From Dehalococcoidales bacterium (GTDB lineage: Bacteria; Chloroflexota; Dehalococcoidia; Dehalococcoidales; Fen-1064), in assembly GCA_016783135.1 (NCBI GenBank), contig JADHXC010000001.1, forward strand, positions 1 to 64,000: a DNA stretch of 64,000 nucleotides, given 5' to 3'. The notes beneath the pieces were generated by a model, which ran no database searches, was not told the origin of the DNA, and saw only the letters and a list, made by a program, of their open reading frames with translations. Below are positions 1 to 64,000 of this stretch, in pieces (positions within the stretch are counted from its first letter, which is position 1; every line of letters begins with the position of its first letter). Position numbers and translations under genes: made by a program.

Positions 1-229
1 CTTATTGAAGGGGAAGGGGATAAAGGGGATAGGGTCACCATACTGTAATTAAGAAAAATCCGGCATTCTGCTGGCCACTGGACATAACGTTGGAAACGAA
101 TCACGCTCGGTTAGCCTCGATTTGTTTCCATTATTCTTCATTATCTGGTTAATCGTCATTATTCTATCTGCCACTAATGTACCGGACTAGCACACCTCCT
201 CGCAAAGTGAGCGTGATTGGGCTATACTG
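1..229. other. Leading intergenic stretch
   Basis: No open reading frame or RNA gene is recognisable here. The first 40 bases are purine-rich and the rest is AT-rich compared with the window. It presumably holds the promoter of the hydrolase gene that begins at 230, but I see no well-spaced -35/-10 pair. Confidence 0.4.
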
Positions 230-1159
230 GTGGGGATGAATCCCTACGACTACTCCACCGATGACGCCCATTTCAACCTTCATCTTAAAAACCAGACGTC
301 CAATTGGCTGCGGTACACGGTCGACTTCCCACCGGCGTTTCAGACGCACCATGAAAAGGGCAAAGTGGTACATGGCGATTACTTCCAGCCCCGTGGTTCT
401 GGCGAAGCTCCCCTTGTAATCCTGCTTCACGGCGTTGGTGATGCCAGTCTGGTGCCCTGCCGGGGACTGGCGCGGAGTCTCGCCGGAAAGGGTATCGCTT
501 GCTTCATTCCGCGTCTCGCTGTCCATTCCAGCCGGCTGGCGGGGGCAGGGTGGCGGCGGATGCCACATATGAGCGACGAAGAGTGGTTCGAAATCTACCG
601 TACCGCAGTAGTAGAGGTACGGCAGGTAGTGGACTGGGCCAGCACCCGTGCCGAGTTGGACAGGCGGAGGGTAGGGGTTCTCGGGGTCAGCTTTGGCGGC
701 CTTATTTCGGCGATATCCATGGCAGTCGATGAGCGCATCACTGCTGCGTCATTCATTGTCAGCGGGGGAAACTCCGGGAAGATTGTCCAGAAGGCCAAGG
801 CCAGAGTGCTCAATAGGGAATACAGGACTACCGAAGCGGAATACCGGGCCGGCCAGCAGCAGTACGAGCGGTATCTTGCCGAGGTCGCGGAAAAAGGCTT
901 CGAGGACGTCATACCGCCGCGGCGGAGTTACCTGAACGACCCGATGACGTTTGCCGGGTATCTCCGTCAGCGCCCCTTGCTGATGATAAACGCGCGCTGG
1001 GACGAGTTCATCCCTAGGGAAGCCACCCTGGACTTCTGGGAAGCATGTGACAGGCCGGCCATTTCGTGGCTACCCGGGACCCACACCGCTATCTGGCTAT
1101 GGTATCCATTTATACGAAGGAGAATAGACAGCTTTTTCGAGTCGGTCTTCGGACTGTGA
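230..1159 (+). CDS. Alpha/beta hydrolase family protein
   Basis: A predicted cytoplasmic serine hydrolase of the alpha/beta-hydrolase fold, about 309 residues. An oxyanion-hole type LLHGVGD motif lies near residue 68 and the nucleophile elbow GVSFGG near residue 154. A late histidine in GTHTA, near residue 284, could complete the triad. The call rests on these motifs; the substrate cannot be told, and esterase or dienelactone-hydrolase-like activity are both possible. The start is GTG at 230, with an in-frame ATG two codons later at 236. The gene stands alone ahead of the molybdopterin oxidoreductase, about 145 bp away, with no sign of a shared job. Confidence 0.8.
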   Translation: MGMNPYDYSTDDAHFNLHLKNQTSNWLRYTVDFPPAFQTHHEKGKVVHGDYFQPRGSGEAPLVILLHGVGDASLVPCRGLARSLAGKGIACFIPRLAVHSSRLAGAGWRRMPHMSDEEWFEIYRTAVVEVRQVVDWASTRAELDRRRVGVLGVSFGGLISAISMAVDERITAASFIVSGGNSGKIVQKAKARVLNREYRTTEAEYRAGQQQYERYLAEVAEKGFEDVIPPRRSYLNDPMTFAGYLRQRPLLMINARWDEFIPREATLDFWEACDRPAISWLPGTHTAIWLWYPFIRRRIDSFFESVFGL

Positions 1160-1304
1160 AGAGAAGTCCCGGGAATAACATCGCTGGCAGTGCCGGGTTG
1201 CCCGCAGACAATGGGATTGTTAAAATTCGTGTATATCGGGGTAAGCATTTCACTGGAGTATGCGGTACTCTTTTGCATAACGTGAAGGGTGAGGAAAGAA
1301 GATA

Positions 1305-3515
1305 GTGACAAACAGTGATATTACCATTGTGCCTATGGGGTGCTGCCATGACTGCGGTGGTCGCTGCGTGTTACGGGCGCATGTGAAGGACGGCGTGATT
1401 ATCCGTATCGAAACAGACAATGGCGAAGAGCCGCAGATACGTGCCTGTATGCGGGGAAGGGCTTACCGGCAGCGTGTCTACTCTCCGGAACGGCTGAAGT
1501 ACCCGCTGCGTCGTGTCGGGGAGCGGGGTGAAGGACGATTTGAGCGTGTGTCCTGGGATGAGGCGCTGGACGTGGTGGCTACGGAGATAAACAGGATTAG
1601 GGAGAAGTACGGCAACGGAGCGATTCTCCTTGCCTCAGGTGCAGGAAACCAGGGAATACTGCATGGTCCTGGAGCGGTGGGGCGACTGCTGATGGGTCTG
1701 GGAGGATTTACCCGCACCTGGTCTTCGCCTTCCTACGAGGGAACTCTGTTTGCCTCCATGGCTACCTATGGCACGATAAACACCGGCAACTCACGGGAAG
1801 ACCTGCTTAACTCCCGCCTCATCATCATGTGGGGATGGGACCCGGCCAACACGGTCTGGGACCCGGGGACCAGCCTGACTCTGGCGAAGGCCCGTGAGAA
1901 GGGTATCAAGGTGGTGGCCATAGACCCCCGCTTCACCGATTCGGCGGCCGTCCTGGCGGACCAGTGGATACCGATTCGACCCGGCACCGATGCCGCGATG
2001 CTGATTGCCATGGCGCATGTCATTATCACCGAGAACTTGCAGGACCAGGCCTTTATTGACAGGCATACCGTTGGCTTTGACGCGTACCGGGACTACGTAC
2101 TCGGCAGGGAGGACGGCACTGCCAGGACGTCGCAATGGGCGGAGACGATTACCGGGGTGCCTGCTGATGTTATCACAAGACTTGCACGCGAGTATGCCAC
2201 TCGCAAACCGTCAGCACTTATTGCCGGTTGGGGTCCGGCACGGTCTGCCCTAGGTGAGCAGTATTCCCGTGCAGCCAACGTGCTGACAGCCATTACCGGC
2301 AATATCGGTATTCCCGGTGGCTATGCCGCTGGGTTCATGAGGGCTTACACAAGTCGTGCCTCGCACCGATCGGGCGGCTCGCGCGGACCCGGTAATCCGG
2401 TGGAGACGGGATCACCGCCGCGAAAGGAAAGTCTCTATAAATTGCGGGGCGGGACCAACCCCAGCAGTGCCCGCATTCACTACAGCAAGATATATGATGC
2501 TATCCTGCGGGGTCGTTCCGGTGGTCATCCTGTGGATGTAAAGATGCTCTACGTGGTAGCAGCCAATCTTATCAACCAGCACGGTAATACCCGGCGCGGG
2601 GTGGAGGCTCTCAAATCCCGTTCGCTGGACTTCGTAGTCGTCCAGGACCAGTTCATGACGCCCACTGCCCGGCTGGCCGATATCGTCCTGCCGGTGAATA
2701 CCTTCATGGAGCGCAGCGACCTCGCACCTCCCTGGCTCGGCTCACCCTACTATATCTATCTCAACCAGGCAGTAGACTCCCTGTACGAATCGAAGACTGA
2801 CATGGAGATATGCCGGGAGCTTGCCGGCAAGATGGGCATCCAGGAAGTGTTCGGTGATATCACCGAGGAGCAGATGCTGCGTGGAATCGCGGCGGGTCGC
2901 AGCGATATAGATGACTACGAAGCTATGAAGCGGGATGGTGTGCTCAAGATAAAGGACGTACCACCGACCATATCCTTCAAGGAGCAGATTGAAGACCCGG
3001 AGAACAATCCTTTCCCGACTCTTTCCGGCAAGATAGAGATATACTGCGAGCATCTGGCGGAGATGGATAACCCTGTGATACCGCCGATACCGAAGTATAT
3101 CAGCCCGCCGGAGAATTACGATGACCCCCTGTCCAGTAAATATCCGCTACAACTGATAACCCCTCATCCCAAGAGGGGAACACACTCGTCGCTGGATATG
3201 GTACCGTGGCTGAAGGAAGTCGAACCTCAGGCAGTGTGGCTCAATACCTCCGATGCCGGGAGCCGGGGAATAAATGACGGAGCGCTCGTTGACATCTATA
3301 ATGACCGTGGTAGAATCCGCATCCCTGCCAGAGTAACCGAGCGCATCATGCCGGGTGTCGTCTGCGTATATGAGGGGAGCTGGTACGACCCCGATGAAGA
3401 TGGTGTCGACCGTGGAGGGTGTGCCAACGTACTCACGCCCGATGAGCACTCACCCGGTGGTGGGGCAATCGCCAATACGGCCCTGGTCCAGGTAGCACCG
3501 GCGCCGGATGAATAG
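1305..3515 (+). CDS. Molybdopterin-dependent oxidoreductase (DMSO reductase family), catalytic subunit
   Basis: A 736-residue catalytic subunit of the DMSO-reductase superfamily, which binds bis-molybdopterin guanine dinucleotide and one [4Fe-4S] cluster. The N-terminus carries the cluster ligands CCHDCGGRC followed by a fourth Cys in RACMRGRAY. Next come the family's typical SWDEALD segment, the central MGD-binding domains, and a C-terminal domain with the TPHPKRGTHSS motif. There is no twin-arginine signal, so the enzyme is predicted to be cytoplasmic unless exported with a partner. The start is GTG at 1305. The substrate is not identifiable. An electron-transfer ferredoxin subunit would be expected just downstream, but only a broken remnant is seen (3538-3657). 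The Mo ligand residue could not be assigned with confidence. Confidence 0.9.
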   Translation: MTNSDITIVPMGCCHDCGGRCVLRAHVKDGVIIRIETDNGEEPQIRACMRGRAYRQRVYSPERLKYPLRRVGERGEGRFERVSWDEALDVVATEINRIREKYGNGAILLASGAGNQGILHGPGAVGRLLMGLGGFTRTWSSPSYEGTLFASMATYGTINTGNSREDLLNSRLIIMWGWDPANTVWDPGTSLTLAKAREKGIKVVAIDPRFTDSAAVLADQWIPIRPGTDAAMLIAMAHVIITENLQDQAFIDRHTVGFDAYRDYVLGREDGTARTSQWAETITGVPADVITRLAREYATRKPSALIAGWGPARSALGEQYSRAANVLTAITGNIGIPGGYAAGFMRAYTSRASHRSGGSRGPGNPVETGSPPRKESLYKLRGGTNPSSARIHYSKIYDAILRGRSGGHPVDVKMLYVVAANLINQHGNTRRGVEALKSRSLDFVVVQDQFMTPTARLADIVLPVNTFMERSDLAPPWLGSPYYIYLNQAVDSLYESKTDMEICRELAGKMGIQEVFGDITEEQMLRGIAAGRSDIDDYEAMKRDGVLKIKDVPPTISFKEQIEDPENNPFPTLSGKIEIYCEHLAEMDNPVIPPIPKYISPPENYDDPLSSKYPLQLITPHPKRGTHSSLDMVPWLKEVEPQAVWLNTSDAGSRGINDGALVDIYNDRGRIRIPARVTERIMPGVVCVYEGSWYDPDEDGVDRGGCANVLTPDEHSPGGGAIANTALVQVAPAPDE

Positions 3516-3537
3516 TAGAGGACGTACTCTGATCCGG

Positions 3538-3657
3538 ATGGGCTTCTACTTCGACCGGACACGGTGCACGGGGTGCTATGCTTGTGCTCTAACCTGGCAT
3601 GTGCTCGCATGAGACTGATTTGCTACGCCCGCAATGACGGACCGGTGGTACCACTAT
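3538..3657 (+). pseudogene. Remnant of a ferredoxin-type (DmsB/NrfC-like) electron-transfer subunit
   Basis: Starting at an ATG 22 bp after the oxidoreductase stop, 24 codons read like the N-terminus of the four-cluster ferredoxin partner of such enzymes, including FDRTRCTGCYACA. The frame then ends at TGA 3610-3612. A second frame starting at the overlapping ATG 3609 reads MRLICYARNDG and then stops. This matches where family members continue with a W-x-R-x-I type strand, so the two pieces look like one gene broken by an indel and then truncated. RNase P RNA begins about 100 bp further on, so the remaining two-thirds of the gene is missing. The assignment rests on a short motif. Confidence 0.6.
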
Positions 3658-3718
3658 GAGGGGCATAACCGCGCACCCCTGTTCTGAGTGGCGCGCAGTC
3701 CCGGCACCAGCAAATGGT

Positions 3719-3747
3719 TTGACTAATCGGGGTACCTATATTAGAGT
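3719..3747 (+). promoter_or_regulatory. Promoter of RNase P RNA
   Basis: A -35 TTGACT (3719-3724) and a -10 TAGAGT (3742-3747) are separated by 17 bp. The expected start site, 6-8 bases downstream, falls on about 3754, which is where the P1 helix of the RNase P RNA begins. Confidence 0.65.
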
Positions 3748-3753
3748 GTAGGC

Positions 3754-4131
3754 GGGGCAAGTAAACCGGGTGACCGCCTGTCTGGGTCGATTTCGGCACA
3801 GATGGGAGGAAAGTCCGAGCTCCACCGGGCAGGATGCTGGGTAACACCCAGGGGGGGTGACCCCACGGAAAGTGCCACAGAAACATACCGCCCGTAGTGG
3901 CTCCGCCGGTACGGGTAAGGGTGAAATGGTGAGGTAAGAGCTCACCAGCGGTCGGGAGACCGGCCGGCTGGGCAAACCCCATCCGGAGCAAGACCAAATA
4001 GGGGGACAACAGGGTGCCCGGTCCTATCCCCGGGTTGGTCGCATGACCCTGGTGGTAACATCAGGGCTAGATAGATGGTCACCACCCTTCTGAGAAGGGT
4101 ACAGAACTCGGCTTACAGGTTTGCTTGGCCC
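3754..4131 (+). ncRNA. rnpB: RNase P RNA, bacterial type A
   Basis: This is the catalytic RNA of ribonuclease P, which matures tRNA 5' ends. The diagnostic conserved regions are present in order: GAGGAAAGTCCGAGCTCC (CR I) near 3806, ACAGAAA near 3877, and CAGAACTCGGCTTACAG near 4101. The 5' GGGCAAGTAAACC and 3' GGTTTGCTTGGCCC segments pair to form helix P1, which fixes the ends to within a few bases. About 378 nt is normal for the ancestral type. It has its own promoter and lies between the oxidoreductase remnant and the S41 protease gene. Confidence 0.95.
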
Positions 4132-4285
4132 ATTTATCGTGTGGTATCAGCTTCCCCACCGTGTTTTAATGGTTGCGGACTATTTGTGACAGGCCTGGTG
4201 GAAGTGAAGCGATAGTGTGTTGCCGTAATGGAAGCTCATTCCGGCTGTGTTCCAATATACATACCTTGGGTGGAGGGTGAGAGCG

Positions 4286-5428
4286 ATGCTAAAAGAGATG
4301 GCCATTAAAGCTGCGAGCCTGCTACTGATAGCGGGTCTCGTGCTGCTGCCAGGCGCTGGCTGCACTGTATTTACGGAGTCTGAAGCGGAGCCCGGACCGG
4401 ACTTCAGCCTGCTGAAAGAAGCCTGGGATGTCGTCTACGAGGAGTATGTCGAGCAGGAGAAGCTTGACGACGAGACCCTGCTCCGGGGGGCTATCAAGGG
4501 TATGGTAGACGCCCTCGATGACCCGTACAGCTCCTATATGGATTCTGATGCCTACGAAATGAGCGCCAGTGACCTGACGGGGAAGTTCGAGGGTATTGGT
4601 GCCTATGTTGGCTATGACGAAGGCAGAATAGTGATTATATCTCCCATCCCCGGCTCTCCGGCAGACAAGGCGGGCATCCGGGCAGGTGATATCATAATGG
4701 CTATTGATGATGAGTCTACCGTCGAAATGAACATCATGGATGCCGTTTCCCGTATCCGTGGTACCCGGGGTACTCCGGTGAGTCTCTTGGTGCTGCATGA
4801 AGATGAGACCGAGCCGGTGGAAATTGAGATAATCAGGGGGGAAATAGAGCTGGTCAGTGTGCTGTTCGAGATGGAGGAAGACATTGCTCATATTACCATT
4901 ACCAACTTCAGTGAACGTACCGGTGATGAACTGTCTTCGGCGCTGGAAGATATGGCGGCGGAGACAGCCAGCGGTATTATCCTGGATTTGCGTAACAACC
5001 CCGGCGGACTGCTGTCCTCCGTGGTTGAAGTAGCCAGCCGATTCCTGGAGAAGGGCATAATAGTCTCCACAGTCGATAATGAAGGTAACAGGGATGAATT
5101 GTCGGTAAAACGCAGGGGTGAGGTGATTGACCTGCCTATGGTCGTCCTGGTGAACAACTACAGCGCCAGTGGCAGCGAGGTGCTGGCCGGAGCCCTGCAG
5201 GACCATGAGCGGGCTGTTGTTGCCGGTGCTCTTACCTTCGGCAAGGGTAGTGTAAATATCCTGCACCAGCTCTCTGACGGTTCAGGGTTGTATATCACTA
5301 TTGGCCGCTGGTACACCCCCGGTGGTCGTCTCATCGAAGGTGAGGGAATTGAGCCGGACTATACGCTTGACCCTGAGGAACAGGATGCCTTTGAGTGGGC
5401 TCTCGACTACCTGAAGAACAGCATGTAG
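4286..5428 (+). CDS. ctpA: S41 family C-terminal processing peptidase
   Basis: A secreted or membrane-anchored serine protease of the CtpA/Prc family, 380 residues. An N-terminal hydrophobic segment ends in PGAGC, so it may be a lipoprotein, although the lipobox is not classical. A PDZ domain (roughly residues 95-175; GSPADKAGIRAGD) precedes the S41 catalytic domain. The nucleophile Ser lies in NNYSASGSEV and the general-base Lys in TFGKGSV, so the Ser-Lys dyad looks intact. The start is set at ATG 4286, preceded by a purine-rich GAGGGTGAG. A longer in-frame ATG at 4247 has no good ribosome site and would bury the signal peptide. Substrates are unknown. Confidence 0.92.
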   Translation: MLKEMAIKAASLLLIAGLVLLPGAGCTVFTESEAEPGPDFSLLKEAWDVVYEEYVEQEKLDDETLLRGAIKGMVDALDDPYSSYMDSDAYEMSASDLTGKFEGIGAYVGYDEGRIVIISPIPGSPADKAGIRAGDIIMAIDDESTVEMNIMDAVSRIRGTRGTPVSLLVLHEDETEPVEIEIIRGEIELVSVLFEMEEDIAHITITNFSERTGDELSSALEDMAAETASGIILDLRNNPGGLLSSVVEVASRFLEKGIIVSTVDNEGNRDELSVKRRGEVIDLPMVVLVNNYSASGSEVLAGALQDHERAVVAGALTFGKGSVNILHQLSDGSGLYITIGRWYTPGGRLIEGEGIEPDYTLDPEEQDAFEWALDYLKNSM

Positions 5429-5560
5429 CCCCTAATTATATGGTGGGAACCGGCTTTCTTGTCTCCGGTCACGGTATGCGGTACTATTGGGTACTGGTCA
5501 GGCACTAATCTAATACAGAAGTAATCTCAGCACCGGTGTATTTAAGAGGGAGGTACAGTT

Positions 5561-6769
5561 ATGGCAGTGGAGATACGACCGATAACCCCGGAGGAGCTTG
5601 ATGAATTCAAGCGTGTTGCGGGCAACGCACTGGTGATGAACCCGGACACCTTCGTCGGGATGCGTCCCGAGTTCACCCTGTGCGCCTTCGAGGACGGTAA
5701 GCTGACTACCTCCTATGCCGCCTGGCCGTTCATGATGAGGCTAAACGGCACTGCTGTTCCTGTTGCTGCGGTTACCACTGTCGGTACCCTGCCGGTCTAC
5801 CGTCGTCGTGGTTATTTACGTAAGGTGACCGCACGCTATTTCCAGCAGCTACACGAACAGGGAGAGCGGGCGATAGCCATCCTCTTCGCGTCGAGGGCCG
5901 CCATCTACCAGCGGTATGGCTATGCCGTGGTCTCGACGAACGTATCCTACACTATGGACCCCCGGTATCTTCAGTTTGCGTTCCCCAGTTCGGCAACCGG
6001 TACATTTCGCGAGCTTGGTGATGACGACTTCCCTTTGCTGGTGAATCTCTATCGGAGCTTCCGCGAAGAAAGAACAGGGCTCATCCACCGTGGTCGTGAG
6101 ATGTGGTACGCCAGTGCACTGGCGGCACCGCCGTCAGGGGGGTTTCTGCATAGAGTGGTCTATGAAGAGGATGGAGAGCCGCAGGGCTACCTGATTTATA
6201 CGACTCAGCCCGGAAGCGCTCAGGTACCCGGAAGTGCTCAGGCGCCCGGTAACTCCATCACTATCCGTGACCTGGCCTGGTTGACGTCATCCGCATACCG
6301 GGCAGTCTGGGATTACTTCGCCAGCATGGACATAATAGAAAGAATCACCTGGGGACGAGTACCATCGGACGACCCTCTGCCACACCTTCTACTTGAGCCG
6401 AGAATGCTTAGAGTGACCTCCAGCGACGGTATTTTGGGGCGTATCGTCGATGTCGAGCGGGCGTTACCGAGTCGCTGCTATGATGAGGAGGCAGTCCTCA
6501 CCTTTGGGATACATGATGATTTCTGCCCTTGGAACCAGGGTGGGTGGAAGCTGGAGACCTCACCGGAGGGAAGCTCAATCACCCATACCAGCGAGACCCC
6601 GCAGGTGGTGATGCCGGTCAGCACCCTGGCGATGCTGGTATTCGGCCAGATAAGCGCGACCGAAGCCGCCCGAATGGCGCGCCTTGAGGCCAACGAACCG
6701 GATGCTCTGCCGATGTGGGACAGGACAATGCACACTCGCTACCGGCCGATTTGTACCGACATGTTCTAG
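5561..6769 (+). CDS. GNAT family N-acetyltransferase, Eis-like
   Basis: A 402-residue enhanced-intracellular-survival-type acetyltransferase. The N-terminal GNAT domain carries the acetyl-CoA loop VTTVGTLPVYRRRGYLRK (residues about 72-89), then a second GNAT-like half, then a C-terminal sterol-carrier-like domain from about residue 300. It ends in Phe; in Eis the C-terminal carboxylate takes part in catalysis. Family members acetylate amines on aminoglycosides, lysines or small molecules, but the substrate here is unknown. RBS GGGAGG lies about 9 bases before ATG 5561. Residues about 216-228 hold a short degenerate repeat (GSAQVPGSAQAPG), probably a surface loop. It converges on def. Confidence 0.87.
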   Translation: MAVEIRPITPEELDEFKRVAGNALVMNPDTFVGMRPEFTLCAFEDGKLTTSYAAWPFMMRLNGTAVPVAAVTTVGTLPVYRRRGYLRKVTARYFQQLHEQGERAIAILFASRAAIYQRYGYAVVSTNVSYTMDPRYLQFAFPSSATGTFRELGDDDFPLLVNLYRSFREERTGLIHRGREMWYASALAAPPSGGFLHRVVYEEDGEPQGYLIYTTQPGSAQVPGSAQAPGNSITIRDLAWLTSSAYRAVWDYFASMDIIERITWGRVPSDDPLPHLLLEPRMLRVTSSDGILGRIVDVERALPSRCYDEEAVLTFGIHDDFCPWNQGGWKLETSPEGSSITHTSETPQVVMPVSTLAMLVFGQISATEAARMARLEANEPDALPMWDRTMHTRYRPICTDMF

Positions 6770-6817
6770 GCCTGGGGCTGTTGGTTTTGCTGTCGCAGGG
6801 ATATCTGGTCCGAAGCA

Positions 6818-7327
6818 CTAGTATTCTGCCAGCGGGTCGGAAGCCTCTTCAGGCTGAAGCATTTCCACCGGGCGCAACTCGTCCAGGCTGTCCAGGTGGT
6901 CGATGTACAGCACGCCGTTTATATGGTCTATCTCGTGCTGGAGGACCCGGGCAAGCAGGTCTTCGCCTTTTAGCCGGGTCTCCTTACCGTCCCGGTCAAG
7001 GGCCTTGACTGTGACCTTTGCTGCCCGCCGCACATCAGCGACATAGCCGGGGATGCTGAGGCAGCCTTCGACTCCCACTATCTCGCCGGTCCTGCGGACT
7101 ATCTGCGGGTTGATGAGGACGATTTCTTCCTCTTCAGGAAGCTGGATGACAACCACTCGCATTGTTATGCCTACCTGTGGTGCTGCTAGGCCGACGCCGG
7201 AAGCGGCATGCATCGACTCCAGCATATCGTCGACTAGCCTGTGTATCGAGCCGTCGATGTTCTTGACCCGCCTGCTTTTCTGACTCAGCACGGGGTCAGG
7301 CATAGTGCGGATTGGAATAATTGCCAT
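6818..7327 (-). CDS. def: Peptide deformylase
   Basis: Removes the formyl group from the N-terminal methionine of new proteins; a metalloenzyme. All three family motifs are intact: GVGLAAPQVG (residues about 44-53), EGCLS and HEIDH, which supply the Cys and two His metal ligands and the catalytic Glu. The length of 169 residues is normal. It is the last gene of a minus-strand run trmD-rplS-priA-def, 69 bp after priA. Confidence 0.97.
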   Translation of the reverse strand: MAIIPIRTMPDPVLSQKSRRVKNIDGSIHRLVDDMLESMHAASGVGLAAPQVGITMRVVVIQLPEEEEIVLINPQIVRRTGEIVGVEGCLSIPGYVADVRRAAKVTVKALDRDGKETRLKGEDLLARVLQHEIDHINGVLYIDHLDSLDELRPVEMLQPEEASDPLAEY

Positions 7328-7396
7328 CAGGGCTTCATCCCTTCACAGTCCCAAATGGTAGAATCTGGTGCTGCGTATCTATTTCTACTATATCGC

Positions 7397-9820
7397 CTAC
7401 AGCCCCACGGGGTCAATGTCCACTGTCCAGCCCTGCGGCAGCGGTATCTGTGCCAGGAAATCGGACAGCTCCGAGCCGCGGAGTATTATCTGCCAGCGGA
7501 ACCTGCCCCGCAGGCGGTGAATGAAGGCCGGCGCCGGACCGATGAGACTGAGGTCGGCTATTCCCCTGGCGTCCCTCTCTTCAAGGATACGTCGCTCCAT
7601 ATTTTTCGCCTCCCTCCAGCAGGCGGCGTCGTTGGCGTGTATGTAAGTGAGACTGGCAAGCTGTGTGAATGGCGGGTTGCGGAGCTGCCGGCGGTAGGTG
7701 ATTTCTGTCTCGTAGAAGAGGTCATAGTCGTGGCCGGCCGCGGCCTGGACGGCATAGTGCTCAGGTGCATAGGTCTGGATGATTACCTGCCCCGGTACCG
7801 TGCCCCGCCCGGCACGTCCCGCCACCTGGCAGAGAAGCTGAAATGTCCGTTCTCCGGCGCGGAAGTCGGGCAGGTTAAGACCGGTATCCGCGTTGACAAC
7901 TCCCACCAGAGTGACGCTGGGCATGTCCAGTCCCTTGGCAACCATCTGCGTGCCGATGAGAATGTCCGCCTCGTGGTTGCGGAACCGGTCCAGGATTTCC
8001 TGGTGTGATTGATTCCGTCGGGTTACATCGCTGTCCCAGCGCAGCAATCGTGCATCGGGAAAGGCCAGACTGGTTTCCCGTTCCAGTCGCTGGGTCCCGA
8101 GGCCGAGGAACTTTATTCTCCGGCTCATGCAGCGCGGGCAGGTGTGGGGCACTTGTGCCCTCTGGTTGCACTGGTGGCAGACGAGTACATCTTCGGTTAG
8201 GTGGTAGCTGAGGGGAGTCTCGCAGCGCCGGCATGCCAGAACAAAGCCGCAGTTGCGACACTGGATGGAGGTGGCGGCACCTCTACGATTCAGGAAGAGG
8301 ATAGCCTGTTCTCCGTTGGCCAGGACCCGCTCTATGCCCTCGGACAGGGCGACACTGAAGATGCTGCGGTTCCCCGCTTTAAGCTCTTCCCTGAGGTCGA
8401 TTATCTCGACATGGGGCAGGGAAGCACCCCCGCCGGGAGTGACGCGCTCGGGAAGGCGCAGCAAAACGTAATCGTCCCGCTGAGCACGGTGGAAGGTCTC
8501 GACGTCGGGTGTAGCGCTGCCGAGGACAACCGTCGCTCCGACCAGTTCAGCCAGCTTGATTGTGGTGTCACGGACATGGTAGCGCGGCGACTGCTCCTGC
8601 TGTTTGTAGGTCCATTCGTGCTCTTCGTCGATGACGATAAGTCCCAGGTCCGGCTGCGGTGCGAAGAGGGCGCTCCTCGGACCGATAACGACATCGAACT
8701 CGCCGTTCCTTATCGCCTGCCACTCGTCATACTGCTCTCCGGGGGAGAGCCGGCTGTGGAGCACGGCGACGCGATTGGGGAAGCGGGCGGCGAAGCGTTC
8801 GATTGTCTGCGGGGTAAGAGAGATTTCCGGAACGAGTACGATACCCCGTTTGCCCATTCTGATGGTCTCTGCCAGGGCTTGCAGGTAGACCTCTGTCTTG
8901 CCGCTGCCGGTGACCCCGTGCAGCAGGAACACTTCAGGATAGGAGTGGGTTGGCGCTGTCAGGCTGGAGCGGATGGTCTGGAAAGCGGTTTCCTGGGCGG
9001 GAGTGAGATGCAGTGGATGGGAGGGGGCAGTACCCTGTGGGATAAACGGATGGCGTCTGACCTCGACCTGCTCAAGTATCACCAGCCCTTTTTTCTGCAT
9101 GGTGTCGATAACGGCGCGGCTGATGTTTAGCTGCTGCCGCACCTCAAACAGGGGCACCGGTCCTGGCCTCTCTGCCAGGAACTCGAGAAGGGCGGCCTGT
9201 TTCGTGGCACGCGCCATATTCAATCTGGCCTGTCGGGCTTCATCAGGCGTAACAGTCAGGCGCAGGTAGGGCACCAGCTTCGGTCCTATCCTGTCCCTTT
9301 CCAGTGCGTGGCTTCTGGCGACGAGGCCACGGCCAACCAGGTGTGAGACCACCGTATGGGCGTTCCTCTTACCGAGTGCCTTTTCCAGTTGCCGGAGACT
9401 CACACTGTCCTGCTGGTCTGCCAGTTGCAGGACGTACCTCTGCTGCTGTGTGAGTGTGGCGGGGTCATATCCCCGTCCGGTCAGAGAAATATAGGTCAGC
9501 GTTCTTCGTTCAAAGCCGGGTGGCAGCATCAGGGCCACGGCGTCGAAAAGGGGTGACAGGTAGTAGTTGCTTATCCACCGTGCCAGCAGGATATGTGCCG
9601 GAGACAGGAGAGGAAGAGGGTCAATGTTACCAATTATGTCCCGGGTCTCTTCTACCGCGGCATAATCGGTCAGTTCGAGGACAATGCCCTGGAGTGTTTT
9701 GTCGCCGAAGGGGACCCAGACAGCTTGACCGGCTTTGACATTGAGTCCCTGGGGGATGGAATAGCTGAACGTCCTGCGCTGGGCTATCGGCGAATTAACG
9801 CTAACCTCGGCATAGCTCAT
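7397..9820 (-). CDS. priA: Primosomal protein N' (replication restart helicase PriA)
   Basis: An 807-residue 3'-5' DNA helicase that reloads the replisome at stalled forks. It has the N-terminal 3' DNA-binding domain, then a helicase core with Walker A GVTGSGKTE (about residue 304) and a DEEH-type motif II. Paired zinc-ligand Cys motifs follow (CRNCGFVLACRRC and CHQC...CPRC, residues about 530-575), then helicase motifs V-VI ending in QVAGRAGRG. It lies 44 bp after rplS. The opposite strand carries long open frames (for example 8201-9130) that are shadows of this gene. Confidence 0.97.
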   Translation of the reverse strand: MSYAEVSVNSPIAQRRTFSYSIPQGLNVKAGQAVWVPFGDKTLQGIVLELTDYAAVEETRDIIGNIDPLPLLSPAHILLARWISNYYLSPLFDAVALMLPPGFERRTLTYISLTGRGYDPATLTQQQRYVLQLADQQDSVSLRQLEKALGKRNAHTVVSHLVGRGLVARSHALERDRIGPKLVPYLRLTVTPDEARQARLNMARATKQAALLEFLAERPGPVPLFEVRQQLNISRAVIDTMQKKGLVILEQVEVRRHPFIPQGTAPSHPLHLTPAQETAFQTIRSSLTAPTHSYPEVFLLHGVTGSGKTEVYLQALAETIRMGKRGIVLVPEISLTPQTIERFAARFPNRVAVLHSRLSPGEQYDEWQAIRNGEFDVVIGPRSALFAPQPDLGLIVIDEEHEWTYKQQEQSPRYHVRDTTIKLAELVGATVVLGSATPDVETFHRAQRDDYVLLRLPERVTPGGGASLPHVEIIDLREELKAGNRSIFSVALSEGIERVLANGEQAILFLNRRGAATSIQCRNCGFVLACRRCETPLSYHLTEDVLVCHQCNQRAQVPHTCPRCMSRRIKFLGLGTQRLERETSLAFPDARLLRWDSDVTRRNQSHQEILDRFRNHEADILIGTQMVAKGLDMPSVTLVGVVNADTGLNLPDFRAGERTFQLLCQVAGRAGRGTVPGQVIIQTYAPEHYAVQAAAGHDYDLFYETEITYRRQLRNPPFTQLASLTYIHANDAACWREAKNMERRILEERDARGIADLSLIGPAPAFIHRLRGRFRWQIILRGSELSDFLAQIPLPQGWTVDIDPVGL

Positions 9821-9864
9821 GCTGTACCCCGTGGAATACCGGAAGCTCGTAAGGTGGTGGAACC

Positions 9865-10233
9865 CTAGGTCTGTTTCCGGGGTGTTTCCTTGGCGGTTCT
9901 TTTCTCCTTGATACGCGCTTTCTTGGCGCTGAGTCCGCGAAGGTAATACAGCTTTGCCCGGCGTACCTTGCCATGCCGCATTACCTCAACCTTCTCTACC
10001 ATAGGAGAATGGAGAGGAAAGGTGCGCTCGACGCCCACTCCGTAGGCGACACGCCTAACCGTGAAGCTGGAACCAGGCCCACTATTACGGAGCCTTATTA
10101 CCACTCCCTGGAAGACCTGGATGCGTTCTTTTTCCCCCTCGACAACCCTGTTACTGACTTTCACGGTGTCACCCGGGGCCAGTGTGGGGATGTTGGGGTT
10201 CGGTTTGACATCAACTAGCGTGCTAGCGTCCAT
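9865..10233 (-). CDS. rplS: 50S ribosomal protein L19
   Basis: A ribosomal large-subunit protein near the 30S-50S interface. The core is recognisable: [48 protein letters not shown] and [12 protein letters not shown]. The start is set at ATG 10233, preceded by AGGAG 9 bases upstream, giving 122 residues; the open frame extends further but would overlap trmD. A basic Lys/Arg tail follows the conserved domain. It lies 17 bp after trmD, the usual bacterial trmD-rplS arrangement. Confidence 0.96.
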
Positions 10234-10250
10234 TTGATAAACTCCTGTAT

Positions 10251-10997
10251 CTAGTGAGGCTGCTTTAACCTCTCGATTAGCTCTTCGTCCCGTACACATA
10301 GCTCTGCCCGGTCGAGCAGGTCCGGGCGGCGTTCCAGTGTTCGTATGATGGACTGCTCATGCCGCCAGCCGGCGATTCGGGAGTGGTCCCCGGAAACCAG
10401 CACGTCGGGCACAGACCAGCCGCGGAACACCGGCGGGCGAGTATAGTGCGGGTACTCCAGCAGTCCGGCGGTATGTGAATCATCCTCTGAAGAATCCTCG
10501 GAACCCAGAACACCGGGCAGCAGCCGGACAACTGCGTCTACCACCACCATGGCAGCCAGTTCACCACCACCGATAACGTAATCCCCGATGCTTATTTCCT
10601 CGGTGACCAGGTGTTCGCGGACCCTTTCGTCTACCCCCTCATAGCGACCGCAGAGCAGTATCAGGCGCGGGTGTTCCGAGAGCTTCCGGGCTATCTGCTG
10701 AGAGAAGGGATGTCCCTGCGGCGTGAGCAGTACCACCGGGGTTTCTGCTTTTTCCCGGGTAGACCAGTCGACTTGCAGGGCTTCCACTGCCTCAAAGATA
10801 GGCTCCGGCTTGAGTATCATGCCTGCCCCGCCGCCATAGGGATAGTCATCGACGGTGCGGTGCCGGTCATGGGTATACTCGCGGATATTGTGCAGTTCCA
10901 CGCTGACCAGCCCACGGGAAACCGCGCGCTGGAATAGCCCGGTGCTGAACGGGCCCTGAAACATCTCAGGAAACAGGGTCAGAATGTCGATTTGCAT
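10251..10997 (-). CDS. trmD: tRNA (guanine-37-N1)-methyltransferase
   Basis: Methylates G37 next to the anticodon using SAM, which prevents +1 frameshifting. The deep trefoil-knot SAM site is clear in [12 protein letters not shown] and [14 protein letters not shown]. The start is ATG 10997 ([13 protein letters not shown], the standard family N-terminus); upstream in-frame codons are not conserved. 248 residues is a normal length. It is first in the minus-strand run with rplS, priA and def. rimM and rpsP, often next to it, are not in this window. Confidence 0.96.
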
Positions 10998-11421
10998 CAC
11001 GATAGCTCTCTTGCTGCGCCGGCTCCTACGAAACCGTTGCGGGTGCAAAATCACCGTGCCGGTGTCTTCATCCGGAGTTCAGCGCAGAAGGGTATACAAA
11101 ATAATATTGTAGCACAGGTGACGTGGAGAAAGGAAATGGGGGGGCTCAGACGTCCGCTACATTAGCGACACTCCACACAGGCAGAAAAATAACCCTCACT
11201 GTAGAGAGTGGGTCGTTGGGTAGTGACCACGACACCTCACTCTGTTGTGTCACTCTTCTGCCTGAACGGAAGATGCCCTGATGTGAGGAATAACTTCCAG
11301 TAGATGTTACGACTACTTGTGTCCGCCCTGTCATTTGGGTAGAATGGGGTGTTGGGGAGAGACCCGTCGGGACCACTCTATCTCTCCGACGGCACTATCA
11401 CTACCATATCGTGGATAGAAC
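10998..11421. other. Divergent intergenic region between trmD and sucC
   Basis: About 420 bp with no convincing gene. It must hold promoters for both directions. An AT-rich patch at 11095-11112 is a candidate -10 area for trmD. A short hairpin (CCCTCACT...AGTGGG) lies near 11191-11210. The motif CTTCTGCCTGAACG at 11254-11267 recurs nearly unchanged at 31684-31697. Confidence 0.4.
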
Positions 11422-12561
11422 ATGAAGCTTCTGGAATTTGAAGCCAAGACAGTACTGAAGGAATACGGGATACCGGTACCTCGAGGTAGAGTCGCCGCTA
11501 CTCCCGATGAAGTGGAGCTGGCTGCCCGTGAGATTGGCGGACCGGTCATACTGAAGGCGCAGATACCGGTATCAGGCAGGGGTAAGGCTGGCGGTATACT
11601 CTTCGCCGATGACCCTGCCGGAGCCAGAAAGATGGCTTCCGGACTGCTTGGCAGTACCATAAAGGAAAGCCTGGTAAACACGCTGCTGGTCGAGGAAGCA
11701 CTGAAAGTTGATAAGGAATACTATCTGTCTGTGACTATTGACCGCGTGGCGAAGAGTTACGTGGTCCTGGCGTCCGTTGAGGGTGGGGTGGATATAGAAC
11801 AGGTTGCCCTGGCGTCCCCGGAGAAAGTCTCAAGGTACTGGACAGACCCGCTCTCCGGTCTTGGTGAGGAGCAGGCAAGGGAGATACTGGCACGGTTCGA
11901 CCTGAGCGATGACACTGCGGCAGAACTTGCCTCCATGCTCACAATACTGTTCTCGGCGGTCATGGACAAGGATGCCGAGCTTGTGGAGCTTAACCCTCTG
12001 GTCAGGACAACTTCCGGGACATTTGTAGCTGTCGATGCCCGGATGATAATCGACGATAACGCTCTTTTCCGGCACGAAGAATTCGCTGACAGGAGCCTCT
12101 CAAGGGATGATGAGACACCCCTGGAGCTCGAGGCAAGAAAGCAAAACCTTGCGTATGTAGACCTGCCGGGTAGTACCGGCGTTATCGGCAACGGTGCCGG
12201 TCTGGTGATGGCTACCGTAGACTTGGTGCACCACTTCGGTGGTAGTCCGGCCAACTTCCTCGATATCGGCGGGGGTGGTAGTGTTGACACAAACAGACGA
12301 GGTCTGCTGTTGGTGCTTTCCAAGCCCGAAGTAAAGGGGGTAGTGGTCAATATCTTTGGCGGGATTACCAGGTGTGACTTTGTTGCTCAGGCTGTCATTG
12401 AAGCAATAGAAGAATCCGGGACAGTCAAGCCGATTGCGGTGAGTATGATGGGTACTAACGAAGCTGAAGGAAAGCGGATGCTGGATGAAGCTGGAGTGAT
12501 GAACTTTCCGAATATGGAGGAGGCAGTACAGGGGCTCCTGAGAGTGCAGGGCGGACGTTGA
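11422..12561 (+). CDS. sucC: Succinate-CoA ligase (ADP-forming) beta subunit
   Basis: The ATP-grasp beta subunit of a succinyl-CoA synthetase-type acyl-CoA ligase, 379 residues. The N-terminal ATP-grasp part contains [15 protein letters not shown]. The C-terminal CoA-ligase domain contains [10 protein letters not shown] and [12 protein letters not shown], the phosphohistidine-accepting power-helix region. It pairs with the alpha subunit, whose TTG start overlaps this stop. Malate-CoA ligase (MtkA) is very similar and cannot be excluded, but no serine-cycle genes lie nearby. No strong ribosome site precedes ATG 11422. Confidence 0.93.
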
Positions 12562-13427
12562 GTATAATAGTCGACCAGGGCACAAGGGTCATTGTACAGG
12601 GCATCACCGGACGGGAAGGCAGGTTTCACACTGCTTCTATGCTGCAATACGGAACCAATATTGTAGCCGGAGTTACTCCCGGAAAAGGTGGCGAAGAGGT
12701 AGAGGGTGTGCCCGTCTATGATACGGCTGCCGAAGCCGTCGCCCGTCACCAGGCAAATACGTCCATCATGTTTGTACCGGCACGCTTTGCGCGAAGTGCT
12801 ATCCTGGAAGCGGTTGACGCCGGCTTGAGCACGATTGTAGCTATCACGGAAGGTGTTGCCCACAAAGACGCAATCGAAGGTATGGCACGGGCTAAACAAC
12901 GAGGCGATACAATCGTTATTGGTCCTAACTGCCCCGGGGTGATAAGCCCGTCAAAGAAGACCAAGGTGGGTATCATGCCCAACCACATCTTCAAGGCCGG
13001 AAGAGTGGGTATTGTCTCGCGGAGTGGTTCTCTTACCTACGAGATTGCCTGGCATACCACCCGGGCCGGACTGGGCCAGAGCACCTGTGTCGGTATAGGC
13101 GGTGATGCAATCATAGGGTTGGACTTCGTCGGTGCCCTCAAGATGTTTCGGGATGACGATGAGACTGAGGGCGTGGTGTTGATTGGAGAGATAGGTGGTA
13201 ACGCCGAGGAAACCGCGGCCGCCTACATTGCTGAGACCGGCTATCCCAAGCCGGTAGTGGCCTATATTGCCGGCAGGATGGCTCCGCCCGGGAAGCGTAT
13301 GGGACATGCCGGGGCGATAATCATGGGAGAGATGGGGACGGCCAGGTCCAAGATGGACGCCTTCGCTGCTGCTTCCGTGCCAGTGGCGGACAGGCCCAGC
13401 CAGATTGTCGGACTGCTCAGGGTGTGA
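12558..13427 (+). CDS. sucD: Succinate-CoA ligase alpha subunit
   Basis: The CoA-binding subunit that carries the transient phosphohistidine. A Rossmann CoA-binding domain (residues about 1-125; [12 protein letters not shown]) is followed by the ligase domain with the active-site His in MGHAGAII (about residue 250). Length is 289 residues. The TTG start at 12558 overlaps the sucC stop by 4 bases, which points to translational coupling and a 1:1 complex. Confidence 0.94.
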
Positions 13428-13744
13428 ACCATTCTTCCCTGTGGCGAATCACGTATGGGTGAATGGTAGACCAGAGGACAAACCCCCTTACTATGGCTGA
13501 TATACCTGTTCGGGCCTTATCCGGAAGTATCTCTTTGTGGAGCACTGTCGCCAGAAGTGAACAAGCCCGGAGGACGCCCCGGGCTTGTTCAACAGGAGAT
13601 GATGAAGAAAATTGTATGGCATTACCAGAATACACTGTCGGGGTAAAAATCAGGTAAAGATTATTCCGTTCCGGTTACAACCAGGTTACGAAAAGGTTGT
13701 CGGATAGTAACAGGCTTTCTTACCGCTTTGACGGTGGTTACTCT
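13428..13744. other. Convergent intergenic region after sucD
   Basis: About 317 bp between two convergent genes. The only clear structure is the hairpin at 13559-13590. A 64-codon open frame (13463-13657) runs through the hairpin and has no recognisable features; I do not call it a gene. Confidence 0.4.
13559..13590. terminator. Perfect 12-bp hairpin, possible bidirectional terminator
   Basis: GAACAAGCCCGG and CCGGGCTTGTTC form an uninterrupted 12-bp stem with an 8-base loop, between the convergent sucCD and enoyl-CoA hydratase genes. No T-run follows on either strand, so an intrinsic terminator is plausible by position but not by tail. Confidence 0.4.
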
Positions 13745-14554
13745 CTACTTTCCCTTCCAGACCGGAGGTCTCTTCTCAAGGAAGGACTGGATACCCTCTT
13801 TGCAGTCTTCAGATTGAGTTGCTTCACGGAAACGCTTACTGTTCTCACCCATGAAAACACTGGGCGGCCATTCAAGTGAGCCGTAAGTGAGTTCCTTTAT
13901 TCCCTTGATTGCCAGTGGTGCTCCACGTGTGATTTTGGCCGCCATCTCTTTAGCTGCTGGCATAAGTTGCTCTGGCGGTACCACCATGCTCACCAGACCT
14001 ATCCTCTCTGCTTCACGGGCATCGATTATCTCACCGGAGTACATCAGCTCCAGCGCTTTGCTCAGCCCGACGATTCCTGGTAATAGGTAGGGTCCAGCAC
14101 CGGTATCAGGAGTAATACCTCTCAATGGAAAGACCCAACCGAAACGGGCGTTCTCAGAGGCGATACGGATATCGCACTGGGCCGTCCACTCGGCTCCCAT
14201 GCCAACAGCAGCACCGTTTACGGCGGCAATGGTGGGTTTGGGAATGCGGGTAAAGGTCCACATCGGCAGGGGGCTCTCGGGCAGGTCTACCTTCTTAATC
14301 TTCTTTGCCCGCTCGGCGGCAGCCTGAACTTGGTCCCGCGCCAGGCCGGTACTTACGTCAGTGCCTCCGCAGAAGGCACGACCATTTCCAGTGATTATCA
14401 GTGCTCTAACTTCGTTGTCCAGGATAACGTCGTTCAGGATATTCGTCATGTCTGCCAGCATATCATCGGTGATTGCGTTCATCCTCTCCGGACGGTTGAA
14501 TGTGAGGATGCCGATACCGTCTTCCCTGGTGTACAGAATCTTCTGCTCTTCCAT
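13745..14554 (-). CDS. Enoyl-CoA hydratase/isomerase (crotonase) family protein
   Basis: A 269-residue crotonase-fold protein acting on an acyl-CoA thioester. The N-terminal LTFNRPERMNAI and the CoA/oxyanion loop FCGGTDVS (about residue 60) are present, with the second oxyanion segment NGAAVGMGAEW (about 115). The position usually held by the first catalytic Glu is occupied by AEWTAQCD, so Glu120 may serve. Hydratase, isomerase or another crotonase chemistry cannot be told apart. RBS AAGGAG precedes ATG 14554. It is the last gene of the minus-strand methyltransferase run, 50 bp after the MBL gene. Confidence 0.87.
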   Translation of the reverse strand: MEEQKILYTREDGIGILTFNRPERMNAITDDMLADMTNILNDVILDNEVRALIITGNGRAFCGGTDVSTGLARDQVQAAAERAKKIKKVDLPESPLPMWTFTRIPKPTIAAVNGAAVGMGAEWTAQCDIRIASENARFGWVFPLRGITPDTGAGPYLLPGIVGLSKALELMYSGEIIDAREAERIGLVSMVVPPEQLMPAAKEMAAKITRGAPLAIKGIKELTYGSLEWPPSVFMGENSKRFREATQSEDCKEGIQSFLEKRPPVWKGK

Positions 14555-14604
14555 GATGTGCCATCTCCTTACTATTCTATTTCGTACTGCAGTTGAGTGA
14601 CCGG

Positions 14605-15420
14605 CTACTTCTTCAGCACCTCGTAGAGGCGGGCCACGTTCATGCGTTGGAGCATTGGTCCCATTGCCTCATTGCTGGATTCCATCGGATAACGGTCCAG
14701 CAGTGATATCTTATCCTGGGCCTCTTCAAGGGTCATGCCTTTGCTGATGGCGTCACTGACGGCATCAATCCAGGCCTGTATCATGGCCTTCATCTCCGGG
14801 ATGTAGCTCGGAGTGCAGACACTACCATGCCCCGGCACCAGGAAATCGGCTTCCAGTTGGCTTAGTCGGTCCAGGGAATCCAGCCATTGGTAGGGGACCG
14901 CCTGATGTAAGAATGGATGTACTTTGTGGAAGATGTTGTCTGAGGTGAAGACCACACGCTCTTCGGGTATGTAGACCGCTACCTGGTATGGAGTGTGACC
15001 GGGCTGGTTGATAAGCTGGAAGGTGTGGTTGCCGACATAGAGTGTGAGCCGTTCGGAGAGGGTGATTGTCGGCGGATGATAGCTGAACCCTTCCAGCAGG
15101 GGCAGGTTCTCCGGGGCCGTCTGCTGGAGACGCTCTTTCAACTGGTCTATCGAGGAAGCCAGTATCGCCTCTCTGGTGCCTTCGTGGGCAATCACGGTGC
15201 CTTCGAAGAAGTGATTGCCGGTGAAGTGGTCGCCATGCGGTTCGGTGTTAATCAGGTAACGGACCGGGCCGTGCCTGGCGATTTCCTCCCGCCACTTCAC
15301 CGCATCAACCGGCATCTGCGGTGTGTCTATCATCACCACGCCATCGCTGGTGACGACAAAACCGGGGTTGCACCCCCGGAACCCGGTCTCGGCATAGATA
15401 TTATCGGTTACCTTCTGCAT
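14605..15420 (-). CDS. MBL-fold metallo-hydrolase with altered metal motif
   Basis: A 271-residue metallo-beta-lactamase-fold protein. The canonical HxHxDH motif reads EPHGDH (in LINTEPHGDHFTGN, about residue 60), so the first His is Glu. Later ligands are present: VPGHGS (about residue 196) and a preceding His in NQPGHTPYQ. It could be a hydrolase of a thioester or lactone or an altered one-metal enzyme; function is unknown. A strong RBS AAGGAGGAG precedes ATG 15420. The gene starts only 27 bp after the TAG that ends the extended URO-D frame, as expected for one operon. Confidence 0.82.
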   Translation of the reverse strand: MQKVTDNIYAETGFRGCNPGFVVTSDGVVMIDTPQMPVDAVKWREEIARHGPVRYLINTEPHGDHFTGNHFFEGTVIAHEGTREAILASSIDQLKERLQQTAPENLPLLEGFSYHPPTITLSERLTLYVGNHTFQLINQPGHTPYQVAVYIPEERVVFTSDNIFHKVHPFLHQAVPYQWLDSLDRLSQLEADFLVPGHGSVCTPSYIPEMKAMIQAWIDAVSDAISKGMTLEEAQDKISLLDRYPMESSNEAMGPMLQRMNVARLYEVLKK

Positions 15421-15447
15421 CTTCTCCTCCTTATGAAGTGGACGTGT

Positions 15448-16617
15448 CTACCATCCGGTTGGCCGGTAGTTCTTTGCTGTATCAACCAGGACCTTTAGAT
15501 TCTCAAACTGAGCATCTACGGGCACTCCTCAGCCAACTCCCATCATGAAGCCACCGCCTTCCGCTACCACATCGATGAGTTTCTTGCAGTATTCCTCTAC
15601 CTCGTCACACGTACCTAGAGACAGCAAGGAAGGAGATACATCGCCCACTATGCACATATGGCCTCTGAGTATCTCCTTGGCCTTGAAGATATCCGTCTTG
15701 CTATCCAGCTGGATGAAACACTTACCCTGCGGCAGTTCCTTGAGGTAGGGCATATTCAGTGTCCAGTCGGAATCAAAGTGAAGGATGGGCGTGATTCCCT
15801 CGGCAATAAAGGCCTCGACCATTTTCTTCATATAGGGGAACTCGAAGCGTTCGAAAATATTCAACGGGTATATGAAGCCTCCGCCGCGTTCAAGAATCAG
15901 TTGCCGGGTGGGAATCCCGTAGGGGCTGGATATCTCGGAAGCCCTGGTGTCTGCGATGGCTATCTCAATAAGGTCGTCAATCATTGCGTCCATGACGGCC
16001 TCTACTTTGTCCGGTATGCGATGAAGGTCCATGGTGAATTTCATCATGGTGCGGCTACAGGACAGCATCATCAAGGGTGTGAAAACGTTGCCCCCGATGT
16101 ATGTGGGGATACCTTTATCCTGCCAGGCTTGAGTACCCTTCTTACCTGCTTCCAGCTCCCTTATCTCCCGGGTCTCGATACGGGTATGGTATCCCTCCGG
16201 TTCCCAGCCACGGAAATGGGGGTAGAAGTCGTATATGAAGTTCTTCCAGCCGGTATCGATGATGCGGTCGTAGTCCTGCTCGGTCAGGGTCTCCGTCTCG
16301 TCCCACTGAATTATCTCATCTTCTCCGATATCCCTGCCGGGTACCTTAACCTTCATGGGGGCTTCTACCAGGTCGCGTACCCGGGTGGTATTACCGCCAC
16401 TATTGACTACGTCCCAGCCCCCCAGTTCTTCAAAGACCTCGCGCATTGCCCGCGTGCCCAGCGTTCTGTCGCGGAAGTACTCTCCCTGGGTGATACCCTT
16501 GTAGCGACAGGGAAACTTGTAGTCCATGGCCAGTGATATCGGGACCCGGTCCCCTTTTTCACAATTAATGGCGGCACGTACTCTTGCTAACCTGCTGTCT
16601 ATGGTATCTTCTGCCAC
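15448..16617 (-). CDS. URO-D family corrinoid methyltransferase, candidate selenoprotein (in-frame TGA at 15529-15531)
   Basis: A member of the uroporphyrinogen-decarboxylase/MtaA superfamily, whose non-haem members move methyl groups to or from corrinoid proteins or CoM-like thiols. The standard frame ends at TGA 15529-15531 after 362 codons (GGFMMGVG). Translation past the TGA gives 26 more codons ending at TAG 15448: GVPVDAQFEN...TAKNYRP. These align without gaps with the end of the neighbouring paralogue (GCTVAADCTYDN...TGRNYYP), and the TGA falls exactly on the paralogue's Cys. In MtaA-type enzymes the equivalent Cys is a zinc ligand. A hairpin with a GUU loop follows the TGA, as expected of a bacterial SECIS. 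Alternatives are a recent nonsense mutation or a sequencing error. HFDSDW replaces the HxCG metal motif of MtaA. Confidence 0.75.
15496..15518 (-). promoter_or_regulatory. Candidate bacterial SECIS hairpin
   Basis: In RNA sense the stem is UAGAU, G, CUCA, then a GUU loop, then UGAG, A, AUCUA: nine base pairs with one G-A mismatch. It begins 10 nt after the TGA at 15529-15531, and the loop G is 20 nt downstream of it. Bacterial SECIS elements have an apical loop beginning with G or GU roughly 16-37 nt after the UGA. The fit is by eye; no folding was computed. Confidence 0.5.
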
Positions 16618-16663
16618 TGTAGTTGCCTCTCTTCTTCAGACTGTCCTGCTATCAGCAGCAGGG

Positions 16664-17809
16664 CTAGCCGTGAGGATAGTAGTTCCTGCCGGTATCAACC
16701 ATTGCCTTGAAGTTATCATATGTGCAATCGGCGGCCACCGTACACCCGGAACTGAGGATGAAGCCGGTGTCCTTGCCGACGACATCGATGAGCTGTTTAC
16801 AGTACTCCTCCATCTCTCCGGGAGTGCCAAGAGCCTGCAGTCCTGCCGGTACGTCTCCGGCGATACACATGTGGTCCTTCAGTATCTCCTTAGCCTTGAA
16901 GATGTCCGTCTTGCTATCAAGTTCGCAGATGCACATCCTGGCGGGGAGGTCAAGGAGGTAGGGGAGGTTGAGAGTCCAGTCCTGGTCAAAGTGGAGGTCG
17001 ACAATCATTCCTTCAGCGACGAAAGCCTCGACCATCTTCTTTACATAAGGATATTCAAAACGCTCAAACACCTTGAGAGGGAAGTAGAAGCAGCCGCCCC
17101 TCTCCAGTACCAGGAATGCCCCCGGTACCCCCGTAAGCCTGGCTACTTCTATCGTACTCTCGATGAGGTCATCAACCATGGCATCCATAACCGCTTCTAC
17201 CTTGTCCGGAATCCGGTGGATGTCAAGGGCGAAGGCAGTCATTGACCGCGACGTGGAAAGCGCCATCAGTGGCGAGTTTACCGAGGCACCGACCAGTGTC
17301 GGCAGACCCCGTTCTTCCCAGGTGGCAATCTCTTTCCGGTACTGGGCAATCTGGCGCTCCGCCCAGGCGATTGATTTCTCAAGAGGGAATGGACTGGTCC
17401 TCTCACGGACTTCATCTGCCCATTTCCGGTAGCCGATTTCAATAATGCGGTCATAGTCCTCAATTGTCATCGATTCAGTCTCGATATACTGCGGTGGGGA
17501 ATCTGCGGGAAGCCCCTTGCCCGGGTATATCATCCTCCCCGTCCGACCGGCCGCCGGGTGCCCGGGGTTAGGACTCTGGCTGTAGCCTGGAAGGATGAAG
17601 CCGTCCCAGCCCCCGACATCATCGAACAGGTCTACCATCGCCGGCCAGCCTTTACCACGATAATCGGCAAAGGCTTCAGCGAGAGTCAGACCCTTATGAC
17701 GGGCGGGAAACATGACATCCAGAAGCGGGGCCACCGGTACCCGGTCGTATGGCTCCAGCTTGACCGCTGCCCATATCCTCTCCCTGGGGGTCATCGTCTC
17801 TTTTACCAT
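16664..17809 (-). CDS. URO-D family corrinoid methyltransferase
   Basis: A 381-residue paralogue of the adjacent URO-D protein, with the same order of motifs: TPRERIWAAVKLEPYDRVP at the N-terminus, LHFDQDWTLNLP near residue 270, and the C-terminal SSGCTVAADC with the conserved Cys at the position where the neighbour has TGA. Family knowledge suggests methyl transfer between a methylated substrate or folate system and a corrinoid protein. ATG 17809 directly abuts the corrinoid-protein stop, so the two are translationally coupled. The pair may act on different substrates or form a heteromer. Confidence 0.85.
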   Translation of the reverse strand: MVKETMTPRERIWAAVKLEPYDRVPVAPLLDVMFPARHKGLTLAEAFADYRGKGWPAMVDLFDDVGGWDGFILPGYSQSPNPGHPAAGRTGRMIYPGKGLPADSPPQYIETESMTIEDYDRIIEIGYRKWADEVRERTSPFPLEKSIAWAERQIAQYRKEIATWEERGLPTLVGASVNSPLMALSTSRSMTAFALDIHRIPDKVEAVMDAMVDDLIESTIEVARLTGVPGAFLVLERGGCFYFPLKVFERFEYPYVKKMVEAFVAEGMIVDLHFDQDWTLNLPYLLDLPARMCICELDSKTDIFKAKEILKDHMCIAGDVPAGLQALGTPGEMEEYCKQLIDVVGKDTGFILSSGCTVAADCTYDNFKAMVDTGRNYYPHG

Positions 17810-18425
17810 CTACTTCATCTCCTCGATGAAACGCTTGCAGATTTCCACTCCCTCTATGCCGTCATCGGTGAAGGCATCGGCCCCGGTGTGCCTTCGGACA
17901 AGCTCGGTGACGACGCCACCGCCAACGATTGTCCTGACCCTGTCACGTAATCCCGCTGCCTTGACCGCCTCTACCGTCTGCTTCATTGAATCGAAAGACG
18001 GAGTCAGCAGTCCGGACATTCCCAGGATAGGGGCGCCGGTCTCAATCAGCTTGTCGACAAGTGCCTGAGGCTCGACGTCTATCCCCAGGTCATACACCTC
18101 GACCCCGGCCCCTTTCAGGAGTACGGCAACGATATCCTTGCCGATATTGTGAATATCACCTTTTACCGTAGCGAGGACAATCCTGGCCCTGTGGTCGGCC
18201 TCTGCACCAGCCTGGAGGTGCGGCTCGATGAGCTTCATCGATTCCTTGAATATCTCCCCGGAGACAATGAGTTCGCTGAGGAAATAATCTCCACTCTTGT
18301 ACCGTTCCCCGACGGCATTCGTTGAGAATCGATAGCGGGTCGGTACCGGCATCGAGTTGCTCGCGGACCAGTCGGTATACTTCTTCCTCGCTCAGTTCCG
18401 CCAACATATCAGCTATTCCTGCCAT
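17810..18425 (-). pseudogene. Corrinoid (methyl-cobalamin) protein, frameshifted
   Basis: A methyltransferase cognate corrinoid protein (MtaC/MtbC type), broken by a frameshift near 18315-18325. The N-terminal cap reads from ATG 18425 (MAGIADMLAELSEEEVY...DPLSILNEC). The rest reads in another frame (NAVGERYKSGDYFLSELI) through the B12-binding domain with DIHNIGKD, whose His is the lower cobalt ligand, to TAG 17810. Homologues have about six more residues, of the form R-x-G-M-x-x, at the junction. The repeated GCCGT at the junction suggests a 17-bp deletion between short repeats. An internal ATG at 18352 could give a 180-residue product lacking most of the cap domain. An assembly error is possible. 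Confidence 0.75.
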
Positions 18426-18692
18426 TGCTACCTCCTCGATTCTTGCTGGACTGCTGTTTCACATGATAACCCAACTGCGGTCTGAGACACAACCAACCCG
18501 GGGATGTCCCGGTACTCTGGTTCCGTAGCCTGTGTAAGCAGGTTCTGTACCGGGGCGATGTGATTGACAAGGCAGAAGTGATAGTTGATACTGTCTACAA
18601 GTGTAAGGTCGGAAGACGACACAGGCTGGCCAGTCGGCGCGTCGACTGGAAAGCTGGTGATGATATCGTGGGGAAGAAGGAGAGAATAACCT
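18426..18692. other. Divergent intergenic region of the methyltransferase locus
   Basis: About 267 bp between the corrinoid-protein gene and the methyltetrahydrofolate methyltransferase gene. It should carry both promoters, but I see no consensus pair and no riboswitch I recognise; a cobalamin riboswitch was looked for and not found. Confidence 0.4.
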
Positions 18693-19532
18693 ATGCACAC
18701 CATACTATCAAGCGCTACGAGAGAAGTGGTTATCGGTGATGACCAACCAACGGTACTGATTGGCGAGCGCATAAACCCAACAGGTAGAAAGAAACTGGCG
18801 GCGGCACTTGAGACAGGCGATATGGAAGTGCTCCGCCGGGAGGCAGTGGCCCAGGTTGAGGCCGGAGCGGATATACTGGATGTGAACGTCGGTTCGTCCG
18901 GTGTCGATGAAGTGGGTCTGCTGGCACAGGTAGTGCAGGCAGTAGCTGAGACGGTAGACGTCCCTTTGAGCCTGGACAGCGATAACCCAGGGGCACTGGA
19001 AGCTGCTCTCAAGGTGTACCATGGCAAGCCGATTATCAACTCGGTGACGGGCCAGGAGAGTTCACTGGCGGAGGTCCTTCCACTGGTCAAGAGATACGAT
19101 GCGGCCGTAATCGCACTGACGATGGACGACGATGGTATACCGGCGGACCCTGCCCGCCGTGTTGTTATCGCTCACAAGATTATAGAGAGGGCGGAAAGCC
19201 TGGGGATTCCCCGTGAGGACGTGATAATCGATTGCCTGGTGCTAACAGTAGCCACGGAGAGCGATGCCGCTCTGGTAACGCTTGAGGCTGTGCGGCGAGT
19301 AAAAGAGGAACTGGGAGTTAACCAGACCCTGGGGGCGAGCAACATTTCCTACGGCCTTCCGGAACGCAATGTGCTCAACGGTGCCTTTCTGGCGATGGCA
19401 ATCAATGCCGGAGTGACCTGCCCCACGGTCAATGCTGCCCGGGTGCGCCAGGCGGTACTGGCTACAGACCTGCTCCTCGGGCGTGACCGCTATGCCCGGC
19501 GTTATATCAAGGACTATCGCCAGCGACGGTGA
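18693..19532 (+). CDS. Methyltetrahydrofolate:corrinoid methyltransferase (pterin-binding, AcsE/MtgA-like)
   Basis: A TIM-barrel pterin-binding protein of 279 residues. Family motifs are GERINPTG (residues about 24-31), DILDVNVGSSG, LSLDSDNPGALEAAL, INSVTGQESS and GASNISYGLPER, which match AcsE, MtgA and the folate domain of MetH rather than dihydropteroate synthase. The likely reaction moves a methyl group between tetrahydrofolate and the corrinoid protein. It is divergent from the corrinoid-protein/URO-D operon, which makes a complete methyl-transfer route from substrate to folate and on to a Wood-Ljungdahl-type pathway. ATG 18693 follows GGGGAAGAAGGAGAG. Confidence 0.88.
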   Translation: MHTILSSATREVVIGDDQPTVLIGERINPTGRKKLAAALETGDMEVLRREAVAQVEAGADILDVNVGSSGVDEVGLLAQVVQAVAETVDVPLSLDSDNPGALEAALKVYHGKPIINSVTGQESSLAEVLPLVKRYDAAVIALTMDDDGIPADPARRVVIAHKIIERAESLGIPREDVIIDCLVLTVATESDAALVTLEAVRRVKEELGVNQTLGASNISYGLPERNVLNGAFLAMAINAGVTCPTVNAARVRQAVLATDLLLGRDRYARRYIKDYRQRR

Positions 19533-19572
19533 CCGTGAGGAGAAGACCCCGGACTAATCTCCGGTAAATCCA

Positions 19573-19748
19573 GTAGGGCGCTGAAAAGGGAAAGTCCAGA
19601 GGGCAGGCCCCTTCTGAGGGGCACCCCCTTTGGCGGGGGTCTGGGGGTGTCCCCTAGATATAATCTTTCCCCCTTCCTGGCCAGGAAGGGTAAGGCGGCC
19701 CAGATGGGCCGCACGGGGATAGTCGAAAGAGTTTTTCATCACCCTTCT
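19573..19748 (+). mobile_element. MITE-like repeat element, copy 1
   Basis: A non-coding element related to those at 40993-41186 and 56854-57016. It keeps the internal hairpin TCTGGGGG/CCCCTAGA and the palindrome CCTTCCTGGCCAGGAAGG. TATAAT (19659-19664) follows the hairpin, and the right end is TTTTTCATCACCC. The left end is degraded (AGTAGGGCGCTGAAAAGGG). It lies 34 bp upstream of the amidase start in the same orientation. Confidence 0.7.
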
Positions 19749-19782
19749 GGTGGTGACCGGACAATAGAAGGAGGGATATGTA

Positions 19783-21195
19783 ATGGAGAGAAATGAAATC
19801 GGATACATGTCGGCGGTGGATGTGGCAGCCGCAATAAGAGAGAAAAGGCTGTCCCCTTTGGAGGTCGTGGATGCCATCCTGTCTCGCATCGAAGAAGTGA
19901 ACCCTCGTGTCAACGCCTATTGCACTATTGTGGCGGAGAGTGCCCGTAAACGTGCGCGTGAGGCCGAAGCGGAGGTTATCAAGGGTGCGGAGCTGGGGCC
20001 ACTTCACGGTGTCCCGGTGTCTATCAAGGACCTGATGTTCACCAAGGGTGTACGGACGACGTTTGGCTCCAAAATCTACGAAAACCTGGTGCCGGAGGAA
20101 GACGACATCGTTGTTGAGCGCCTACAGGAGGCCGGGGCAATCATGCTGGGAAAGACCAACACCCCGGAGTTCGGCTTCATGGGCGTAACCGATAACTTGT
20201 TGTTCGGACCGACACGTAATCCCTGGAACCTGGGGCGTCATGCCGGGGGTTCCAGTGGTGGTGCCGCTGCTGCCGTGGCCGCGGGTATGGGACCGCTGGC
20301 GACCGGCAGTGACGGTGGCGGTTCGATACGCATACCGAGTAGTTTCTGCGGGGTCTTCGGCCTGAAACCATCGTATGGTCGTGTGCCCAGGGGTCCGGGC
20401 TTCCCCGACTGGCAGACTCTATCCCACTCCGGTCCCATCACACGAACAGTAGCCGATGCGGCGTTGATGATGGAGGTTATCGCCGGCAGGGACGATAGAG
20501 ACCGCCGTTCTCTGCCGGATACGGGACTGCGTTACCTGCCCCTGGCTGATAAGGACTTGAAGGGGATGAAGATAGGCTGGACACCTGACCTGGGGTATGC
20601 TGCTGTTGACCCTGAGGTAGTGGCGGGGCTGACCGCGGCTGTGGGTGTCTTCGAATCTCTGGGTGCTGATGTCGAGCTGGCGACACTGGACATTGAGCCT
20701 ACGGGTCTGACTTTTGCTGTGATATGGGCAGTCACTTTCGCGAGTAAATACGCGGACATGCTGGGCGAGTGGCGGGAGCAGATGAATCCGAATCTGGTGG
20801 CTATGATTGAGCGCGGCAAGGATGTACTGGCTACAGACTACGCCCGGGCGGCCACTGCCAGGGAAGAGTTCTGGCGGGCGATTCGGCCGGTCTTTGAGAA
20901 GTACGACCTGCTCCTGACGCCGGCAACCGCCGTACCTGCGTTCGAGGTCGACAAGTTCGAGGTGGCCGAGATTGGCGGCGTCAAGGGTACCCCGACAGTA
21001 GACTGGACACCTTTCACCCATCCGTTCAACTTCACCGGGCAGCCGGCTGCCTCCGTTCCCTGCGGCTGGACGGACGAAGGTTTACCGATTGGGCTCCAGA
21101 TAGTGGGACGGCGATTTGACGATGCCGGTGTGCTGCGGGCATCCGCTGCTTTCGAACGTGCCGCCCCGTGGGCTGACCGGCGGCCTGGAGTGTAG
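19783..21195 (+). CDS. Amidase (amidase-signature family)
   Basis: A 470-residue amidase-signature enzyme that hydrolyses amide bonds. The Ser-cisSer-Lys triad can be placed: Lys in VSIKDLMFTKG (about residue 77), the Gly/Ser-rich signature GGSSGGAAAAVAAGM (about 152-166) with GSDGGGSIRIP following. It could be a free amidase or GatA-like, but no gatB or gatC lies nearby, which favours a catabolic amidase. RBS GGAGGG is 7 bases before ATG 19783. The MITE-like element immediately upstream may supply its promoter. Confidence 0.9.
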   Translation: MERNEIGYMSAVDVAAAIREKRLSPLEVVDAILSRIEEVNPRVNAYCTIVAESARKRAREAEAEVIKGAELGPLHGVPVSIKDLMFTKGVRTTFGSKIYENLVPEEDDIVVERLQEAGAIMLGKTNTPEFGFMGVTDNLLFGPTRNPWNLGRHAGGSSGGAAAAVAAGMGPLATGSDGGGSIRIPSSFCGVFGLKPSYGRVPRGPGFPDWQTLSHSGPITRTVADAALMMEVIAGRDDRDRRSLPDTGLRYLPLADKDLKGMKIGWTPDLGYAAVDPEVVAGLTAAVGVFESLGADVELATLDIEPTGLTFAVIWAVTFASKYADMLGEWREQMNPNLVAMIERGKDVLATDYARAATAREEFWRAIRPVFEKYDLLLTPATAVPAFEVDKFEVAEIGGVKGTPTVDWTPFTHPFNFTGQPAASVPCGWTDEGLPIGLQIVGRRFDDAGVLRASAAFERAAPWADRRPGV

Positions 21196-21397
21196 TGACG
21201 CTATCTTCTATCTCCGCCTCCTTGCCTTCAGGCAGGAAGGTTAATTTATGGATGCTGATAACGTATTCTCCTATCTGTGCATGTATGTGGTGATAGCGCA
21301 ACCGCAGGGTTGCACAACAGTTTACCAGGACGATACGCTGTGATACAATTCATCAAATGCACCGCCGGATGAGCTGAGAGAAAAGGAGGGACGTGGC

Positions 21398-21889
21398 ATG
21401 AACTGGCTTGATATTGTAATTGCCGTAGCTTTAATTGTCCCTATCTTCACCGGTCTTAAGCAGGGCTTAATCAAGGCGGCTATATCCCTGGCCGGTCTGA
21501 TAGTGGGCGTGGTTCTGGCCAGCAATTACTACCAGGCGCTGGGCGACAGGATGACGTTCATTACCAATGGTGACATTGCCAATGTTACCGGTTTCATCAT
21601 CATACTGGTTGTGGTGATGATAATCGCCACTGTAGTGGCTACTCTGCTGAAGTTCACCGCCAAGGTAACCATGCTGGGCTGGGTTGACCACCTCGGTGGG
21701 GCGGTGTTCGGTTTCCTGATGGGGGCGATATTCATGGGTGCCCTGTTGGCCACCTTCGTGAAGTTCTTCGGAAGCAGCCTGGTGACAGATTCTTTCCTGG
21801 CAGCAATACTGCTGGACAAGTTCCCGCTCATACTCGGTTTCTTGCCCGGCGAATTCGATATGATACGCGACTTCTTCCAGGGCCCGTGA
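21398..21889 (+). CDS. CvpA family membrane protein
   Basis: A 163-residue integral membrane protein with four predicted hydrophobic segments (about residues 3-20, 27-45, 65-88 and 103-125). The N-terminal NWLDIVIAVALIVPIFTGL and GLIKAAISLAGLIVG are typical of the CvpA/colicin-V-production family. Members are linked to envelope homeostasis; the precise role is unclear. An AAAGGAGGG ribosome site precedes ATG 21398. Confidence 0.82.
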   Translation: MNWLDIVIAVALIVPIFTGLKQGLIKAAISLAGLIVGVVLASNYYQALGDRMTFITNGDIANVTGFIIILVVVMIIATVVATLLKFTAKVTMLGWVDHLGGAVFGFLMGAIFMGALLATFVKFFGSSLVTDSFLAAILLDKFPLILGFLPGEFDMIRDFFQGP

Positions 21890-21928
21890 CCATGTACTCT
21901 GTGGAGCTACTGCCGACGGGACACTGTT

Positions 21929-22822
21929 CTAGAAGAGGGCAGTGCCGGCAATACTAAGCCGGATGCGGTAGATGCCGGTGCGGGCAGTCAGGTAAAGGCT
22001 CTTCATGTCAGCGTCTCCCCACGCCAGGTTGGCCGGTAACTCCGGCGGTCTGACTATTGCCAGACACTTCCCTTCGGGACTGATAATCCAGAACCCACCG
22101 GGCCCGGTGCAGTAGACGTTTCCCTCACGGTCCACCTTCATGCCATCCGGTGCTCCCGGTTCAGGTGCCTTCATCTCGCTAAATACCTTTCCGTTGCTGA
22201 TACTACCGTCCGGACCGACGTCAAAAGACCGGATGTGACCGCCTGAAGTGTCGGCGACATAAAGTACCTGCTCGTCGGGAGAAAAAGCAAGACCGTTGGG
22301 ACGGTCGAAGTCATCGACCAGAAGCAAAAGCTCACCGTCCGGTGCCAGTCGATAGACCCCGTTGAAAGGGAGTTCCTTCCATGCGGTCATCCGGGCGAGT
22401 CCGTATGGCGGGTCGGTGAAAAAGATACTGCCGTCAGACCTGACGACGACATCATTGGGGCTGTTGAGGCGCTTGCCCTGATAGCGTTCGGCGAGGACGG
22501 TGATGGTGCCGTCAGGCTCGGTGCGGGTAACACGCCGGGCGCTGTGCTCGCAGGCGATGAGCCGCCCACTCCTGTCCAGTGTAAGGCCGTTGGAGTTTCC
22601 GCTCGGGGTGCGGAAAGTGGTTACCTCCGGGCCTATGTTGAGCATGCGCCAGCGGACAATGCGGTTATTTGGAATATCGCTGAAGAGCAGGCAGTCGCCG
22701 TACCAGACGGGACCCTCGGTAAAACCGAAACCACCGGCGACCTGTTCCACCACGGTGTTTTCAGGTACTATCTGCTTGATGGCGTTGTCCTGTATTTCCA
22801 TGTTCAGACTGCTTACACTCAT
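21929..22822 (-). CDS. SMP-30/gluconolactonase-like protein
   Basis: A six-bladed beta-propeller hydrolase of about 297 residues. Metal-site residues are seen in GFTEGPVW (Glu), LNSPNDVVVRSDG (Asn) and NGLAFSPDEQVLYVADT (Asn/Asp). It probably opens a sugar lactone or a related ester; the substrate is unknown. The start is set at ATG 22822 with AGGAGGAG upstream; the longer open frame overlaps the next gene's region and looks unconserved. It is followed on the minus strand by two small proteins that may belong to the same unit. Confidence 0.84.
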   Translation of the reverse strand: MSVSSLNMEIQDNAIKQIVPENTVVEQVAGGFGFTEGPVWYGDCLLFSDIPNNRIVRWRMLNIGPEVTTFRTPSGNSNGLTLDRSGRLIACEHSARRVTRTEPDGTITVLAERYQGKRLNSPNDVVVRSDGSIFFTDPPYGLARMTAWKELPFNGVYRLAPDGELLLLVDDFDRPNGLAFSPDEQVLYVADTSGGHIRSFDVGPDGSISNGKVFSEMKAPEPGAPDGMKVDREGNVYCTGPGGFWIISPEGKCLAIVRPPELPANLAWGDADMKSLYLTARTGIYRIRLSIAGTALF

Positions 22823-22877
22823 TGTGCTCCTCCTGGTCGAATAAGCTATGGTGATGAAACGGATAAACCCGGAGTAT

Positions 22878-23525
22878 CTAGTAGATATCGTGGGCGCGGA
22901 AGAGGCGTACCCAGGTACTGCCAACCCGTAGTATATTTCTCTCCGCTCCCATGGCGCGCCCCTTTTCCCAGACTTTTTCATCAATACCTTCCGGTTTGCC
23001 GCGGAAGAACCGGGTCTCCTCCCAGTGGCCGGGTCCGTGGTAACCGGCCATCAGGAGGATCTCCATCGGGTCGGTAACGGCGAGTGTGGTCCAGAGGCCA
23101 AGGATGCGGCAGTCGGCGGCGTGGTAAAGCGGCCAGACACCCTTTTCCGACGTCTCCACGAAGCGGTCAAGGTCGGCCCGTTTGATGAAGAACCGACGGT
23201 AGCTGTAACAGGCACGGCGGTCTTCCGGAGAGGGGACGCCGTCAGGAAGATAGGCTACCTGTGTGAGGAGTCGTACACATTCGCTCTCCACCATCTCCTC
23301 ACGGTCTGTTGTATAGACCTCCTGGGCGGCCTGCCATGCTTCGATATCGGTGAAACCCGTCATCTGCCGGAAGGCGTTTCCGGGGTCGCCAACCAGGCCG
23401 TTGGCCAGACATAAGACCTGGCCCCCGGCGGAACGTATTGCCGGAACTGTTTTCTGCCGACAGAGCTCCAGGTAGTCACGCCCTTTCTTGTCGTTAACTA
23501 TGGTGTACCTGTCTTCATAAATCAT
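22878..23525 (-). CDS. NIPSNAP-like dimeric alpha/beta-barrel protein
   Basis: A 215-residue protein that begins YEDRYTIVNDKKGRDYLELCR and continues with GQVLCLANGLVGDPGNAFRQMTGF, the pattern of NIPSNAP/stress-response A/B-barrel domains. A second copy of the fold seems to follow from about residue 105 (CYSYRRFFIKRADLDRFVE). Catalytic function is not known. A clear AAGGAG precedes ATG 23525. It lies between the SMP-30 and VOC genes, which suggests a shared small-molecule pathway. Confidence 0.6.
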   Translation of the reverse strand: MIYEDRYTIVNDKKGRDYLELCRQKTVPAIRSAGGQVLCLANGLVGDPGNAFRQMTGFTDIEAWQAAQEVYTTDREEMVESECVRLLTQVAYLPDGVPSPEDRRACYSYRRFFIKRADLDRFVETSEKGVWPLYHAADCRILGLWTTLAVTDPMEILLMAGYHGPGHWEETRFFRGKPEGIDEKVWEKGRAMGAERNILRVGSTWVRLFRAHDIY

Positions 23526-23555
23526 AATTCTGGCTCCTTTCTATTATCTGTAGTA

Positions 23556-23951
23556 CTACTCATATACCTGCGGCTTTCTCATTTCCACGAAGACACCGTG
23601 GGTCTCCCGTGGGTGGACCCAGGCCAGCGGGACATCCGGGGCGGGTTGAGTCACCCGGACACCTGCTTCGCGCAGTTTCTGCACACTTCCGGGTACATCC
23701 TCGACATCGAATCCAACCAGATAGACGCCTTCACCGTGTGCCTCCAGGTAGCGGGCTACTGCTTTTGAAGGGTCCGTCGGCTGCATAAGCTCGATATGCC
23801 CCTTGCCCAGCGGCAGGATGGCGTTCTTGAAGCCAAACTCCCTGGACTCCGCACGAGAGTGCGCTTTGAGGCTAAACAGGGTCTCAAAGCGTTTCACGGC
23901 AGCCTCCAGGTCCCTGACCACCACCGATAGCTCAATAACATCACCCAGCAT
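23556..23951 (-). CDS. VOC (glyoxalase/methylmalonyl-CoA epimerase-like) protein
   Basis: A 131-residue vicinal-oxygen-chelate protein with two beta-alpha-beta-beta-beta modules: VIELSVVVRDLEAAVKRFETLF at the start and GVYLVGFDVEDV in the second half. The possible metal ligand Glu lies in GHIELMQP. The ending LAWVHPRETHGVFVEM resembles methylmalonyl-CoA epimerases, but the first ligand His is not seen (VIELSVV), so the activity is uncertain. RBS AAGGAGG precedes ATG 23951. Confidence 0.72.
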   Translation of the reverse strand: MLGDVIELSVVVRDLEAAVKRFETLFSLKAHSRAESREFGFKNAILPLGKGHIELMQPTDPSKAVARYLEAHGEGVYLVGFDVEDVPGSVQKLREAGVRVTQPAPDVPLAWVHPRETHGVFVEMRKPQVYE

Positions 23952-23993
23952 TGATAGCCTCCTTGATGAATTATTACGTTTTGATATGTATCG

Positions 23994-25241
23994 TCAGGAA
24001 GTTGTCAGCCCGAGTTCAATCAACCTTTCCCTGAGGCGGAAGAGAGCGGCAACTGCCCCCCGGCTCCTGGCGTCGGCCCGCGAAGGAGGGTAATTCTGCT
24101 GCCAGGTCCTGGTGCCGTGGTCATCGGAGATGCCGACGAAGGCCAGTCCGGGCGGTTTTCCTTCCGGGCTGTCCAGTCCGGCAATACCGGTGGTGCTCAA
24201 TCCGATGTCGGCCGAGAGTCTTTCTCTGGCTGCCGCTGCCATTGCTTCAGCGACCTCGGCACTGATTGCACCATGCTGCTTAATGAGGTCCTCGGGAACT
24301 CCCCAGGCGAGCTTGGTCTCACTGGAAGAGGCAATCAAGCCCCCCCGGAAGCAACCGGAACTCTTGCTGGCCTCGGTAATACTGCCGGCAAGCAATCCTC
24401 CCGTGCCGTCCTCCATGGTTGCCAGGGTTAGTCCACGATTGGTGAGCCAGTTGCAGACTATTTCCTCAAGGGTGTCATCATCTTTGCCCCACACGTAGGG
24501 ACTGAAGAGCTCCTCCAGTTGCGCCTCGGTAGTATCCAGCGTCTGCTCGGCATCATCGCCATGAGCGATGAAGCGGATGTGAATCCCGTCCGGTTTCGAG
24601 TAGATTCCTATTTCGAGATTAGCTGCCTTAAAAAAGGGCTGCACGAGTTCGGAGACTCTGGCTTCGGCAACGGTAAAGGTCTTGATTATACGGGAGAGTA
24701 TTGACTCCCCGGGAAAACGGGCCTGAAGGCGAGGGGTAACCTCGTTCCTCCACATAGGCATCAACTCGCGAGGTGGTCCGGGGAGTGCCACGATGGTCTT
24801 TTCGTCTTTATCCACCCACCAGCCCGGGGCCGTGCCTCTTGGATTCGGCAGGGACACCGCCGACGGAATGAGGACTGCCTGCCTGATGTTATGCTCCGGC
24901 ATCTCCCGTCCCATGCGGGTGAACATGGTACGGAGTTGTCTCTCCAATTCGGGGTCTACGGACAGTTTTTCACCAAGGACATCGGCAATGCAGTCACGTG
25001 TCAGGTCATCCTCGGTGGGACCGAGACCGCCACCGGTGATTATCAGGTCGGACCTGGCCATTGCCTGCCGGAGCACCTGGCATAGCTGTTCATGGTCATC
25101 GGCCACGGTGACCACCCTGTGGAGCTCGATACCCAGGAACGGCAGTTCCGCAGCCAGGTAGCTGGCATTGGTATCGGTGATTTCTCCACGGAGAAGTTCG
25201 GTGCCAACAGAGACGATTTCGGCTTTGTAACGGCTACTCAT
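23994..25241 (-). CDS. cinA: CinA-family protein (MoaB-like domain plus PncC-like domain)
   Basis: A 415-residue two-domain CinA. The N-terminal molybdopterin-binding-like pyrophosphatase domain (IVSVGTELLRGEITDTNASYL; ITGGGLGPTEDDLTRD) is intact. The C-terminal domain should be a nicotinamide-nucleotide amidohydrolase, but the usual ESCTGG nucleophile motif reads MEDGTGG and the following AYSN reads ASSS. The Lys of the ETK segment and STTGIAGLDSPEGKPPG remain. The amidohydrolase activity may therefore be lost. It is divergent from queA. Confidence 0.88.
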   Translation of the reverse strand: MSSRYKAEIVSVGTELLRGEITDTNASYLAAELPFLGIELHRVVTVADDHEQLCQVLRQAMARSDLIITGGGLGPTEDDLTRDCIADVLGEKLSVDPELERQLRTMFTRMGREMPEHNIRQAVLIPSAVSLPNPRGTAPGWWVDKDEKTIVALPGPPRELMPMWRNEVTPRLQARFPGESILSRIIKTFTVAEARVSELVQPFFKAANLEIGIYSKPDGIHIRFIAHGDDAEQTLDTTEAQLEELFSPYVWGKDDDTLEEIVCNWLTNRGLTLATMEDGTGGLLAGSITEASKSSGCFRGGLIASSSETKLAWGVPEDLIKQHGAISAEVAEAMAAAARERLSADIGLSTTGIAGLDSPEGKPPGLAFVGISDDHGTRTWQQNYPPSRADARSRGAVAALFRLRERLIELGLTTS

Positions 25242-25447
25242 TCGGTGATAGTCCTCTTCTGATGTAATGCTCAGGGTCTGCCTGGCCCGGGATGTTCCCC
25301 GGACTCAGCGCTTATTGTAACCCTTTCCAGTCCAACTGTCATCCTTCCCGATGGAACACGGCAAGCGCTTTGTCCCGGCGGGTAGGAAAGCCCTATAATG
25401 TTCCTGTATCCGGCACAATGACGGCCCCGGTGACAAGGTGGATATCT

Positions 25448-26488
25448 GTGAAGACTGCGGATTTCGATTACGCCCTACCACAGGAGCTCATCGCCCAGAC
25501 ACCGATAGCGGACAGGGACCAATCGAGGTTGATGGTGATGGAGCGTAGTGATGGCTCGTTGCAGCATCGACGGTTCTTTGAGGTAGTAGATTTCCTCCGC
25601 AGCGGGGATGTCCTGGTCTTTAATGACAGCCGTGTCATTCCGGCCCGCCTTGCCGGTAGAAGGGCGGGTACTGGCGGCAAGGTAGAAATCCTGCTCTTGC
25701 GTCGACTCCGCCCCGGTGTCTGGGAAACGCTGGTCAGACCCGCCAGGCGAATCAGGACCGGCGACAGAATAGAAATAGCGGACGGCTCGGCCGCTGTGTC
25801 CGGGGCAGGATTCTGCGCCGAGGTGGCAGGTGTCGGAGACAGGGGAATACGGGTGATTAGCTTTGACGATGAGTCATCACTTACCCGACTGGGCCAGATT
25901 GCCCTGCCGCCGTATATCCGGGTGCCTCTTGAGCAACCGGAACGCTACCAGACGGTTTATTCCAATGAGGACGGTAGTGTGGCCGCGCCGACTGCCGGCC
26001 TGCACTTTACCCCGAAGCTCCTTGGCCAGATAGGGGGGAAGGGTGTCAAATGTCTCTTCGTGACCCTGCATGTGGGGCTGGACACCTTCCGGCCAGTACA
26101 GGAAGATAACCCCGAGGAGCACCGGATACACACAGAATACGGGGTCCTCAGCCGGGAGGTCGCTGACGAGCTGTCCCGGGCCAAAAAGGATGGACGGCGA
26201 GTAGTCTGCGTTGGCACTACCACTGTCAGGCTCGTGGAAGCGGCAGCCCGGGCAAGTAGCCCGGAGAGTGTCAGGCTGTTCGAAGGGTGGGTGGACCTTT
26301 TCATTCTGCCCGGCTACCGTTTCCAGATGGTGGATGCCATGATAACCAACTTCCACCTGCCGAGGTCGACCCTGCTGATGCTGGTCTCCGCGTTTGCCGG
26401 GAACGATTTCGTGCTGCGGGCTTACCGTGAAGCCACTGCCCTGAAGTACCGGTTCTACAGCTTCGGTGACGCGATGTTGATACTGTGA
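25448..26488 (+). CDS. queA: S-adenosylmethionine:tRNA ribosyltransferase-isomerase
   Basis: Transfers and isomerises the ribosyl part of SAM onto 7-aminomethyl-7-deazaguanine in tRNA, giving epoxyqueuosine. Typical motifs are FDYALPQELIAQTP, RDQSRLMV, VFNDSRVIPARL, APTAGLHFT and NFHLPRSTLLMLVSAFAG. The start is placed at GTG 25448 because the conserved N-terminus (KTADFDY) begins there and the resulting 346 residues fit the family. The upstream in-frame extension is not conserved in type. queH, which acts on the product, lies 3.7 kb downstream. Confidence 0.95.
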   Translation: MKTADFDYALPQELIAQTPIADRDQSRLMVMERSDGSLQHRRFFEVVDFLRSGDVLVFNDSRVIPARLAGRRAGTGGKVEILLLRRLRPGVWETLVRPARRIRTGDRIEIADGSAAVSGAGFCAEVAGVGDRGIRVISFDDESSLTRLGQIALPPYIRVPLEQPERYQTVYSNEDGSVAAPTAGLHFTPKLLGQIGGKGVKCLFVTLHVGLDTFRPVQEDNPEEHRIHTEYGVLSREVADELSRAKKDGRRVVCVGTTTVRLVEAAARASSPESVRLFEGWVDLFILPGYRFQMVDAMITNFHLPRSTLLMLVSAFAGNDFVLRAYREATALKYRFYSFGDAMLIL

Positions 26489-26531
26489 AGAGGCAGAAGG
26501 ATGCAGCAGTCATTATCACCTGTCCGGTACA

Positions 26532-26560
26532 TTGACCATAGAATTAGCCTGTGCTATCGT
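26532..26560 (+). promoter_or_regulatory. Candidate promoter of the UPF0182 gene
   Basis: TTGACC (26532-26537) and TATCGT (26555-26560) are spaced by 17 bp, about 70 bp upstream of ATG 26632. The -35 is near consensus and the -10 is moderate. Confidence 0.45.
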
Positions 26561-26631
26561 GTCATTATGGCCGGGTTCGTCCGGTGAAACGAAAGCAGTC
26601 ACCCCGACAGGGAGACTGAGAGGTTATCGAA

Positions 26632-29433
26632 ATGGATTCGCTTGAAAGACTGTGGCAGCGTACAGCTCCTCCGAACGGGGATGCTAAGCCTCCATCTCGT
26701 ACAAGTACCACAGGTGCACGCCGGGTGCTCCTTGCTGTTGTGAGCATCCTCGCCCTGTTTATCCTGCTCAATATGGCCAAGGGGTTCTACACGGACTGGC
26801 TGTGGTTCAAGGACCTTGGCTATGGCAGTGTATACGGCACTGTCCTGGGTACGAAGGTACTCATCTTTTTTGTGTCGGCTATTGTCTTCTCTCTCCTGTT
26901 TCTCGGCAATCTGCTGCTGGCGATGCGTCTTACACCAGGGAGTGGAGTGAGTGCCTGGCCGTGGCTTATCATCAATCAGCTGCAGCGAGTGTCCCGGTGG
27001 AGCGTTATCATCGGTGCGGTGGTGGTGGGCCTGATATTCGGGATGGTAGCCCAGGAAAACTGGCTTACAATACTCCGTTTCTTCAATGGGCAGCCGTTCG
27101 GCATTAACGACCCCGTCTTCAATAAGGAGATTGCCTTCTACGTATTCTCACTACCGTTTCTTCAGTTGCTGCGCGGCTGGCTCATGGCGGCTTTGATTGT
27201 CACACTTCTTGGCAGTACCAGCATATATGCGCTCAGCTATGCCGTACAGAAGGCCCGGTTTGATTTTGCCCGCCCTGTACTTATCCACATCGGCGCACTG
27301 CTGCTTGCAATTCTTGGGCTCTTTGCCTGGGGTTATCGGCTCGCTATCTGGGAGCTGGTATTCTCCGAGCGCGGGGTGGTTTTTGGTGCCAGCTATGCAG
27401 ATATGAACGCCAAGCTACCGGCGCAGTGGGTCCTCTTCGCAGTGGTTATCATTCTTATAGGATTTATCGTGGTTGCCGTAGTCCAGCGAAGGATTCGCTG
27501 GGCCCTCTATGGGCTTGGTGGCTGGATAGTCGCCGCCATAGTCGTCGGCAGCATATACCCGGCGATGGTACAACGCTTCCAGGTCCAACCCAACGAGCTG
27601 GCCCGGGAGACACCCTACATCGAGTACAACATTGAGTATACGCGTGAGGCGTTTGCCCTGGACCGGGTGGAGGAAAAGTCCTTTCCTGCGGAGGACATGC
27701 CCAGTCTTGATGAGTTGGCTGAGAACACTGAGACCATCAAAAACATCCGGCTGTGGGACCACCGCCCGCTTAAGGATACCTACAACCAGATACAGGCGAT
27801 TCGGCTCTACTACGATTTTAACGATGTCGATGTGGACCGGTATATCGTTGACGGCGAGTACCGACAGGTGATGCTATCAGCGCGGGAGTTATCTGCGGAG
27901 AAGTTGTCTTCCGAGGCACAGACATGGGTGAACCGGCGAATCCAGTTCACCCACGGTTACGGTCTGGCCTTGAGTCCGGTCAACGAAGTAACTCCGGAAG
28001 GTCTCCCTGAGTTGTGGGTGAAGGATATTCCTCCAGTGGGTAACTTCCAGATTGAGCGTCCCGAGATATACTTCGGGGAGAAGACGGACGACTACGTGAT
28101 TGTGGGTACGAAAACAGAGGAGTTCGACTACCCGGCGGGTGGCGAAAATATCTATGGTCGCTACGAGGGCGAGACCGGCATCAGCCTGCAGGGTGTTATC
28201 CGGCGTGTGGCTTACGCCTGGCAACTGGGCGATTTCAATATCCTCATAAGCAGCGAATTGACGCCCGAGAGTCGTCTCCTTCTCCACCGTGATATTCAGG
28301 AGAGGGTAAGACGCCTGGCACCGTTCCTGTGGCTGGATGATGACCCTTACCTGGTAATAGAGGGCGGCAGGTTGTTGTGGATTCAGGATGCCTATACCGT
28401 AACCGACCGCTATCCCTATTCCCAGCCACTCAGTAACGGGATGAACTACATCCGGAACAGCGCCAAGGTGGTGATTGACGCCTATAATGGCACCACGACG
28501 TTCTACATTGCCGACGCCGAAGACGCCTTAATCCAGACCTACCAGGCAATATTTCCGGAGCTCTTCGTTGCTTTCGAGGAGATGCCGGAGTATCTACGGG
28601 CCCATCGTCGCTATCCCGAGGACATGTTCAACATCCAGGGGGCCGTCTACCAGACCTACCATATGCAGGACGCCCGCGTCTTTTATAACAAGGAAGACCT
28701 GTGGGCCGTACCTAAGGAGTACTACGCCGGCCGCGAGCAGTTGATGGAGCCTTACTATATCACCATGCGGCTTCCGGACGAGGATGAATCCGAGTTTCTC
28801 CTGATGCTGCCCTATACTCCGGTGAATAAGAACAATACCATCGGCTGGCTTGCCGCCCGTTGTGATGGCGACAACTACGGTAAGCTGCTCGCCTATCATT
28901 TCCCCAAGGAGAGGCTGGTTTATGGCCCCAGCCAGATAGAGAATCGTATCCAGCAGGATACCGTCATCACCGAGCAGCTTGCCCTGTGGGGGCGCGGCGG
29001 CTCACGGGTTATCCGCGGTAACCTGCTGCTGGTGCCGCTGGGCAGGTCAAACCTCTATGTGGAGCCGGTGTTTCTCCAGGCCGAGACCGGCGGGCTCCCC
29101 CAGTTAAAGCGGGTAATTGTTGCTGCCGGTGACCAGATTGCCATGGCGCCGACTCTGGAAGAGAGTATTGCCTTGGTGTTTGGTGCCACTCCACCACCTT
29201 CGGTAGAGCCGGAGACCGAACCGGAGGCAGTACCGGAAGAAGAAGTGCCCACGGTAACGGAACCGGAAGTAATCGTGCCTGCTATGATGTCCGACCTGAT
29301 AGAGGAGTTCCGATTGCACTATGACCGTGCAATGGACTATCAAAAGGCTGGCGATTGGGCTGGCTACGGACGGGAACTGAAGGCGCTGGAGGCAGTGCTC
29401 GACAGGCTTGATGAACTGACGGGCGCTGAGTAA
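26632..29433 (+). CDS. UPF0182 family membrane protein
   Basis: A 933-residue protein of the UPF0182 family, common in Actinobacteria and Chloroflexota and of unknown function. The first 330 residues hold about seven hydrophobic segments, with the family signature FYTDWLWFKDLGY after the first. A large extracytoplasmic domain follows, with conserved blocks such as NIRLWDHRPLKDTYNQIQ, WVNRRIQFTHGYG and FLWLDDDPYLVIEGG. An acidic Pro/Glu linker (about residues 853-885) leads to a short C-terminal helical part. No enzyme motif is evident. Confidence 0.93.
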   Translation: MDSLERLWQRTAPPNGDAKPPSRTSTTGARRVLLAVVSILALFILLNMAKGFYTDWLWFKDLGYGSVYGTVLGTKVLIFFVSAIVFSLLFLGNLLLAMRLTPGSGVSAWPWLIINQLQRVSRWSVIIGAVVVGLIFGMVAQENWLTILRFFNGQPFGINDPVFNKEIAFYVFSLPFLQLLRGWLMAALIVTLLGSTSIYALSYAVQKARFDFARPVLIHIGALLLAILGLFAWGYRLAIWELVFSERGVVFGASYADMNAKLPAQWVLFAVVIILIGFIVVAVVQRRIRWALYGLGGWIVAAIVVGSIYPAMVQRFQVQPNELARETPYIEYNIEYTREAFALDRVEEKSFPAEDMPSLDELAENTETIKNIRLWDHRPLKDTYNQIQAIRLYYDFNDVDVDRYIVDGEYRQVMLSARELSAEKLSSEAQTWVNRRIQFTHGYGLALSPVNEVTPEGLPELWVKDIPPVGNFQIERPEIYFGEKTDDYVIVGTKTEEFDYPAGGENIYGRYEGETGISLQGVIRRVAYAWQLGDFNILISSELTPESRLLLHRDIQERVRRLAPFLWLDDDPYLVIEGGRLLWIQDAYTVTDRYPYSQPLSNGMNYIRNSAKVVIDAYNGTTTFYIADAEDALIQTYQAIFPELFVAFEEMPEYLRAHRRYPEDMFNIQGAVYQTYHMQDARVFYNKEDLWAVPKEYYAGREQLMEPYYITMRLPDEDESEFLLMLPYTPVNKNNTIGWLAARCDGDNYGKLLAYHFPKERLVYGPSQIENRIQQDTVITEQLALWGRGGSRVIRGNLLLVPLGRSNLYVEPVFLQAETGGLPQLKRVIVAAGDQIAMAPTLEESIALVFGATPPPSVEPETEPEAVPEEEVPTVTEPEVIVPAMMSDLIEEFRLHYDRAMDYQKAGDWAGYGRELKALEAVLDRLDELTGAE

Positions 29434-29523
29434 AAGCGCTATATAGTCGGGTAAATCTGCTCTAGGAACACGGTCCTGCTACTAGCTGAGTCATCTGCAA
29501 TTATATCCGGAGAGGCAACACCT

Positions 29524-30180
29524 TTGGTACACTCACAGAAGACCCTGGTGCAATGTGATTTTGATGGCACGGTGACTGTAGAGGATATCAGTTTCATGTT
29601 GCTCGACGCCTTCGCTGGCGGTGACTGGCGACAGTGGGAAGAGGAGTACGAGGCAGGCAGAATATCAGTCGGGCGCTTCAACTCGGAGGTATTTGGCACA
29701 GTCAGGGTCGACCGGCGGACCATGCTGGACTATATCAAGAACAGGGTGGTAATCCGACCGGGGTTTGAGGAGTTCGTGGCCTTGTGCCATCAACGGGACT
29801 TCCGGCTGGTAATTGTGAGTAACGGCCTCCAGTTCTATATCGAGCGGATTCTGGGAGACCTGGGGATGGGGGACATCGAGGTGCATGCCGCACGGACCCG
29901 GTTCTGCCCCGATGGACTTCGGGTCGAGTATGTGGGCCCCGACGGGATTGTTCTGGATTCCGGGTTCAAGGAATCCTTTACTCGTCTGTTCCTGGCCGAT
30001 GGCTACCGGGTGGTATATCTTGGCGATGGCAGGTCGGATTTCGCCCCCGCCAGCATGTGCCACCAGGTGTTTGCCGTTGTTGATAATAACAGCCTGCTGG
30101 CACGATGTCGTGAAGGAAACGTCGACTGCCATCCCTTTGCCGACTTCCACGATGTGGTAGGCGCAATCGATATACGGTGA
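29524..30180 (+). CDS. HAD-superfamily phosphatase (MtnX/SerB-like)
   Basis: A 218-residue haloacid-dehalogenase-type hydrolase. Motif I is CDFDGTVT (nucleophile Asp near residue 14), motif II VIVSNG, motif III the Lys in SGFKESF, and motif IV YLGDGRSDFAP. The order and small cap resemble MtnX (methionine salvage) and phosphoserine phosphatases. No methionine-salvage genes lie nearby, so the substrate is open. The start is TTG 29524 with GGAGAGG upstream. queH starts 7 bp after its stop, so the two are probably co-transcribed. Confidence 0.83.
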   Translation: MVHSQKTLVQCDFDGTVTVEDISFMLLDAFAGGDWRQWEEEYEAGRISVGRFNSEVFGTVRVDRRTMLDYIKNRVVIRPGFEEFVALCHQRDFRLVIVSNGLQFYIERILGDLGMGDIEVHAARTRFCPDGLRVEYVGPDGIVLDSGFKESFTRLFLADGYRVVYLGDGRSDFAPASMCHQVFAVVDNNSLLARCREGNVDCHPFADFHDVVGAIDIR

Positions 30181-30187
30181 CAACATA

Positions 30188-30721
30188 ATGATGGTAGTCC
30201 TGCACATCTGTTGTGGCGTTTGCGCTGCCGGGGTTGCCGAGAGGCTGATGGCAGAAGGCCATGACGTTTCCGGATATTTCTGCAACCCCAACATCCACCC
30301 GCCTGAGGAGTTCCAGCGGAGACTTGAAGTTGCCCATCGGGTAGCCAGGGAGTTCGGGTTTCCCCTGGAAACAGCACCGTATCGACCGGAGGAGTGGCAT
30401 CGGGAAGCCGATTCACTGGCCGATGAGCCCGAAGGTGGCAAGAGGTGTGAGGTCTGCTTCCGGCTGAGGCTGGAGAAGACGCACCGGTACATGCTGGACC
30501 AGGGGGCCGATGCCTTTACCACGACGCTGACCATAGGCCCGCGTAAGTCGGCCGAGATGATTAACCGGATAGGTCAGGAAATCGGTGGGGACAGCTTCAT
30601 GGCGCGGGATTTCAAGAAGAAGGCCGGTTTCCAGAGGACGATTGAGTTGGCCAGGCAGTGGGAGCTGTATCGCCAGGACTACTGCGGTTGCATCTACAGC
30701 ATGAGAACCGGCCAGTCCTGA
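30188..30721 (+). CDS. queH: Epoxyqueuosine reductase QueH
   Basis: Reduces epoxyqueuosine to queuosine in tRNA; the non-orthologous replacement for QueG. The family (formerly DUF208) Cys motifs are all present: LHICCGVC, KRCEVCFRLRLE and the C-terminal DYCGC, with FTTTLTIGPRK between. These bind an iron-sulfur cluster and a second metal. 177 residues is the normal length. It is the partner of queA in this window. Confidence 0.92.
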   Translation: MMVVLHICCGVCAAGVAERLMAEGHDVSGYFCNPNIHPPEEFQRRLEVAHRVAREFGFPLETAPYRPEEWHREADSLADEPEGGKRCEVCFRLRLEKTHRYMLDQGADAFTTTLTIGPRKSAEMINRIGQEIGGDSFMARDFKKKAGFQRTIELARQWELYRQDYCGCIYSMRTGQS

Positions 30722-30793
30722 AGCCTGAAGCTACCACAAGGTAGCCGTTCCCATTGTACGATAGCTGCTATCTGGTGCCGGTATTCACAACTT

Positions 30794-31450
30794 CTAGCGC
30801 TCCTGCCACACTCCACGCAGTACCCGTCTAGGATGGGCTTCATCATCGCAGAAGACCATGAGCAGTCCCGGGATGTACTGGTGCATATGGTAGAAATCGC
30901 CACCCCCGAACATTGCCCGGCGTTCCCCTCTGGGATACCAGTAGAAAGGGACCAGGTCGTTCCACGCAGCGATTTCAACCAGGCGGTCAATATCTCTAAC
31001 GCCCAGCAGGGCCTGGAAGAAGTGCTTGTGGTTGCTGAAGAGTAAGCTAATGTCGCTGCCCTGTTGGGGTATCGTAAGCCCCTCGCAGGTGATTTCTCCT
31101 AGAATGGCGTCGGAATGGGTAATCGTGCCGGACGGGCTGATAGAGGTGCCGGTCCTGTCCCACGCATTATTCAGTTGACTGGCGAATTGTGCGGCCATTT
31201 CGTTCTCGGTGGTAAGGTGACTGAGGGCAATGTAGAGATTGGCCAGAAGGGGGAGCGAGGGCATGGACTTCCCCTGCTCTGCCAGGTATGACTGCCCCTC
31301 GCTCACATCGAAGTATATAACCCTGCCGCTGGCATCACGGACGTAGTCCGGGTCGACACCCACATTTCTCAGGATAATATCTTCGTCATGGCGGGCATCA
31401 TAGATGCGGAGTTCGGGGATAACCAGTCCGGTTCGGTCTTCACCTGTCAT
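30794..31450 (-). CDS. Unrecognised conserved-looking protein
   Basis: A 218-residue soluble protein that I do not recognise. It is rich in aromatic residues towards the end (LVPFYWYPRGERRAMFGGGDFYHMHQYIPG). There is no signal peptide, membrane segment or known catalytic motif. The start is placed at ATG 31450, which has GAAAGGTG upstream; an in-frame GTG at 31468 would add six residues. It converges with queH and is isolated from other minus-strand genes. Codon use looks like its neighbours, so it is probably a real gene. Confidence 0.6.
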   Translation of the reverse strand: MTGEDRTGLVIPELRIYDARHDEDIILRNVGVDPDYVRDASGRVIYFDVSEGQSYLAEQGKSMPSLPLLANLYIALSHLTTENEMAAQFASQLNNAWDRTGTSISPSGTITHSDAILGEITCEGLTIPQQGSDISLLFSNHKHFFQALLGVRDIDRLVEIAAWNDLVPFYWYPRGERRAMFGGGDFYHMHQYIPGLLMVFCDDEAHPRRVLRGVWQER

Positions 31451-31917
31451 ATCTGCACCTTTCGTCACGATGGCATGTTTACTACCCGAGTCTCGTACTA
31501 CTCAGGAGGGAACACGCTCCAATATTACCCTACATCGCTGGTGAGAGCAAATATATTGTACTCGTGCGGTACATTAGTGATTCTCCAGTACCGCCGAGGC
31601 TGATTGCCACCGGAGAATACCTGTGTGATTAGCTATGGTACTGGCCGCTTCACTTGATCCTTCATACAACGAGTAGTGTCGCCCTTCTGTCTGAACGAGA
31701 GTATTCATGACAATCTTGGCTCCACACGGCACCCGTAGTCGTCAGGAGACCTAAGACATGCGTAATGGCACATATCACCAGGTGTTAATGTAGCTAGAAG
31801 TTCGTTTTATAATGATTATAAAGATGACAGTTGACATGAGTGAGGACAGATGGTATGGTACTATCTATGGAGACAGCAATGGCTTGCTGGTGTGAGATAC
31901 GTAACTCTGAGTGAACC
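31451..31917. other. Intergenic region upstream of the first sensor kinase
   Basis: About 467 bp, more AT-rich than the surroundings. No gene seen. It holds the promoter at 31831-31859, an isolated TATAAT at 31808-31813, and the motif CTTCTGTCTGAACG (31684-31697) that is also found upstream of sucC. Confidence 0.45.
31831..31859 (+). promoter_or_regulatory. Candidate promoter of the sensor kinase/NarL operon
   Basis: TTGACA (31831-31836) and TATGGT (31854-31859) are 17 bp apart, about 58 bp before ATG 31918. Confidence 0.5.
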
Positions 31918-33780
31918 ATGACAGGACACCGGTACAAAAAGAGGACCAGCTCAGACAGGGACAATTCAGAGCAGACTATTCTGGTTGTAGAAGATGACCA
32001 GGCTTTATTGAAGGTGCTGGTAAATAATCTGGGGCGTGCCGGTTTCCACACCGAGGGAGTTGTAAGTGGCAGCGAGGCAATTGAGAGGGTGGCGAAAGAC
32101 CCGCCGGCACTCCTGCTACTCGACTACCGGCTCCAAGATATGACCGGTGAGCAAGTTATCAAGTCCCTTACCAGGCTGCGGTGTAGGGTACCGTTCATTA
32201 TCACCACCGGGCAGGGTGATGAACAGATAGCCGTGGCAATGATGAAGCTCGGCGCGAGAGACTACCTGACCAAGGATACCACGTTTCTTGAACGCCTCCC
32301 GCGGGAAGTACGGCTGGTAATTGAACAGCTTGCTACCGAGAAAAGACTGGCGGAAGCGGAGGAATCTCTACGAGAGAGCGAGAGGAAATACCGGCAACTG
32401 TTTGAATTCAGCTCGGATGCCTTGATTCTCATTGATGTGAGGACAGGCAGAATACTTGACCTGAACAGCGCCGCGCTGAAAATGTATGGGTACAGTCGTG
32501 ATAAAGCACTGTGGATGAGGGAGACGGATTTCTCAGCAGAACCTCACCAGCCCGGCCTGTCGGCACTTGGCCGGGAGCAGTCCATGAGTGTGCATATGCA
32601 CAGGAAGAAGGACGGAACCGTCTTCCCTGTGGAGATAACCTCCGGATACTTCGTGTGGGACGGGAGCGAAGTCTGTATAGCGACACTCCGTGACATCACC
32701 GAGCGCAGGCACTCCGAGGAATCGTTACGAGAAGCATGGGAGCGATACCGTGCTATCTTTGAGCAGGCCGCGGAATCAATCGTACTGGTAGATGCAGAGA
32801 CAGGGGTACTGGTGGAGTTCAACCAGAGGGCACATATAAATCTTGGCTACCCTCGTAAGGAATTCAGTAAACTTAAGATTCAGGACTTCGAGTTCTTCGA
32901 ATCTCCTGGGGAAATCACTGAACATATCAGGAGAATAGCTGAAGAGGGAGCTGATTCCTTTGAAACGAAACACAGGACCAAAGACGGCGATACCCGGAAT
33001 GTGCACGTGAGTGCCAGGGTAATTTCCGTGGGTGGGAGGCAATTCATCCTGAGCATCTGGCGTGACATTACGGAAGCAAAGCAGGCCGAGGAGGAACTCC
33101 GGCGCTCCCGTGAGGAGATGCGTAACCTCTCTGCGCATGCTCGTACCGTGAGAGAAGAGGAGAGAACAAGTATTGCCCGCGAAATTCATGATGAACTGGG
33201 GCAGGCACTGACAGCCCTGAAAATGGACCTGGCCTGGTTGGCTAGTGAGTTTCCCGAAGGACAGGAGCAACTTCTGGAGAGAATGGGGGCGATGAACAAG
33301 ATTATCAATGGGAGTATCCAGACTGTTAAGAAGCTCTCCACTAGGTTAAGGCCGGGTGTCCTCGATGACCTCGGTATTGCCGCCGCGCTGGAGTGGCAGG
33401 CCGAGGAGTTTCAGAAGAGGACCGGTATCAGGTGCAGTCTGCGCGTGGAACCCGAAGACGTTGCCATTGACCGCGAGGTCGCTACTGCCGTTTTTCGTGT
33501 CTTCCAGGAGGCACTGACCAATATTACCCGTCATGCGAGTGCCTCCAGGGTCAGCACGACCTTCAAGCGAGAAAGTGATGGACTGGTGTTGCGGGTCAGG
33601 GACAATGGCGGCGGAATAGACAAGCAACAAATTGAGTCCTCCACTGCATATGGGCTGATAGGGATGCGGGAACGCGCCTATTTTATCGGTGGCGAACTCG
33701 AAATCAAGCGGGTGCGAAGCGGAGGCACGGAAGTATTGCTCAGGGCACCGCTGCATGGAAGAGGAGAGCCATGTGACTAA
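31918..33780 (+). CDS. Hybrid sensor kinase: receiver-PAS-PAS-HisKA_3-HATPase
   Basis: A 620-residue soluble histidine kinase of the NarX/DegS type with an N-terminal receiver domain. The receiver covers about residues 20-140 (phospho-acceptor Asp in LLLLDYRLQD). Two PAS domains lie at about 155-270 and 278-395, each ending in a DIT motif. The dimerisation/His box is SIAREIHDELGQ (about 425), and the ATP-binding domain has EALTNITRHA, DNGGGI and GLIGMRERA. No membrane segment is present, so it senses a cytoplasmic signal. It overlaps the NarL-type regulator by 8 bases, its probable partner. The receiver may tune the kinase in a phosphorelay. Confidence 0.93.
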   Translation: MTGHRYKKRTSSDRDNSEQTILVVEDDQALLKVLVNNLGRAGFHTEGVVSGSEAIERVAKDPPALLLLDYRLQDMTGEQVIKSLTRLRCRVPFIITTGQGDEQIAVAMMKLGARDYLTKDTTFLERLPREVRLVIEQLATEKRLAEAEESLRESERKYRQLFEFSSDALILIDVRTGRILDLNSAALKMYGYSRDKALWMRETDFSAEPHQPGLSALGREQSMSVHMHRKKDGTVFPVEITSGYFVWDGSEVCIATLRDITERRHSEESLREAWERYRAIFEQAAESIVLVDAETGVLVEFNQRAHINLGYPRKEFSKLKIQDFEFFESPGEITEHIRRIAEEGADSFETKHRTKDGDTRNVHVSARVISVGGRQFILSIWRDITEAKQAEEELRRSREEMRNLSAHARTVREEERTSIAREIHDELGQALTALKMDLAWLASEFPEGQEQLLERMGAMNKIINGSIQTVKKLSTRLRPGVLDDLGIAAALEWQAEEFQKRTGIRCSLRVEPEDVAIDREVATAVFRVFQEALTNITRHASASRVSTTFKRESDGLVLRVRDNGGGIDKQQIESSTAYGLIGMRERAYFIGGELEIKRVRSGGTEVLLRAPLHGRGEPCD

Positions 33781-34405
33781 AATACTCATTGCCGATGACC
33801 ACGGAGTGGTACGTGAAGGGCTGAAGCGTATAATAGCCAAAGCTCCGGACCTGGTTGTGGCTGGCGAGGCAGAAACAGGGGAAGAAACACTGGAAAAAGC
33901 CCTGACGCTGGGATGCGACATGGTTCTGCTGGACATCACCATGCCCGGCAGGAATGGCTTTGACGTGATGAGAGAACTGAGATCCCGGAAGCCGGAACTG
34001 CGTATCTTGATGCTAAGTATGCACCCGGAAGAGCAGTATGCCGTTCGGGCGTTGCGGGCCGGTGCTTCTGGCTACCTTAACAAGGATAGTGCCCCCCAGG
34101 AACTGATGGCTGCTATACAGAAGGTAGCCCTGGGCGGCCGGTACATCAGCTCTTCCCTTGCCGAGACGATTATCCTTAATGTGGGCACTAACGTTGAAGA
34201 AAGTCCTCACGAATCTCTGTCTGACCGCGAGTACCAGGTACTCTGTATGATAGGCTCAGGTAAGGCCGTGAAGCAGATTGCCGACGAACTGATGCTGGGT
34301 GCAAAGACTATCAGCACCTATCGTCAGCGGATTCTCGAGAAGATGAAGATGTCAGGCAATGCCGAATTGATACGCTACGCGATACTCAATCGGCTGGTGG
34401 ACTGA
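33773..34405 (+). CDS. NarL/FixJ family response regulator
   Basis: A 210-residue regulator: receiver domain (residues 1-120; Asp in MVLLDITMPG; Lys in YLNKDSAP) followed by a LuxR-type HTH (LSDREYQVLCMIGSGKAVKQIA). The start is GTG 33773, with GAGGAGA upstream, inside the kinase's last codons. The overlap points to translational coupling and makes it the cognate output of the kinase at 31918. The target genes are unknown; the pilus operon is a candidate. Confidence 0.93.
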   Translation: MTKILIADDHGVVREGLKRIIAKAPDLVVAGEAETGEETLEKALTLGCDMVLLDITMPGRNGFDVMRELRSRKPELRILMLSMHPEEQYAVRALRAGASGYLNKDSAPQELMAAIQKVALGGRYISSSLAETIILNVGTNVEESPHESLSDREYQVLCMIGSGKAVKQIADELMLGAKTISTYRQRILEKMKMSGNAELIRYAILNRLVD

Positions 34406-34856
34406 TGTCGCACTTTAACTGAACCCCGGGCTATGCAGCTCAAGCCAGTTCGCCTTCTGCCTGACCGTATGGAAGTCAGGTTTGTCACATATATTGCCTT
34501 TGGTGCCTTGCAAGGCAACTGCCGACATGACAATCATCCTGCAACTGACATAGAAATGGTACTTTGGCGGATACCCGCTAATCCATCCTTGCGATATACT
34601 CGGTGTGCGCCTATTACTGCCATTCGAACATGGTGGCTTTGGTAAAGCCCGTATTGCCCGGGAACTGATTATGCTGAGAGGTGTAGTGCCAGCATGCCCG
34701 GGAAAACGCCGGGACGGAGGGATGCAGCTTCCTGTATGGGTAGTATGAGCCTGAATAGATATCAGGAAAGAGCATGAGTGTCGATAGCTGCTCTACACGC
34801 CTGGTGAAACGGGTATCCGTTGACGGATTAGGTACAATATAGTCTGAAGATGTGAC
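34406..34856. other. Intergenic region between the two sensor-kinase units
   Basis: About 450 bp with no gene. It contains the perfect palindrome TGCCTTGCAAGGCA at 34504-34517; a related CCTTGCGAGGCAAC occurs near 37929. It also holds CTTCTGCCTGACCG (34450-34463), a weaker match to the motif upstream of sucC and of the first kinase. Confidence 0.4.
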
Positions 34857-36578
34857 TTGAAAAGTATACACAAGGATAAACCTGCCGTGAAAGGCCCACT
34901 TTCTACTGCTGGGAGCAGAATAGAGGTAGCGGTCAAGAAAGTGGTGCAGGATATCGCCGTGCCTGTATCCTACCGTTTCAGAGGGGCAACTACGGTTCGG
35001 GAAGACACTGATATTAGCAGAGAGCGCGTGAGTTCGCATGGCACCATCCTGGTTGTTGAAGATGACAAAGTCCTGCTGCGGTTGCTCTGCAAGAAGCTCG
35101 AGCATTTCGGGTTCAATGTAAAAGGAGTTTCTTCCGGTACCGAGGCGATTAGCCGGATAACCCTGAGACCACCGGACCTGATGCTGGTGGACTACCACTT
35201 GACTGACATGACTGGCGAACAACTCATCAGGACGCTTTACGAGGAGAAGCGGAGCGTACCCTTTATAGTCATCACCGGGCAGGGGGACGAAAGGGTAGCC
35301 GTTTCCATGATGAAGCTTGGTGCCCGGGACTACCTGATAAAGAACGTTGCCTTCCTTGACCAGTTGCCGCGCTCTGTGATGCTAATCGCCGACCAACTGG
35401 TGGCGGAAAAGAAGCTGGCGGATTTGGAGAGGGCCCTGCGGGAAAGCGAAGCCGCCAGGAGTGGCATGCTGGACGCCCTGCCGGACATGGTCTTTCACAT
35501 CAGGAAGGATGGGACCTATGTGGGTTTTGCACCTGGAGCAGACGAGAAGCATTCACTACACATGGACATGTTCCTCGGAAAGAAAATCGCCGAGGTTATG
35601 CCACCGGATGTGGCCGATGACCACATGTTCCGTATCAAGCAAGCGCTGCTGACCGGAGAGACACAGGTAGCTCAATACCGGATGGCGTTGAATGGTTCGG
35701 TGCGGGATTATAAAGCCCGCTTTGCCGCTAGCGGACCGGATGAGGTGCTTGCCATCGTCCGGGATATCACGGGAAACAAAGAGGCTGCGGATATGCAGCG
35801 AGAAATGCGCGAATATGAGGAGCTAGATGAGTTGAAGACCAGCATTCTTTCTACGGTATCCCATGAGTTGCGCACACCTCTGGCAATAATAAAGGGATAC
35901 TCCACCATGCTGGTGGACTATAGTGACAGATTAGGCCAGGAGGAGAAACGGGACTACCTGGGCACGATTGACCGGGCTACGGACCGACTTGCCGACCTTG
36001 TTGAACACCTGCTCGATATGTCACGTCTGGATGCAGGACTGCTCAGACTGGATAAGAGGCCAACGAATATCAAACCACTTCTTGAGATGACTGTCGCCGA
36101 GGCTACCGTACGGGAGACCAACCACCAGTTGGTGCTCGGGAAACCAGTACCAGATATAGAGCTGCATATTGATGGCCATAGAATCCGTCAGGTGGTTGAC
36201 AACCTGATTGATAACGCAACGAAGTACTCTCCTCAGGGTAGTACGGTGATAGTGTCTGCCGAGAGACGGCAGATAGGGTCTGCCGAGAGACGGCAGATAG
36301 GGTCTGCCGAGAGACGGCAAAAGACCGTCATGATATCTGTTGCTGACCAGGGAATAGGAATCCCGAACGTTCACTTGTCAAAGGTATTTGACAGGATGTA
36401 CCGTATTGAGCAGAAGATGGCCGAGGACCCGTCCGGTCTGGGTCTTGGGCTGGCTCTCTGCAAGGCCCTGGTTGAAGCCCACAACGGCCAGATATGGGCG
36501 GAGAGTACTGTAGGCCGGGGAAGCACATTTTATTTCACAATCCCTGTAGAACTAGATTCGGTGATATCAGATTGTTGA
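34857..36578 (+). CDS. Hybrid sensor kinase: receiver-PAS-HisKA-HATPase
   Basis: A 573-residue cytoplasmic kinase. Receiver at about 62-180 (Asp in LMLVDYHLTD), PAS at about 205-310, His box STVSHELRTPLA (about 332), ATPase with VVDNLIDNATKYSP, ADQGIGIP and GLGLGLAL. Its receiver closely resembles that of the kinase at 31918, including MTGEQ and VPFI-TGQGDE, so the two arose by duplication. Between the N and G1 boxes lies a three-fold 24-bp tandem repeat (SAERRQIG). The start is TTG 34857; GTG 34887 is an alternative. Two regulators follow in the same operon. Confidence 0.92.
   Translation: MKSIHKDKPAVKGPLSTAGSRIEVAVKKVVQDIAVPVSYRFRGATTVREDTDISRERVSSHGTILVVEDDKVLLRLLCKKLEHFGFNVKGVSSGTEAISRITLRPPDLMLVDYHLTDMTGEQLIRTLYEEKRSVPFIVITGQGDERVAVSMMKLGARDYLIKNVAFLDQLPRSVMLIADQLVAEKKLADLERALRESEAARSGMLDALPDMVFHIRKDGTYVGFAPGADEKHSLHMDMFLGKKIAEVMPPDVADDHMFRIKQALLTGETQVAQYRMALNGSVRDYKARFAASGPDEVLAIVRDITGNKEAADMQREMREYEELDELKTSILSTVSHELRTPLAIIKGYSTMLVDYSDRLGQEEKRDYLGTIDRATDRLADLVEHLLDMSRLDAGLLRLDKRPTNIKPLLEMTVAEATVRETNHQLVLGKPVPDIELHIDGHRIRQVVDNLIDNATKYSPQGSTVIVSAERRQIGSAERRQIGSAERRQKTVMISVADQGIGIPNVHLSKVFDRMYRIEQKMAEDPSGLGLGLALCKALVEAHNGQIWAESTVGRGSTFYFTIPVELDSVISDC
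36257..36319 (+). repeat. Three tandem 24-bp units containing the palindrome TGCCGAGAGACGGCA
   Basis: Copies begin at 36257, 36281 and 36305, each with the 15-base sequence that folds as TGCCG-AGAGA-CGGCA. They are in frame inside the kinase ATPase domain, adding a loop. A fourth copy of the palindrome is at 42457-42471. Confidence 0.85.
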
Positions 36579-36582
36579 GCCA

Positions 36583-36987
36583 ATGAAAAGACAGGAAGTG
36601 TTGACGGCTCTTGTTATCGAGGATGACCCTGACATGAGAGAGTTTATCACCAGAGTGCTTGGGCTTGATGGCTACAGGGTGCTGCAAGCCGAGGACGTGG
36701 ACACTGGACTCAAGCTGGCTAGAGAAAACCGGGTCTGTTTGATTGTGTTGGACCTGAGGTTGCCCAAGCTGGATGGTTGGCACTTCCTCGAATGGAGAGG
36801 GAAAGAGCCGCTGCTATTGGCGATTCCGACTGTTGTTTTTACTGCTTCGGCAGGGGTGACTCAACGGGAGAAAGCCCTGTGTATGGGAGCCACGGAATAC
36901 CTGGTCAAGCCCCTGAGTGCTGACCAACTGAAATCGAGTATTGACCGGATTATGCAGGGAAGGAGGTGCGGAAACCATGAGCGGTAA
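36583..36987 (+). CDS. Single-domain response regulator
   Basis: A 134-residue stand-alone receiver: acidic pair VIEDDPDM, phospho-Asp in LIVLDLRLPKLDGW, Thr in VVFTASA, Lys in YLVKPLS. No output domain. It starts 4 bp after the kinase stop and its end overlaps the OmpR-type regulator by 11 bases. It probably shuttles phosphate or acts by protein contact within this operon. Confidence 0.9.
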   Translation: MKRQEVLTALVIEDDPDMREFITRVLGLDGYRVLQAEDVDTGLKLARENRVCLIVLDLRLPKLDGWHFLEWRGKEPLLLAIPTVVFTASAGVTQREKALCMGATEYLVKPLSADQLKSSIDRIMQGRRCGNHER

Positions 36988-37675
36988 AAGGACTTCGATA
37001 CTGGCAGTCGATGATGATATGCGTATGCTGCGTATGATGCATCGCATACTTGAGCTGGAGGGGTACCGTGTGGTGAATGCCAGTGATGGTGGAAGTGTCT
37101 TGGACATCTTTGAAGAGGAAAATCCGGACCTGATATTGCTGGATGTCATGTTACCCGATATAGACGGCTACACGCTCTGCCGCCGTATCAGGGAGTTCTC
37201 GCAAACGCCAGTGGTCATGGTTACTGCCAAAGGCGATGAAAGAGAGAAGATACAGGGCTTTGATGCCGGAGCTGATGACTACGTGACCAAGCCCTTCTCC
37301 TCACGGGAGCTTAGCGCACGTGTTCGTGCTGTCCTGCGCCGGACAATGCTCTGGGGGGAACGCGACCCTGTTACCTTTCAGTGTGATGACCTTACGGTGG
37401 ATTTTGCTCGGCGCAGGGTGATGGTAGACAATCAGGAGGCAGACCTGACATCCACGGAATACAGAATATTGTGCTATCTGGCGGGGAATGCCGGACGGGT
37501 TGTCACGCCGAACCAGATTCTGGAGCGTGTCTGGGGAGATGAGTATGTCGGGGAGACCCATCTGTTGCAGGTCTATATTGCCAGATTGCGAAAGAAGATA
37601 AAGGATGATACCAGGAATCCCCGGTACATACATACCAGATCTGGTATAGGCTACATGATGAGAAAATCTAACTAG
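36977..37675 (+). CDS. OmpR/PhoB family response regulator
   Basis: A 232-residue regulator: receiver (Asp in LILLDVMLPDIDGY; Lys in YVTKPFSSRE) and a winged-helix DNA-binding domain (LTSTEYRILCYLAGNAGRVVT...IHTRSGIGYMM). The start is ATG 36977, with a strong AGGAGGTG upstream; the open frame runs further back inside the previous gene. It is the likely transcriptional output of the kinase at 34857. Confidence 0.94.
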   Translation: MSGKRTSILAVDDDMRMLRMMHRILELEGYRVVNASDGGSVLDIFEEENPDLILLDVMLPDIDGYTLCRRIREFSQTPVVMVTAKGDEREKIQGFDAGADDYVTKPFSSRELSARVRAVLRRTMLWGERDPVTFQCDDLTVDFARRRVMVDNQEADLTSTEYRILCYLAGNAGRVVTPNQILERVWGDEYVGETHLLQVYIARLRKKIKDDTRNPRYIHTRSGIGYMMRKSN

Positions 37676-37717
37676 CTATGTGGATACGGCGAGACCGGGT
37701 ACTTGAAGTATTCTAGG

Positions 37718-37754
37718 GAAGAGTCTTCCATGAACAGGGGAGGCTCTTCTTTGT
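37718..37754 (+). terminator. Intrinsic terminator after the OmpR-type regulator
   Basis: GAAGAGTCTTCC and GGAGGCTCTTC form an 11-bp stem with one bulge or mismatch, followed by TTTGT. It lies 43 bp after the regulator stop. Confidence 0.5.
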
Positions 37755-37842
37755 CCCGGAATGTTCGGGGGTTTTACTATCTCCTGCCAATTCCCATGAA
37801 CACAATCCCGCATAAGGATGTCACTTGTCGCTTCGCTGCTTA

Positions 37843-37884
37843 GACAACTGGCACGTGGGCAATCAGTCCCACCCAACTGTTGTC
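37843..37884 (+). other. Long imperfect hairpin upstream of the pilus operon
   Basis: GACAAC...GTGGG pairs with CCCAC...GTTGTC around an 8-base loop, with an internal loop between the two stems, followed by TTTC. It may be a leader-RNA structure or a weak terminator. Confidence 0.4.
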
Positions 37885-38042
37885 TTTCAAGCGGGAAGTA
37901 GTATCTTTTCAGCTATTCGGTTTATACCTTGCGAGGCAACCTGTGGGCCTATCGTCCTGTAAGGTTCTGTTGAGGATTTTCCACTACTTAGTGACTTCGG
38001 TGTGAGTTACATTCGTTAGACTGAGAGCATCCGTAACTAATG

Positions 38043-38071
38043 TTGAATATGCCGCAGGTACGGCATAGGTT
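38043..38071 (+). promoter_or_regulatory. Candidate promoter with palindromic operator in the spacer
   Basis: TTGAAT (38043-38048) and TAGGTT (38066-38071) lie 17 bp apart, and the spacer is the inverted repeat ATGCCG-CAGGTA-CGGCAT. A dimeric regulator bound there would sit between the two promoter boxes. It is about 40 bp before the HTH gene. Confidence 0.4.
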
Positions 38072-38109
38072 GATACCGTGTCAATGAAGCCAAAGGAGTG
38101 AATCGGACT

Positions 38110-38376
38110 ATGGATGTGAAGAGAGATAGAACTGACGTTCAGCAGCGGATGGAGGAGTGGTGTCCGGAGCACATTACCACCGGAGTAGCCGCCGAGTTCT
38201 GTGGGGTAAGCAAAGTGACTGTGCTGAGGTGGATTCAGCGCGGGTACCTGGTGGCGTTCCGGTTACCTGAAGGTCACTATCGGATACGTCGGGGAGATTT
38301 CGCTAATTTCTTGAGGGAGCACAGTATACCTCCCATTCATCAGGGCACAACCAATGCAGCTAAGGAGGGCGATTAA
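38110..38376 (+). CDS. Small helix-turn-helix protein (excisionase/BldC-like)
   Basis: An 88-residue protein with a MerR-like winged helix: TTGVAAEFCGVSKVTVLRWIQRGYLVAFRLPEGHYRIRRGDFANFL. This is the excisionase/BldC type of single-domain DNA binder. ATG 38110 is preceded by AAAGGAG about 12 bases upstream. It opens the pilus operon, 83 bp before the pilin gene, so a role as local transcriptional regulator is likely. No integrase is nearby, so it is unlikely to be a true excisionase. Confidence 0.8.
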   Translation: MDVKRDRTDVQQRMEEWCPEHITTGVAAEFCGVSKVTVLRWIQRGYLVAFRLPEGHYRIRRGDFANFLREHSIPPIHQGTTNAAKEGD

Positions 38377-38459
38377 CATGTTTGGTGTTGGATAAAGGAA
38401 CAGCGTACCAATGATGACGCAGAATATCAGACGCTATAAGAAGCGTAGGAGGCACAACT

Positions 38460-38825
38460 ATGAAAGGGTTAATTAGAAAGCTCCACGGTAACAAGGGTTT
38501 CACGCTGGTGGAGTTGCTCATAGTCGTTGCAGTTCTCGGCGTGCTGGCAGCCATCATTGTGCCCAGCATGACCGGTGTCGTTGGGCACAGTGAGACCAAG
38601 GCGGCCGCCGCTGAGCTGAGCACGGTACAGGCGGCGATGAATACCATGATGGCCAAGGAAGGGCTGAGCACAGTAACAGCCGTTACTACGGCGACGAGTA
38701 CCATGACGAGTTTTCCCGATGGGACTTATCCCCTTTCGCCAAACTACCTGCAGGCGTCAGCAACCAATGGCACCTATACCTGCACTGCGGCGGGTGTGGT
38801 AACGCAGGTGAGTACTGGCTATTAG
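38460..38825 (+). CDS. Type IV pilin-like protein
   Basis: A 121-residue major-pilin candidate. The prepilin leader MKGLIRKLHGNKG is followed by FTLVELLIVVAVLGVLAAIIVPSM, with the conserved Glu at position 5 of the mature chain, so a prepilin peptidase would cut after Gly13. The mature globular part is small and rich in Ala and Thr. RBS TAGGAGG precedes ATG 38460. It lies before the assembly ATPase. The prepilin peptidase gene itself is not in the window. Confidence 0.9.
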   Translation: MKGLIRKLHGNKGFTLVELLIVVAVLGVLAAIIVPSMTGVVGHSETKAAAAELSTVQAAMNTMMAKEGLSTVTAVTTATSTMTSFPDGTYPLSPNYLQASATNGTYTCTAAGVVTQVSTGY

Positions 38826-38858
38826 AGGTACCGTTAGACTCAACCGGAGGCAGCACAC

Positions 38859-39227
38859 ATGAGTAAAAAGATATTGGTCATTGAAGATGACCCGGTGGTG
38901 GCGAGGTTGATGCAGTATACGCTTACCAAGCATGGTTACGAGGTACAGACCGCGTCCAACGGGCTGGAGGGACTGAGAAAAGCAAGACAGGAAAGGCCGG
39001 ACCTCATCATACTGGACGTAATGCTACCCGGAATAGACGGCTTCGAGATTTGTCATCGCCTGCGTGATGAGTTCCAGGGTGACAATATACCTATCGTGAT
39101 GCTTTCCGGGAAAGCTCGAGAAACCGACAGGACAACCGGGCTTGGTGTTGGTGCGGATGATTACCTCGTCAAGCCCGTGTCCCCATCCAAAATGGTCAGT
39201 GTGGTAAGTGGATTCCTGGGGGCATGA
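38859..39227 (+). CDS. Single-domain response regulator of the pilus operon
   Basis: A 122-residue stand-alone receiver (VIEDDPVVARLM; Asp in LIILDVMLPGIDGF; Lys in YLVKPVSP). It sits between the pilin and PilB genes, the position of a PilG/PilH-type switch, and probably links the sensor kinases to pilus assembly by protein contact. RBS GGAGG precedes ATG 38859. Confidence 0.9.
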   Translation: MSKKILVIEDDPVVARLMQYTLTKHGYEVQTASNGLEGLRKARQERPDLIILDVMLPGIDGFEICHRLRDEFQGDNIPIVMLSGKARETDRTTGLGVGADDYLVKPVSPSKMVSVVSGFLGA

Positions 39228-39266
39228 ACCGGAAACAGGGAGTGCCCGGGACTGAGGAGAAGAAGG

Positions 39267-40973
39267 GTGGCCAAGGGTAAAGCGCAGGCATCAATAGATA
39301 GCGTGTCTCAGGAGGCTCTTGCCGAGATGCTGGTCAAAGAGGAGTTGCTCACCGCCGAGCAACTTCAGAAGGCCTTTGATGTGCAGAAAATTAAGGGAGG
39401 CATGCTGAGTGATGTTCTGCTGGACGAGGGCCTGGTTACGCCTGAAAACCTGGCAATAATCAACAGCATTCAACTCAATGTACCACTGATTGACCTTAAG
39501 AGGCATGCAATTCAGCCGCAGGCTCTGAAACTGGTCCCCGAGGATATGGCCAGAGAGCGTATGCTGATTCCACTGGACGTGGTTGGAGAATCACTGCTGG
39601 TGGCTATGGCCAATCCCGGAGATGCAGGCGCCATAGAAGACATCCGGACTCAGGCCAGGATGAACGTTGAGGTATCCCTGGCACTCGCAGAAGACATCCA
39701 GCAGGCGATTGACCTCAACTACCGCTCCATGGGAGAGCTGGAGAAACAGGTGGAGGAGTTTGACCCTCCGGCTAAGGAGGCAAATGAGGCGCTCTCAGAG
39801 CTTGTCGCCCGGACTCCCGTTGCCAGGAGCCTGGACCTGCTTCTCACCCAGGCAGTACGGGACAGGGCCTCGGATATTCATATTGAACCGCAGGAGAACA
39901 GGCTCCGGGTACGCTTCCGTATCGATGGTGTCCTGCATGAAGTTTTCTCACTACCGCTACATGCTCACTCAGCATTGGTGTCCCGCATCAAGATACTGGC
40001 TGACCTGAATATCGGGGAGCGAAGGCGTCCGCAGGACGGCCAGTTCTCAATAAAAATCCGGGAGAAGAACGTAGATATTCGTGCCGCAACTATGGAGACC
40101 ACCCACGGAGAAAGGGTTACGTTGCGGATACTGGACAAGGCGTCCTCTCTCTTCACGTTGTCGGACCTGGGAATGCTGCCTGATGCTCTCAGCAGGTTCC
40201 AGACAATGCTGGCAAGCCCCTACGGTATGATTCTTGTAAGTGGCCCCACCGGTTCAGGAAAAACAACAACCCTCTATGCCTCGGTTAGCCAACTCGATCG
40301 GAACGAACGCAACATCATGACTATCGAGGACCCTATTGAGTACGGATTCAATGACATCAGCCAGACACAGGTTAATGTTAAGGCAGGGATTACTTTTGAC
40401 AGTGGCCTGCGCGCAATTTTGCGGCATGACCCGGATATTGTGTTGGTGGGCGAAATACGGGACCAGGATACTGCGGATACGGCGGTTCAAGCCGCTCTGA
40501 CCGGGCATCTGGTGATGTCTTCAATCCACGCCAATGACACTGTCGGGGCGCTGTTCCGGCTGATGGACCTGGGCGTTATGCCATATCTCGTTGCCTCAAC
40601 ACTGGTAAGCATCGTCGCCCAAAGGATGGTGCGCCGTGTCTGTACCCACTGTGCTGTTCGGAGACCACTTCAGGAGAGTGAGCAGAGAGCCTATATCGAG
40701 GAAATGAAGGAAGAACCAACCAATATGCTCACGGGAACAGGGTGCAACCTGTGTGTAAACACCGGCTATCGAGGGCGTACCGGTATTTTCGAGGTGCTGG
40801 CGGTAAGTAAAGAAATAAGGGGACTGTTACTTGATGGTGCCAGTGCTGCTGAGATGAGAACACAGGCACTGAAAGAAGGAATGGTAACAATGAGACACGG
40901 CGGGATGATAAAGGCTAAGCAGGGTATCACTTCGGTAAGTGAGGTTATGCGCAGTGTCTTCACCATTAGCTGA
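39267..40973 (+). CDS. pilB: Type IV pilus assembly ATPase PilB (GspE family)
   Basis: A 568-residue hexameric extension ATPase. The N-terminal MshEN-type domain spans about residues 10-150 and may bind c-di-GMP. The ATPase core has Walker A GPTGSGKTTT (about 325), an Asp box, Walker B DIVLVGEIRD (about 390), a His box TGHLVMSSIHAND, and zinc-ligand pairs CTHC and CNLC (about 461 and 492). The start is GTG 39267 with GGAGAAGAAGGG upstream. No PilT retraction ATPase is found in the window. Confidence 0.95.
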   Translation: MAKGKAQASIDSVSQEALAEMLVKEELLTAEQLQKAFDVQKIKGGMLSDVLLDEGLVTPENLAIINSIQLNVPLIDLKRHAIQPQALKLVPEDMARERMLIPLDVVGESLLVAMANPGDAGAIEDIRTQARMNVEVSLALAEDIQQAIDLNYRSMGELEKQVEEFDPPAKEANEALSELVARTPVARSLDLLLTQAVRDRASDIHIEPQENRLRVRFRIDGVLHEVFSLPLHAHSALVSRIKILADLNIGERRRPQDGQFSIKIREKNVDIRAATMETTHGERVTLRILDKASSLFTLSDLGMLPDALSRFQTMLASPYGMILVSGPTGSGKTTTLYASVSQLDRNERNIMTIEDPIEYGFNDISQTQVNVKAGITFDSGLRAILRHDPDIVLVGEIRDQDTADTAVQAALTGHLVMSSIHANDTVGALFRLMDLGVMPYLVASTLVSIVAQRMVRRVCTHCAVRRPLQESEQRAYIEEMKEEPTNMLTGTGCNLCVNTGYRGRTGIFEVLAVSKEIRGLLLDGASAAEMRTQALKEGMVTMRHGGMIKAKQGITSVSEVMRSVFTIS

Positions 40974-40992
40974 GACCAGCGTTCGTGCTTCT

Positions 40993-41186
40993 AACAGGGT
41001 ACTGAAAAGGGAGAGTCCAGAAGGCAGGCCCCTTCTGAGGGGCACCCCCTCTTCTGAGGGGGCTCCCTCTGGCAGGGGTCTGGGGGTGCCCCCCAGATAT
41101 AATATTTTCCCCCTTCCGCAGAAGGCTCCTTCCTGGCCAGGAAGGGGGTCAGGGGGATGGTCGAAAGGGTTGTTCATCACCCTGCT
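40993..41186 (+). mobile_element. MITE-like repeat element, copy 2
   Basis: The longest copy (about 194 bp), inserted between pilB and pilC. Left end ACAGGGTACTGAAAAGG, right end TTCATCACCCTGCT. It has the hairpin CCCCTTCTGAGGGG, the hairpin TCTGGGGG/CCCCCAGA, TATAAT at 41098-41103 and the palindrome CCTTCCTGGCCAGGAAGG. Its right end is only 13 bp before the pilC ATG. Confidence 0.75.
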
Positions 41187-41199
41187 CGCGGAGTAGATA

Positions 41200-42408
41200 A
41201 TGACATATCAATACGTGGTCTCCACACTGGACAAGAAAGTCCTGCAGGGCCAAATGAACGCCGATTCCGAGGAGATGGCAGAGGCAGCCTTACAACAGTC
41301 CGGGTATCGTGTACTCACTCTAAAGGAGGCGCGCCCCGGTATCAGCCTTGAACGGCTCTTGCCTACTCTGTTCGGTGTCAGACCACAGCATGTCATAGAT
41401 TTATCACAGCAGCTTGCGGACCTTATCGACTCCGGGTTGAACATCCTGGTGGCACTGGGGTTGCTTAAAGGACAGGCAGCGAAACCCGCCCTGGAGAGAT
41501 TGATTACCGGCCTCATCGAAGAACTGCAGGCAGGAAATCCTTTCTCTGAAGCCCTTGGCAAATACCCGGAGGTATTCTCTAACACTTATCGCCAGGTGGT
41601 AGCGGTCAGCGAGCAGGCAGGGAACCTTGAGGATGGTCTGCGACAGGTGGCCGCGTACATGGAGAAGCAGATGGCGATAAAGAAGAAGGTGGTGCGGGCT
41701 CTGGCATACCCGGTGTTGGTGCTGGTCATGGCTGTCGGAGTGATGGCACTCTTCGTCACGATTGTCCTGCCGCCATTAGCGACCCTGTTTGCCTCGTTTG
41801 GTACAGAGTTACCATGGACGACGAAAATCGTTATTGCTATCGCGGATTTCTTTGTGAACCACGGGACATACCTTCTCGGAGGAGTACTGGTGATAGCCGT
41901 CCTGTTGGCCGGGTATGCAAGGCTGCCGGCGGGGAGATTGACCGTGGACCGCCTGCTCCTGAGGGTACCGATACTTGGTCCGGTGAATATTGCGCGTAAC
42001 ATTTCCTTCTTCTGTCGGACAACAGGGATGCTTCTACATGCCGGACTGCCGCTGCCGCAGATAATGAGTACTGTCATCCAGAGTTGCGGCAATGAGGTCA
42101 TCCGTCAGGCGCTGCAGAAGGTCAAAGAGCAGTTGGTCCAGGGGCAGGGTTTGTCCGAGCCATTAGCTGCCAACGCCCTTTTCCCCAGACTCATGGTGGA
42201 AATGCTTGGCGTGGGTGAGCAGACGGGCAACATTGATTCCACCCTCGAAACCCTGGCTAACCTCTATGAACAGAAGGCTGACCGGAGAATCGATACGCTG
42301 ACAGCGATGATAGAACCTGTAATGACAATAGCTATTGGGATGGTCGTGGCCCTCCTTGCACTTTCAATAATAATGCCGATGTACTCCGTATTGGATTCTG
42401 TGCAGTAA
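41200..42408 (+). CDS. pilC: Type IV pilus inner-membrane platform protein PilC (GspF family)
   Basis: A 402-residue polytopic platform protein that couples PilB to pilin insertion. Two GspF domains are seen, the first at about residues 65-190 and the second at about 265-390, with LVALGLLKGQ and LLHAGLPLPQIM, each followed by hydrophobic segments (about 168-200, 220-245 and 370-395). RBS GGAG precedes ATG 41200. It is separated from pilB by the MITE-like element, which could alter co-transcription. Confidence 0.95.
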   Translation: MTYQYVVSTLDKKVLQGQMNADSEEMAEAALQQSGYRVLTLKEARPGISLERLLPTLFGVRPQHVIDLSQQLADLIDSGLNILVALGLLKGQAAKPALERLITGLIEELQAGNPFSEALGKYPEVFSNTYRQVVAVSEQAGNLEDGLRQVAAYMEKQMAIKKKVVRALAYPVLVLVMAVGVMALFVTIVLPPLATLFASFGTELPWTTKIVIAIADFFVNHGTYLLGGVLVIAVLLAGYARLPAGRLTVDRLLLRVPILGPVNIARNISFFCRTTGMLLHAGLPLPQIMSTVIQSCGNEVIRQALQKVKEQLVQGQGLSEPLAANALFPRLMVEMLGVGEQTGNIDSTLETLANLYEQKADRRIDTLTAMIEPVMTIAIGMVVALLALSIIMPMYSVLDSVQ

Positions 42409-42431
42409 CTGAAAGTTGTGAGTATAAGACA

Positions 42432-42857
42432 ATGACAAAGACTGTGGGACGGTGGCTGCCGAGAGACGGCAGGGAGTGGCTGGCGAAGGCTGGAGCCCGG
42501 TTGCAGAGTCAATCCGGAATATCGCTGGTCGAATCAGTAGTCGCCATAGGCATTCTGGGAATTGCCGTCACTACCTTTGTCACTGGTCTATCGACCGGGT
42601 CAATTAGTGTACGAGAGATGGAGCAGCAGACCATTACGCAGCGCCTGGCTCGCACTCAGCTCGAGTACGTCAAGAGTTATGCCTTTGAGCCAGGTGCTGC
42701 TACATATCCCGTAGTGAGCGCACCGGAGGGCTACACCGTTTCCGTCGATGTCACTGCCGTCACCGGCGGAGATACCAGTATACAGAAGATAACAGTAGTG
42801 GTGCAGAGGGAAGGCGAAGACCTGCTAAGCGTTGAGGACTACAAGGTGAACCGATGA
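42432..42857 (+). CDS. Prepilin-type minor pilin (PilV/GspI-like)
   Basis: A 141-residue minor pilin. A prepilin site is seen in QSGISLVESVVAIGILGIAVTTFVTGL, with cleavage after Gly32 of an unusually long basic leader. That leader contains the palindrome TGCCGAGAGACGGCA (42457-42471), read here as LPRDGR, so the leader looks extended by an insertion. The mature part has one hydrophobic helix and a small beta-rich head. Its stop overlaps the next prepilin gene by 4 bases. Confidence 0.83.
   Translation: MTKTVGRWLPRDGREWLAKAGARLQSQSGISLVESVVAIGILGIAVTTFVTGLSTGSISVREMEQQTITQRLARTQLEYVKSYAFEPGAATYPVVSAPEGYTVSVDVTAVTGGDTSIQKITVVVQREGEDLLSVEDYKVNR
42457..42471 (+). repeat. Palindrome TGCCGAGAGACGGCA, fourth copy
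   Basis: Identical to the three copies at 36257-36319 but read in a different frame, inside the leader of the PilV-like protein. Confidence 0.8.
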
Positions 42858-43303
42858 TGAAACAGGAGCAGGGAATGTCCCTGGTGGAGTTACTGATTAC
42901 TACTGCCGTGACCGGTATCATTGTCGGTGTCCTGGGCACAGCCATATACCAGACAATCACAGTTTCTGAGTTCGGTAACGACAAGATTACGGCCATGCAC
43001 GAGCTTCAGAATACGGTCCACTGGGTCGGTATGGATGTTCAGAAGGCACTCACTGCGACCGGTGGTAGTGAGTTGGTGCTGACACTTCCTGACAGCTCTT
43101 CAATTACCTATAGCCTGGCGGTTACCGAACTGCACCGGACGGCTGGTGGGTCACAAATGACGCTGGCCCGGAACATCAGCAGCATCTCATTCTCCATTGA
43201 AAATCGTATTGTAACCATGGAGATAGCGTCTACACCGACGGGAAGACAGGGTGTGGTTGAGCAGGGAACTTACAGGGTGTATCTACGACCCGCGGAGGGG
43301 TAA
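42854..43303 (+). CDS. Prepilin-type minor pilin (PilW/GspJ-like)
   Basis: A 149-residue minor pilin with a short leader MMKQEQG before MSLVELLITTAVTGIIVGVLGTAIYQ. The ATG start overlaps the previous stop. The head is beta-rich, with SLAVTELHRTAGGSQMTLARNISSISF, as in GspJ/PilW proteins that prime pilus assembly. Confidence 0.83.
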   Translation: MMKQEQGMSLVELLITTAVTGIIVGVLGTAIYQTITVSEFGNDKITAMHELQNTVHWVGMDVQKALTATGGSELVLTLPDSSSITYSLAVTELHRTAGGSQMTLARNISSISFSIENRIVTMEIASTPTGRQGVVEQGTYRVYLRPAEG

Positions 43304-43308
43304 GCCAG

Positions 43309-44841
43309 ATGAGGATTGAAGATGAGAAAGGACAGGCACTTCCACTTGCCCTGGTTGCCCTGGCAATGGGGGCACTGGTAGTAACCCCTTTCCTGACTCA
43401 TGTCAGTACCGGTCTTACCGGGTCCCGTATCTATGGCCTGGCGATTATGGGGCAGTATTCCTGTGATGCCGGGGTAGAGCACGCCATGTGGGACCTGACC
43501 AATGGTGGTCTGGCTGAACAGTTGCCTGATGTTGGGGACAGTGTTACCTATCAACTCGGCGAGACCATTAATGGCGCTACAACGAGCATCACGGTGGCTG
43601 TGGATGAGGTCGGTGGCGAGGTCTTTGGCGGAATCGTTGATGAAATAATTGATACCCTTGAGTTCGACACCTCGAATGGCTTTGAACCGGATATAGTCCA
43701 TGTATTAGGAGACACGTATGCCATGGCCTATCGCGGTCCGGGAAACGATGGTTTTCTGAAGACGGTTGAGATAGCCACCGATGGTCAGATTACGGACACC
43801 GTGATTGATACCCTTGAGTTCGACACCTCGAATGGCTTTGAACCGGATATAGTGCACATCTCCGATAGCACCTATGCAATAGCCTATTGCGGTCCGGGTA
43901 ACGATGGTTTTCTGAAGACGGTAGGGATAGCTGCTGATGGCCAGATAACGGACACCGTGATTGACACGCTTGAGTTCGACACTTCGAATGGTTATGAACC
44001 GGATATAGTCCACATCTCCGGCAGCATCTGTGGGATAGTGTATCGCGGTACGAGGAACGATGGATTTCTGAAGACGGTTGAGATAGCTGCTAATGGTCAA
44101 ATAACGGACACCGTAGTTGATACCCTTGAGTTCGACACTTCGAATGGTTATGAACCGGATATCGTTTATGTATCGGGAGACACGTATGTCATAGCCTATC
44201 GCGGTCCGGGTAACGATGGTTTTCTGAAGACGGTAGGGATAGCTGCTAATGGCCAGATAACGGACACCGTGATTGACACCCTTGAGTACGATACCTCGTA
44301 TGGTTATGAACCGGATATTGTTTATGTATCGGGAGATACGTATGCCATAGCCTATCACGGTTCGAGCAGCGATGGTTTTCTGAAGACGGTTGAGATAGCT
44401 GCTAATGGCCAGATAACGGACACCGTGATTGACACCCTTGAGTATGATACCTCGGATGGATATGAGCCGGACATAGTGCACATCTTCGACAGTTTCTACG
44501 TGATAGCCTACCGCGGTACGAATAACGATGGTTTCCTGAAGACGGTGGAGATAGCTGCTGATGGTCAAATCACGGACACCGTGATTGACACCCTTGAGTT
44601 CGACACCTCGGATGGATATGAGCCAAATATGGTCCATATATCGGGAGGCACGTGTGCCATAGCCTATCGCGGTCCGGGTAACGATGGTTTTCTGAAGACA
44701 GTGAAGATATCCGCCAGTGATACCAGCTTCACTACTTACACCATTGATTCGACCACTGGGGAGAGCACCACCGGGGCAGAGGTCAGGATTGAAGGTGATA
44801 GTGATAGTGTTACTGTCCTTTCCTGGGTAATAGAGCGCTAG
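43309..44841 (+). CDS. PilX-like minor pilus protein with seven 52-residue repeats (putative beta-propeller)
   Basis: A 510-residue protein. Residues 1-110 resemble PilX-type minor pilins: a charged start MRIEDEKGQALP, one hydrophobic helix LALVALAMGALVVTPFLTHV, then the SCDAGVEHAMWDL stretch. Residues 113 to about 476 are seven near-identical repeats of the form VIDTLEFDTSNGYEPDIV, then a short strand, YAIAYRGPGNDGFLKT, then a last strand ending ADGQITDT. Seven four-strand repeats suggest a seven-bladed beta-propeller. By analogy to PilY1, it could be a pilus-tip adhesin or sensor. The propeller reading is inference. It begins 5 bp after the PilW-like stop. Confidence 0.83.
   Translation: MRIEDEKGQALPLALVALAMGALVVTPFLTHVSTGLTGSRIYGLAIMGQYSCDAGVEHAMWDLTNGGLAEQLPDVGDSVTYQLGETINGATTSITVAVDEVGGEVFGGIVDEIIDTLEFDTSNGFEPDIVHVLGDTYAMAYRGPGNDGFLKTVEIATDGQITDTVIDTLEFDTSNGFEPDIVHISDSTYAIAYCGPGNDGFLKTVGIAADGQITDTVIDTLEFDTSNGYEPDIVHISGSICGIVYRGTRNDGFLKTVEIAANGQITDTVVDTLEFDTSNGYEPDIVYVSGDTYVIAYRGPGNDGFLKTVGIAANGQITDTVIDTLEYDTSYGYEPDIVYVSGDTYAIAYHGSSSDGFLKTVEIAANGQITDTVIDTLEYDTSDGYEPDIVHIFDSFYVIAYRGTNNDGFLKTVEIAADGQITDTVIDTLEFDTSDGYEPNMVHISGGTCAIAYRGPGNDGFLKTVKISASDTSFTTYTIDSTTGESTTGAEVRIEGDSDSVTVLSWVIER
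43645..44736 (+). repeat. Seven tandem 156-bp coding repeats
   Basis: Units begin at 43645, 43801, 43957, 44113, 44269, 44425 and 44581, exactly 156 bp apart. Neighbouring units are nearly identical at the DNA level, which suggests recent expansion or homogenisation. The last unit diverges in its final third. Confidence 0.95.
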
Positions 44842-44891
44842 GACCAGTATTTGATGATGAGAGTCGTTGGGACAGGTAGAGAGGGAAAACA

Positions 44892-45464
44892 GTGGTAAGA
44901 AAACGGCTGTTTGCCATCGTTTTAGCGATATGCCTTATCGCTGTGTATGCATTCTTCGGCATCGATTACCTGGACCAGGAGGCGCAAAAAGAAGTGCTGG
45001 CCAGAGGAATATCCGATGCCAGAGAAGCTCTGGCGCTGGTTGCAGAGCTGCCCCAGGATATGGGGGAGAGGCTGGCCGCGGCACAGGCGGGTCTTACCGC
45101 GGTGCAGAATGAATTCCCCGCTGAAGTAGACACCACCCTGGTCGTGAGTACCATCCTCAGGCTGGGAAAGGAGTGTGGTGTCAAGGTTCTACCTCTGGCT
45201 ACTGAAGCCTGGTCAAGTAATGAAGTCGGCGGACATGAATACCCCGTTTTCCGTGTCGAGATAGATGTGGAAGGGGAGTTCTTAGACACAATGGACTTCT
45301 TTTCAATGCTGGAGAGCACGGAGTTTAAGACACTCATATTGGGGAACCTGAATATCTCTTCGGATGGTGGACCGTTAGGAGAAAGGGGTCTGGACGGGGA
45401 AACTTCGTTGATGACGGCCAATCTGGAACTGGCTGTCTATGCCCGACCCGAGACCTGTGACTAG
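44892..45464 (+). CDS. PilO-like pilus assembly protein
   Basis: A 190-residue bitopic protein: short cytoplasmic start, one membrane helix (about residues 6-24), a coiled region, then a ferredoxin-like domain (PVFRVEIDVEGEFLDTMDFFSMLESTEFKTLILGNLNIS). This layout matches PilO/GspM. The start is GTG 44892. It comes before, not after, the PilM-PilN fusion. Confidence 0.75.
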   Translation: MVRKRLFAIVLAICLIAVYAFFGIDYLDQEAQKEVLARGISDAREALALVAELPQDMGERLAAAQAGLTAVQNEFPAEVDTTLVVSTILRLGKECGVKVLPLATEAWSSNEVGGHEYPVFRVEIDVEGEFLDTMDFFSMLESTEFKTLILGNLNISSDGGPLGERGLDGETSLMTANLELAVYARPETCD

Positions 45465-45479
45465 GAGCGTGCTACCAGG

Positions 45480-46946
45480 ATGCGAGTAACGTTAAGTATC
45501 AGTGCAACCTGTATCAGGCTCATGACTGTAAAAGGGCAGCGGGTGCATAAGTGGGGCAGTGCTCCTCTGGAGCCGGGTTTGGTCAAGGAGGGCCGGATAC
45601 AGGACACCGGGGCAGTTGCCGGCGTCATCAAGCGCCTCTTCAGTGAAGTGAAGGCCTCCAGGCGACAGGCTATAGTCACTGTGACCGGTCTGCCATTTAT
45701 CCATCGCCTTCTGAGTTTGCCGGAGCTAAAGCCATCTCTCATGGGGGAAGCCGTCCTGCGAGAGGTGAGAAGAGAAATCTCTCTGCCCCTTCAAGAACTT
45801 TATCTTACCTGGCAGATTGTAGCCAGAAGGGAGAGTGAGCAGGACTTCTTTGTGCTGGGTCTGGCCCGCGAGCCGGTAGACGCCGTCATCAGGACATTAT
45901 CGCAGGCGGGTATTAAACGGTGTGTTCTGGACTTGAAACCGCTGGCCCTGGCGAGGGCGGCCCATCGAGGGAATGTGGCAATAGTGTCCCTGGGACCTGA
46001 TTCCTTCGACATTGTCCTGGTTGCCAATGGTGTCCCGGTAGTCATGCACTCGATAACACCGCGAGGGGAAGGTGCCACGATTGAGGACAATATACGGCGT
46101 ATCGCGGATGAGCTATCCAGGACAGTTCGCTTTCACGATAACCTGCATCCGGGAAGTGCCATAGGTCCGGACACACCGCTACTCCTGACCGGGGAGCTTT
46201 CGACCGGTGTCGCTGTCGGTGAGCTTCTCCAGGCTGAGACAGGGTACCTGGTAGAACCGCTGGCATCCCCCTTGCAGTTTCCTCCGGACCTGCCGGTGGC
46301 AGAGTACGTTTCCAACATGGGCCTTGCCTTAAAGGGATTGCTGCCGAAGGCGGTCTCAAGGGACGGCAAAACCGGTTATCACGATATAGATATAGACATC
46401 CTCTCGGCGAGGAGACAGGTAGAGACAAACCCACTGCGGTTGAGGCAGTTGGTCTTTCTGCTGGCAATAGCGGCAGGTATCGGTCTTCTGTATCCCGGGT
46501 ACCAGGCCTGGAGCCAGGCAGACACCGGGGTGGTACGACTGGAGACGGAACTGGAGGGGGCCAGGCAGGAGCTTCATCATACTATGCTGGCCAGGGCTGA
46601 AATGCTGGAACTCGAAGACGCCATTAATGTACTTGTAGACCGTAAGAATGTCCTGATACAGGAGCAAGAGGACATCCTCACGGCAGGCGGGAGTGTTACC
46701 GATACCCTGAGAATCATTACAGGAGCCATGCCGGCCGGGGTGGGCATAGAGTCTATTGCGGTGGATTCGGACCGCGTGGTGGTCAGTGGTGTGGCCGATA
46801 CTCCTGCATCGGTCGTGGAGTACGCCAGGGCCTTGGAGCGTACCACCGCATTCATCATGGTACGTATCGTTGAGATTGGTGAAGTATTTGACGAAGAGGA
46901 AACCGGACCTGTCAGCACGTTCTTCATCATTGCTGTTACGAGGTAG
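45480..46946 (+). CDS. PilM-PilN fusion pilus assembly protein
   Basis: A 488-residue protein joining two normally separate parts. Residues 1 to about 300 have the actin-like PilM/GspL fold (SISATCIRLMTVKG at the start; GLPFIHRLLSLPEL; VAIVSLGPDSFDIVLVANG; LLLTGE). A single membrane helix follows at about 321-340, then a coiled-coil and a PilN-type ferredoxin-like domain (MPAGVGIESIAVDSDRVVVSG). In most bacteria PilM binds the N-terminal peptide of PilN, so the fusion keeps the complex as one chain. It lies 15 bp after the PilO-like gene. Confidence 0.83.
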   Translation: MRVTLSISATCIRLMTVKGQRVHKWGSAPLEPGLVKEGRIQDTGAVAGVIKRLFSEVKASRRQAIVTVTGLPFIHRLLSLPELKPSLMGEAVLREVRREISLPLQELYLTWQIVARRESEQDFFVLGLAREPVDAVIRTLSQAGIKRCVLDLKPLALARAAHRGNVAIVSLGPDSFDIVLVANGVPVVMHSITPRGEGATIEDNIRRIADELSRTVRFHDNLHPGSAIGPDTPLLLTGELSTGVAVGELLQAETGYLVEPLASPLQFPPDLPVAEYVSNMGLALKGLLPKAVSRDGKTGYHDIDIDILSARRQVETNPLRLRQLVFLLAIAAGIGLLYPGYQAWSQADTGVVRLETELEGARQELHHTMLARAEMLELEDAINVLVDRKNVLIQEQEDILTAGGSVTDTLRIITGAMPAGVGIESIAVDSDRVVVSGVADTPASVVEYARALERTTAFIMVRIVEIGEVFDEEETGPVSTFFIIAVTR

Positions 46947-46956
46947 GAGTAAGGGA

Positions 46957-47085
46957 ATGACAGAGTTACCGTGGTCACAGATTCCAACATTCGGAGCCAC
47001 AGAACGAAGGATACCGGGCGGATATTGCCATCACACCCATGAGTGTGTGGCCATGCCGGGAGTAACCAGGGAGGGACAACCATGA
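46957..47085 (+). CDS. Possible 42-codon leader ORF before the giant kinase
   Basis: ATG 46957 is preceded by AGGAG and the frame ends in TGA 47083-47085, overlapping the kinase start as ATGA. The peptide starts MTELPWSQIPTFG and has a short His/Cys cluster, YCHHTHEC. The overlap would allow translational coupling. It may equally be a chance frame; coding evidence is weak. Confidence 0.3.
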   Translation: MTELPWSQIPTFGATERRIPGGYCHHTHECVAMPGVTREGQP

Positions 47086-50000
47086 AAGTAAGAGATAAAC
47101 TGACTGCCGGGTTCCTGGCTATCATTGTACTGATGTGGGTCTCTGTCCTGTTTGCGTCACAGACATACAGGTCTATCCACAACGAATTTGAAGCACTGCA
47201 GGAGGATATCATCCCCGGTGCACTGGTAATGGCTGAAATGTCGGAGAAGATTGAAGCAGTCAGAGCGTGGTCCTTTGCCCATATGATAGTAGGTAATGCC
47301 GAAAGAAGAGGCAAAACAGTAGAAGAATGGCTGCAGGAAAATATGCAATCACTTGAAACTCTGGCAAAGGAACACACAGAACAATCATTTGTACTCATTC
47401 CTGATGAAGCAAAAACCGTCCAGGAAATGGAAGATAGAATGAAACAAATCAATCCCATAATCATGAGACTCGTTGATATGAAAGACCAGGGTGCAGAGCT
47501 TGACGAATTAGAAACAGAAAGAAATAAAACCCTGTCCCCAATACTGGCGCCTCTGCAAACACAAATTGCAGAGCACAAGGCAGAGTATATGGCGGAACTG
47601 GTGAAATCAGCAGAAGCAGTCCGTGAAGCATATACCACCGGCATGGTGGTGCTTTTCATAGCTGTCGGTGTGACTGGCCTTATGGCTGTCGTTATCGCAT
47701 TGCTGGTGACCAGGTCGATAACGAACCCGCTTCATGCCCTGCACAGGGGGACAGAGGTTATAGGAGAGGGCAATCTCTATTACAAAGTAGGTACAAAAGC
47801 AAAGGACGAGATAGGCCAGCTCTCCAGGGCGTTTGACCGGATGACCGAGGGGCTAAGAGATAACACGGTAACCATACACGACCTCAACAAGGAAATCGCC
47901 GAGCGCAGGCGAGCGGAGGAGAAGCTGCAAAGGAGCGAGGAACATTATCGTACCGCTGTCCAAACTGCCCTTGATGGTTACTGGGTCAATGACCTGGAAG
48001 GGCTATTTCTCGATGTGAACGACTCATACTGTCAGATAATAGGGTATTCCCGTGAAGAACTGCTTGGCGGGATGTCCATATCTGACATAGAAGCAGCCGA
48101 GGAGCCTGAAGTAACCGCCGGACATATAAGGCATATATTTGAGTATGGATACGACCGTTTCGAAACGCGCCACAGACGAAAGGATGGCAAGGTCATCGAT
48201 ATTGAAATCAGCGCAACCCATTCCGCTGAAGGCGAAGGGCGGCTGGTTGTGTTCATTCGTGATATCACCGAGCGCAAGCGGGCGGAGGTGGCGCTGAAGG
48301 AAAGCCGGCGCCGGTTCGCAGACCTGGTGAATCTCCTGCCGGTTAGTGTCTGGGAGACCGATCTCGAAGGGAACTTCACTTTCGTCAACCGGCGGGGGCT
48401 AGAGTGGGCCGGTGTCTCCACGACGGAGGAGCCAGGACGAATAGAGGCAGCATTAGCCTTCATACCTGAGGACCATGAGCGGGTACGGACAAATATCCAG
48501 AGAGTGTTGAACGGCGAAGACCTCGAAGTCGTGGAGTACACACAACTCAGAATGGACGGCAGCACTTTCCCGGTACAGGTAATTGCTGCCCCCATTATCA
48601 AGGAAGGGAAACCTGCAGGCTTGAGAGGGGTCACTATAGACATCACTGAGCGCAAGCGGGCGGAGGTGGCGCTGAAGGAAAACCGGCGCCGGTTCGCAGA
48701 CCTGGTGAATCTCCTGCCGGTGAGTGTCTGGGAGACCGATCTCGAAGGGAACTTCACTTTCGTCAACCGGCGGGGGCTAGAGTGGGCCGGTGTCTCCGCG
48801 ACGGAGGATCTGAGCACGGTATCGCCCGTGAAGGCGGGTGAGGTGGCCATACCAGACGACCGGGAGAGGCAGCAGGCCAACTCGCGAAAGATATTCGAGG
48901 GCGAGGACATTGGAGGGGTGGAGTACACGAATCTGAGGGCTGACGGGAGCACATATCCCGTGCAGGTGTATGCTGTCCCCGTAATCCAGGACGGAGAGCT
49001 CGTGGGACTGAGGGGCGTAACGATAGACATCACCGAGCGTAAGCGTGCTGAGGAAGAACTGCGCCGGTCAGAAGAGAGTCTCCGGACTTACCTGGAGGCT
49101 GCGCCCGATGCGATCTATATCAACGACCTGAATGGTGTGTTCCTGTATGGCAACAAGAAAGCCGAGCAAATCACCGGGTACTCCAGGGAAGAGTTGCTCG
49201 GGAAGAGCTTCCTCGACCTTAACCTCCTTCCCTCTCAGTATCTCGAAAAGGCCGCTGAATTGCTGGCACATAACGAGGCGGGGAAACCGACTGGTCCGGA
49301 CGAGTTTGAGTTGACCGGAAAGGACGGCTGCCGTGTGTGGGTGGAGATAAGCACTACTACAATCAGCCAGGGAGAGAACACGGTGGTCCTCGGTTTTGTA
49401 CACGACATCACCGGGCGCAAGCGGGCTGAGGAAAAGCTACAGACGAGAGAGCAGTACTTCCGCTCTCTAATAGAGAACGCGTCTGACGTCTTCATGGGCG
49501 TGAAGGCCGATGGGACGTTAGACTACATCAGCCCGTCCTACGAACGAGTAATGGGCTATGGCATACGAGAACGAGTTGGCGTGGGCATGTTTGAGAATCT
49601 CCATCCGGACGACATCACGGATGTCGTCGAGGGATGGGAGAGATTGCTGGAGACACCCGGCAGCACCAGTGCCATGCAGATACGCGCCAGGCACGAGGAT
49701 GGCTCATGGCGGCACTTGGAAGGGACCGGCAAGAATCTCCTGGATGACCCGGCAGTAGAAGGCGTCATCGTGACTATCCGTGACGTCACCGAGCGCAACC
49801 GTGTGCAGGAACAACTACTGAGGCTGTCATCTGTTGTTGACTCCGCGACTGAAGCCATAGCTATTACTGATATGGAGGGAAGAATCACTGACTGTAACCT
49901 GGCCTGGGTAGAGATGACCGGCTATGAGAAGGAGGAGACAATCGGCAAAACGACCGTAGAGCTATGCATGGCAGAAGAGGACCTTCCCAGAATGCTGGAG

Positions 50001-52106
50001 GCAATAGCTATGTTGGTATCCGGTAAGCCTGTGCCGACTTCTGACTACACGACTAGATGTAAAGATGGTACCAGACTCACTACCAGCGTGAATCTCTCCC
50101 TTCTGAAGAACCGCCAGGGTGAACTATACGGAATGGCTGCAATAATCAGAGACGTTACCGAGCAGAGGCAGGTAGAGGTGGCGTACAGGCAGGTGGCGGA
50201 GAAATACCGCACCATACTGGAAGAGATGGAAGACTCCTATTTTGAAGTGGACCTTGAGGGCAATTTTACCTTCGTTAATGATGCACATAGTCGCATCCTC
50301 GGCTACTCCAGGGAAGAAACGATTGGAATGAACTCTAGAACCGTCACGTTTGAAGAGGATTCTGAGTACGTGCTCAATGCGTATAGCCAGGCTTACCTAA
50401 CAGGTAATCCAGTCAGGAACTTGTCCTTCAGAATGGTAGGAAAAAGTGGGGAAATAGGATGGACTGAAGTCTCGGCTGTTCCTCTGTGGAACCAGCAGGG
50501 GGAAGTTACTGGATTTAGAGGCATTGGCCGTAATGTTAGCGACCGGCGAAGAACCGAAGAGGAGCTGGCCCGGAAAGCCGAAGAACTCGAAGCGGCAAGC
50601 CAGGCGAAATCTGAGTTCCTGGCCAGCATGTCCCACGAGCTACGGACCCCACTGAACGCCGTTATCGGCTTCTCCGAATTGCTGATTGATGGTATTCCCG
50701 GTGAGGTTAATGAGGAACAGAAGGAATGCCTGGAGGATATCCTGACCAGCGGCAGGCACCTGCTGACTCTCATCAGCGACGTACTTGATATCTCGAAGGT
50801 GGAAGCAGGGAAGATGGAACTAAGACCGCAGAATCTGGACCTGTCCGATGTGATTGACGAGGTAGTGCAGACCATAAAACCCATGGCCGATGAGAGTAAG
50901 CACAAGGTTGTGTTCAGCGTCCCGGATGACCTGCCGGAAGCCTATGCTGATGCTGGAAAGGTAAAGCAGGTGCTCCTCAACTTCCTCAGCAATGCGGTCA
51001 AGTTCACCCCGGCGGGTGGCAGGATTACCGTTGAAGCCACCACCACGGACGGCTACTGCCAGGTCAGCGTGATTGACACCGGCATCGGCATCAAGGAGGA
51101 AGACCTGGAACGGGTCTTCGAGGTATTCGTGCAGGGAGAGGCCCTGCCTGATAGCACCAGGAAGGGGACCGGCCTCGGGCTGGCACTCGCTAAACAATTT
51201 GTCGAACTCATGGAAGGCAGGATATGGGTGGAGAGTGAGTACGGCAAAGGGAGCAGGTTCAGCTTTACGATACCCCGGGCAACCGATGGTGAACTCCGTC
51301 CGGGAGCAGCCGAAGAAGCAGAGGAAAAGCCTTCGGTGGTAGCGGGGTCATCTACCTTGCCACACCAGAAAGAGGTCCTCGTGGTCGATGATGACCGTAA
51401 AGCAAGGAGTATTCTACGGGCTTGGCTTGAACAGGAGGGCTATGTTGTCTTTGAGGCAACGAATGCTGAAGGCGGGATTAAGGGGGCGAAGGAACTCCAC
51501 CCGGCGGTAATAGTCCTTGACATAATGATGCCCGGAAAAGATGGTTGGCAGGTACTCCGGGAACTCAAGTCCATACCGGAGACAAGAGACATACCGGTGG
51601 TGATAACGTCTATGCTTTCCGAGGAAGAGTTGGGCTTCAGTCTGGGAGCTGCTGACTACTTCACTAAACCCGTTGATAAGGAGAGGTTCCTGAGAAAAGT
51701 GGCGGAGCTGGGTGTCACTGTGGATACGACAATCCTAGTGGTAGATGACAACCCGGCGGATGCTCACCTCGTGGCGTCAATGCTGAAAAGCGACCACATC
51801 GGTGCCCTCTGCGCCTACAGCGGTGCTGACGGGGTGAGAATGGCGAACGAGACAAAACCGGACCTCATAGTACTTGACCTCATGATGCCGGACATGAACG
51901 GTTTTGAGGTTGTGGATGAGTTACGCGGACAGGAGAGTACCAGTGGCATCCCGATATTCATTCTCACTGCCAAAGACCTGGTGGACGAGGATTTGGAAGC
52001 ACTGCGACAAAAGACTACCGCCGTGATAAGAAAGTCGGGCTTTACGCGGGAGAGCTTCCTGTCGGATGTGAAGAAAGTGCTGGGCATTGACGATGAACAA
52101 GGGTAG
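47082..52106 (+). CDS. Membrane hybrid histidine kinase: 4HB-HAMP-7xPAS-HisKA-HATPase-REC-REC
   Basis: A 1674-residue kinase. Two membrane helices (about residues 10-30 and 193-212) flank an all-helical four-helix-bundle sensor; HAMP at about 212-265. Seven PAS domains start near 286, 406, 532, 664, 786, 911 and 1036, most ending in a D-I/V-T-E/G-R signature. His box MSHELRTPLNAVIGFSEL (His about 1183), ATPase with VLLNFLSNAVKFTP, DTGIGI and GTGLGLALAKQF, then two receivers (Asp in VIVLDIMMPGKDGW and LIVLDLMMPDMNGF). PAS 2 and 3 are a recent duplication. It starts at ATG 47082 with GGGAGGGA upstream and follows the pilus genes, so it may control pili. The final receiver gene is 27 bp downstream. 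Confidence 0.95.
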   Translation: MKVRDKLTAGFLAIIVLMWVSVLFASQTYRSIHNEFEALQEDIIPGALVMAEMSEKIEAVRAWSFAHMIVGNAERRGKTVEEWLQENMQSLETLAKEHTEQSFVLIPDEAKTVQEMEDRMKQINPIIMRLVDMKDQGAELDELETERNKTLSPILAPLQTQIAEHKAEYMAELVKSAEAVREAYTTGMVVLFIAVGVTGLMAVVIALLVTRSITNPLHALHRGTEVIGEGNLYYKVGTKAKDEIGQLSRAFDRMTEGLRDNTVTIHDLNKEIAERRRAEEKLQRSEEHYRTAVQTALDGYWVNDLEGLFLDVNDSYCQIIGYSREELLGGMSISDIEAAEEPEVTAGHIRHIFEYGYDRFETRHRRKDGKVIDIEISATHSAEGEGRLVVFIRDITERKRAEVALKESRRRFADLVNLLPVSVWETDLEGNFTFVNRRGLEWAGVSTTEEPGRIEAALAFIPEDHERVRTNIQRVLNGEDLEVVEYTQLRMDGSTFPVQVIAAPIIKEGKPAGLRGVTIDITERKRAEVALKENRRRFADLVNLLPVSVWETDLEGNFTFVNRRGLEWAGVSATEDLSTVSPVKAGEVAIPDDRERQQANSRKIFEGEDIGGVEYTNLRADGSTYPVQVYAVPVIQDGELVGLRGVTIDITERKRAEEELRRSEESLRTYLEAAPDAIYINDLNGVFLYGNKKAEQITGYSREELLGKSFLDLNLLPSQYLEKAAELLAHNEAGKPTGPDEFELTGKDGCRVWVEISTTTISQGENTVVLGFVHDITGRKRAEEKLQTREQYFRSLIENASDVFMGVKADGTLDYISPSYERVMGYGIRERVGVGMFENLHPDDITDVVEGWERLLETPGSTSAMQIRARHEDGSWRHLEGTGKNLLDDPAVEGVIVTIRDVTERNRVQEQLLRLSSVVDSATEAIAITDMEGRITDCNLAWVEMTGYEKEETIGKTTVELCMAEEDLPRMLEAIAMLVSGKPVPTSDYTTRCKDGTRLTTSVNLSLLKNRQGELYGMAAIIRDVTEQRQVEVAYRQVAEKYRTILEEMEDSYFEVDLEGNFTFVNDAHSRILGYSREETIGMNSRTVTFEEDSEYVLNAYSQAYLTGNPVRNLSFRMVGKSGEIGWTEVSAVPLWNQQGEVTGFRGIGRNVSDRRRTEEELARKAEELEAASQAKSEFLASMSHELRTPLNAVIGFSELLIDGIPGEVNEEQKECLEDILTSGRHLLTLISDVLDISKVEAGKMELRPQNLDLSDVIDEVVQTIKPMADESKHKVVFSVPDDLPEAYADAGKVKQVLLNFLSNAVKFTPAGGRITVEATTTDGYCQVSVIDTGIGIKEEDLERVFEVFVQGEALPDSTRKGTGLGLALAKQFVELMEGRIWVESEYGKGSRFSFTIPRATDGELRPGAAEEAEEKPSVVAGSSTLPHQKEVLVVDDDRKARSILRAWLEQEGYVVFEATNAEGGIKGAKELHPAVIVLDIMMPGKDGWQVLRELKSIPETRDIPVVITSMLSEEELGFSLGAADYFTKPVDKERFLRKVAELGVTVDTTILVVDDNPADAHLVASMLKSDHIGALCAYSGADGVRMANETKPDLIVLDLMMPDMNGFEVVDELRGQESTSGIPIFILTAKDLVDEDLEALRQKTTAVIRKSGFTRESFLSDVKKVLGIDDEQG
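48271..48802 (+). repeat. Direct repeat within the kinase gene (PAS 2/PAS 3)
   Basis: About 150 bp from 48271 recur almost unchanged from 48649, an offset of 378 bp (126 codons, one PAS unit). The second halves of the two units have diverged, so only the N-terminal parts are alike. Confidence 0.85.
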
Positions 52107-52133
52107 TCCAACACAGGAGGGTAAGAATAAACA

Positions 52134-52535
52134 ATGGCTGAGAAGATACTGATTGTGGAAGACAATGCAAGGAACATGAGGCTGTTTAGCATGATACTAA
52201 AGGCGGCCGGCTATATTCCGCTGGAAGCGACTGATGGTACCGAAGCACTGGTCAAAGCGGTGCAGGAACATCCGGACCTCATTCTGATGGATGTGCAGCT
52301 ACCCGGATTGAGCGGCCTGGAAGTAACGGCAAGACTGCGGCAAATGCCGGGATTCGAACGTGTTCCCATTATCGCCATATCTGCCTATGCGATGAAAGGA
52401 GACCAGGAGAGAATCATCGAAGCCGGGTGTGATACATACCTGTCCAAGCCGATAAACACCCGCGAGTTGTCTGCGGTGGTGGCTACTGTAATGTCAGAAA
52501 AGAGACAGAAGTATCCGGAGAATCTATCTGTGTGA
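52134..52535 (+). CDS. Single-domain response regulator (DivK-like)
   Basis: A 133-residue stand-alone receiver: IVEDNARNMRLF, Asp in LILMDVQLPGLSG, IAISAYAMKGD and Lys in YLSKPINTRE. The NARNMRLF start and AYAMKGD helix resemble DivK and receivers that follow hybrid kinases. It is probably the phosphotransfer partner of the giant kinase 27 bp upstream. Confidence 0.9.
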   Translation: MAEKILIVEDNARNMRLFSMILKAAGYIPLEATDGTEALVKAVQEHPDLILMDVQLPGLSGLEVTARLRQMPGFERVPIIAISAYAMKGDQERIIEAGCDTYLSKPINTRELSAVVATVMSEKRQKYPENLSV

Positions 52536-52543
52536 CATGCCAG

Positions 52544-52580
52544 ATGTCATCGCTCCTTGTAGGACGAGCACTGATGACAT
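52544..52580 (+). terminator. Hairpin after the pilus/kinase cluster
   Basis: ATGTCATC and GATGACAT form an 8-bp stem, with a second short pairing (GCTC/GAGC) inside. No T-run follows. It may end the long transcript of the preceding genes. Confidence 0.4.
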
Positions 52581-52701
52581 AATCAGACCGTACCTGACAT
52601 AAGAATAAGGCATAGACTGACATACGTGGACCAATCAGCGTGATAGCATCGTGGAGAAATAGTCTGGCGAGGAGACCGCCTTGGATGAAGGAGGTAGCAA
52701 A

Positions 52702-52923
52702 GTGCAGACGTGGAAACTGAAGGGCTGTCCGCGTTGTGGCGGTGATGTCTTTACTTCATATGATTCCAATGGTGGTTACGAGCAATGTCTCCAGTGCGCC
52801 TGGCAGCATGAACTGACATTCAATGGAATGCCTGGCGACAGGGGAACAGTGGGGAAAATTACCACTCATACCAGAGGGCCATACCGAATAAGGCGTGCGC
52901 CGGTAAAAGTAGGGAAGGACTGA
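52702..52923 (+). CDS. Small zinc-ribbon protein
   Basis: A 73-residue protein with two Cys pairs, GCPRCGGD and CLQCAWQ, about 22 residues apart, forming a probable zinc ribbon. The tail is basic (RGPYRIRRAPVKVGKD), so nucleic-acid binding is possible. GTG 52702 is preceded by AAGGAGGT at ideal spacing; an upstream TTG would overrun this site. Function is unknown. Confidence 0.72.
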   Translation: MQTWKLKGCPRCGGDVFTSYDSNGGYEQCLQCAWQHELTFNGMPGDRGTVGKITTHTRGPYRIRRAPVKVGKD

Positions 52924-53023
52924 TACTATTACAGATGAGGTGCAGCAGACAAGACCTCATCTGACCATCATCTGGTCGGTAACCGGGCGATATGTCCCCG
53001 TCTTCGATGCTGAATCAGGGGAA

Positions 53024-53098
53024 TGGAGCGGGAGACGAGGCTCGAACTCGCGACCCTCTGCTTGGGAAGCAGATGCTCTACCACTGAGCTACTCCCGC
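53024..53098 (-). tRNA. tRNA-Gly (anticodon CCC)
   Basis: A complete cloverleaf on the minus strand: acceptor GCGGGAG/CTCCCGC, D arm AGCTCAGTGGTAGAGC, anticodon stem CTGCT/AGCAG with loop TTCCCAA (CCC at 53064-53066), and T arm with GTTCGAGCC. Discriminator T and an encoded CCA (53024-53026) follow. It reads GGG glycine codons. Confidence 0.95.
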
Positions 53099-53219
53099 TC
53101 AATTAATATCTATTCTAGCCCAGAATACAGTGCCTGTAAAGTAGATGTACTCGTTCGGTACTGTCAAGGGTTTGCCGGTAACCCCTGCAGATAGTCTCGT
53201 GTGACCTGCGGGCTGGTTG

Positions 53220-53228
53220 TGGTATAAT
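53220..53228 (+). promoter_or_regulatory. Extended -10 promoter of iorA
   Basis: TGGTATAAT matches the extended -10 consensus. The ATG of iorA is at 53238, only 9 bases after the box, so transcription would begin at or within a few bases of the start codon. No good -35 or ribosome site is seen. Confidence 0.55.
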
Positions 53229-53237
53229 ATCCTGAAA

Positions 53238-55082
53238 ATGAAGAAACTGCTCTCTGGAAATGAAGCCCTTGCCTGGGGAGCTTACCATGCCGGTGCCCGA
53301 GTAGCCACTGCTTATCCGGGAACCCCCAGCACTGAAATACTTGAGACCATTGCCCGCTTTGATGATATTTACGCCGAGTGGTCAACCAATGAGAAGGTTG
53401 CTATGGAAGTGGCCCTCGGAGCGTGCTACGCCGGTGTCCGTTCGGTAGTATCCATGAAGCACGTCGGCCTTAACGTAGCTGCCGACCCCTTCATGGCAGC
53501 TTCCATTACCGGGGTCAGTGGCGGGCTGGTTCTCATTTGCGCCGATGACCCGGGGACGCACAGTTCCCAGAGTGAGCAGGACAACCGCCACTACGCCAGG
53601 CTGGCCAAGGTGCCTGTGCTCGAACCGAGCGATAGCCAGGAAGCCTATGACATGATGGCCATCGCTTTCGATATCAGCGAGCAGTTCGATACCCTTGTAA
53701 TGGTACGTACCACCACCCGCATTTCTCACTCCAAGTCCGTGGTAGACATTAACCGGAGTCGACCGGCACCGACAGGCGAGGTGGATTTTCTGCGCAATGT
53801 CTCCAAGTACGTAATGCTGCCGGTCAACGCTCGCTTCCGTCATCCGCTGGTCGAGGAGCGTATGGTCAAGCTGGCCGGGTTTGCCGAGACTTCTCCCCTG
53901 AACCGGGTAGAGCCAGGTGAAAGCAACCTCGGTGTTATCACCAGCGGGGTCGCCTACCAGTATGCCCGCGAGGTCTTCCCTGACGCCTCCTTTCTCAAGC
54001 TAGGCATAACGCATCCCTTGCCCGGGGAGCTGATACGCCGCTTTGCTGCGCAGGTAGACCGGCTAATTGTTATCGAAGAGCTTGACCCGTTCCTGGAGGA
54101 GAATATCCGCTCAATGGGTGTGGAAGTCCGTGGAAAGGACTTCATCCCGTTGGTGGGAGAGTTGAGTTCGGACGTAGTTGCCGGGGGTGCCGTCAGTGCC
54201 GGGATTCTTACTGAAGCTCCCGTACTGTCCGAGATAAAGGCGGTCGCCGACCTTCCGAAAAGGCCTCCGCTTCTCTGCCCCGGCTGCCCGCATACCGGCA
54301 TGTTTTTCGTACTCGCCAGCATGGGGCAGCGGCTGAAGCCGCCCGGTTCGGGGGACAAGCCTGCGAAGAAGTCCAACCTGATTATCACCGGCGACATCGG
54401 ATGCTACACGCTGGCGACCTACCCACCGCTTAATGCTATGGATACCACGGCCTGCATGGGTGCCAGCATCGGGCAGGCACTGGGCATGGAGAAGGCCGGA
54501 ATAGATACCAACGTAGTAGCCGTCATTGGCGACTCCACCTTCCTGCATTCCGGTATTACGCCGCTGGTGGACGCCGTCTATAACGAAGGTAAGATAACCG
54601 TGGTTATCCTGGACAACGGGACCACGGCGATGACGGGGCACCAGGAACATCCTGGTACCGGCGTTTCCGCGCAGGGTAATAAGACTACTAAAGTGGAACT
54701 GGAGAATGTTGTGCGTGGCGTGGGCGTCAGTGATGTTCGGGTGGTCGATGCCTTTGACATGAAGGAGCTGCGTGCCGCAGCCAGGAGTGTCCTGGCCAGT
54801 CCGGAGCTTGCCGTCATTATCGTGCGTGGTGCCTGCGCTGTGGGGGTGCCGCGGCGCGGTGAACCCAGGGTGGTCGATGCCGAGAAATGCAATCGCTGTG
54901 ATGTGTGTCTTCTTATTGGCTGTCCGGCCATCCAGACCGTAGACGACAAGGTATACATTGATGCCACCCTGTGTGTTGGCGATATATGCACTATCTGCCA
55001 GCAGGTATGCCCACAGAAGGCAATAGCCCCGCGGACGGGGAAGGCCCCGCAGACCGAAAGCACGCTTGAGGAAATGGAGTGA
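53238..55082 (+). CDS. iorA: Indolepyruvate:ferredoxin oxidoreductase alpha subunit
   Basis: The thiamine-diphosphate subunit that oxidatively decarboxylates aryl-pyruvates from aromatic amino acids to aryl-acetyl-CoA, reducing ferredoxin. 614 residues: N-terminal pyrimidine-type domain (GNEALAWGAYHAGARVATAYPGTPSTE), TPP-binding domain (GDIGCYTLATYPPLN and IGDSTFLHSG), and a C-terminal two-cluster ferredoxin domain (CNRCDVC..GCP and CVGDICTICQQVCP). The second cluster spacing, C-x4-C-x2-C-x3-CP, differs from ordinary ferredoxins. The start is ATG 53238, because MKKLLSGNEA is the usual N-terminus. Its stop overlaps iorB. Confidence 0.95.
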   Translation: MKKLLSGNEALAWGAYHAGARVATAYPGTPSTEILETIARFDDIYAEWSTNEKVAMEVALGACYAGVRSVVSMKHVGLNVAADPFMAASITGVSGGLVLICADDPGTHSSQSEQDNRHYARLAKVPVLEPSDSQEAYDMMAIAFDISEQFDTLVMVRTTTRISHSKSVVDINRSRPAPTGEVDFLRNVSKYVMLPVNARFRHPLVEERMVKLAGFAETSPLNRVEPGESNLGVITSGVAYQYAREVFPDASFLKLGITHPLPGELIRRFAAQVDRLIVIEELDPFLEENIRSMGVEVRGKDFIPLVGELSSDVVAGGAVSAGILTEAPVLSEIKAVADLPKRPPLLCPGCPHTGMFFVLASMGQRLKPPGSGDKPAKKSNLIITGDIGCYTLATYPPLNAMDTTACMGASIGQALGMEKAGIDTNVVAVIGDSTFLHSGITPLVDAVYNEGKITVVILDNGTTAMTGHQEHPGTGVSAQGNKTTKVELENVVRGVGVSDVRVVDAFDMKELRAAARSVLASPELAVIIVRGACAVGVPRRGEPRVVDAEKCNRCDVCLLIGCPAIQTVDDKVYIDATLCVGDICTICQQVCPQKAIAPRTGKAPQTESTLEEME

Positions 55083-55675
55083 GCAAGCTGGACCTGTTTG
55101 TGACCGGGGTTGGTGGCCAGGGGAATATCCTGGCGAGTGACATTATCAGTGAGACGGCACTGGCCGCCGGGTACGATGTCAAGAAGACGGATACGCTGGG
55201 CATGGCACAGCGGAACGGCAGCGTTATCAGTCACGTACGTATCGCCCGTCGGGTGTATTCGCCCCTGATTAAGCAAGGAGAGGTTGATATCCTGCTCGCG
55301 TTTGAGAAGCTGGAAGCTGCCAGATGGTGCAACTACCTCCGACCCGGCGCCGTGGCCATCATCAACAACCACATACTCCCGCCGCTTGCCGTCAACCTGG
55401 GGGTCGAAGAATACCCTGATGATAAGAATATCCACGACATCCTGAGCCAGCGCACCGACCAGGTCTACTTCGTGGAAGGGACCACTCGTGTCACTGCGCT
55501 GGGTAACGCCAGGACTCTCAATATCTTTATGCTCGGCTGCTTCTCGCACTTCGCCCCTTTCGAGGTGAATGTCTGGAAGGAGAGTCTCTCCCAACGCTTG
55601 CCATCACAACTGCTCCAGCTAAACCTCGATGCCTTCGAGCTGGGCAGAAAGGAAATCCATGATGTTCATGTCTGA
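55079..55675 (+). CDS. iorB: Indolepyruvate:ferredoxin oxidoreductase beta subunit
   Basis: The 198-residue gamma/beta-type subunit of the 2-oxoacid:ferredoxin oxidoreductase family. It starts LDLFVTGVGGQGNILASDII, then MAQRNGSVISHVRI, both family hallmarks. GTG 55079 overlaps the iorA stop, and its own end overlaps the aminotransferase start, so the three are one translational unit. Confidence 0.94.
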   Translation: MSKLDLFVTGVGGQGNILASDIISETALAAGYDVKKTDTLGMAQRNGSVISHVRIARRVYSPLIKQGEVDILLAFEKLEAARWCNYLRPGAVAIINNHILPPLAVNLGVEEYPDDKNIHDILSQRTDQVYFVEGTTRVTALGNARTLNIFMLGCFSHFAPFEVNVWKESLSQRLPSQLLQLNLDAFELGRKEIHDVHV

Positions 55676-56849
55676 GAATATTCGCCAGAGCATGGCCGAG
55701 GGTTCGTGGATTCGGCGGATGTTCGAGGAAGGGGCCATTCTCAGGGAGCGTCATGGCGCGGAGAATGTCTTTGACCTCTCCATCGGCAACCCGGTGGTGG
55801 AACCGCCTCCCGAACTTCACCGCCAACTCCTTCAGTTGGCGCAAAACCCTGTGCCGGGGATGCATCGTTACATGCCCAATGCCGGCTACCCGGAGACCAG
55901 GGCGGCGGTGGCGGGGCAGTTTTCCCTGGAGACGGGGGTCAGGTTTGGTGCTGACGATATCATTATGAGCTGTGGAGCTGCCGGGGGCTGCAATGTCTTT
56001 CTCCGTACTGTACTCAATCCCGGCGACGAAGTGATAGTGTTCAGCCCCTATTTTCTGGAATACCTCAACTACATCGCGAACTTCAGCGGGGTACCCAGGA
56101 TTCTGCCTACTGATGAGCAGTTCCTGCCCAGGCTTGATGCCCTCGAAGAGGCGGTGGGACCGAGGACGAAGGCCATAATCATCAACTCCCCCAATAACCC
56201 TGCGGGAGTCGTTTACGGCGAGGACATCCTGAGGGGTATTAGTGAGATTATCCGCAGGAAAGAGGCCGAGTTCGACACAGCAATCTACATCCTGAGTGAC
56301 GAGGCCTATCGGAAGCTGGTCTACGACGGCATCCAGTTCCCGTTTCCGCTCCAGTATCACCCGAATACTATCAGCGTGACATCCCACTCCAAGGACCTGG
56401 CATTACCCGGAGAGCGCGTCGGCTACATCGCCGTGCATCCTGACTGCGCCCATCGTGACGACCTTATCAACGGGATGGTCTTCTGCACGAGGACGCTGGG
56501 GTTTGTCAATGCCCCGGCCTTGGTACAGCACCTGCTTCCCCATCTTCAAGGGGTGACCGTCTCTGTCGCGGACTATCAGCGGAAGCGTGATTTCCTCTAT
56601 GGGCACCTGGTTGAGATGGGTTACTCCATGACCAAGCCGCAGGGGGCCTTCTACCTGTTCCCCGAGACCCCGGTGGAAGATGACGTTGCTTTCGTGAAAG
56701 AACTTCAAGAACTGATGGTGCTTACGGTGCCGGGCAGAGGTTTCGGCGGGCCGGGTCACATCCGGATATCCTACTGTGTTGATGACTGGACGCTGGAAGG
56801 CTCGCTGGACGGCTTTCGCAAGGTTGCCCGGAAACACGGCCTGTGCTAG
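55659..56849 (+). CDS. Class I/II pyridoxal-phosphate aminotransferase
   Basis: A fold-type-I aminotransferase of 396 residues (AspAT superfamily). Motifs: NPVPGMHRYMPNAGYPETR, SCGAAGGCN (cofactor phosphate site), NSPNNPAGVVY, SDEAYRKLVYDG, and the PLP Lys in TSHSKDLALPGERVGY. The start is placed at ATG 55659, with AAAGGA about 6 bases upstream; ATG 55662 and 55668 are alternatives. Being coupled to iorAB, it most likely makes the aryl or branched 2-oxoacid consumed by IorAB. Confidence 0.9.
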   Translation: MMFMSENIRQSMAEGSWIRRMFEEGAILRERHGAENVFDLSIGNPVVEPPPELHRQLLQLAQNPVPGMHRYMPNAGYPETRAAVAGQFSLETGVRFGADDIIMSCGAAGGCNVFLRTVLNPGDEVIVFSPYFLEYLNYIANFSGVPRILPTDEQFLPRLDALEEAVGPRTKAIIINSPNNPAGVVYGEDILRGISEIIRRKEAEFDTAIYILSDEAYRKLVYDGIQFPFPLQYHPNTISVTSHSKDLALPGERVGYIAVHPDCAHRDDLINGMVFCTRTLGFVNAPALVQHLLPHLQGVTVSVADYQRKRDFLYGHLVEMGYSMTKPQGAFYLFPETPVEDDVAFVKELQELMVLTVPGRGFGGPGHIRISYCVDDWTLEGSLDGFRKVARKHGLC

Positions 56850-56853
56850 CACT

Positions 56854-57016
56854 TAGCAGGATGATGAAAAAGGAGATTCCAAAGGGGCGAAGCCCTTTTG
56901 ACGGGGGTCTGGGGGTGTCCCCCAGATACAATCTTCCCCCCCTTCCGCAGAAGGCTCCTTCCTGGCTAGGAAGGGGGTCAGGGGGATGGTCGAAAGGGTT
57001 TTTCATCACCCTGCTA
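56854..57016 (+). mobile_element. MITE-like repeat element, copy 3 (best preserved ends)
   Basis: A 163-bp element bounded by inverted repeats TAGCAGGRTGATGAAAAA (56854-56871 and, inverted, 56999-57016), with one mismatch. The ends begin and end with TA, compatible with a TA target duplication as left by IS630/mariner-type transposases. Inside are the hairpin TCTGGGGG/CCCCCAGA, TACAAT (56927-56932) and CCTTCCTGGCTAGGAAGG. There is no coding capacity. It lies 15 bp before the thioesterase start. Confidence 0.8.
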
Positions 57017-57030
57017 GAGGAGAATCGAGT

Positions 57031-57456
57031 GTGCCTACACCGGGTAGAGATACATCAGACAGCGTTGCTGAGCTAAAGCGTCTTGAGCAGGGTGAACCGA
57101 TTGCCTCCTTCCTGGGCATGAGGCTGGTGGAACTGACACCGGGCTACTCACGAGTTACCATGAAGCTCAAACAGGAGTATCAGAATTTCAATGGCTTCGT
57201 TTTCGGCGGTGTTATTAGCGCGATTGCCGACCAGGCGTTTGCCTACGCCTCCAACAGTCTGGCCTATCCCAGTGTAGCTACTCAGTTCAACATCCATTAT
57301 ATCAACGGAGCCGGGGCCGACGATGAGCTCACCGCCGAGTGTCGGGTGGTGCGCAGCGGACGCCGGGTTGGCGTTTCCCAGATGACGGTGACCAACCAGG
57401 ATGGTAAGCTGATTGCCACTGCTACCGGCACGACTATTCCGGTCAACCGCAAGTGA
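57031..57456 (+). CDS. PaaI-like hotdog-fold thioesterase
   Basis: A 141-residue hotdog-fold protein: QNFNGFVFGGVISAIADQAFAYAS, then FNIHYINGAGADDELTAECRVV and a typical C-terminal strand. PaaI-type enzymes hydrolyse aryl-acetyl- or acyl-CoA. The family's HGG motif reads FGG here, so the His is lost and activity may be changed. The start is GTG 57031, with AGAGGAGA upstream; an in-frame ATG lies inside the MITE-like element. It probably protects the CoA pool during IorAB-linked catabolism. Confidence 0.83.
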   Translation: MPTPGRDTSDSVAELKRLEQGEPIASFLGMRLVELTPGYSRVTMKLKQEYQNFNGFVFGGVISAIADQAFAYASNSLAYPSVATQFNIHYINGAGADDELTAECRVVRSGRRVGVSQMTVTNQDGKLIATATGTTIPVNRK

Positions 57457-57491
57457 AACCGGCGATAGCTCTGGTTCTCTACTGATTTGCT

Positions 57492-57520
57492 TTGACAGTT
57501 CTCTCTGCTTATGGTAGACT
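57492..57520 (+). promoter_or_regulatory. Strong promoter before the leader
   Basis: A perfect -35 TTGACA (57492-57497), a 17-bp spacer, and -10 TAGACT (57515-57520). The start site is expected near 57527. Confidence 0.65.
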
Positions 57521-57691
57521 ACGTCCTTGTCTGTAAGATTGCAGTATAAGAGGATAGAGAATAACAGTGTTCGCCACGGTGAATACATCAGGGAGTCGTA
57601 AATTCGTCTTTACCGGGCGCACCCGGGTGCGCTTGGGGGGGATTGACTGTACCTAGCAGATACAAAGGTTTGCTCTGGTAGTAGATAGATA

Positions 57692-57721
57692 GTACCTCCC
57701 GGGTGGGAGGTACTCTTTTTT
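57692..57721 (+). terminator. Intrinsic terminator
   Basis: GTACCTCCC and GGGAGGTAC form a perfect 9-bp stem with loop GGGT, followed by TCTTTTTT. It lies about 28 bp before the acyl-CoA ligase start, so it ends the leader transcript or controls read-through. Confidence 0.85.
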
Positions 57722-57749
57722 AGTGGTGGATATAGCTTGTTGACGGGGA

Positions 57750-59690
57750 GTGAAGAGGCTGAAGATGGAGACGCGGGATAGGTATGACACTATTCCCAAG
57801 TTGATAGCCCACAACTATGACCAGTGGGCCAAGCAGACGGCGATGTGCATGAAGAAGTTCGGCGTCTGGGAACGGTATAGCTGGCGGCGGTATTACGAAA
57901 ACGTCAAGTATTTCTCTCTTGGCCTGATAAGCCTCGGACTGGAGCGGGGAGACGTCGTATGTATCATTGGTGACAACGAGCCGGAATGGTTCTGGGGAGA
58001 GTTCGCCACCCAGGCGGCCGGAGGAATCGTCACCGGTGTTTTTGTTGATTCCGTGCCTTCGGAAGTGAAGTACATCGCTGAACACTCCGGTGCCAGATTT
58101 GCCATCGTGAATGACCAGGAGCAGACCGATAAGTTCCTGGAAATCAAGGATGAACTGCCTAATCTCCAGAAGGTCATCTACTGGGACCCCAAAGGACTGA
58201 AGAATTACGACGACCCCATCCTGATAGGTTTCACCGAGGTGCTCAGGTTGGGCAGGGAGTACGAGGAAACTCACACCGGACTGTTTGAGGAGAACGTTGA
58301 GAAGGGCGACGGGCGTGATATCGCCTTCATCTACTATACTTCGGGGACTACGGGGCTGCCCAAAGGTGCCAGGATGTCCCACCGTGCCCTGATAAGCACC
58401 GCCGCCGGGTTCATTAGCCGCTATCCGGTAGACAAGTATGATGACCTGGTCTCTAACTTCCCGGCTGCATGGGTAGGCGACAGCTACTTCGCTACCATTC
58501 CGCACCTGCTAACCGGTGCACGGCTCAACTTCCCCGAGGAGCCTGATACTATCACCGAAGATACCCGTGAGACCGGGCCCGACTTTGTGATATACGGGCC
58601 TCGCCAGTGGGAGGGCCTGGTCAGCGAAATCCAGGTGAAGATGATTGACGCCCACCCCCTGAAACGATTCTGTTACAGGCTGTTCCTGCCGGTTGGGCAC
58701 AAGATAGCCGACCTCAGCTTTCAGAACAGGAAACCTAACCTTTTCTGGAAAGTCCTCTACAAGATTGCCTATTTCCTGCTGTTTCGGCCATTGAAGGATA
58801 AACTGGGTCTCAGCAGAGTCAGGTTCGCCGTTACCGGTAGCTCCGTACTTAGCCTGGATACCTTCCGTTTAATCCACGCTATCGGTATAGAGTTGAGACA
58901 GAACTATGCCAGTACCGAGGCAGGCCTTATCTCCAGTCACGGGAAGAGTGAAATTGACTTCGAGAGCGTCGGCCGTCCGGCGCTTGATACTGAAGTCCGG
59001 GTTATGGATGATGGTGAGTTGCTGGTACGCAGCGAGTCCATGTTCGACGGATATCACCAGGACCCGGAGAAAACGAATGCGGTACTGATTGACGGCTGGT
59101 GCCACACCGGGGACGCCGTCAACATCAATGATAAGGGACACCTGATATTCATGGACCGCCTGGACCACATGGGCGAGCTTAGCTCCGGGGCCAAGTATGC
59201 CCCACAGTATATCGAGGGCAGACTGAGATTCAGTCCATATATCAAGGATGCCATGGTCATTGGTGATAAGTATAAGGACTACGTTTCTGCCATTGTAAAC
59301 ATGGACTTCGCCATGGTGGGCAAATGGGCGGAGCGGAATCGGCTGGCCTATACCACTTTTGTTGACCTTTCCCAGCGAGATGAGGTTGCCGACCTGATAC
59401 GGACAGACCTCATCCGCGTCAATAGCTACCTGCCGGAGGCGTCCAGGGTGAGAAGATTTGTCCTGATGCACAAGGAGTTTGACGCCGACGAGGCGGAGCT
59501 TACGCGTACGCGCAAGCTCCGCAGGGAGTTCATGGAGGAACGGTACCGGGAGCTGATTAACACACTCTACGGAGATGGTCAGGAAGTGACAATAGAGGCA
59601 CCGGTAACCTACCGTGACGGCAGGCGGGGTGTTGTGACCACCAGTATCAAGGTGAGAGATATCTCGGAAGGACAGAACGGTAATGGCTGA
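57750..59690 (+). CDS. AMP-forming acyl-CoA ligase (long-chain type)
   Basis: A 646-residue ANL-superfamily ligase that activates a carboxylic acid as acyl-AMP and then acyl-CoA. P-loop motif IYYTSGTTGLPKGA (about residue 195), LRQNYASTEAG (about 380), and WCHTGDAVNINDKGHLIFMDR (about 450). The size and layout fit FadD15/long-chain ligases often fused functionally to Liv-type transporters. The start is GTG 57750 or ATG 57765; neither has an ideal ribosome site. The livH start overlaps its end by 8 bases, so substrate uptake and activation are coupled. Confidence 0.92.
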   Translation: MKRLKMETRDRYDTIPKLIAHNYDQWAKQTAMCMKKFGVWERYSWRRYYENVKYFSLGLISLGLERGDVVCIIGDNEPEWFWGEFATQAAGGIVTGVFVDSVPSEVKYIAEHSGARFAIVNDQEQTDKFLEIKDELPNLQKVIYWDPKGLKNYDDPILIGFTEVLRLGREYEETHTGLFEENVEKGDGRDIAFIYYTSGTTGLPKGARMSHRALISTAAGFISRYPVDKYDDLVSNFPAAWVGDSYFATIPHLLTGARLNFPEEPDTITEDTRETGPDFVIYGPRQWEGLVSEIQVKMIDAHPLKRFCYRLFLPVGHKIADLSFQNRKPNLFWKVLYKIAYFLLFRPLKDKLGLSRVRFAVTGSSVLSLDTFRLIHAIGIELRQNYASTEAGLISSHGKSEIDFESVGRPALDTEVRVMDDGELLVRSESMFDGYHQDPEKTNAVLIDGWCHTGDAVNINDKGHLIFMDRLDHMGELSSGAKYAPQYIEGRLRFSPYIKDAMVIGDKYKDYVSAIVNMDFAMVGKWAERNRLAYTTFVDLSQRDEVADLIRTDLIRVNSYLPEASRVRRFVLMHKEFDADEAELTRTRKLRREFMEERYRELINTLYGDGQEVTIEAPVTYRDGRRGVVTTSIKVRDISEGQNGNG

Positions 59691-60567
59691 GTTGCTCCAG
59701 TTTACTATAACCGGTTTGACCGTGGGCATGGTCTATGCTCTGATTGCCCTCGGCTTTGTCCTCGTCTGGAAATCAAGTGGGGTAGCCAACCTGGCGCTGG
59801 GGCAACTGGTGCTGCTCTCCTCATGGTTCACCTACGGGATGCTGGTCCAGGCTGGTCTTCCTATCTGGGTCGGCTTCATAATAGTGATTATCTTTGCTGT
59901 ACTACTCGGCTGGCTGATTGAGCGCTTCATCCTGCGTCCGTTGATTGCCCAGCCGATACTTTCCCTGATAACCATTACCCTTGGTTTAGCGTACTTCATC
60001 GAAGGCCTGGTGGTCTTTGTCTGGCCAGCCAGTGTGGCAGCCTTACCACGACTGTTCCCCGTGGAGCCGTTCCGCATTGGTCCGGCGGTGGTCTCCCAGC
60101 AATATCTCTGGGCAGCCATTATCTCCCTGGCCCTGTTCGGCCTGCTGTCCCTGTTCTTCCGCTATCACAGGATGGGCATTGCCATGAGGGCAACCGCCGA
60201 CGACCAGCGGGCGGTGCAGGCCTGCGGTATTCCCGTGACCAGGATTTTCAGCCGGTCATGGATGTTCGCCTGTGTTCTCGCGGCAGTGGGTGGTGTCCTC
60301 ATGTCCAGCATCGGGGGCATAACCTTTGGCCTGGTGGGGACCGGTCTCAAGGCGTTCTCGGTGGTTATTCTTGGCGGGCTTGATTCGTTTCTCGGGGCAA
60401 TGATTGCCGGCCCGATTATCGGCCTGGCGGAAAACCTTGGTGAAGGCTACCTGACACCATTGACCTGGCCCGGAGTCAGGGAGGTTATCCCGTTTATCAT
60501 CATTATTATCGTTATGTTTGTAAAGCCCTACGGTCTGTTCGGTGAGGAACGCATAGAAAGGATATAG
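59683..60567 (+). CDS. livH: Branched-chain amino acid-type ABC transporter permease LivH
   Basis: A 294-residue membrane permease with about eight hydrophobic helices. Signature GLTVGMVYALIALGFVLVWKSSG at the start and the EAA-like loop RATADDQRAVQACGIPVTRIF (about residue 170). It overlaps the ligase gene and is followed 5 bp later by livM. In this context the substrate may be an acyl or aryl acid rather than an amino acid. Confidence 0.94.
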   Translation: MAELLQFTITGLTVGMVYALIALGFVLVWKSSGVANLALGQLVLLSSWFTYGMLVQAGLPIWVGFIIVIIFAVLLGWLIERFILRPLIAQPILSLITITLGLAYFIEGLVVFVWPASVAALPRLFPVEPFRIGPAVVSQQYLWAAIISLALFGLLSLFFRYHRMGIAMRATADDQRAVQACGIPVTRIFSRSWMFACVLAAVGGVLMSSIGGITFGLVGTGLKAFSVVILGGLDSFLGAMIAGPIIGLAENLGEGYLTPLTWPGVREVIPFIIIIIVMFVKPYGLFGEERIERI

Positions 60568-60572
60568 CAGCT

Positions 60573-61625
60573 TTGGACCTGCCAGCCGGTACGCGTAACT
60601 ACTCGTACGCCCAGGATATGGCGATCTTCCGGACGAAAACGCACTGGACACTGCTGATTGGCTTGCTGGTTGTCCTGTGTACAGCCCCGCTGTGGTGGGG
60701 TAACTGGCTGAGTGTCGCTAATCTCATCGGTATTACCATCATTGCCGCTACCGGCCTGAACATCCTGACCGGGTACTGCGGGCAGCTATCAATCGGTCAT
60801 GCCGGGTTCATGGCTGTGGGCGCATACACATCGGCGATTCTCACTGAACGTCTGGGGCTTCCATTCCCGGTCGGCCTTATATCGGCCGGTGTAGCTGCCG
60901 GCCTGGTTGGTATGTTTTTCGGAATGCCATCGCTCAGGGTCAAGGGCTTCTACCTTGCCATCGCCACTATTGCTGCTCAATTCATCATCGTCTGGGTGAT
61001 AAAACAATGGACGGACGTAACCGGCGGCCATATGGGTATGAGTGTTTCGGCACCGGCGCTGGGAGGACTGGTACTGAAAAGCAATGCCAGCCAGTTCTAT
61101 CTTATTGGTGGCATCGCTGTATTGAGCATCTTCTTCGCCAAGAACCTGGCAAGGACCAGGGTAGGCAGGGCCTTTGTTGCTATCCGTGACAATGACTTGG
61201 CTGCCGAAGTGATGGGGATAAACCTTTTCCGCTACAAGCTGATTGCCTTCTTCATCGGCTGCTTCTTTGCCGGGATTGCCGGTTCGCTGCTCGCCCACTG
61301 GGCGCGCTTCATCAGTGACGAGTTCTTCCCGCTGACAGATTCAATCCTGTACATCGGCATGATTATTATCGGCGGCCTGGGTACTACCACCGGCCCGATA
61401 TTCGGCGCGATATTTATCGGTCTCATCAAACACTCGCTGACGCACTATCTGGTCCCGACTCTGGAGAGTGGCGTTATCGCACTGCCCGCGGGATTTGCCA
61501 GCGGCCTCGCGCCGATGGTGTTTGGCCTGATAATCATCCTGTTTCTGATATTGGAGCCCCGTGGACTGGCGCACCGGTGGCAGCTATTCAAGGCCGCCTA
61601 TCGGCTGTGGCCATTCTCATACTAG
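60573..61625 (+). CDS. livM: Branched-chain amino acid-type ABC transporter permease LivM
   Basis: A 350-residue permease with about ten hydrophobic segments. Family motifs GYCGQLSIGHAGFMAVGAYTSA (about residue 70) and AIRDNDLAAEVMGINLFRYK (about 208). The start is TTG 60573, with AAAGGA upstream; the segment before ATG 60618 (PAGTRNYSYAQDMAIFRT) looks like the usual family N-terminus, so the longer form is preferred. Confidence 0.93.
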   Translation: MDLPAGTRNYSYAQDMAIFRTKTHWTLLIGLLVVLCTAPLWWGNWLSVANLIGITIIAATGLNILTGYCGQLSIGHAGFMAVGAYTSAILTERLGLPFPVGLISAGVAAGLVGMFFGMPSLRVKGFYLAIATIAAQFIIVWVIKQWTDVTGGHMGMSVSAPALGGLVLKSNASQFYLIGGIAVLSIFFAKNLARTRVGRAFVAIRDNDLAAEVMGINLFRYKLIAFFIGCFFAGIAGSLLAHWARFISDEFFPLTDSILYIGMIIIGGLGTTTGPIFGAIFIGLIKHSLTHYLVPTLESGVIALPAGFASGLAPMVFGLIIILFLILEPRGLAHRWQLFKAAYRLWPFSY

Positions 61626-61698
61626 CTAAGATTAAGGAGGTACGGAGGGATGTAAGGGCCCAGGTAAGGCTTGAGAATAGACTAAAAGGAGAATAGAA

Positions 61699-62934
61699 AT
61701 GCGAAAGAAAACACTAACGGTTCTGTCCGTGCTGATGTGCCTGGTACTGGTGGCTATGTTACTGGGCGCGTGCACATCGACAGCAGAAGAGGCCGGGGTC
61801 AAGGCACCGCTCAAAATCGGGATGAGTACGCCTTCCACCGGGGTCGTTGCCGAGAAGGGTTCACCTATGGGCCATGCTAACGTTGACTGTATCAAGTACA
61901 TCAACGAAGAGCTTGGCGGTGTGGACGGGCATCAAATCGATGCGTTGTGGCTGGACAATGGCTATGATGCATCCAAGGCAGTAACCATCGTCAATCGGTT
62001 TGTTGATGAGGACTGCCTCCTCTTCACAGTGGCTTCATCCGGAATGATGACGGCCATGATGGGGATTGCCAATGAGAATGAGTTGTCCGGCTTCGCCGCC
62101 TTCAGCTCACCTAATCTGACGCAACCGCCCCAGCACATCTACGGGCAGACGCCGGACTACGGTGACGACTGGGCGGCCTTTGCCAAGTACTACATGGACA
62201 ACATCTGGAAGGGTCCCGGTAAGCCGAAGATGGCGCTTCACCTGCTGAACAACTCTACCGGCGCCGGGGCAAGGATGGCCGCGGAGGCAGGCGCTGAAGA
62301 CCTTGGCATAGAGATTGACTTCAAAAACTGGGTATTTGAGCATCCTGCTACCACCAGTTCCGAGACCACGTCTCTGACCACACTCCCCGATGACATTGAC
62401 GTCCTGTACATTTCCAGTACACCGGCACCTACAGCCATTGTTATTAAAAGTGCCGTCGAGCTGGGTATGTACCCCGGTATCACCATCGCCTGCGGCCATG
62501 CCGGCTTCACCAGCGAGCTGGTTGAGCTCGGGGGTGCCGACATCGTCGAGGGTGTCTACGGAGTGTACCCCACGGTGAACTGGGGTGACGATGTCCCGGC
62601 GATGGCTAAAATGACCGAGTACTGCCAGAAGTACCACCCCGGTGACTACGGTAACATGGACTACATTGTCTCGTGGGCGCAGAGCCTGATTGCCGTCGAG
62701 ATTCTGCGGCTGGCAGTGGAGAACGCCGGTGCCGACAACCTGACGCCGCAGGTCGTGGAGGCGCAGGGACTTAAGAAGCTAAAGAACTTCGATGTCGGCG
62801 GTCTGCACGGTCCGGTATCCTATACCCCGGGTGACAACCGGTTGTCCAAGTCTGTCCGCGTGTTCCGGATAGATGACGGTGTGCTGGAACCCATCACCGG
62901 CTGGGTAGAGGCGCCGTTCATCAACTACGAATAA
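61699..62934 (+). CDS. livK: ABC transporter substrate-binding lipoprotein (LivK-like)
   Basis: A 411-residue periplasmic-binding-type lipoprotein. The signal peptide MRKKTLTVLSVLMCLVLVA ends in a classic lipobox LLGAC, so the protein is anchored outside the membrane. The mature part is a type-I solute-binding fold (IGMSTPSTGVVAEKGSPMGH). RBS AAAGGAG precedes ATG 61699. It supplies the ligand to LivHM. Confidence 0.93.
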   Translation: MRKKTLTVLSVLMCLVLVAMLLGACTSTAEEAGVKAPLKIGMSTPSTGVVAEKGSPMGHANVDCIKYINEELGGVDGHQIDALWLDNGYDASKAVTIVNRFVDEDCLLFTVASSGMMTAMMGIANENELSGFAAFSSPNLTQPPQHIYGQTPDYGDDWAAFAKYYMDNIWKGPGKPKMALHLLNNSTGAGARMAAEAGAEDLGIEIDFKNWVFEHPATTSSETTSLTTLPDDIDVLYISSTPAPTAIVIKSAVELGMYPGITIACGHAGFTSELVELGGADIVEGVYGVYPTVNWGDDVPAMAKMTEYCQKYHPGDYGNMDYIVSWAQSLIAVEILRLAVENAGADNLTPQVVEAQGLKKLKNFDVGGLHGPVSYTPGDNRLSKSVRVFRIDDGVLEPITGWVEAPFINYE

Positions 62935-63016
62935 TCCGGTTGGTCTTTATAACTAACGCTGGAGTAGGGCGGGGGCCCTTCAAGAGAACAGGGTTCCCGT
63001 CCGAAGTGGAAATAAT

Positions 63017-63808
63017 ATGCTGGTGCTGAACAACATTGAGGTCGCTTACCTCAATGTCATCAGGGTACTGCACGGTGTCTCAATGACCGTGGAGGAGGGG
63101 GCGATTGTTGCCCTGCTCGGGGCGAACGGTGCCGGTAAGAGTACCACGCTCAAGGCAATCTCCGGCCTTCTTCACATTGAAGAGGGGGAGGTAACCGACG
63201 GCAGTATCCAGTGGAATGGTGAGAGAATCGACAGGAAGAGTGCCGAAGAGATAGGTAAACTCGGCATTATCCAGGCGCTTGAAGGCCGCCGGGTCTTCGG
63301 GCATCTCACCGCCGAGGAGAACCTGCTCGTCGGGGCATATCATCGTACCGACCGGAATGCCGTGAAGGGTGACCTGGAGATGGTCTACGGCTACTTCCCG
63401 AGGCTGAAGGACCTGCGGCGCGGTATCGCCGGCTATCTTTCCGGGGGTGAGCAGCAGATGCTGGTCATCGGTCGTGCCATGATGGCTGCCCCCAAGCTGA
63501 TGATGCTCGATGAGCCGTCCCTGGGTCTGGCACCCCTCCTGGTCGAGGAGATATACAACATCATTAAGCGGTTCAATACTGAGTCGGGGACCTCGGTGCT
63601 CCTCGTCGAGCAGAACGTCAGGATTGCCCTGAGCATTGCTCACACCGGCTATGTCATGGAGAACGGCCGGATTGTCCTGGACGGCACCGCCGACTTCCTC
63701 AGGAACAATGAGGATGTCAAGGAGTTTTACATGGGGCTCTCCACGGTGGGTACCAGGAAAAGCTACCGGGAAGTGAAGCACTACAAGAGACGAAAACGAT
63801 GGCTCTAA
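63017..63808 (+). CDS. livF: ABC transporter ATP-binding protein LivF
   Basis: A 263-residue ATPase. Walker A LLGANGAGKST (about residue 34), Q-loop, signature LSGGEQQMLVIGRAMM (about 143), Walker B LMMLDEPSLGLAP, and the H-loop replaced by the usual LVEQN. The ending KSYREVKHYKRRKRWL is basic. No livG precedes it; the second ATPase may lie beyond the window. Its stop overlaps the next gene. Confidence 0.94.
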   Translation: MLVLNNIEVAYLNVIRVLHGVSMTVEEGAIVALLGANGAGKSTTLKAISGLLHIEEGEVTDGSIQWNGERIDRKSAEEIGKLGIIQALEGRRVFGHLTAEENLLVGAYHRTDRNAVKGDLEMVYGYFPRLKDLRRGIAGYLSGGEQQMLVIGRAMMAAPKLMMLDEPSLGLAPLLVEEIYNIIKRFNTESGTSVLLVEQNVRIALSIAHTGYVMENGRIVLDGTADFLRNNEDVKEFYMGLSTVGTRKSYREVKHYKRRKRWL

Positions 63809-64000
63809 AGTCTGGCGGGCAGTTTTACGATGAACAGGAGACTATGACCGTCGAGGAAAGACGGACGTATCTCAACGGGAAAGTGCGTGAGGCGGTCGAC
63901 CATGCCTATCACAACGCGCCTTCTGCCAGGGAGATGCTGGACCGTGCCGGGGTCCAACCCGCAGACATCCAGGCGATAGAAGACCTGGAGAAGCTGCCCA
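63799..64000 (+). CDS. Phenylacetate-CoA ligase-like protein, 5' part (cut by window end)
   Basis: The first 67 codons of an ANL-type ligase: YDEQETMTVEERRTYLNGKVREAVDHAYHNAPSAREMLDRAGVQPADIQAIEDLEKLP. This is the characteristic start of PaaK-family enzymes, which activate phenylacetate or related aryl acids. ATG 63799 overlaps the livF stop; ATG 63844 is an alternative. The catalytic parts lie beyond the window. Confidence 0.75.
   Translation, partial: MALKSGGQFYDEQETMTVEERRTYLNGKVREAVDHAYHNAPSAREMLDRAGVQPADIQAIEDLEKLP

Follow-up and report, generated by a model that had tools for sequence, protein, structure and literature searches.

Evidence for a selenocysteine-containing URO-D-family methyltransferase in a genus of Dehalococcoidales

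In the URO-D superfamily, S-methyltransferases use a His-Cys-Cys set of ligands, whereas in O-methyltransferases one or both Cys residues are replaced by carboxylates or by non-ligands (PMC10418091). The C-terminal Gly-Cys motif of the methylcobamide:CoM methyltransferase MtaA contributes a Cys that, according to published work, is a zinc ligand. The chloromethane methyltransferase CdmB contains no zinc (PMC13222342). CdmB and the URO-D O-demethylases OdmB, VdmB, and MtvB share a three-part layout with a corrinoid protein and a MeTr component, and none of them has been reported to contain selenocysteine (Sec) in the literature we searched. The Mlp enzymes of the type 1 mlp gene clusters are also URO-D corrinoid methyltransferases and often occur in Sec-using genomes. 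They retain His-Cys-Cys ligands, their clusters are tied to methyl-selenium metabolism (PMC10418091), and they are not described as selenoproteins in the sections of that paper bearing on them. The gene analyzed here shares the predicted fold of MtaA/MtbA, the three-part layout of CdmB and the O-demethylases, and the Sec-using background of Mlp, but differs from MtaA, CdmB, and Mlp at the residues aligned with the zinc site.

The window, a 64,000-nucleotide stretch of a Dehalococcoidales genome, carries on its minus strand a URO-D-family methyltransferase gene (15451-16617) that we propose is read through one TGA. The frame opens with GTG at 16617, meets the TGA at 15531-15529 after 362 residues, continues for 26 codons, and ends in TAG at 15450-15448, the proposed true stop codon; the ATG of the next gene, at 15420, lies 27 nt past it. 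The read-through product would have 389 residues with Sec363. The TGA column corresponds to the Cys of SSGCTVAAD, encoded by TGT, in the upstream URO-D paralogue (16664-17809, minus strand), and the tails of the two proteins align without gaps. In an alignment of 16 rows, in which U was entered as C for the TGA forms, Gly362 was invariant and column 363 was Cys in every row except the TGA forms, so that the in-frame TGA meets the criterion of alignment with a conserved Cys of its homologues. The sequence-only reading had claimed a TGA at a conserved Cys position, an ungapped tail of 26 codons, a TAG, and a 27-nt distance to the next gene, and all of these were confirmed. We consider it very likely that the gene encodes a selenoprotein in which the TGA is read as Sec. 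The sequence facts, the Sec machinery, the conservation, and the fold prediction are shown; the presence of Sec in the protein is inferred, and there is no protein-level evidence for it. One alternative is a genuine short protein: translation would truly end at the TGA, and the 362-residue form would be functional, perhaps accompanied by some low-level readthrough. In its favor, the predicted fold indicates that truncation would cost the protein no more than its last 27 residues, largely a single helix. Against it, the loss would include the position of the invariant Cys as well as the conserved tail, and the tail remains under constraint (see below), which leaves this explanation very unlikely.

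The window's genome (G000) is a draft of 2.28 Mb in 87 contigs, with a completeness of 95.5% and a contamination of 7.4%. It meets the criterion for bacterial selenoproteins that SelA, SelB, tRNA-Sec, and SelD be encoded. The selA and selB genes and tRNA-Sec (anticodon UCA; 73.6 bits, gathering score 47) are all located on one contig, C84, whereas selD is on C50 and contains an in-frame TGA early in the gene. Beside selA, selB, and tRNA-Sec on C84 lies the formate dehydrogenase gene fdhA (L086 3247-5694), in which a single frame-breaking TGA directly precedes HSPTVASL; we take this to be the usual Sec site of formate dehydrogenase. Because selA, selB, tRNA-Sec, and selD occur together with a formate dehydrogenase gene that has its own in-frame TGA, we concluded that UGA is decoded as Sec in this genome; a lack of selB and selC, which would have refuted the selenoprotein interpretation, was not found. 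A second alternative, that UGA is decoded as another residue such as Cys or Trp, could draw on the Cys found at this column in the homologues. It is all but excluded by the complete Sec machinery, by the use of TGA in the known Sec genes of the genome, and by the ordinary genes that also end in TGA. A genome-wide reassignment of UGA was likewise rejected, as TGA is an ordinary stop elsewhere in the genome.

A bSECIS-like hairpin, TAGATGCTCA-GTT-TGAGAATCTA, follows the TGA on the minus strand (15496-15518). The stem of 9 bp, the GUU loop, and the distance of 20 nt from the TGA to the loop G that had been noted initially were confirmed, with one G.A mismatch in addition to the 9 pairs. The hairpin was identical in the three species of the genus examined, and their alignment showed no change from the TGA through past the hairpin end. 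Scored with our own script in place of bSECISearch, the element met the criterion of a bSECIS-like stem-loop soon after the UGA with a G in a small apical loop. By itself the hairpin is weak evidence, because about 4.3% of TGA triplets picked arbitrarily from the window had an equally good hairpin score; given this background, the score alone was rejected as proof of Sec. The hairpin is nevertheless unusual for the peptide that it encodes. Among 5000 synonymous recodings with the peptide fixed, 0.46% reached the hairpin score and 0 reached the observed core-stem energy, and the score was attained by none of the 39 Cys homologues checked. By eye, Gln (CAG) in the TGA genes takes the place of the Lys (AAG or AAA) seen in most Cys homologues of the subfamily, a change that appears to build the top of the hairpin stem. 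In the mechanism that we propose, tRNA-Sec and SelB would decode UGA363 as Sec, directed by this hairpin just downstream.

The same TGA was found at the same column in both other species examined of the genus (G001 and G002), with a protein identity of 95-97%. Pairwise divergence before the TGA was 0.15-0.17 at synonymous and 0.009-0.021 at nonsynonymous sites among the three species. After the TGA, each pair differed by 0-1 nonsynonymous versus 1-4 synonymous changes, a thin test with few sites in 26 codons. These values indicate purifying selection, with pN well below pS before the TGA and, on few sites, after it. The criterion that the TGA be kept in other species with downstream coding constraint was thus met, although in only three species of one genus, so that the depth of conservation supporting the selenoprotein reading is limited. 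TGA/Cys alternation among homologues, a check proposed by the sequence-only reading, was found at this one column, and the refuting outcome of homologues all with Cys and no TGA was not obtained, as both sister species also have the TGA. A TGC or TGT in read data at 15529-15531 would also have refuted the reading; the separate assemblies of the three species all show TGA there, and raw reads were not included. Reads aside, none of the refuting outcomes was encountered, and the selenoprotein interpretation is supported.

The main alternative raised at the outset was a nonsense mutation in a decaying operon, with the gene ending at codon 362 and the tail a relict. The caution behind it, a frameshift in the neighboring corrinoid (B12-binding) protein gene (17810-18425, minus strand), was confirmed. 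This gene has a 17-bp deletion in the window's genome only, among the three species; in both sister species, the part of it that was available is uninterrupted. In addition, the body of a RACo-like corrinoid activase gene is missing from the window's genome, where a remnant of 29 codons persists (21173-21259, minus strand). These damaged local genes favor decay and count against the selenoprotein reading. In contrast, the identical TGA is present in two other species, and in G002 the corrinoid gene and the RACo-type activase gene beside the TGA gene are both intact. The hairpin is fixed across the three species. In the 26-codon tail that follows the TGA, no pair differs by more than 1 amino acid, compared with a synonymous divergence of about 15% in the gene. 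Because the TGA is common to all three species, it predates the damage to the corrinoid and activase genes. Decay is therefore disfavored by the constraint after the TGA and by the intact neighbors in G002, and we regard it as very unlikely. The 17-bp deletion lies between two similar short stretches (CGCCAGGGAATGG and CGTCGGGGAGCGG in the relatives), and it may have arisen by slippage or be an artifact of assembly. The window's genome has a further RACo gene on contig C16 and a further corrinoid gene at the end of contig C65, and these could possibly serve in place of the damaged copies.

Outside the TGA group, the closest relatives are a copy on C65 of the same genome (68% identity) and homologues in G007 (65%) and G196 (63%). 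They belong to the same subfamily and share the invariant column, but they have TGC or TGT there and no comparable hairpin. All other close homologues also have Cys (TGC/TGT). Among remote homologues (under about 30%), the majority carry Ala, Ser, Thr, or Val at this position, and a single one retains Cys. In the tree, the TGA clade was nested within the Cys clade with 100/100 support, so that Cys is most simply ancestral, and the change to Sec is most simply a single event on the branch leading to this Dehalococcoidales genus, with a Cys isoform remaining on another contig. No additional TGA forms were found outside the genus among 393 class and 400 phylum genomes (evenly drawn; metagenome contigs not covered). 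A selD gene with a TGA was present in both G001 and G002, and selB in G002. The draft G001 genome (88% complete) had no selB match at a 1e-60 cut-off, and G007 and G009, both with Cys homologues, had neither a selB nor a selD match. G196 has selB and selD yet retains Cys, so that the Sec machinery does not force Sec at column 363. The G196 genome and the missing selB match in G001 both count against the selenoprotein reading. The G196 selD (L089) contains one TGA and one TAA within the match; the TAA is unexplained.

The protein matched the PF01208 (URO-D superfamily) profile above the curated cut-off (57 bits versus 23.9). The 389-residue product is predicted to fold as a URO-D TIM barrel (pLDDT 87.6), and the model resembled UROD (Z about 27) and MtaA (4ay7; Z 25.5). 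The C-terminal Gly-Cys of MtaA aligned with Gly362-Sec363, with a weak score. The MtaA-type criterion for a zinc site, HxC plus a C-terminal Cys, was not met: the protein has H280-x-D282 (HFD in place of HxC, with Asp282 invariant in the subfamily) and Sec363. Scores for the NCBIfam models TIGR01463, NF040654, and NF041608 were far below the curated cut-offs (52.5 versus 235.4, 25.8 versus 400, and 46.9 versus 600), and membership in the MtaA/MtbA/CmuA families was rejected. The sequence-only reading had taken the Cys to be an MtaA-type zinc ligand, which would put Sec at a metal site. This claim is partly supported, by the MtaA alignment and the fold similarity only, and it is weakened by Asp in place of the first MtaA-type Cys ligand. 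A zinc link is further opposed by CdmB, the closest relative in sequence with a solved structure (E 8e-26), which is zinc-free and lacks the aligned His, Asp, and Cys residues. On balance, we lean toward a mixed metal site in which Sec363, in place of the Cys aligned with the MtaA motif, would probably join His280 and Asp282; metal binding itself is inferred, the MtaA alignment is weak, and no distances were measured.

The gene lies beside the corrinoid protein gene and a gene for a pterin-binding (MeTr-type) methyltransferase (18693-19532, plus strand), which is a candidate for the second methyltransferase of this system; G002 additionally has a RACo-type activase gene there. Judging from these neighbors, the most likely role of the enzyme would be methyl transfer between the corrinoid protein and a methylated substrate of unknown identity, supplying tetrahydrofolate. 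A demethylase role with transfer of the methyl group to tetrahydrofolate fits the corrinoid and MeTr-type neighbors and is modestly favored, although the reaction is inferred and the substrate unknown.

Neither URO-D nor uroporphyrinogen appears among the entries of a 2026 inventory of prokaryotic selenoproteins, and the methyltransferases listed there are of other kinds. A URO-D selenoprotein was not mentioned in the main text of the further selenoprotein literature searched, and NCBIfam has no selenoprotein model for the protein. Within the published lists searched, the Sec-containing URO-D methyltransferase thus appears to be a new selenoprotein family with an unusual site. Sec is a known metal ligand in formate dehydrogenase and NiFeSe hydrogenase, and the family would therefore be a new one of a known kind. 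A bolder reading, for and against which we see comparable grounds, is that this is the first selenoprotein family of the URO-D superfamily, corrinoid-linked, in which Sec would bind the metal directly (His-Asp-Sec) and tune the transfer of methyl groups to or from the substrate, with a Cys isozyme retained in the same genome. If true, the large URO-D/MtaA superfamily would join the selenoproteins, with Sec at a position where S-methyltransferases of this fold hold zinc, and would offer a direct test of the gain of selenium over sulfur in corrinoid methyl transfer. Annotation truncates such enzymes: this gene would be called as a 362-residue protein without the key residue.

The C65 copy, the counterpart of the Sec gene at 68% identity, is one of three Cys paralogues encoded in a second URO-D cluster of the same genome (L082 4957-9638). 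Between the URO-D paralogues on C65, we observed by eye a CobW/COG0523-like GTPase gene with a GCICC motif (L082 6256-7185), whose product, judged by eye only, might be a metal chaperone for URO-D enzymes.
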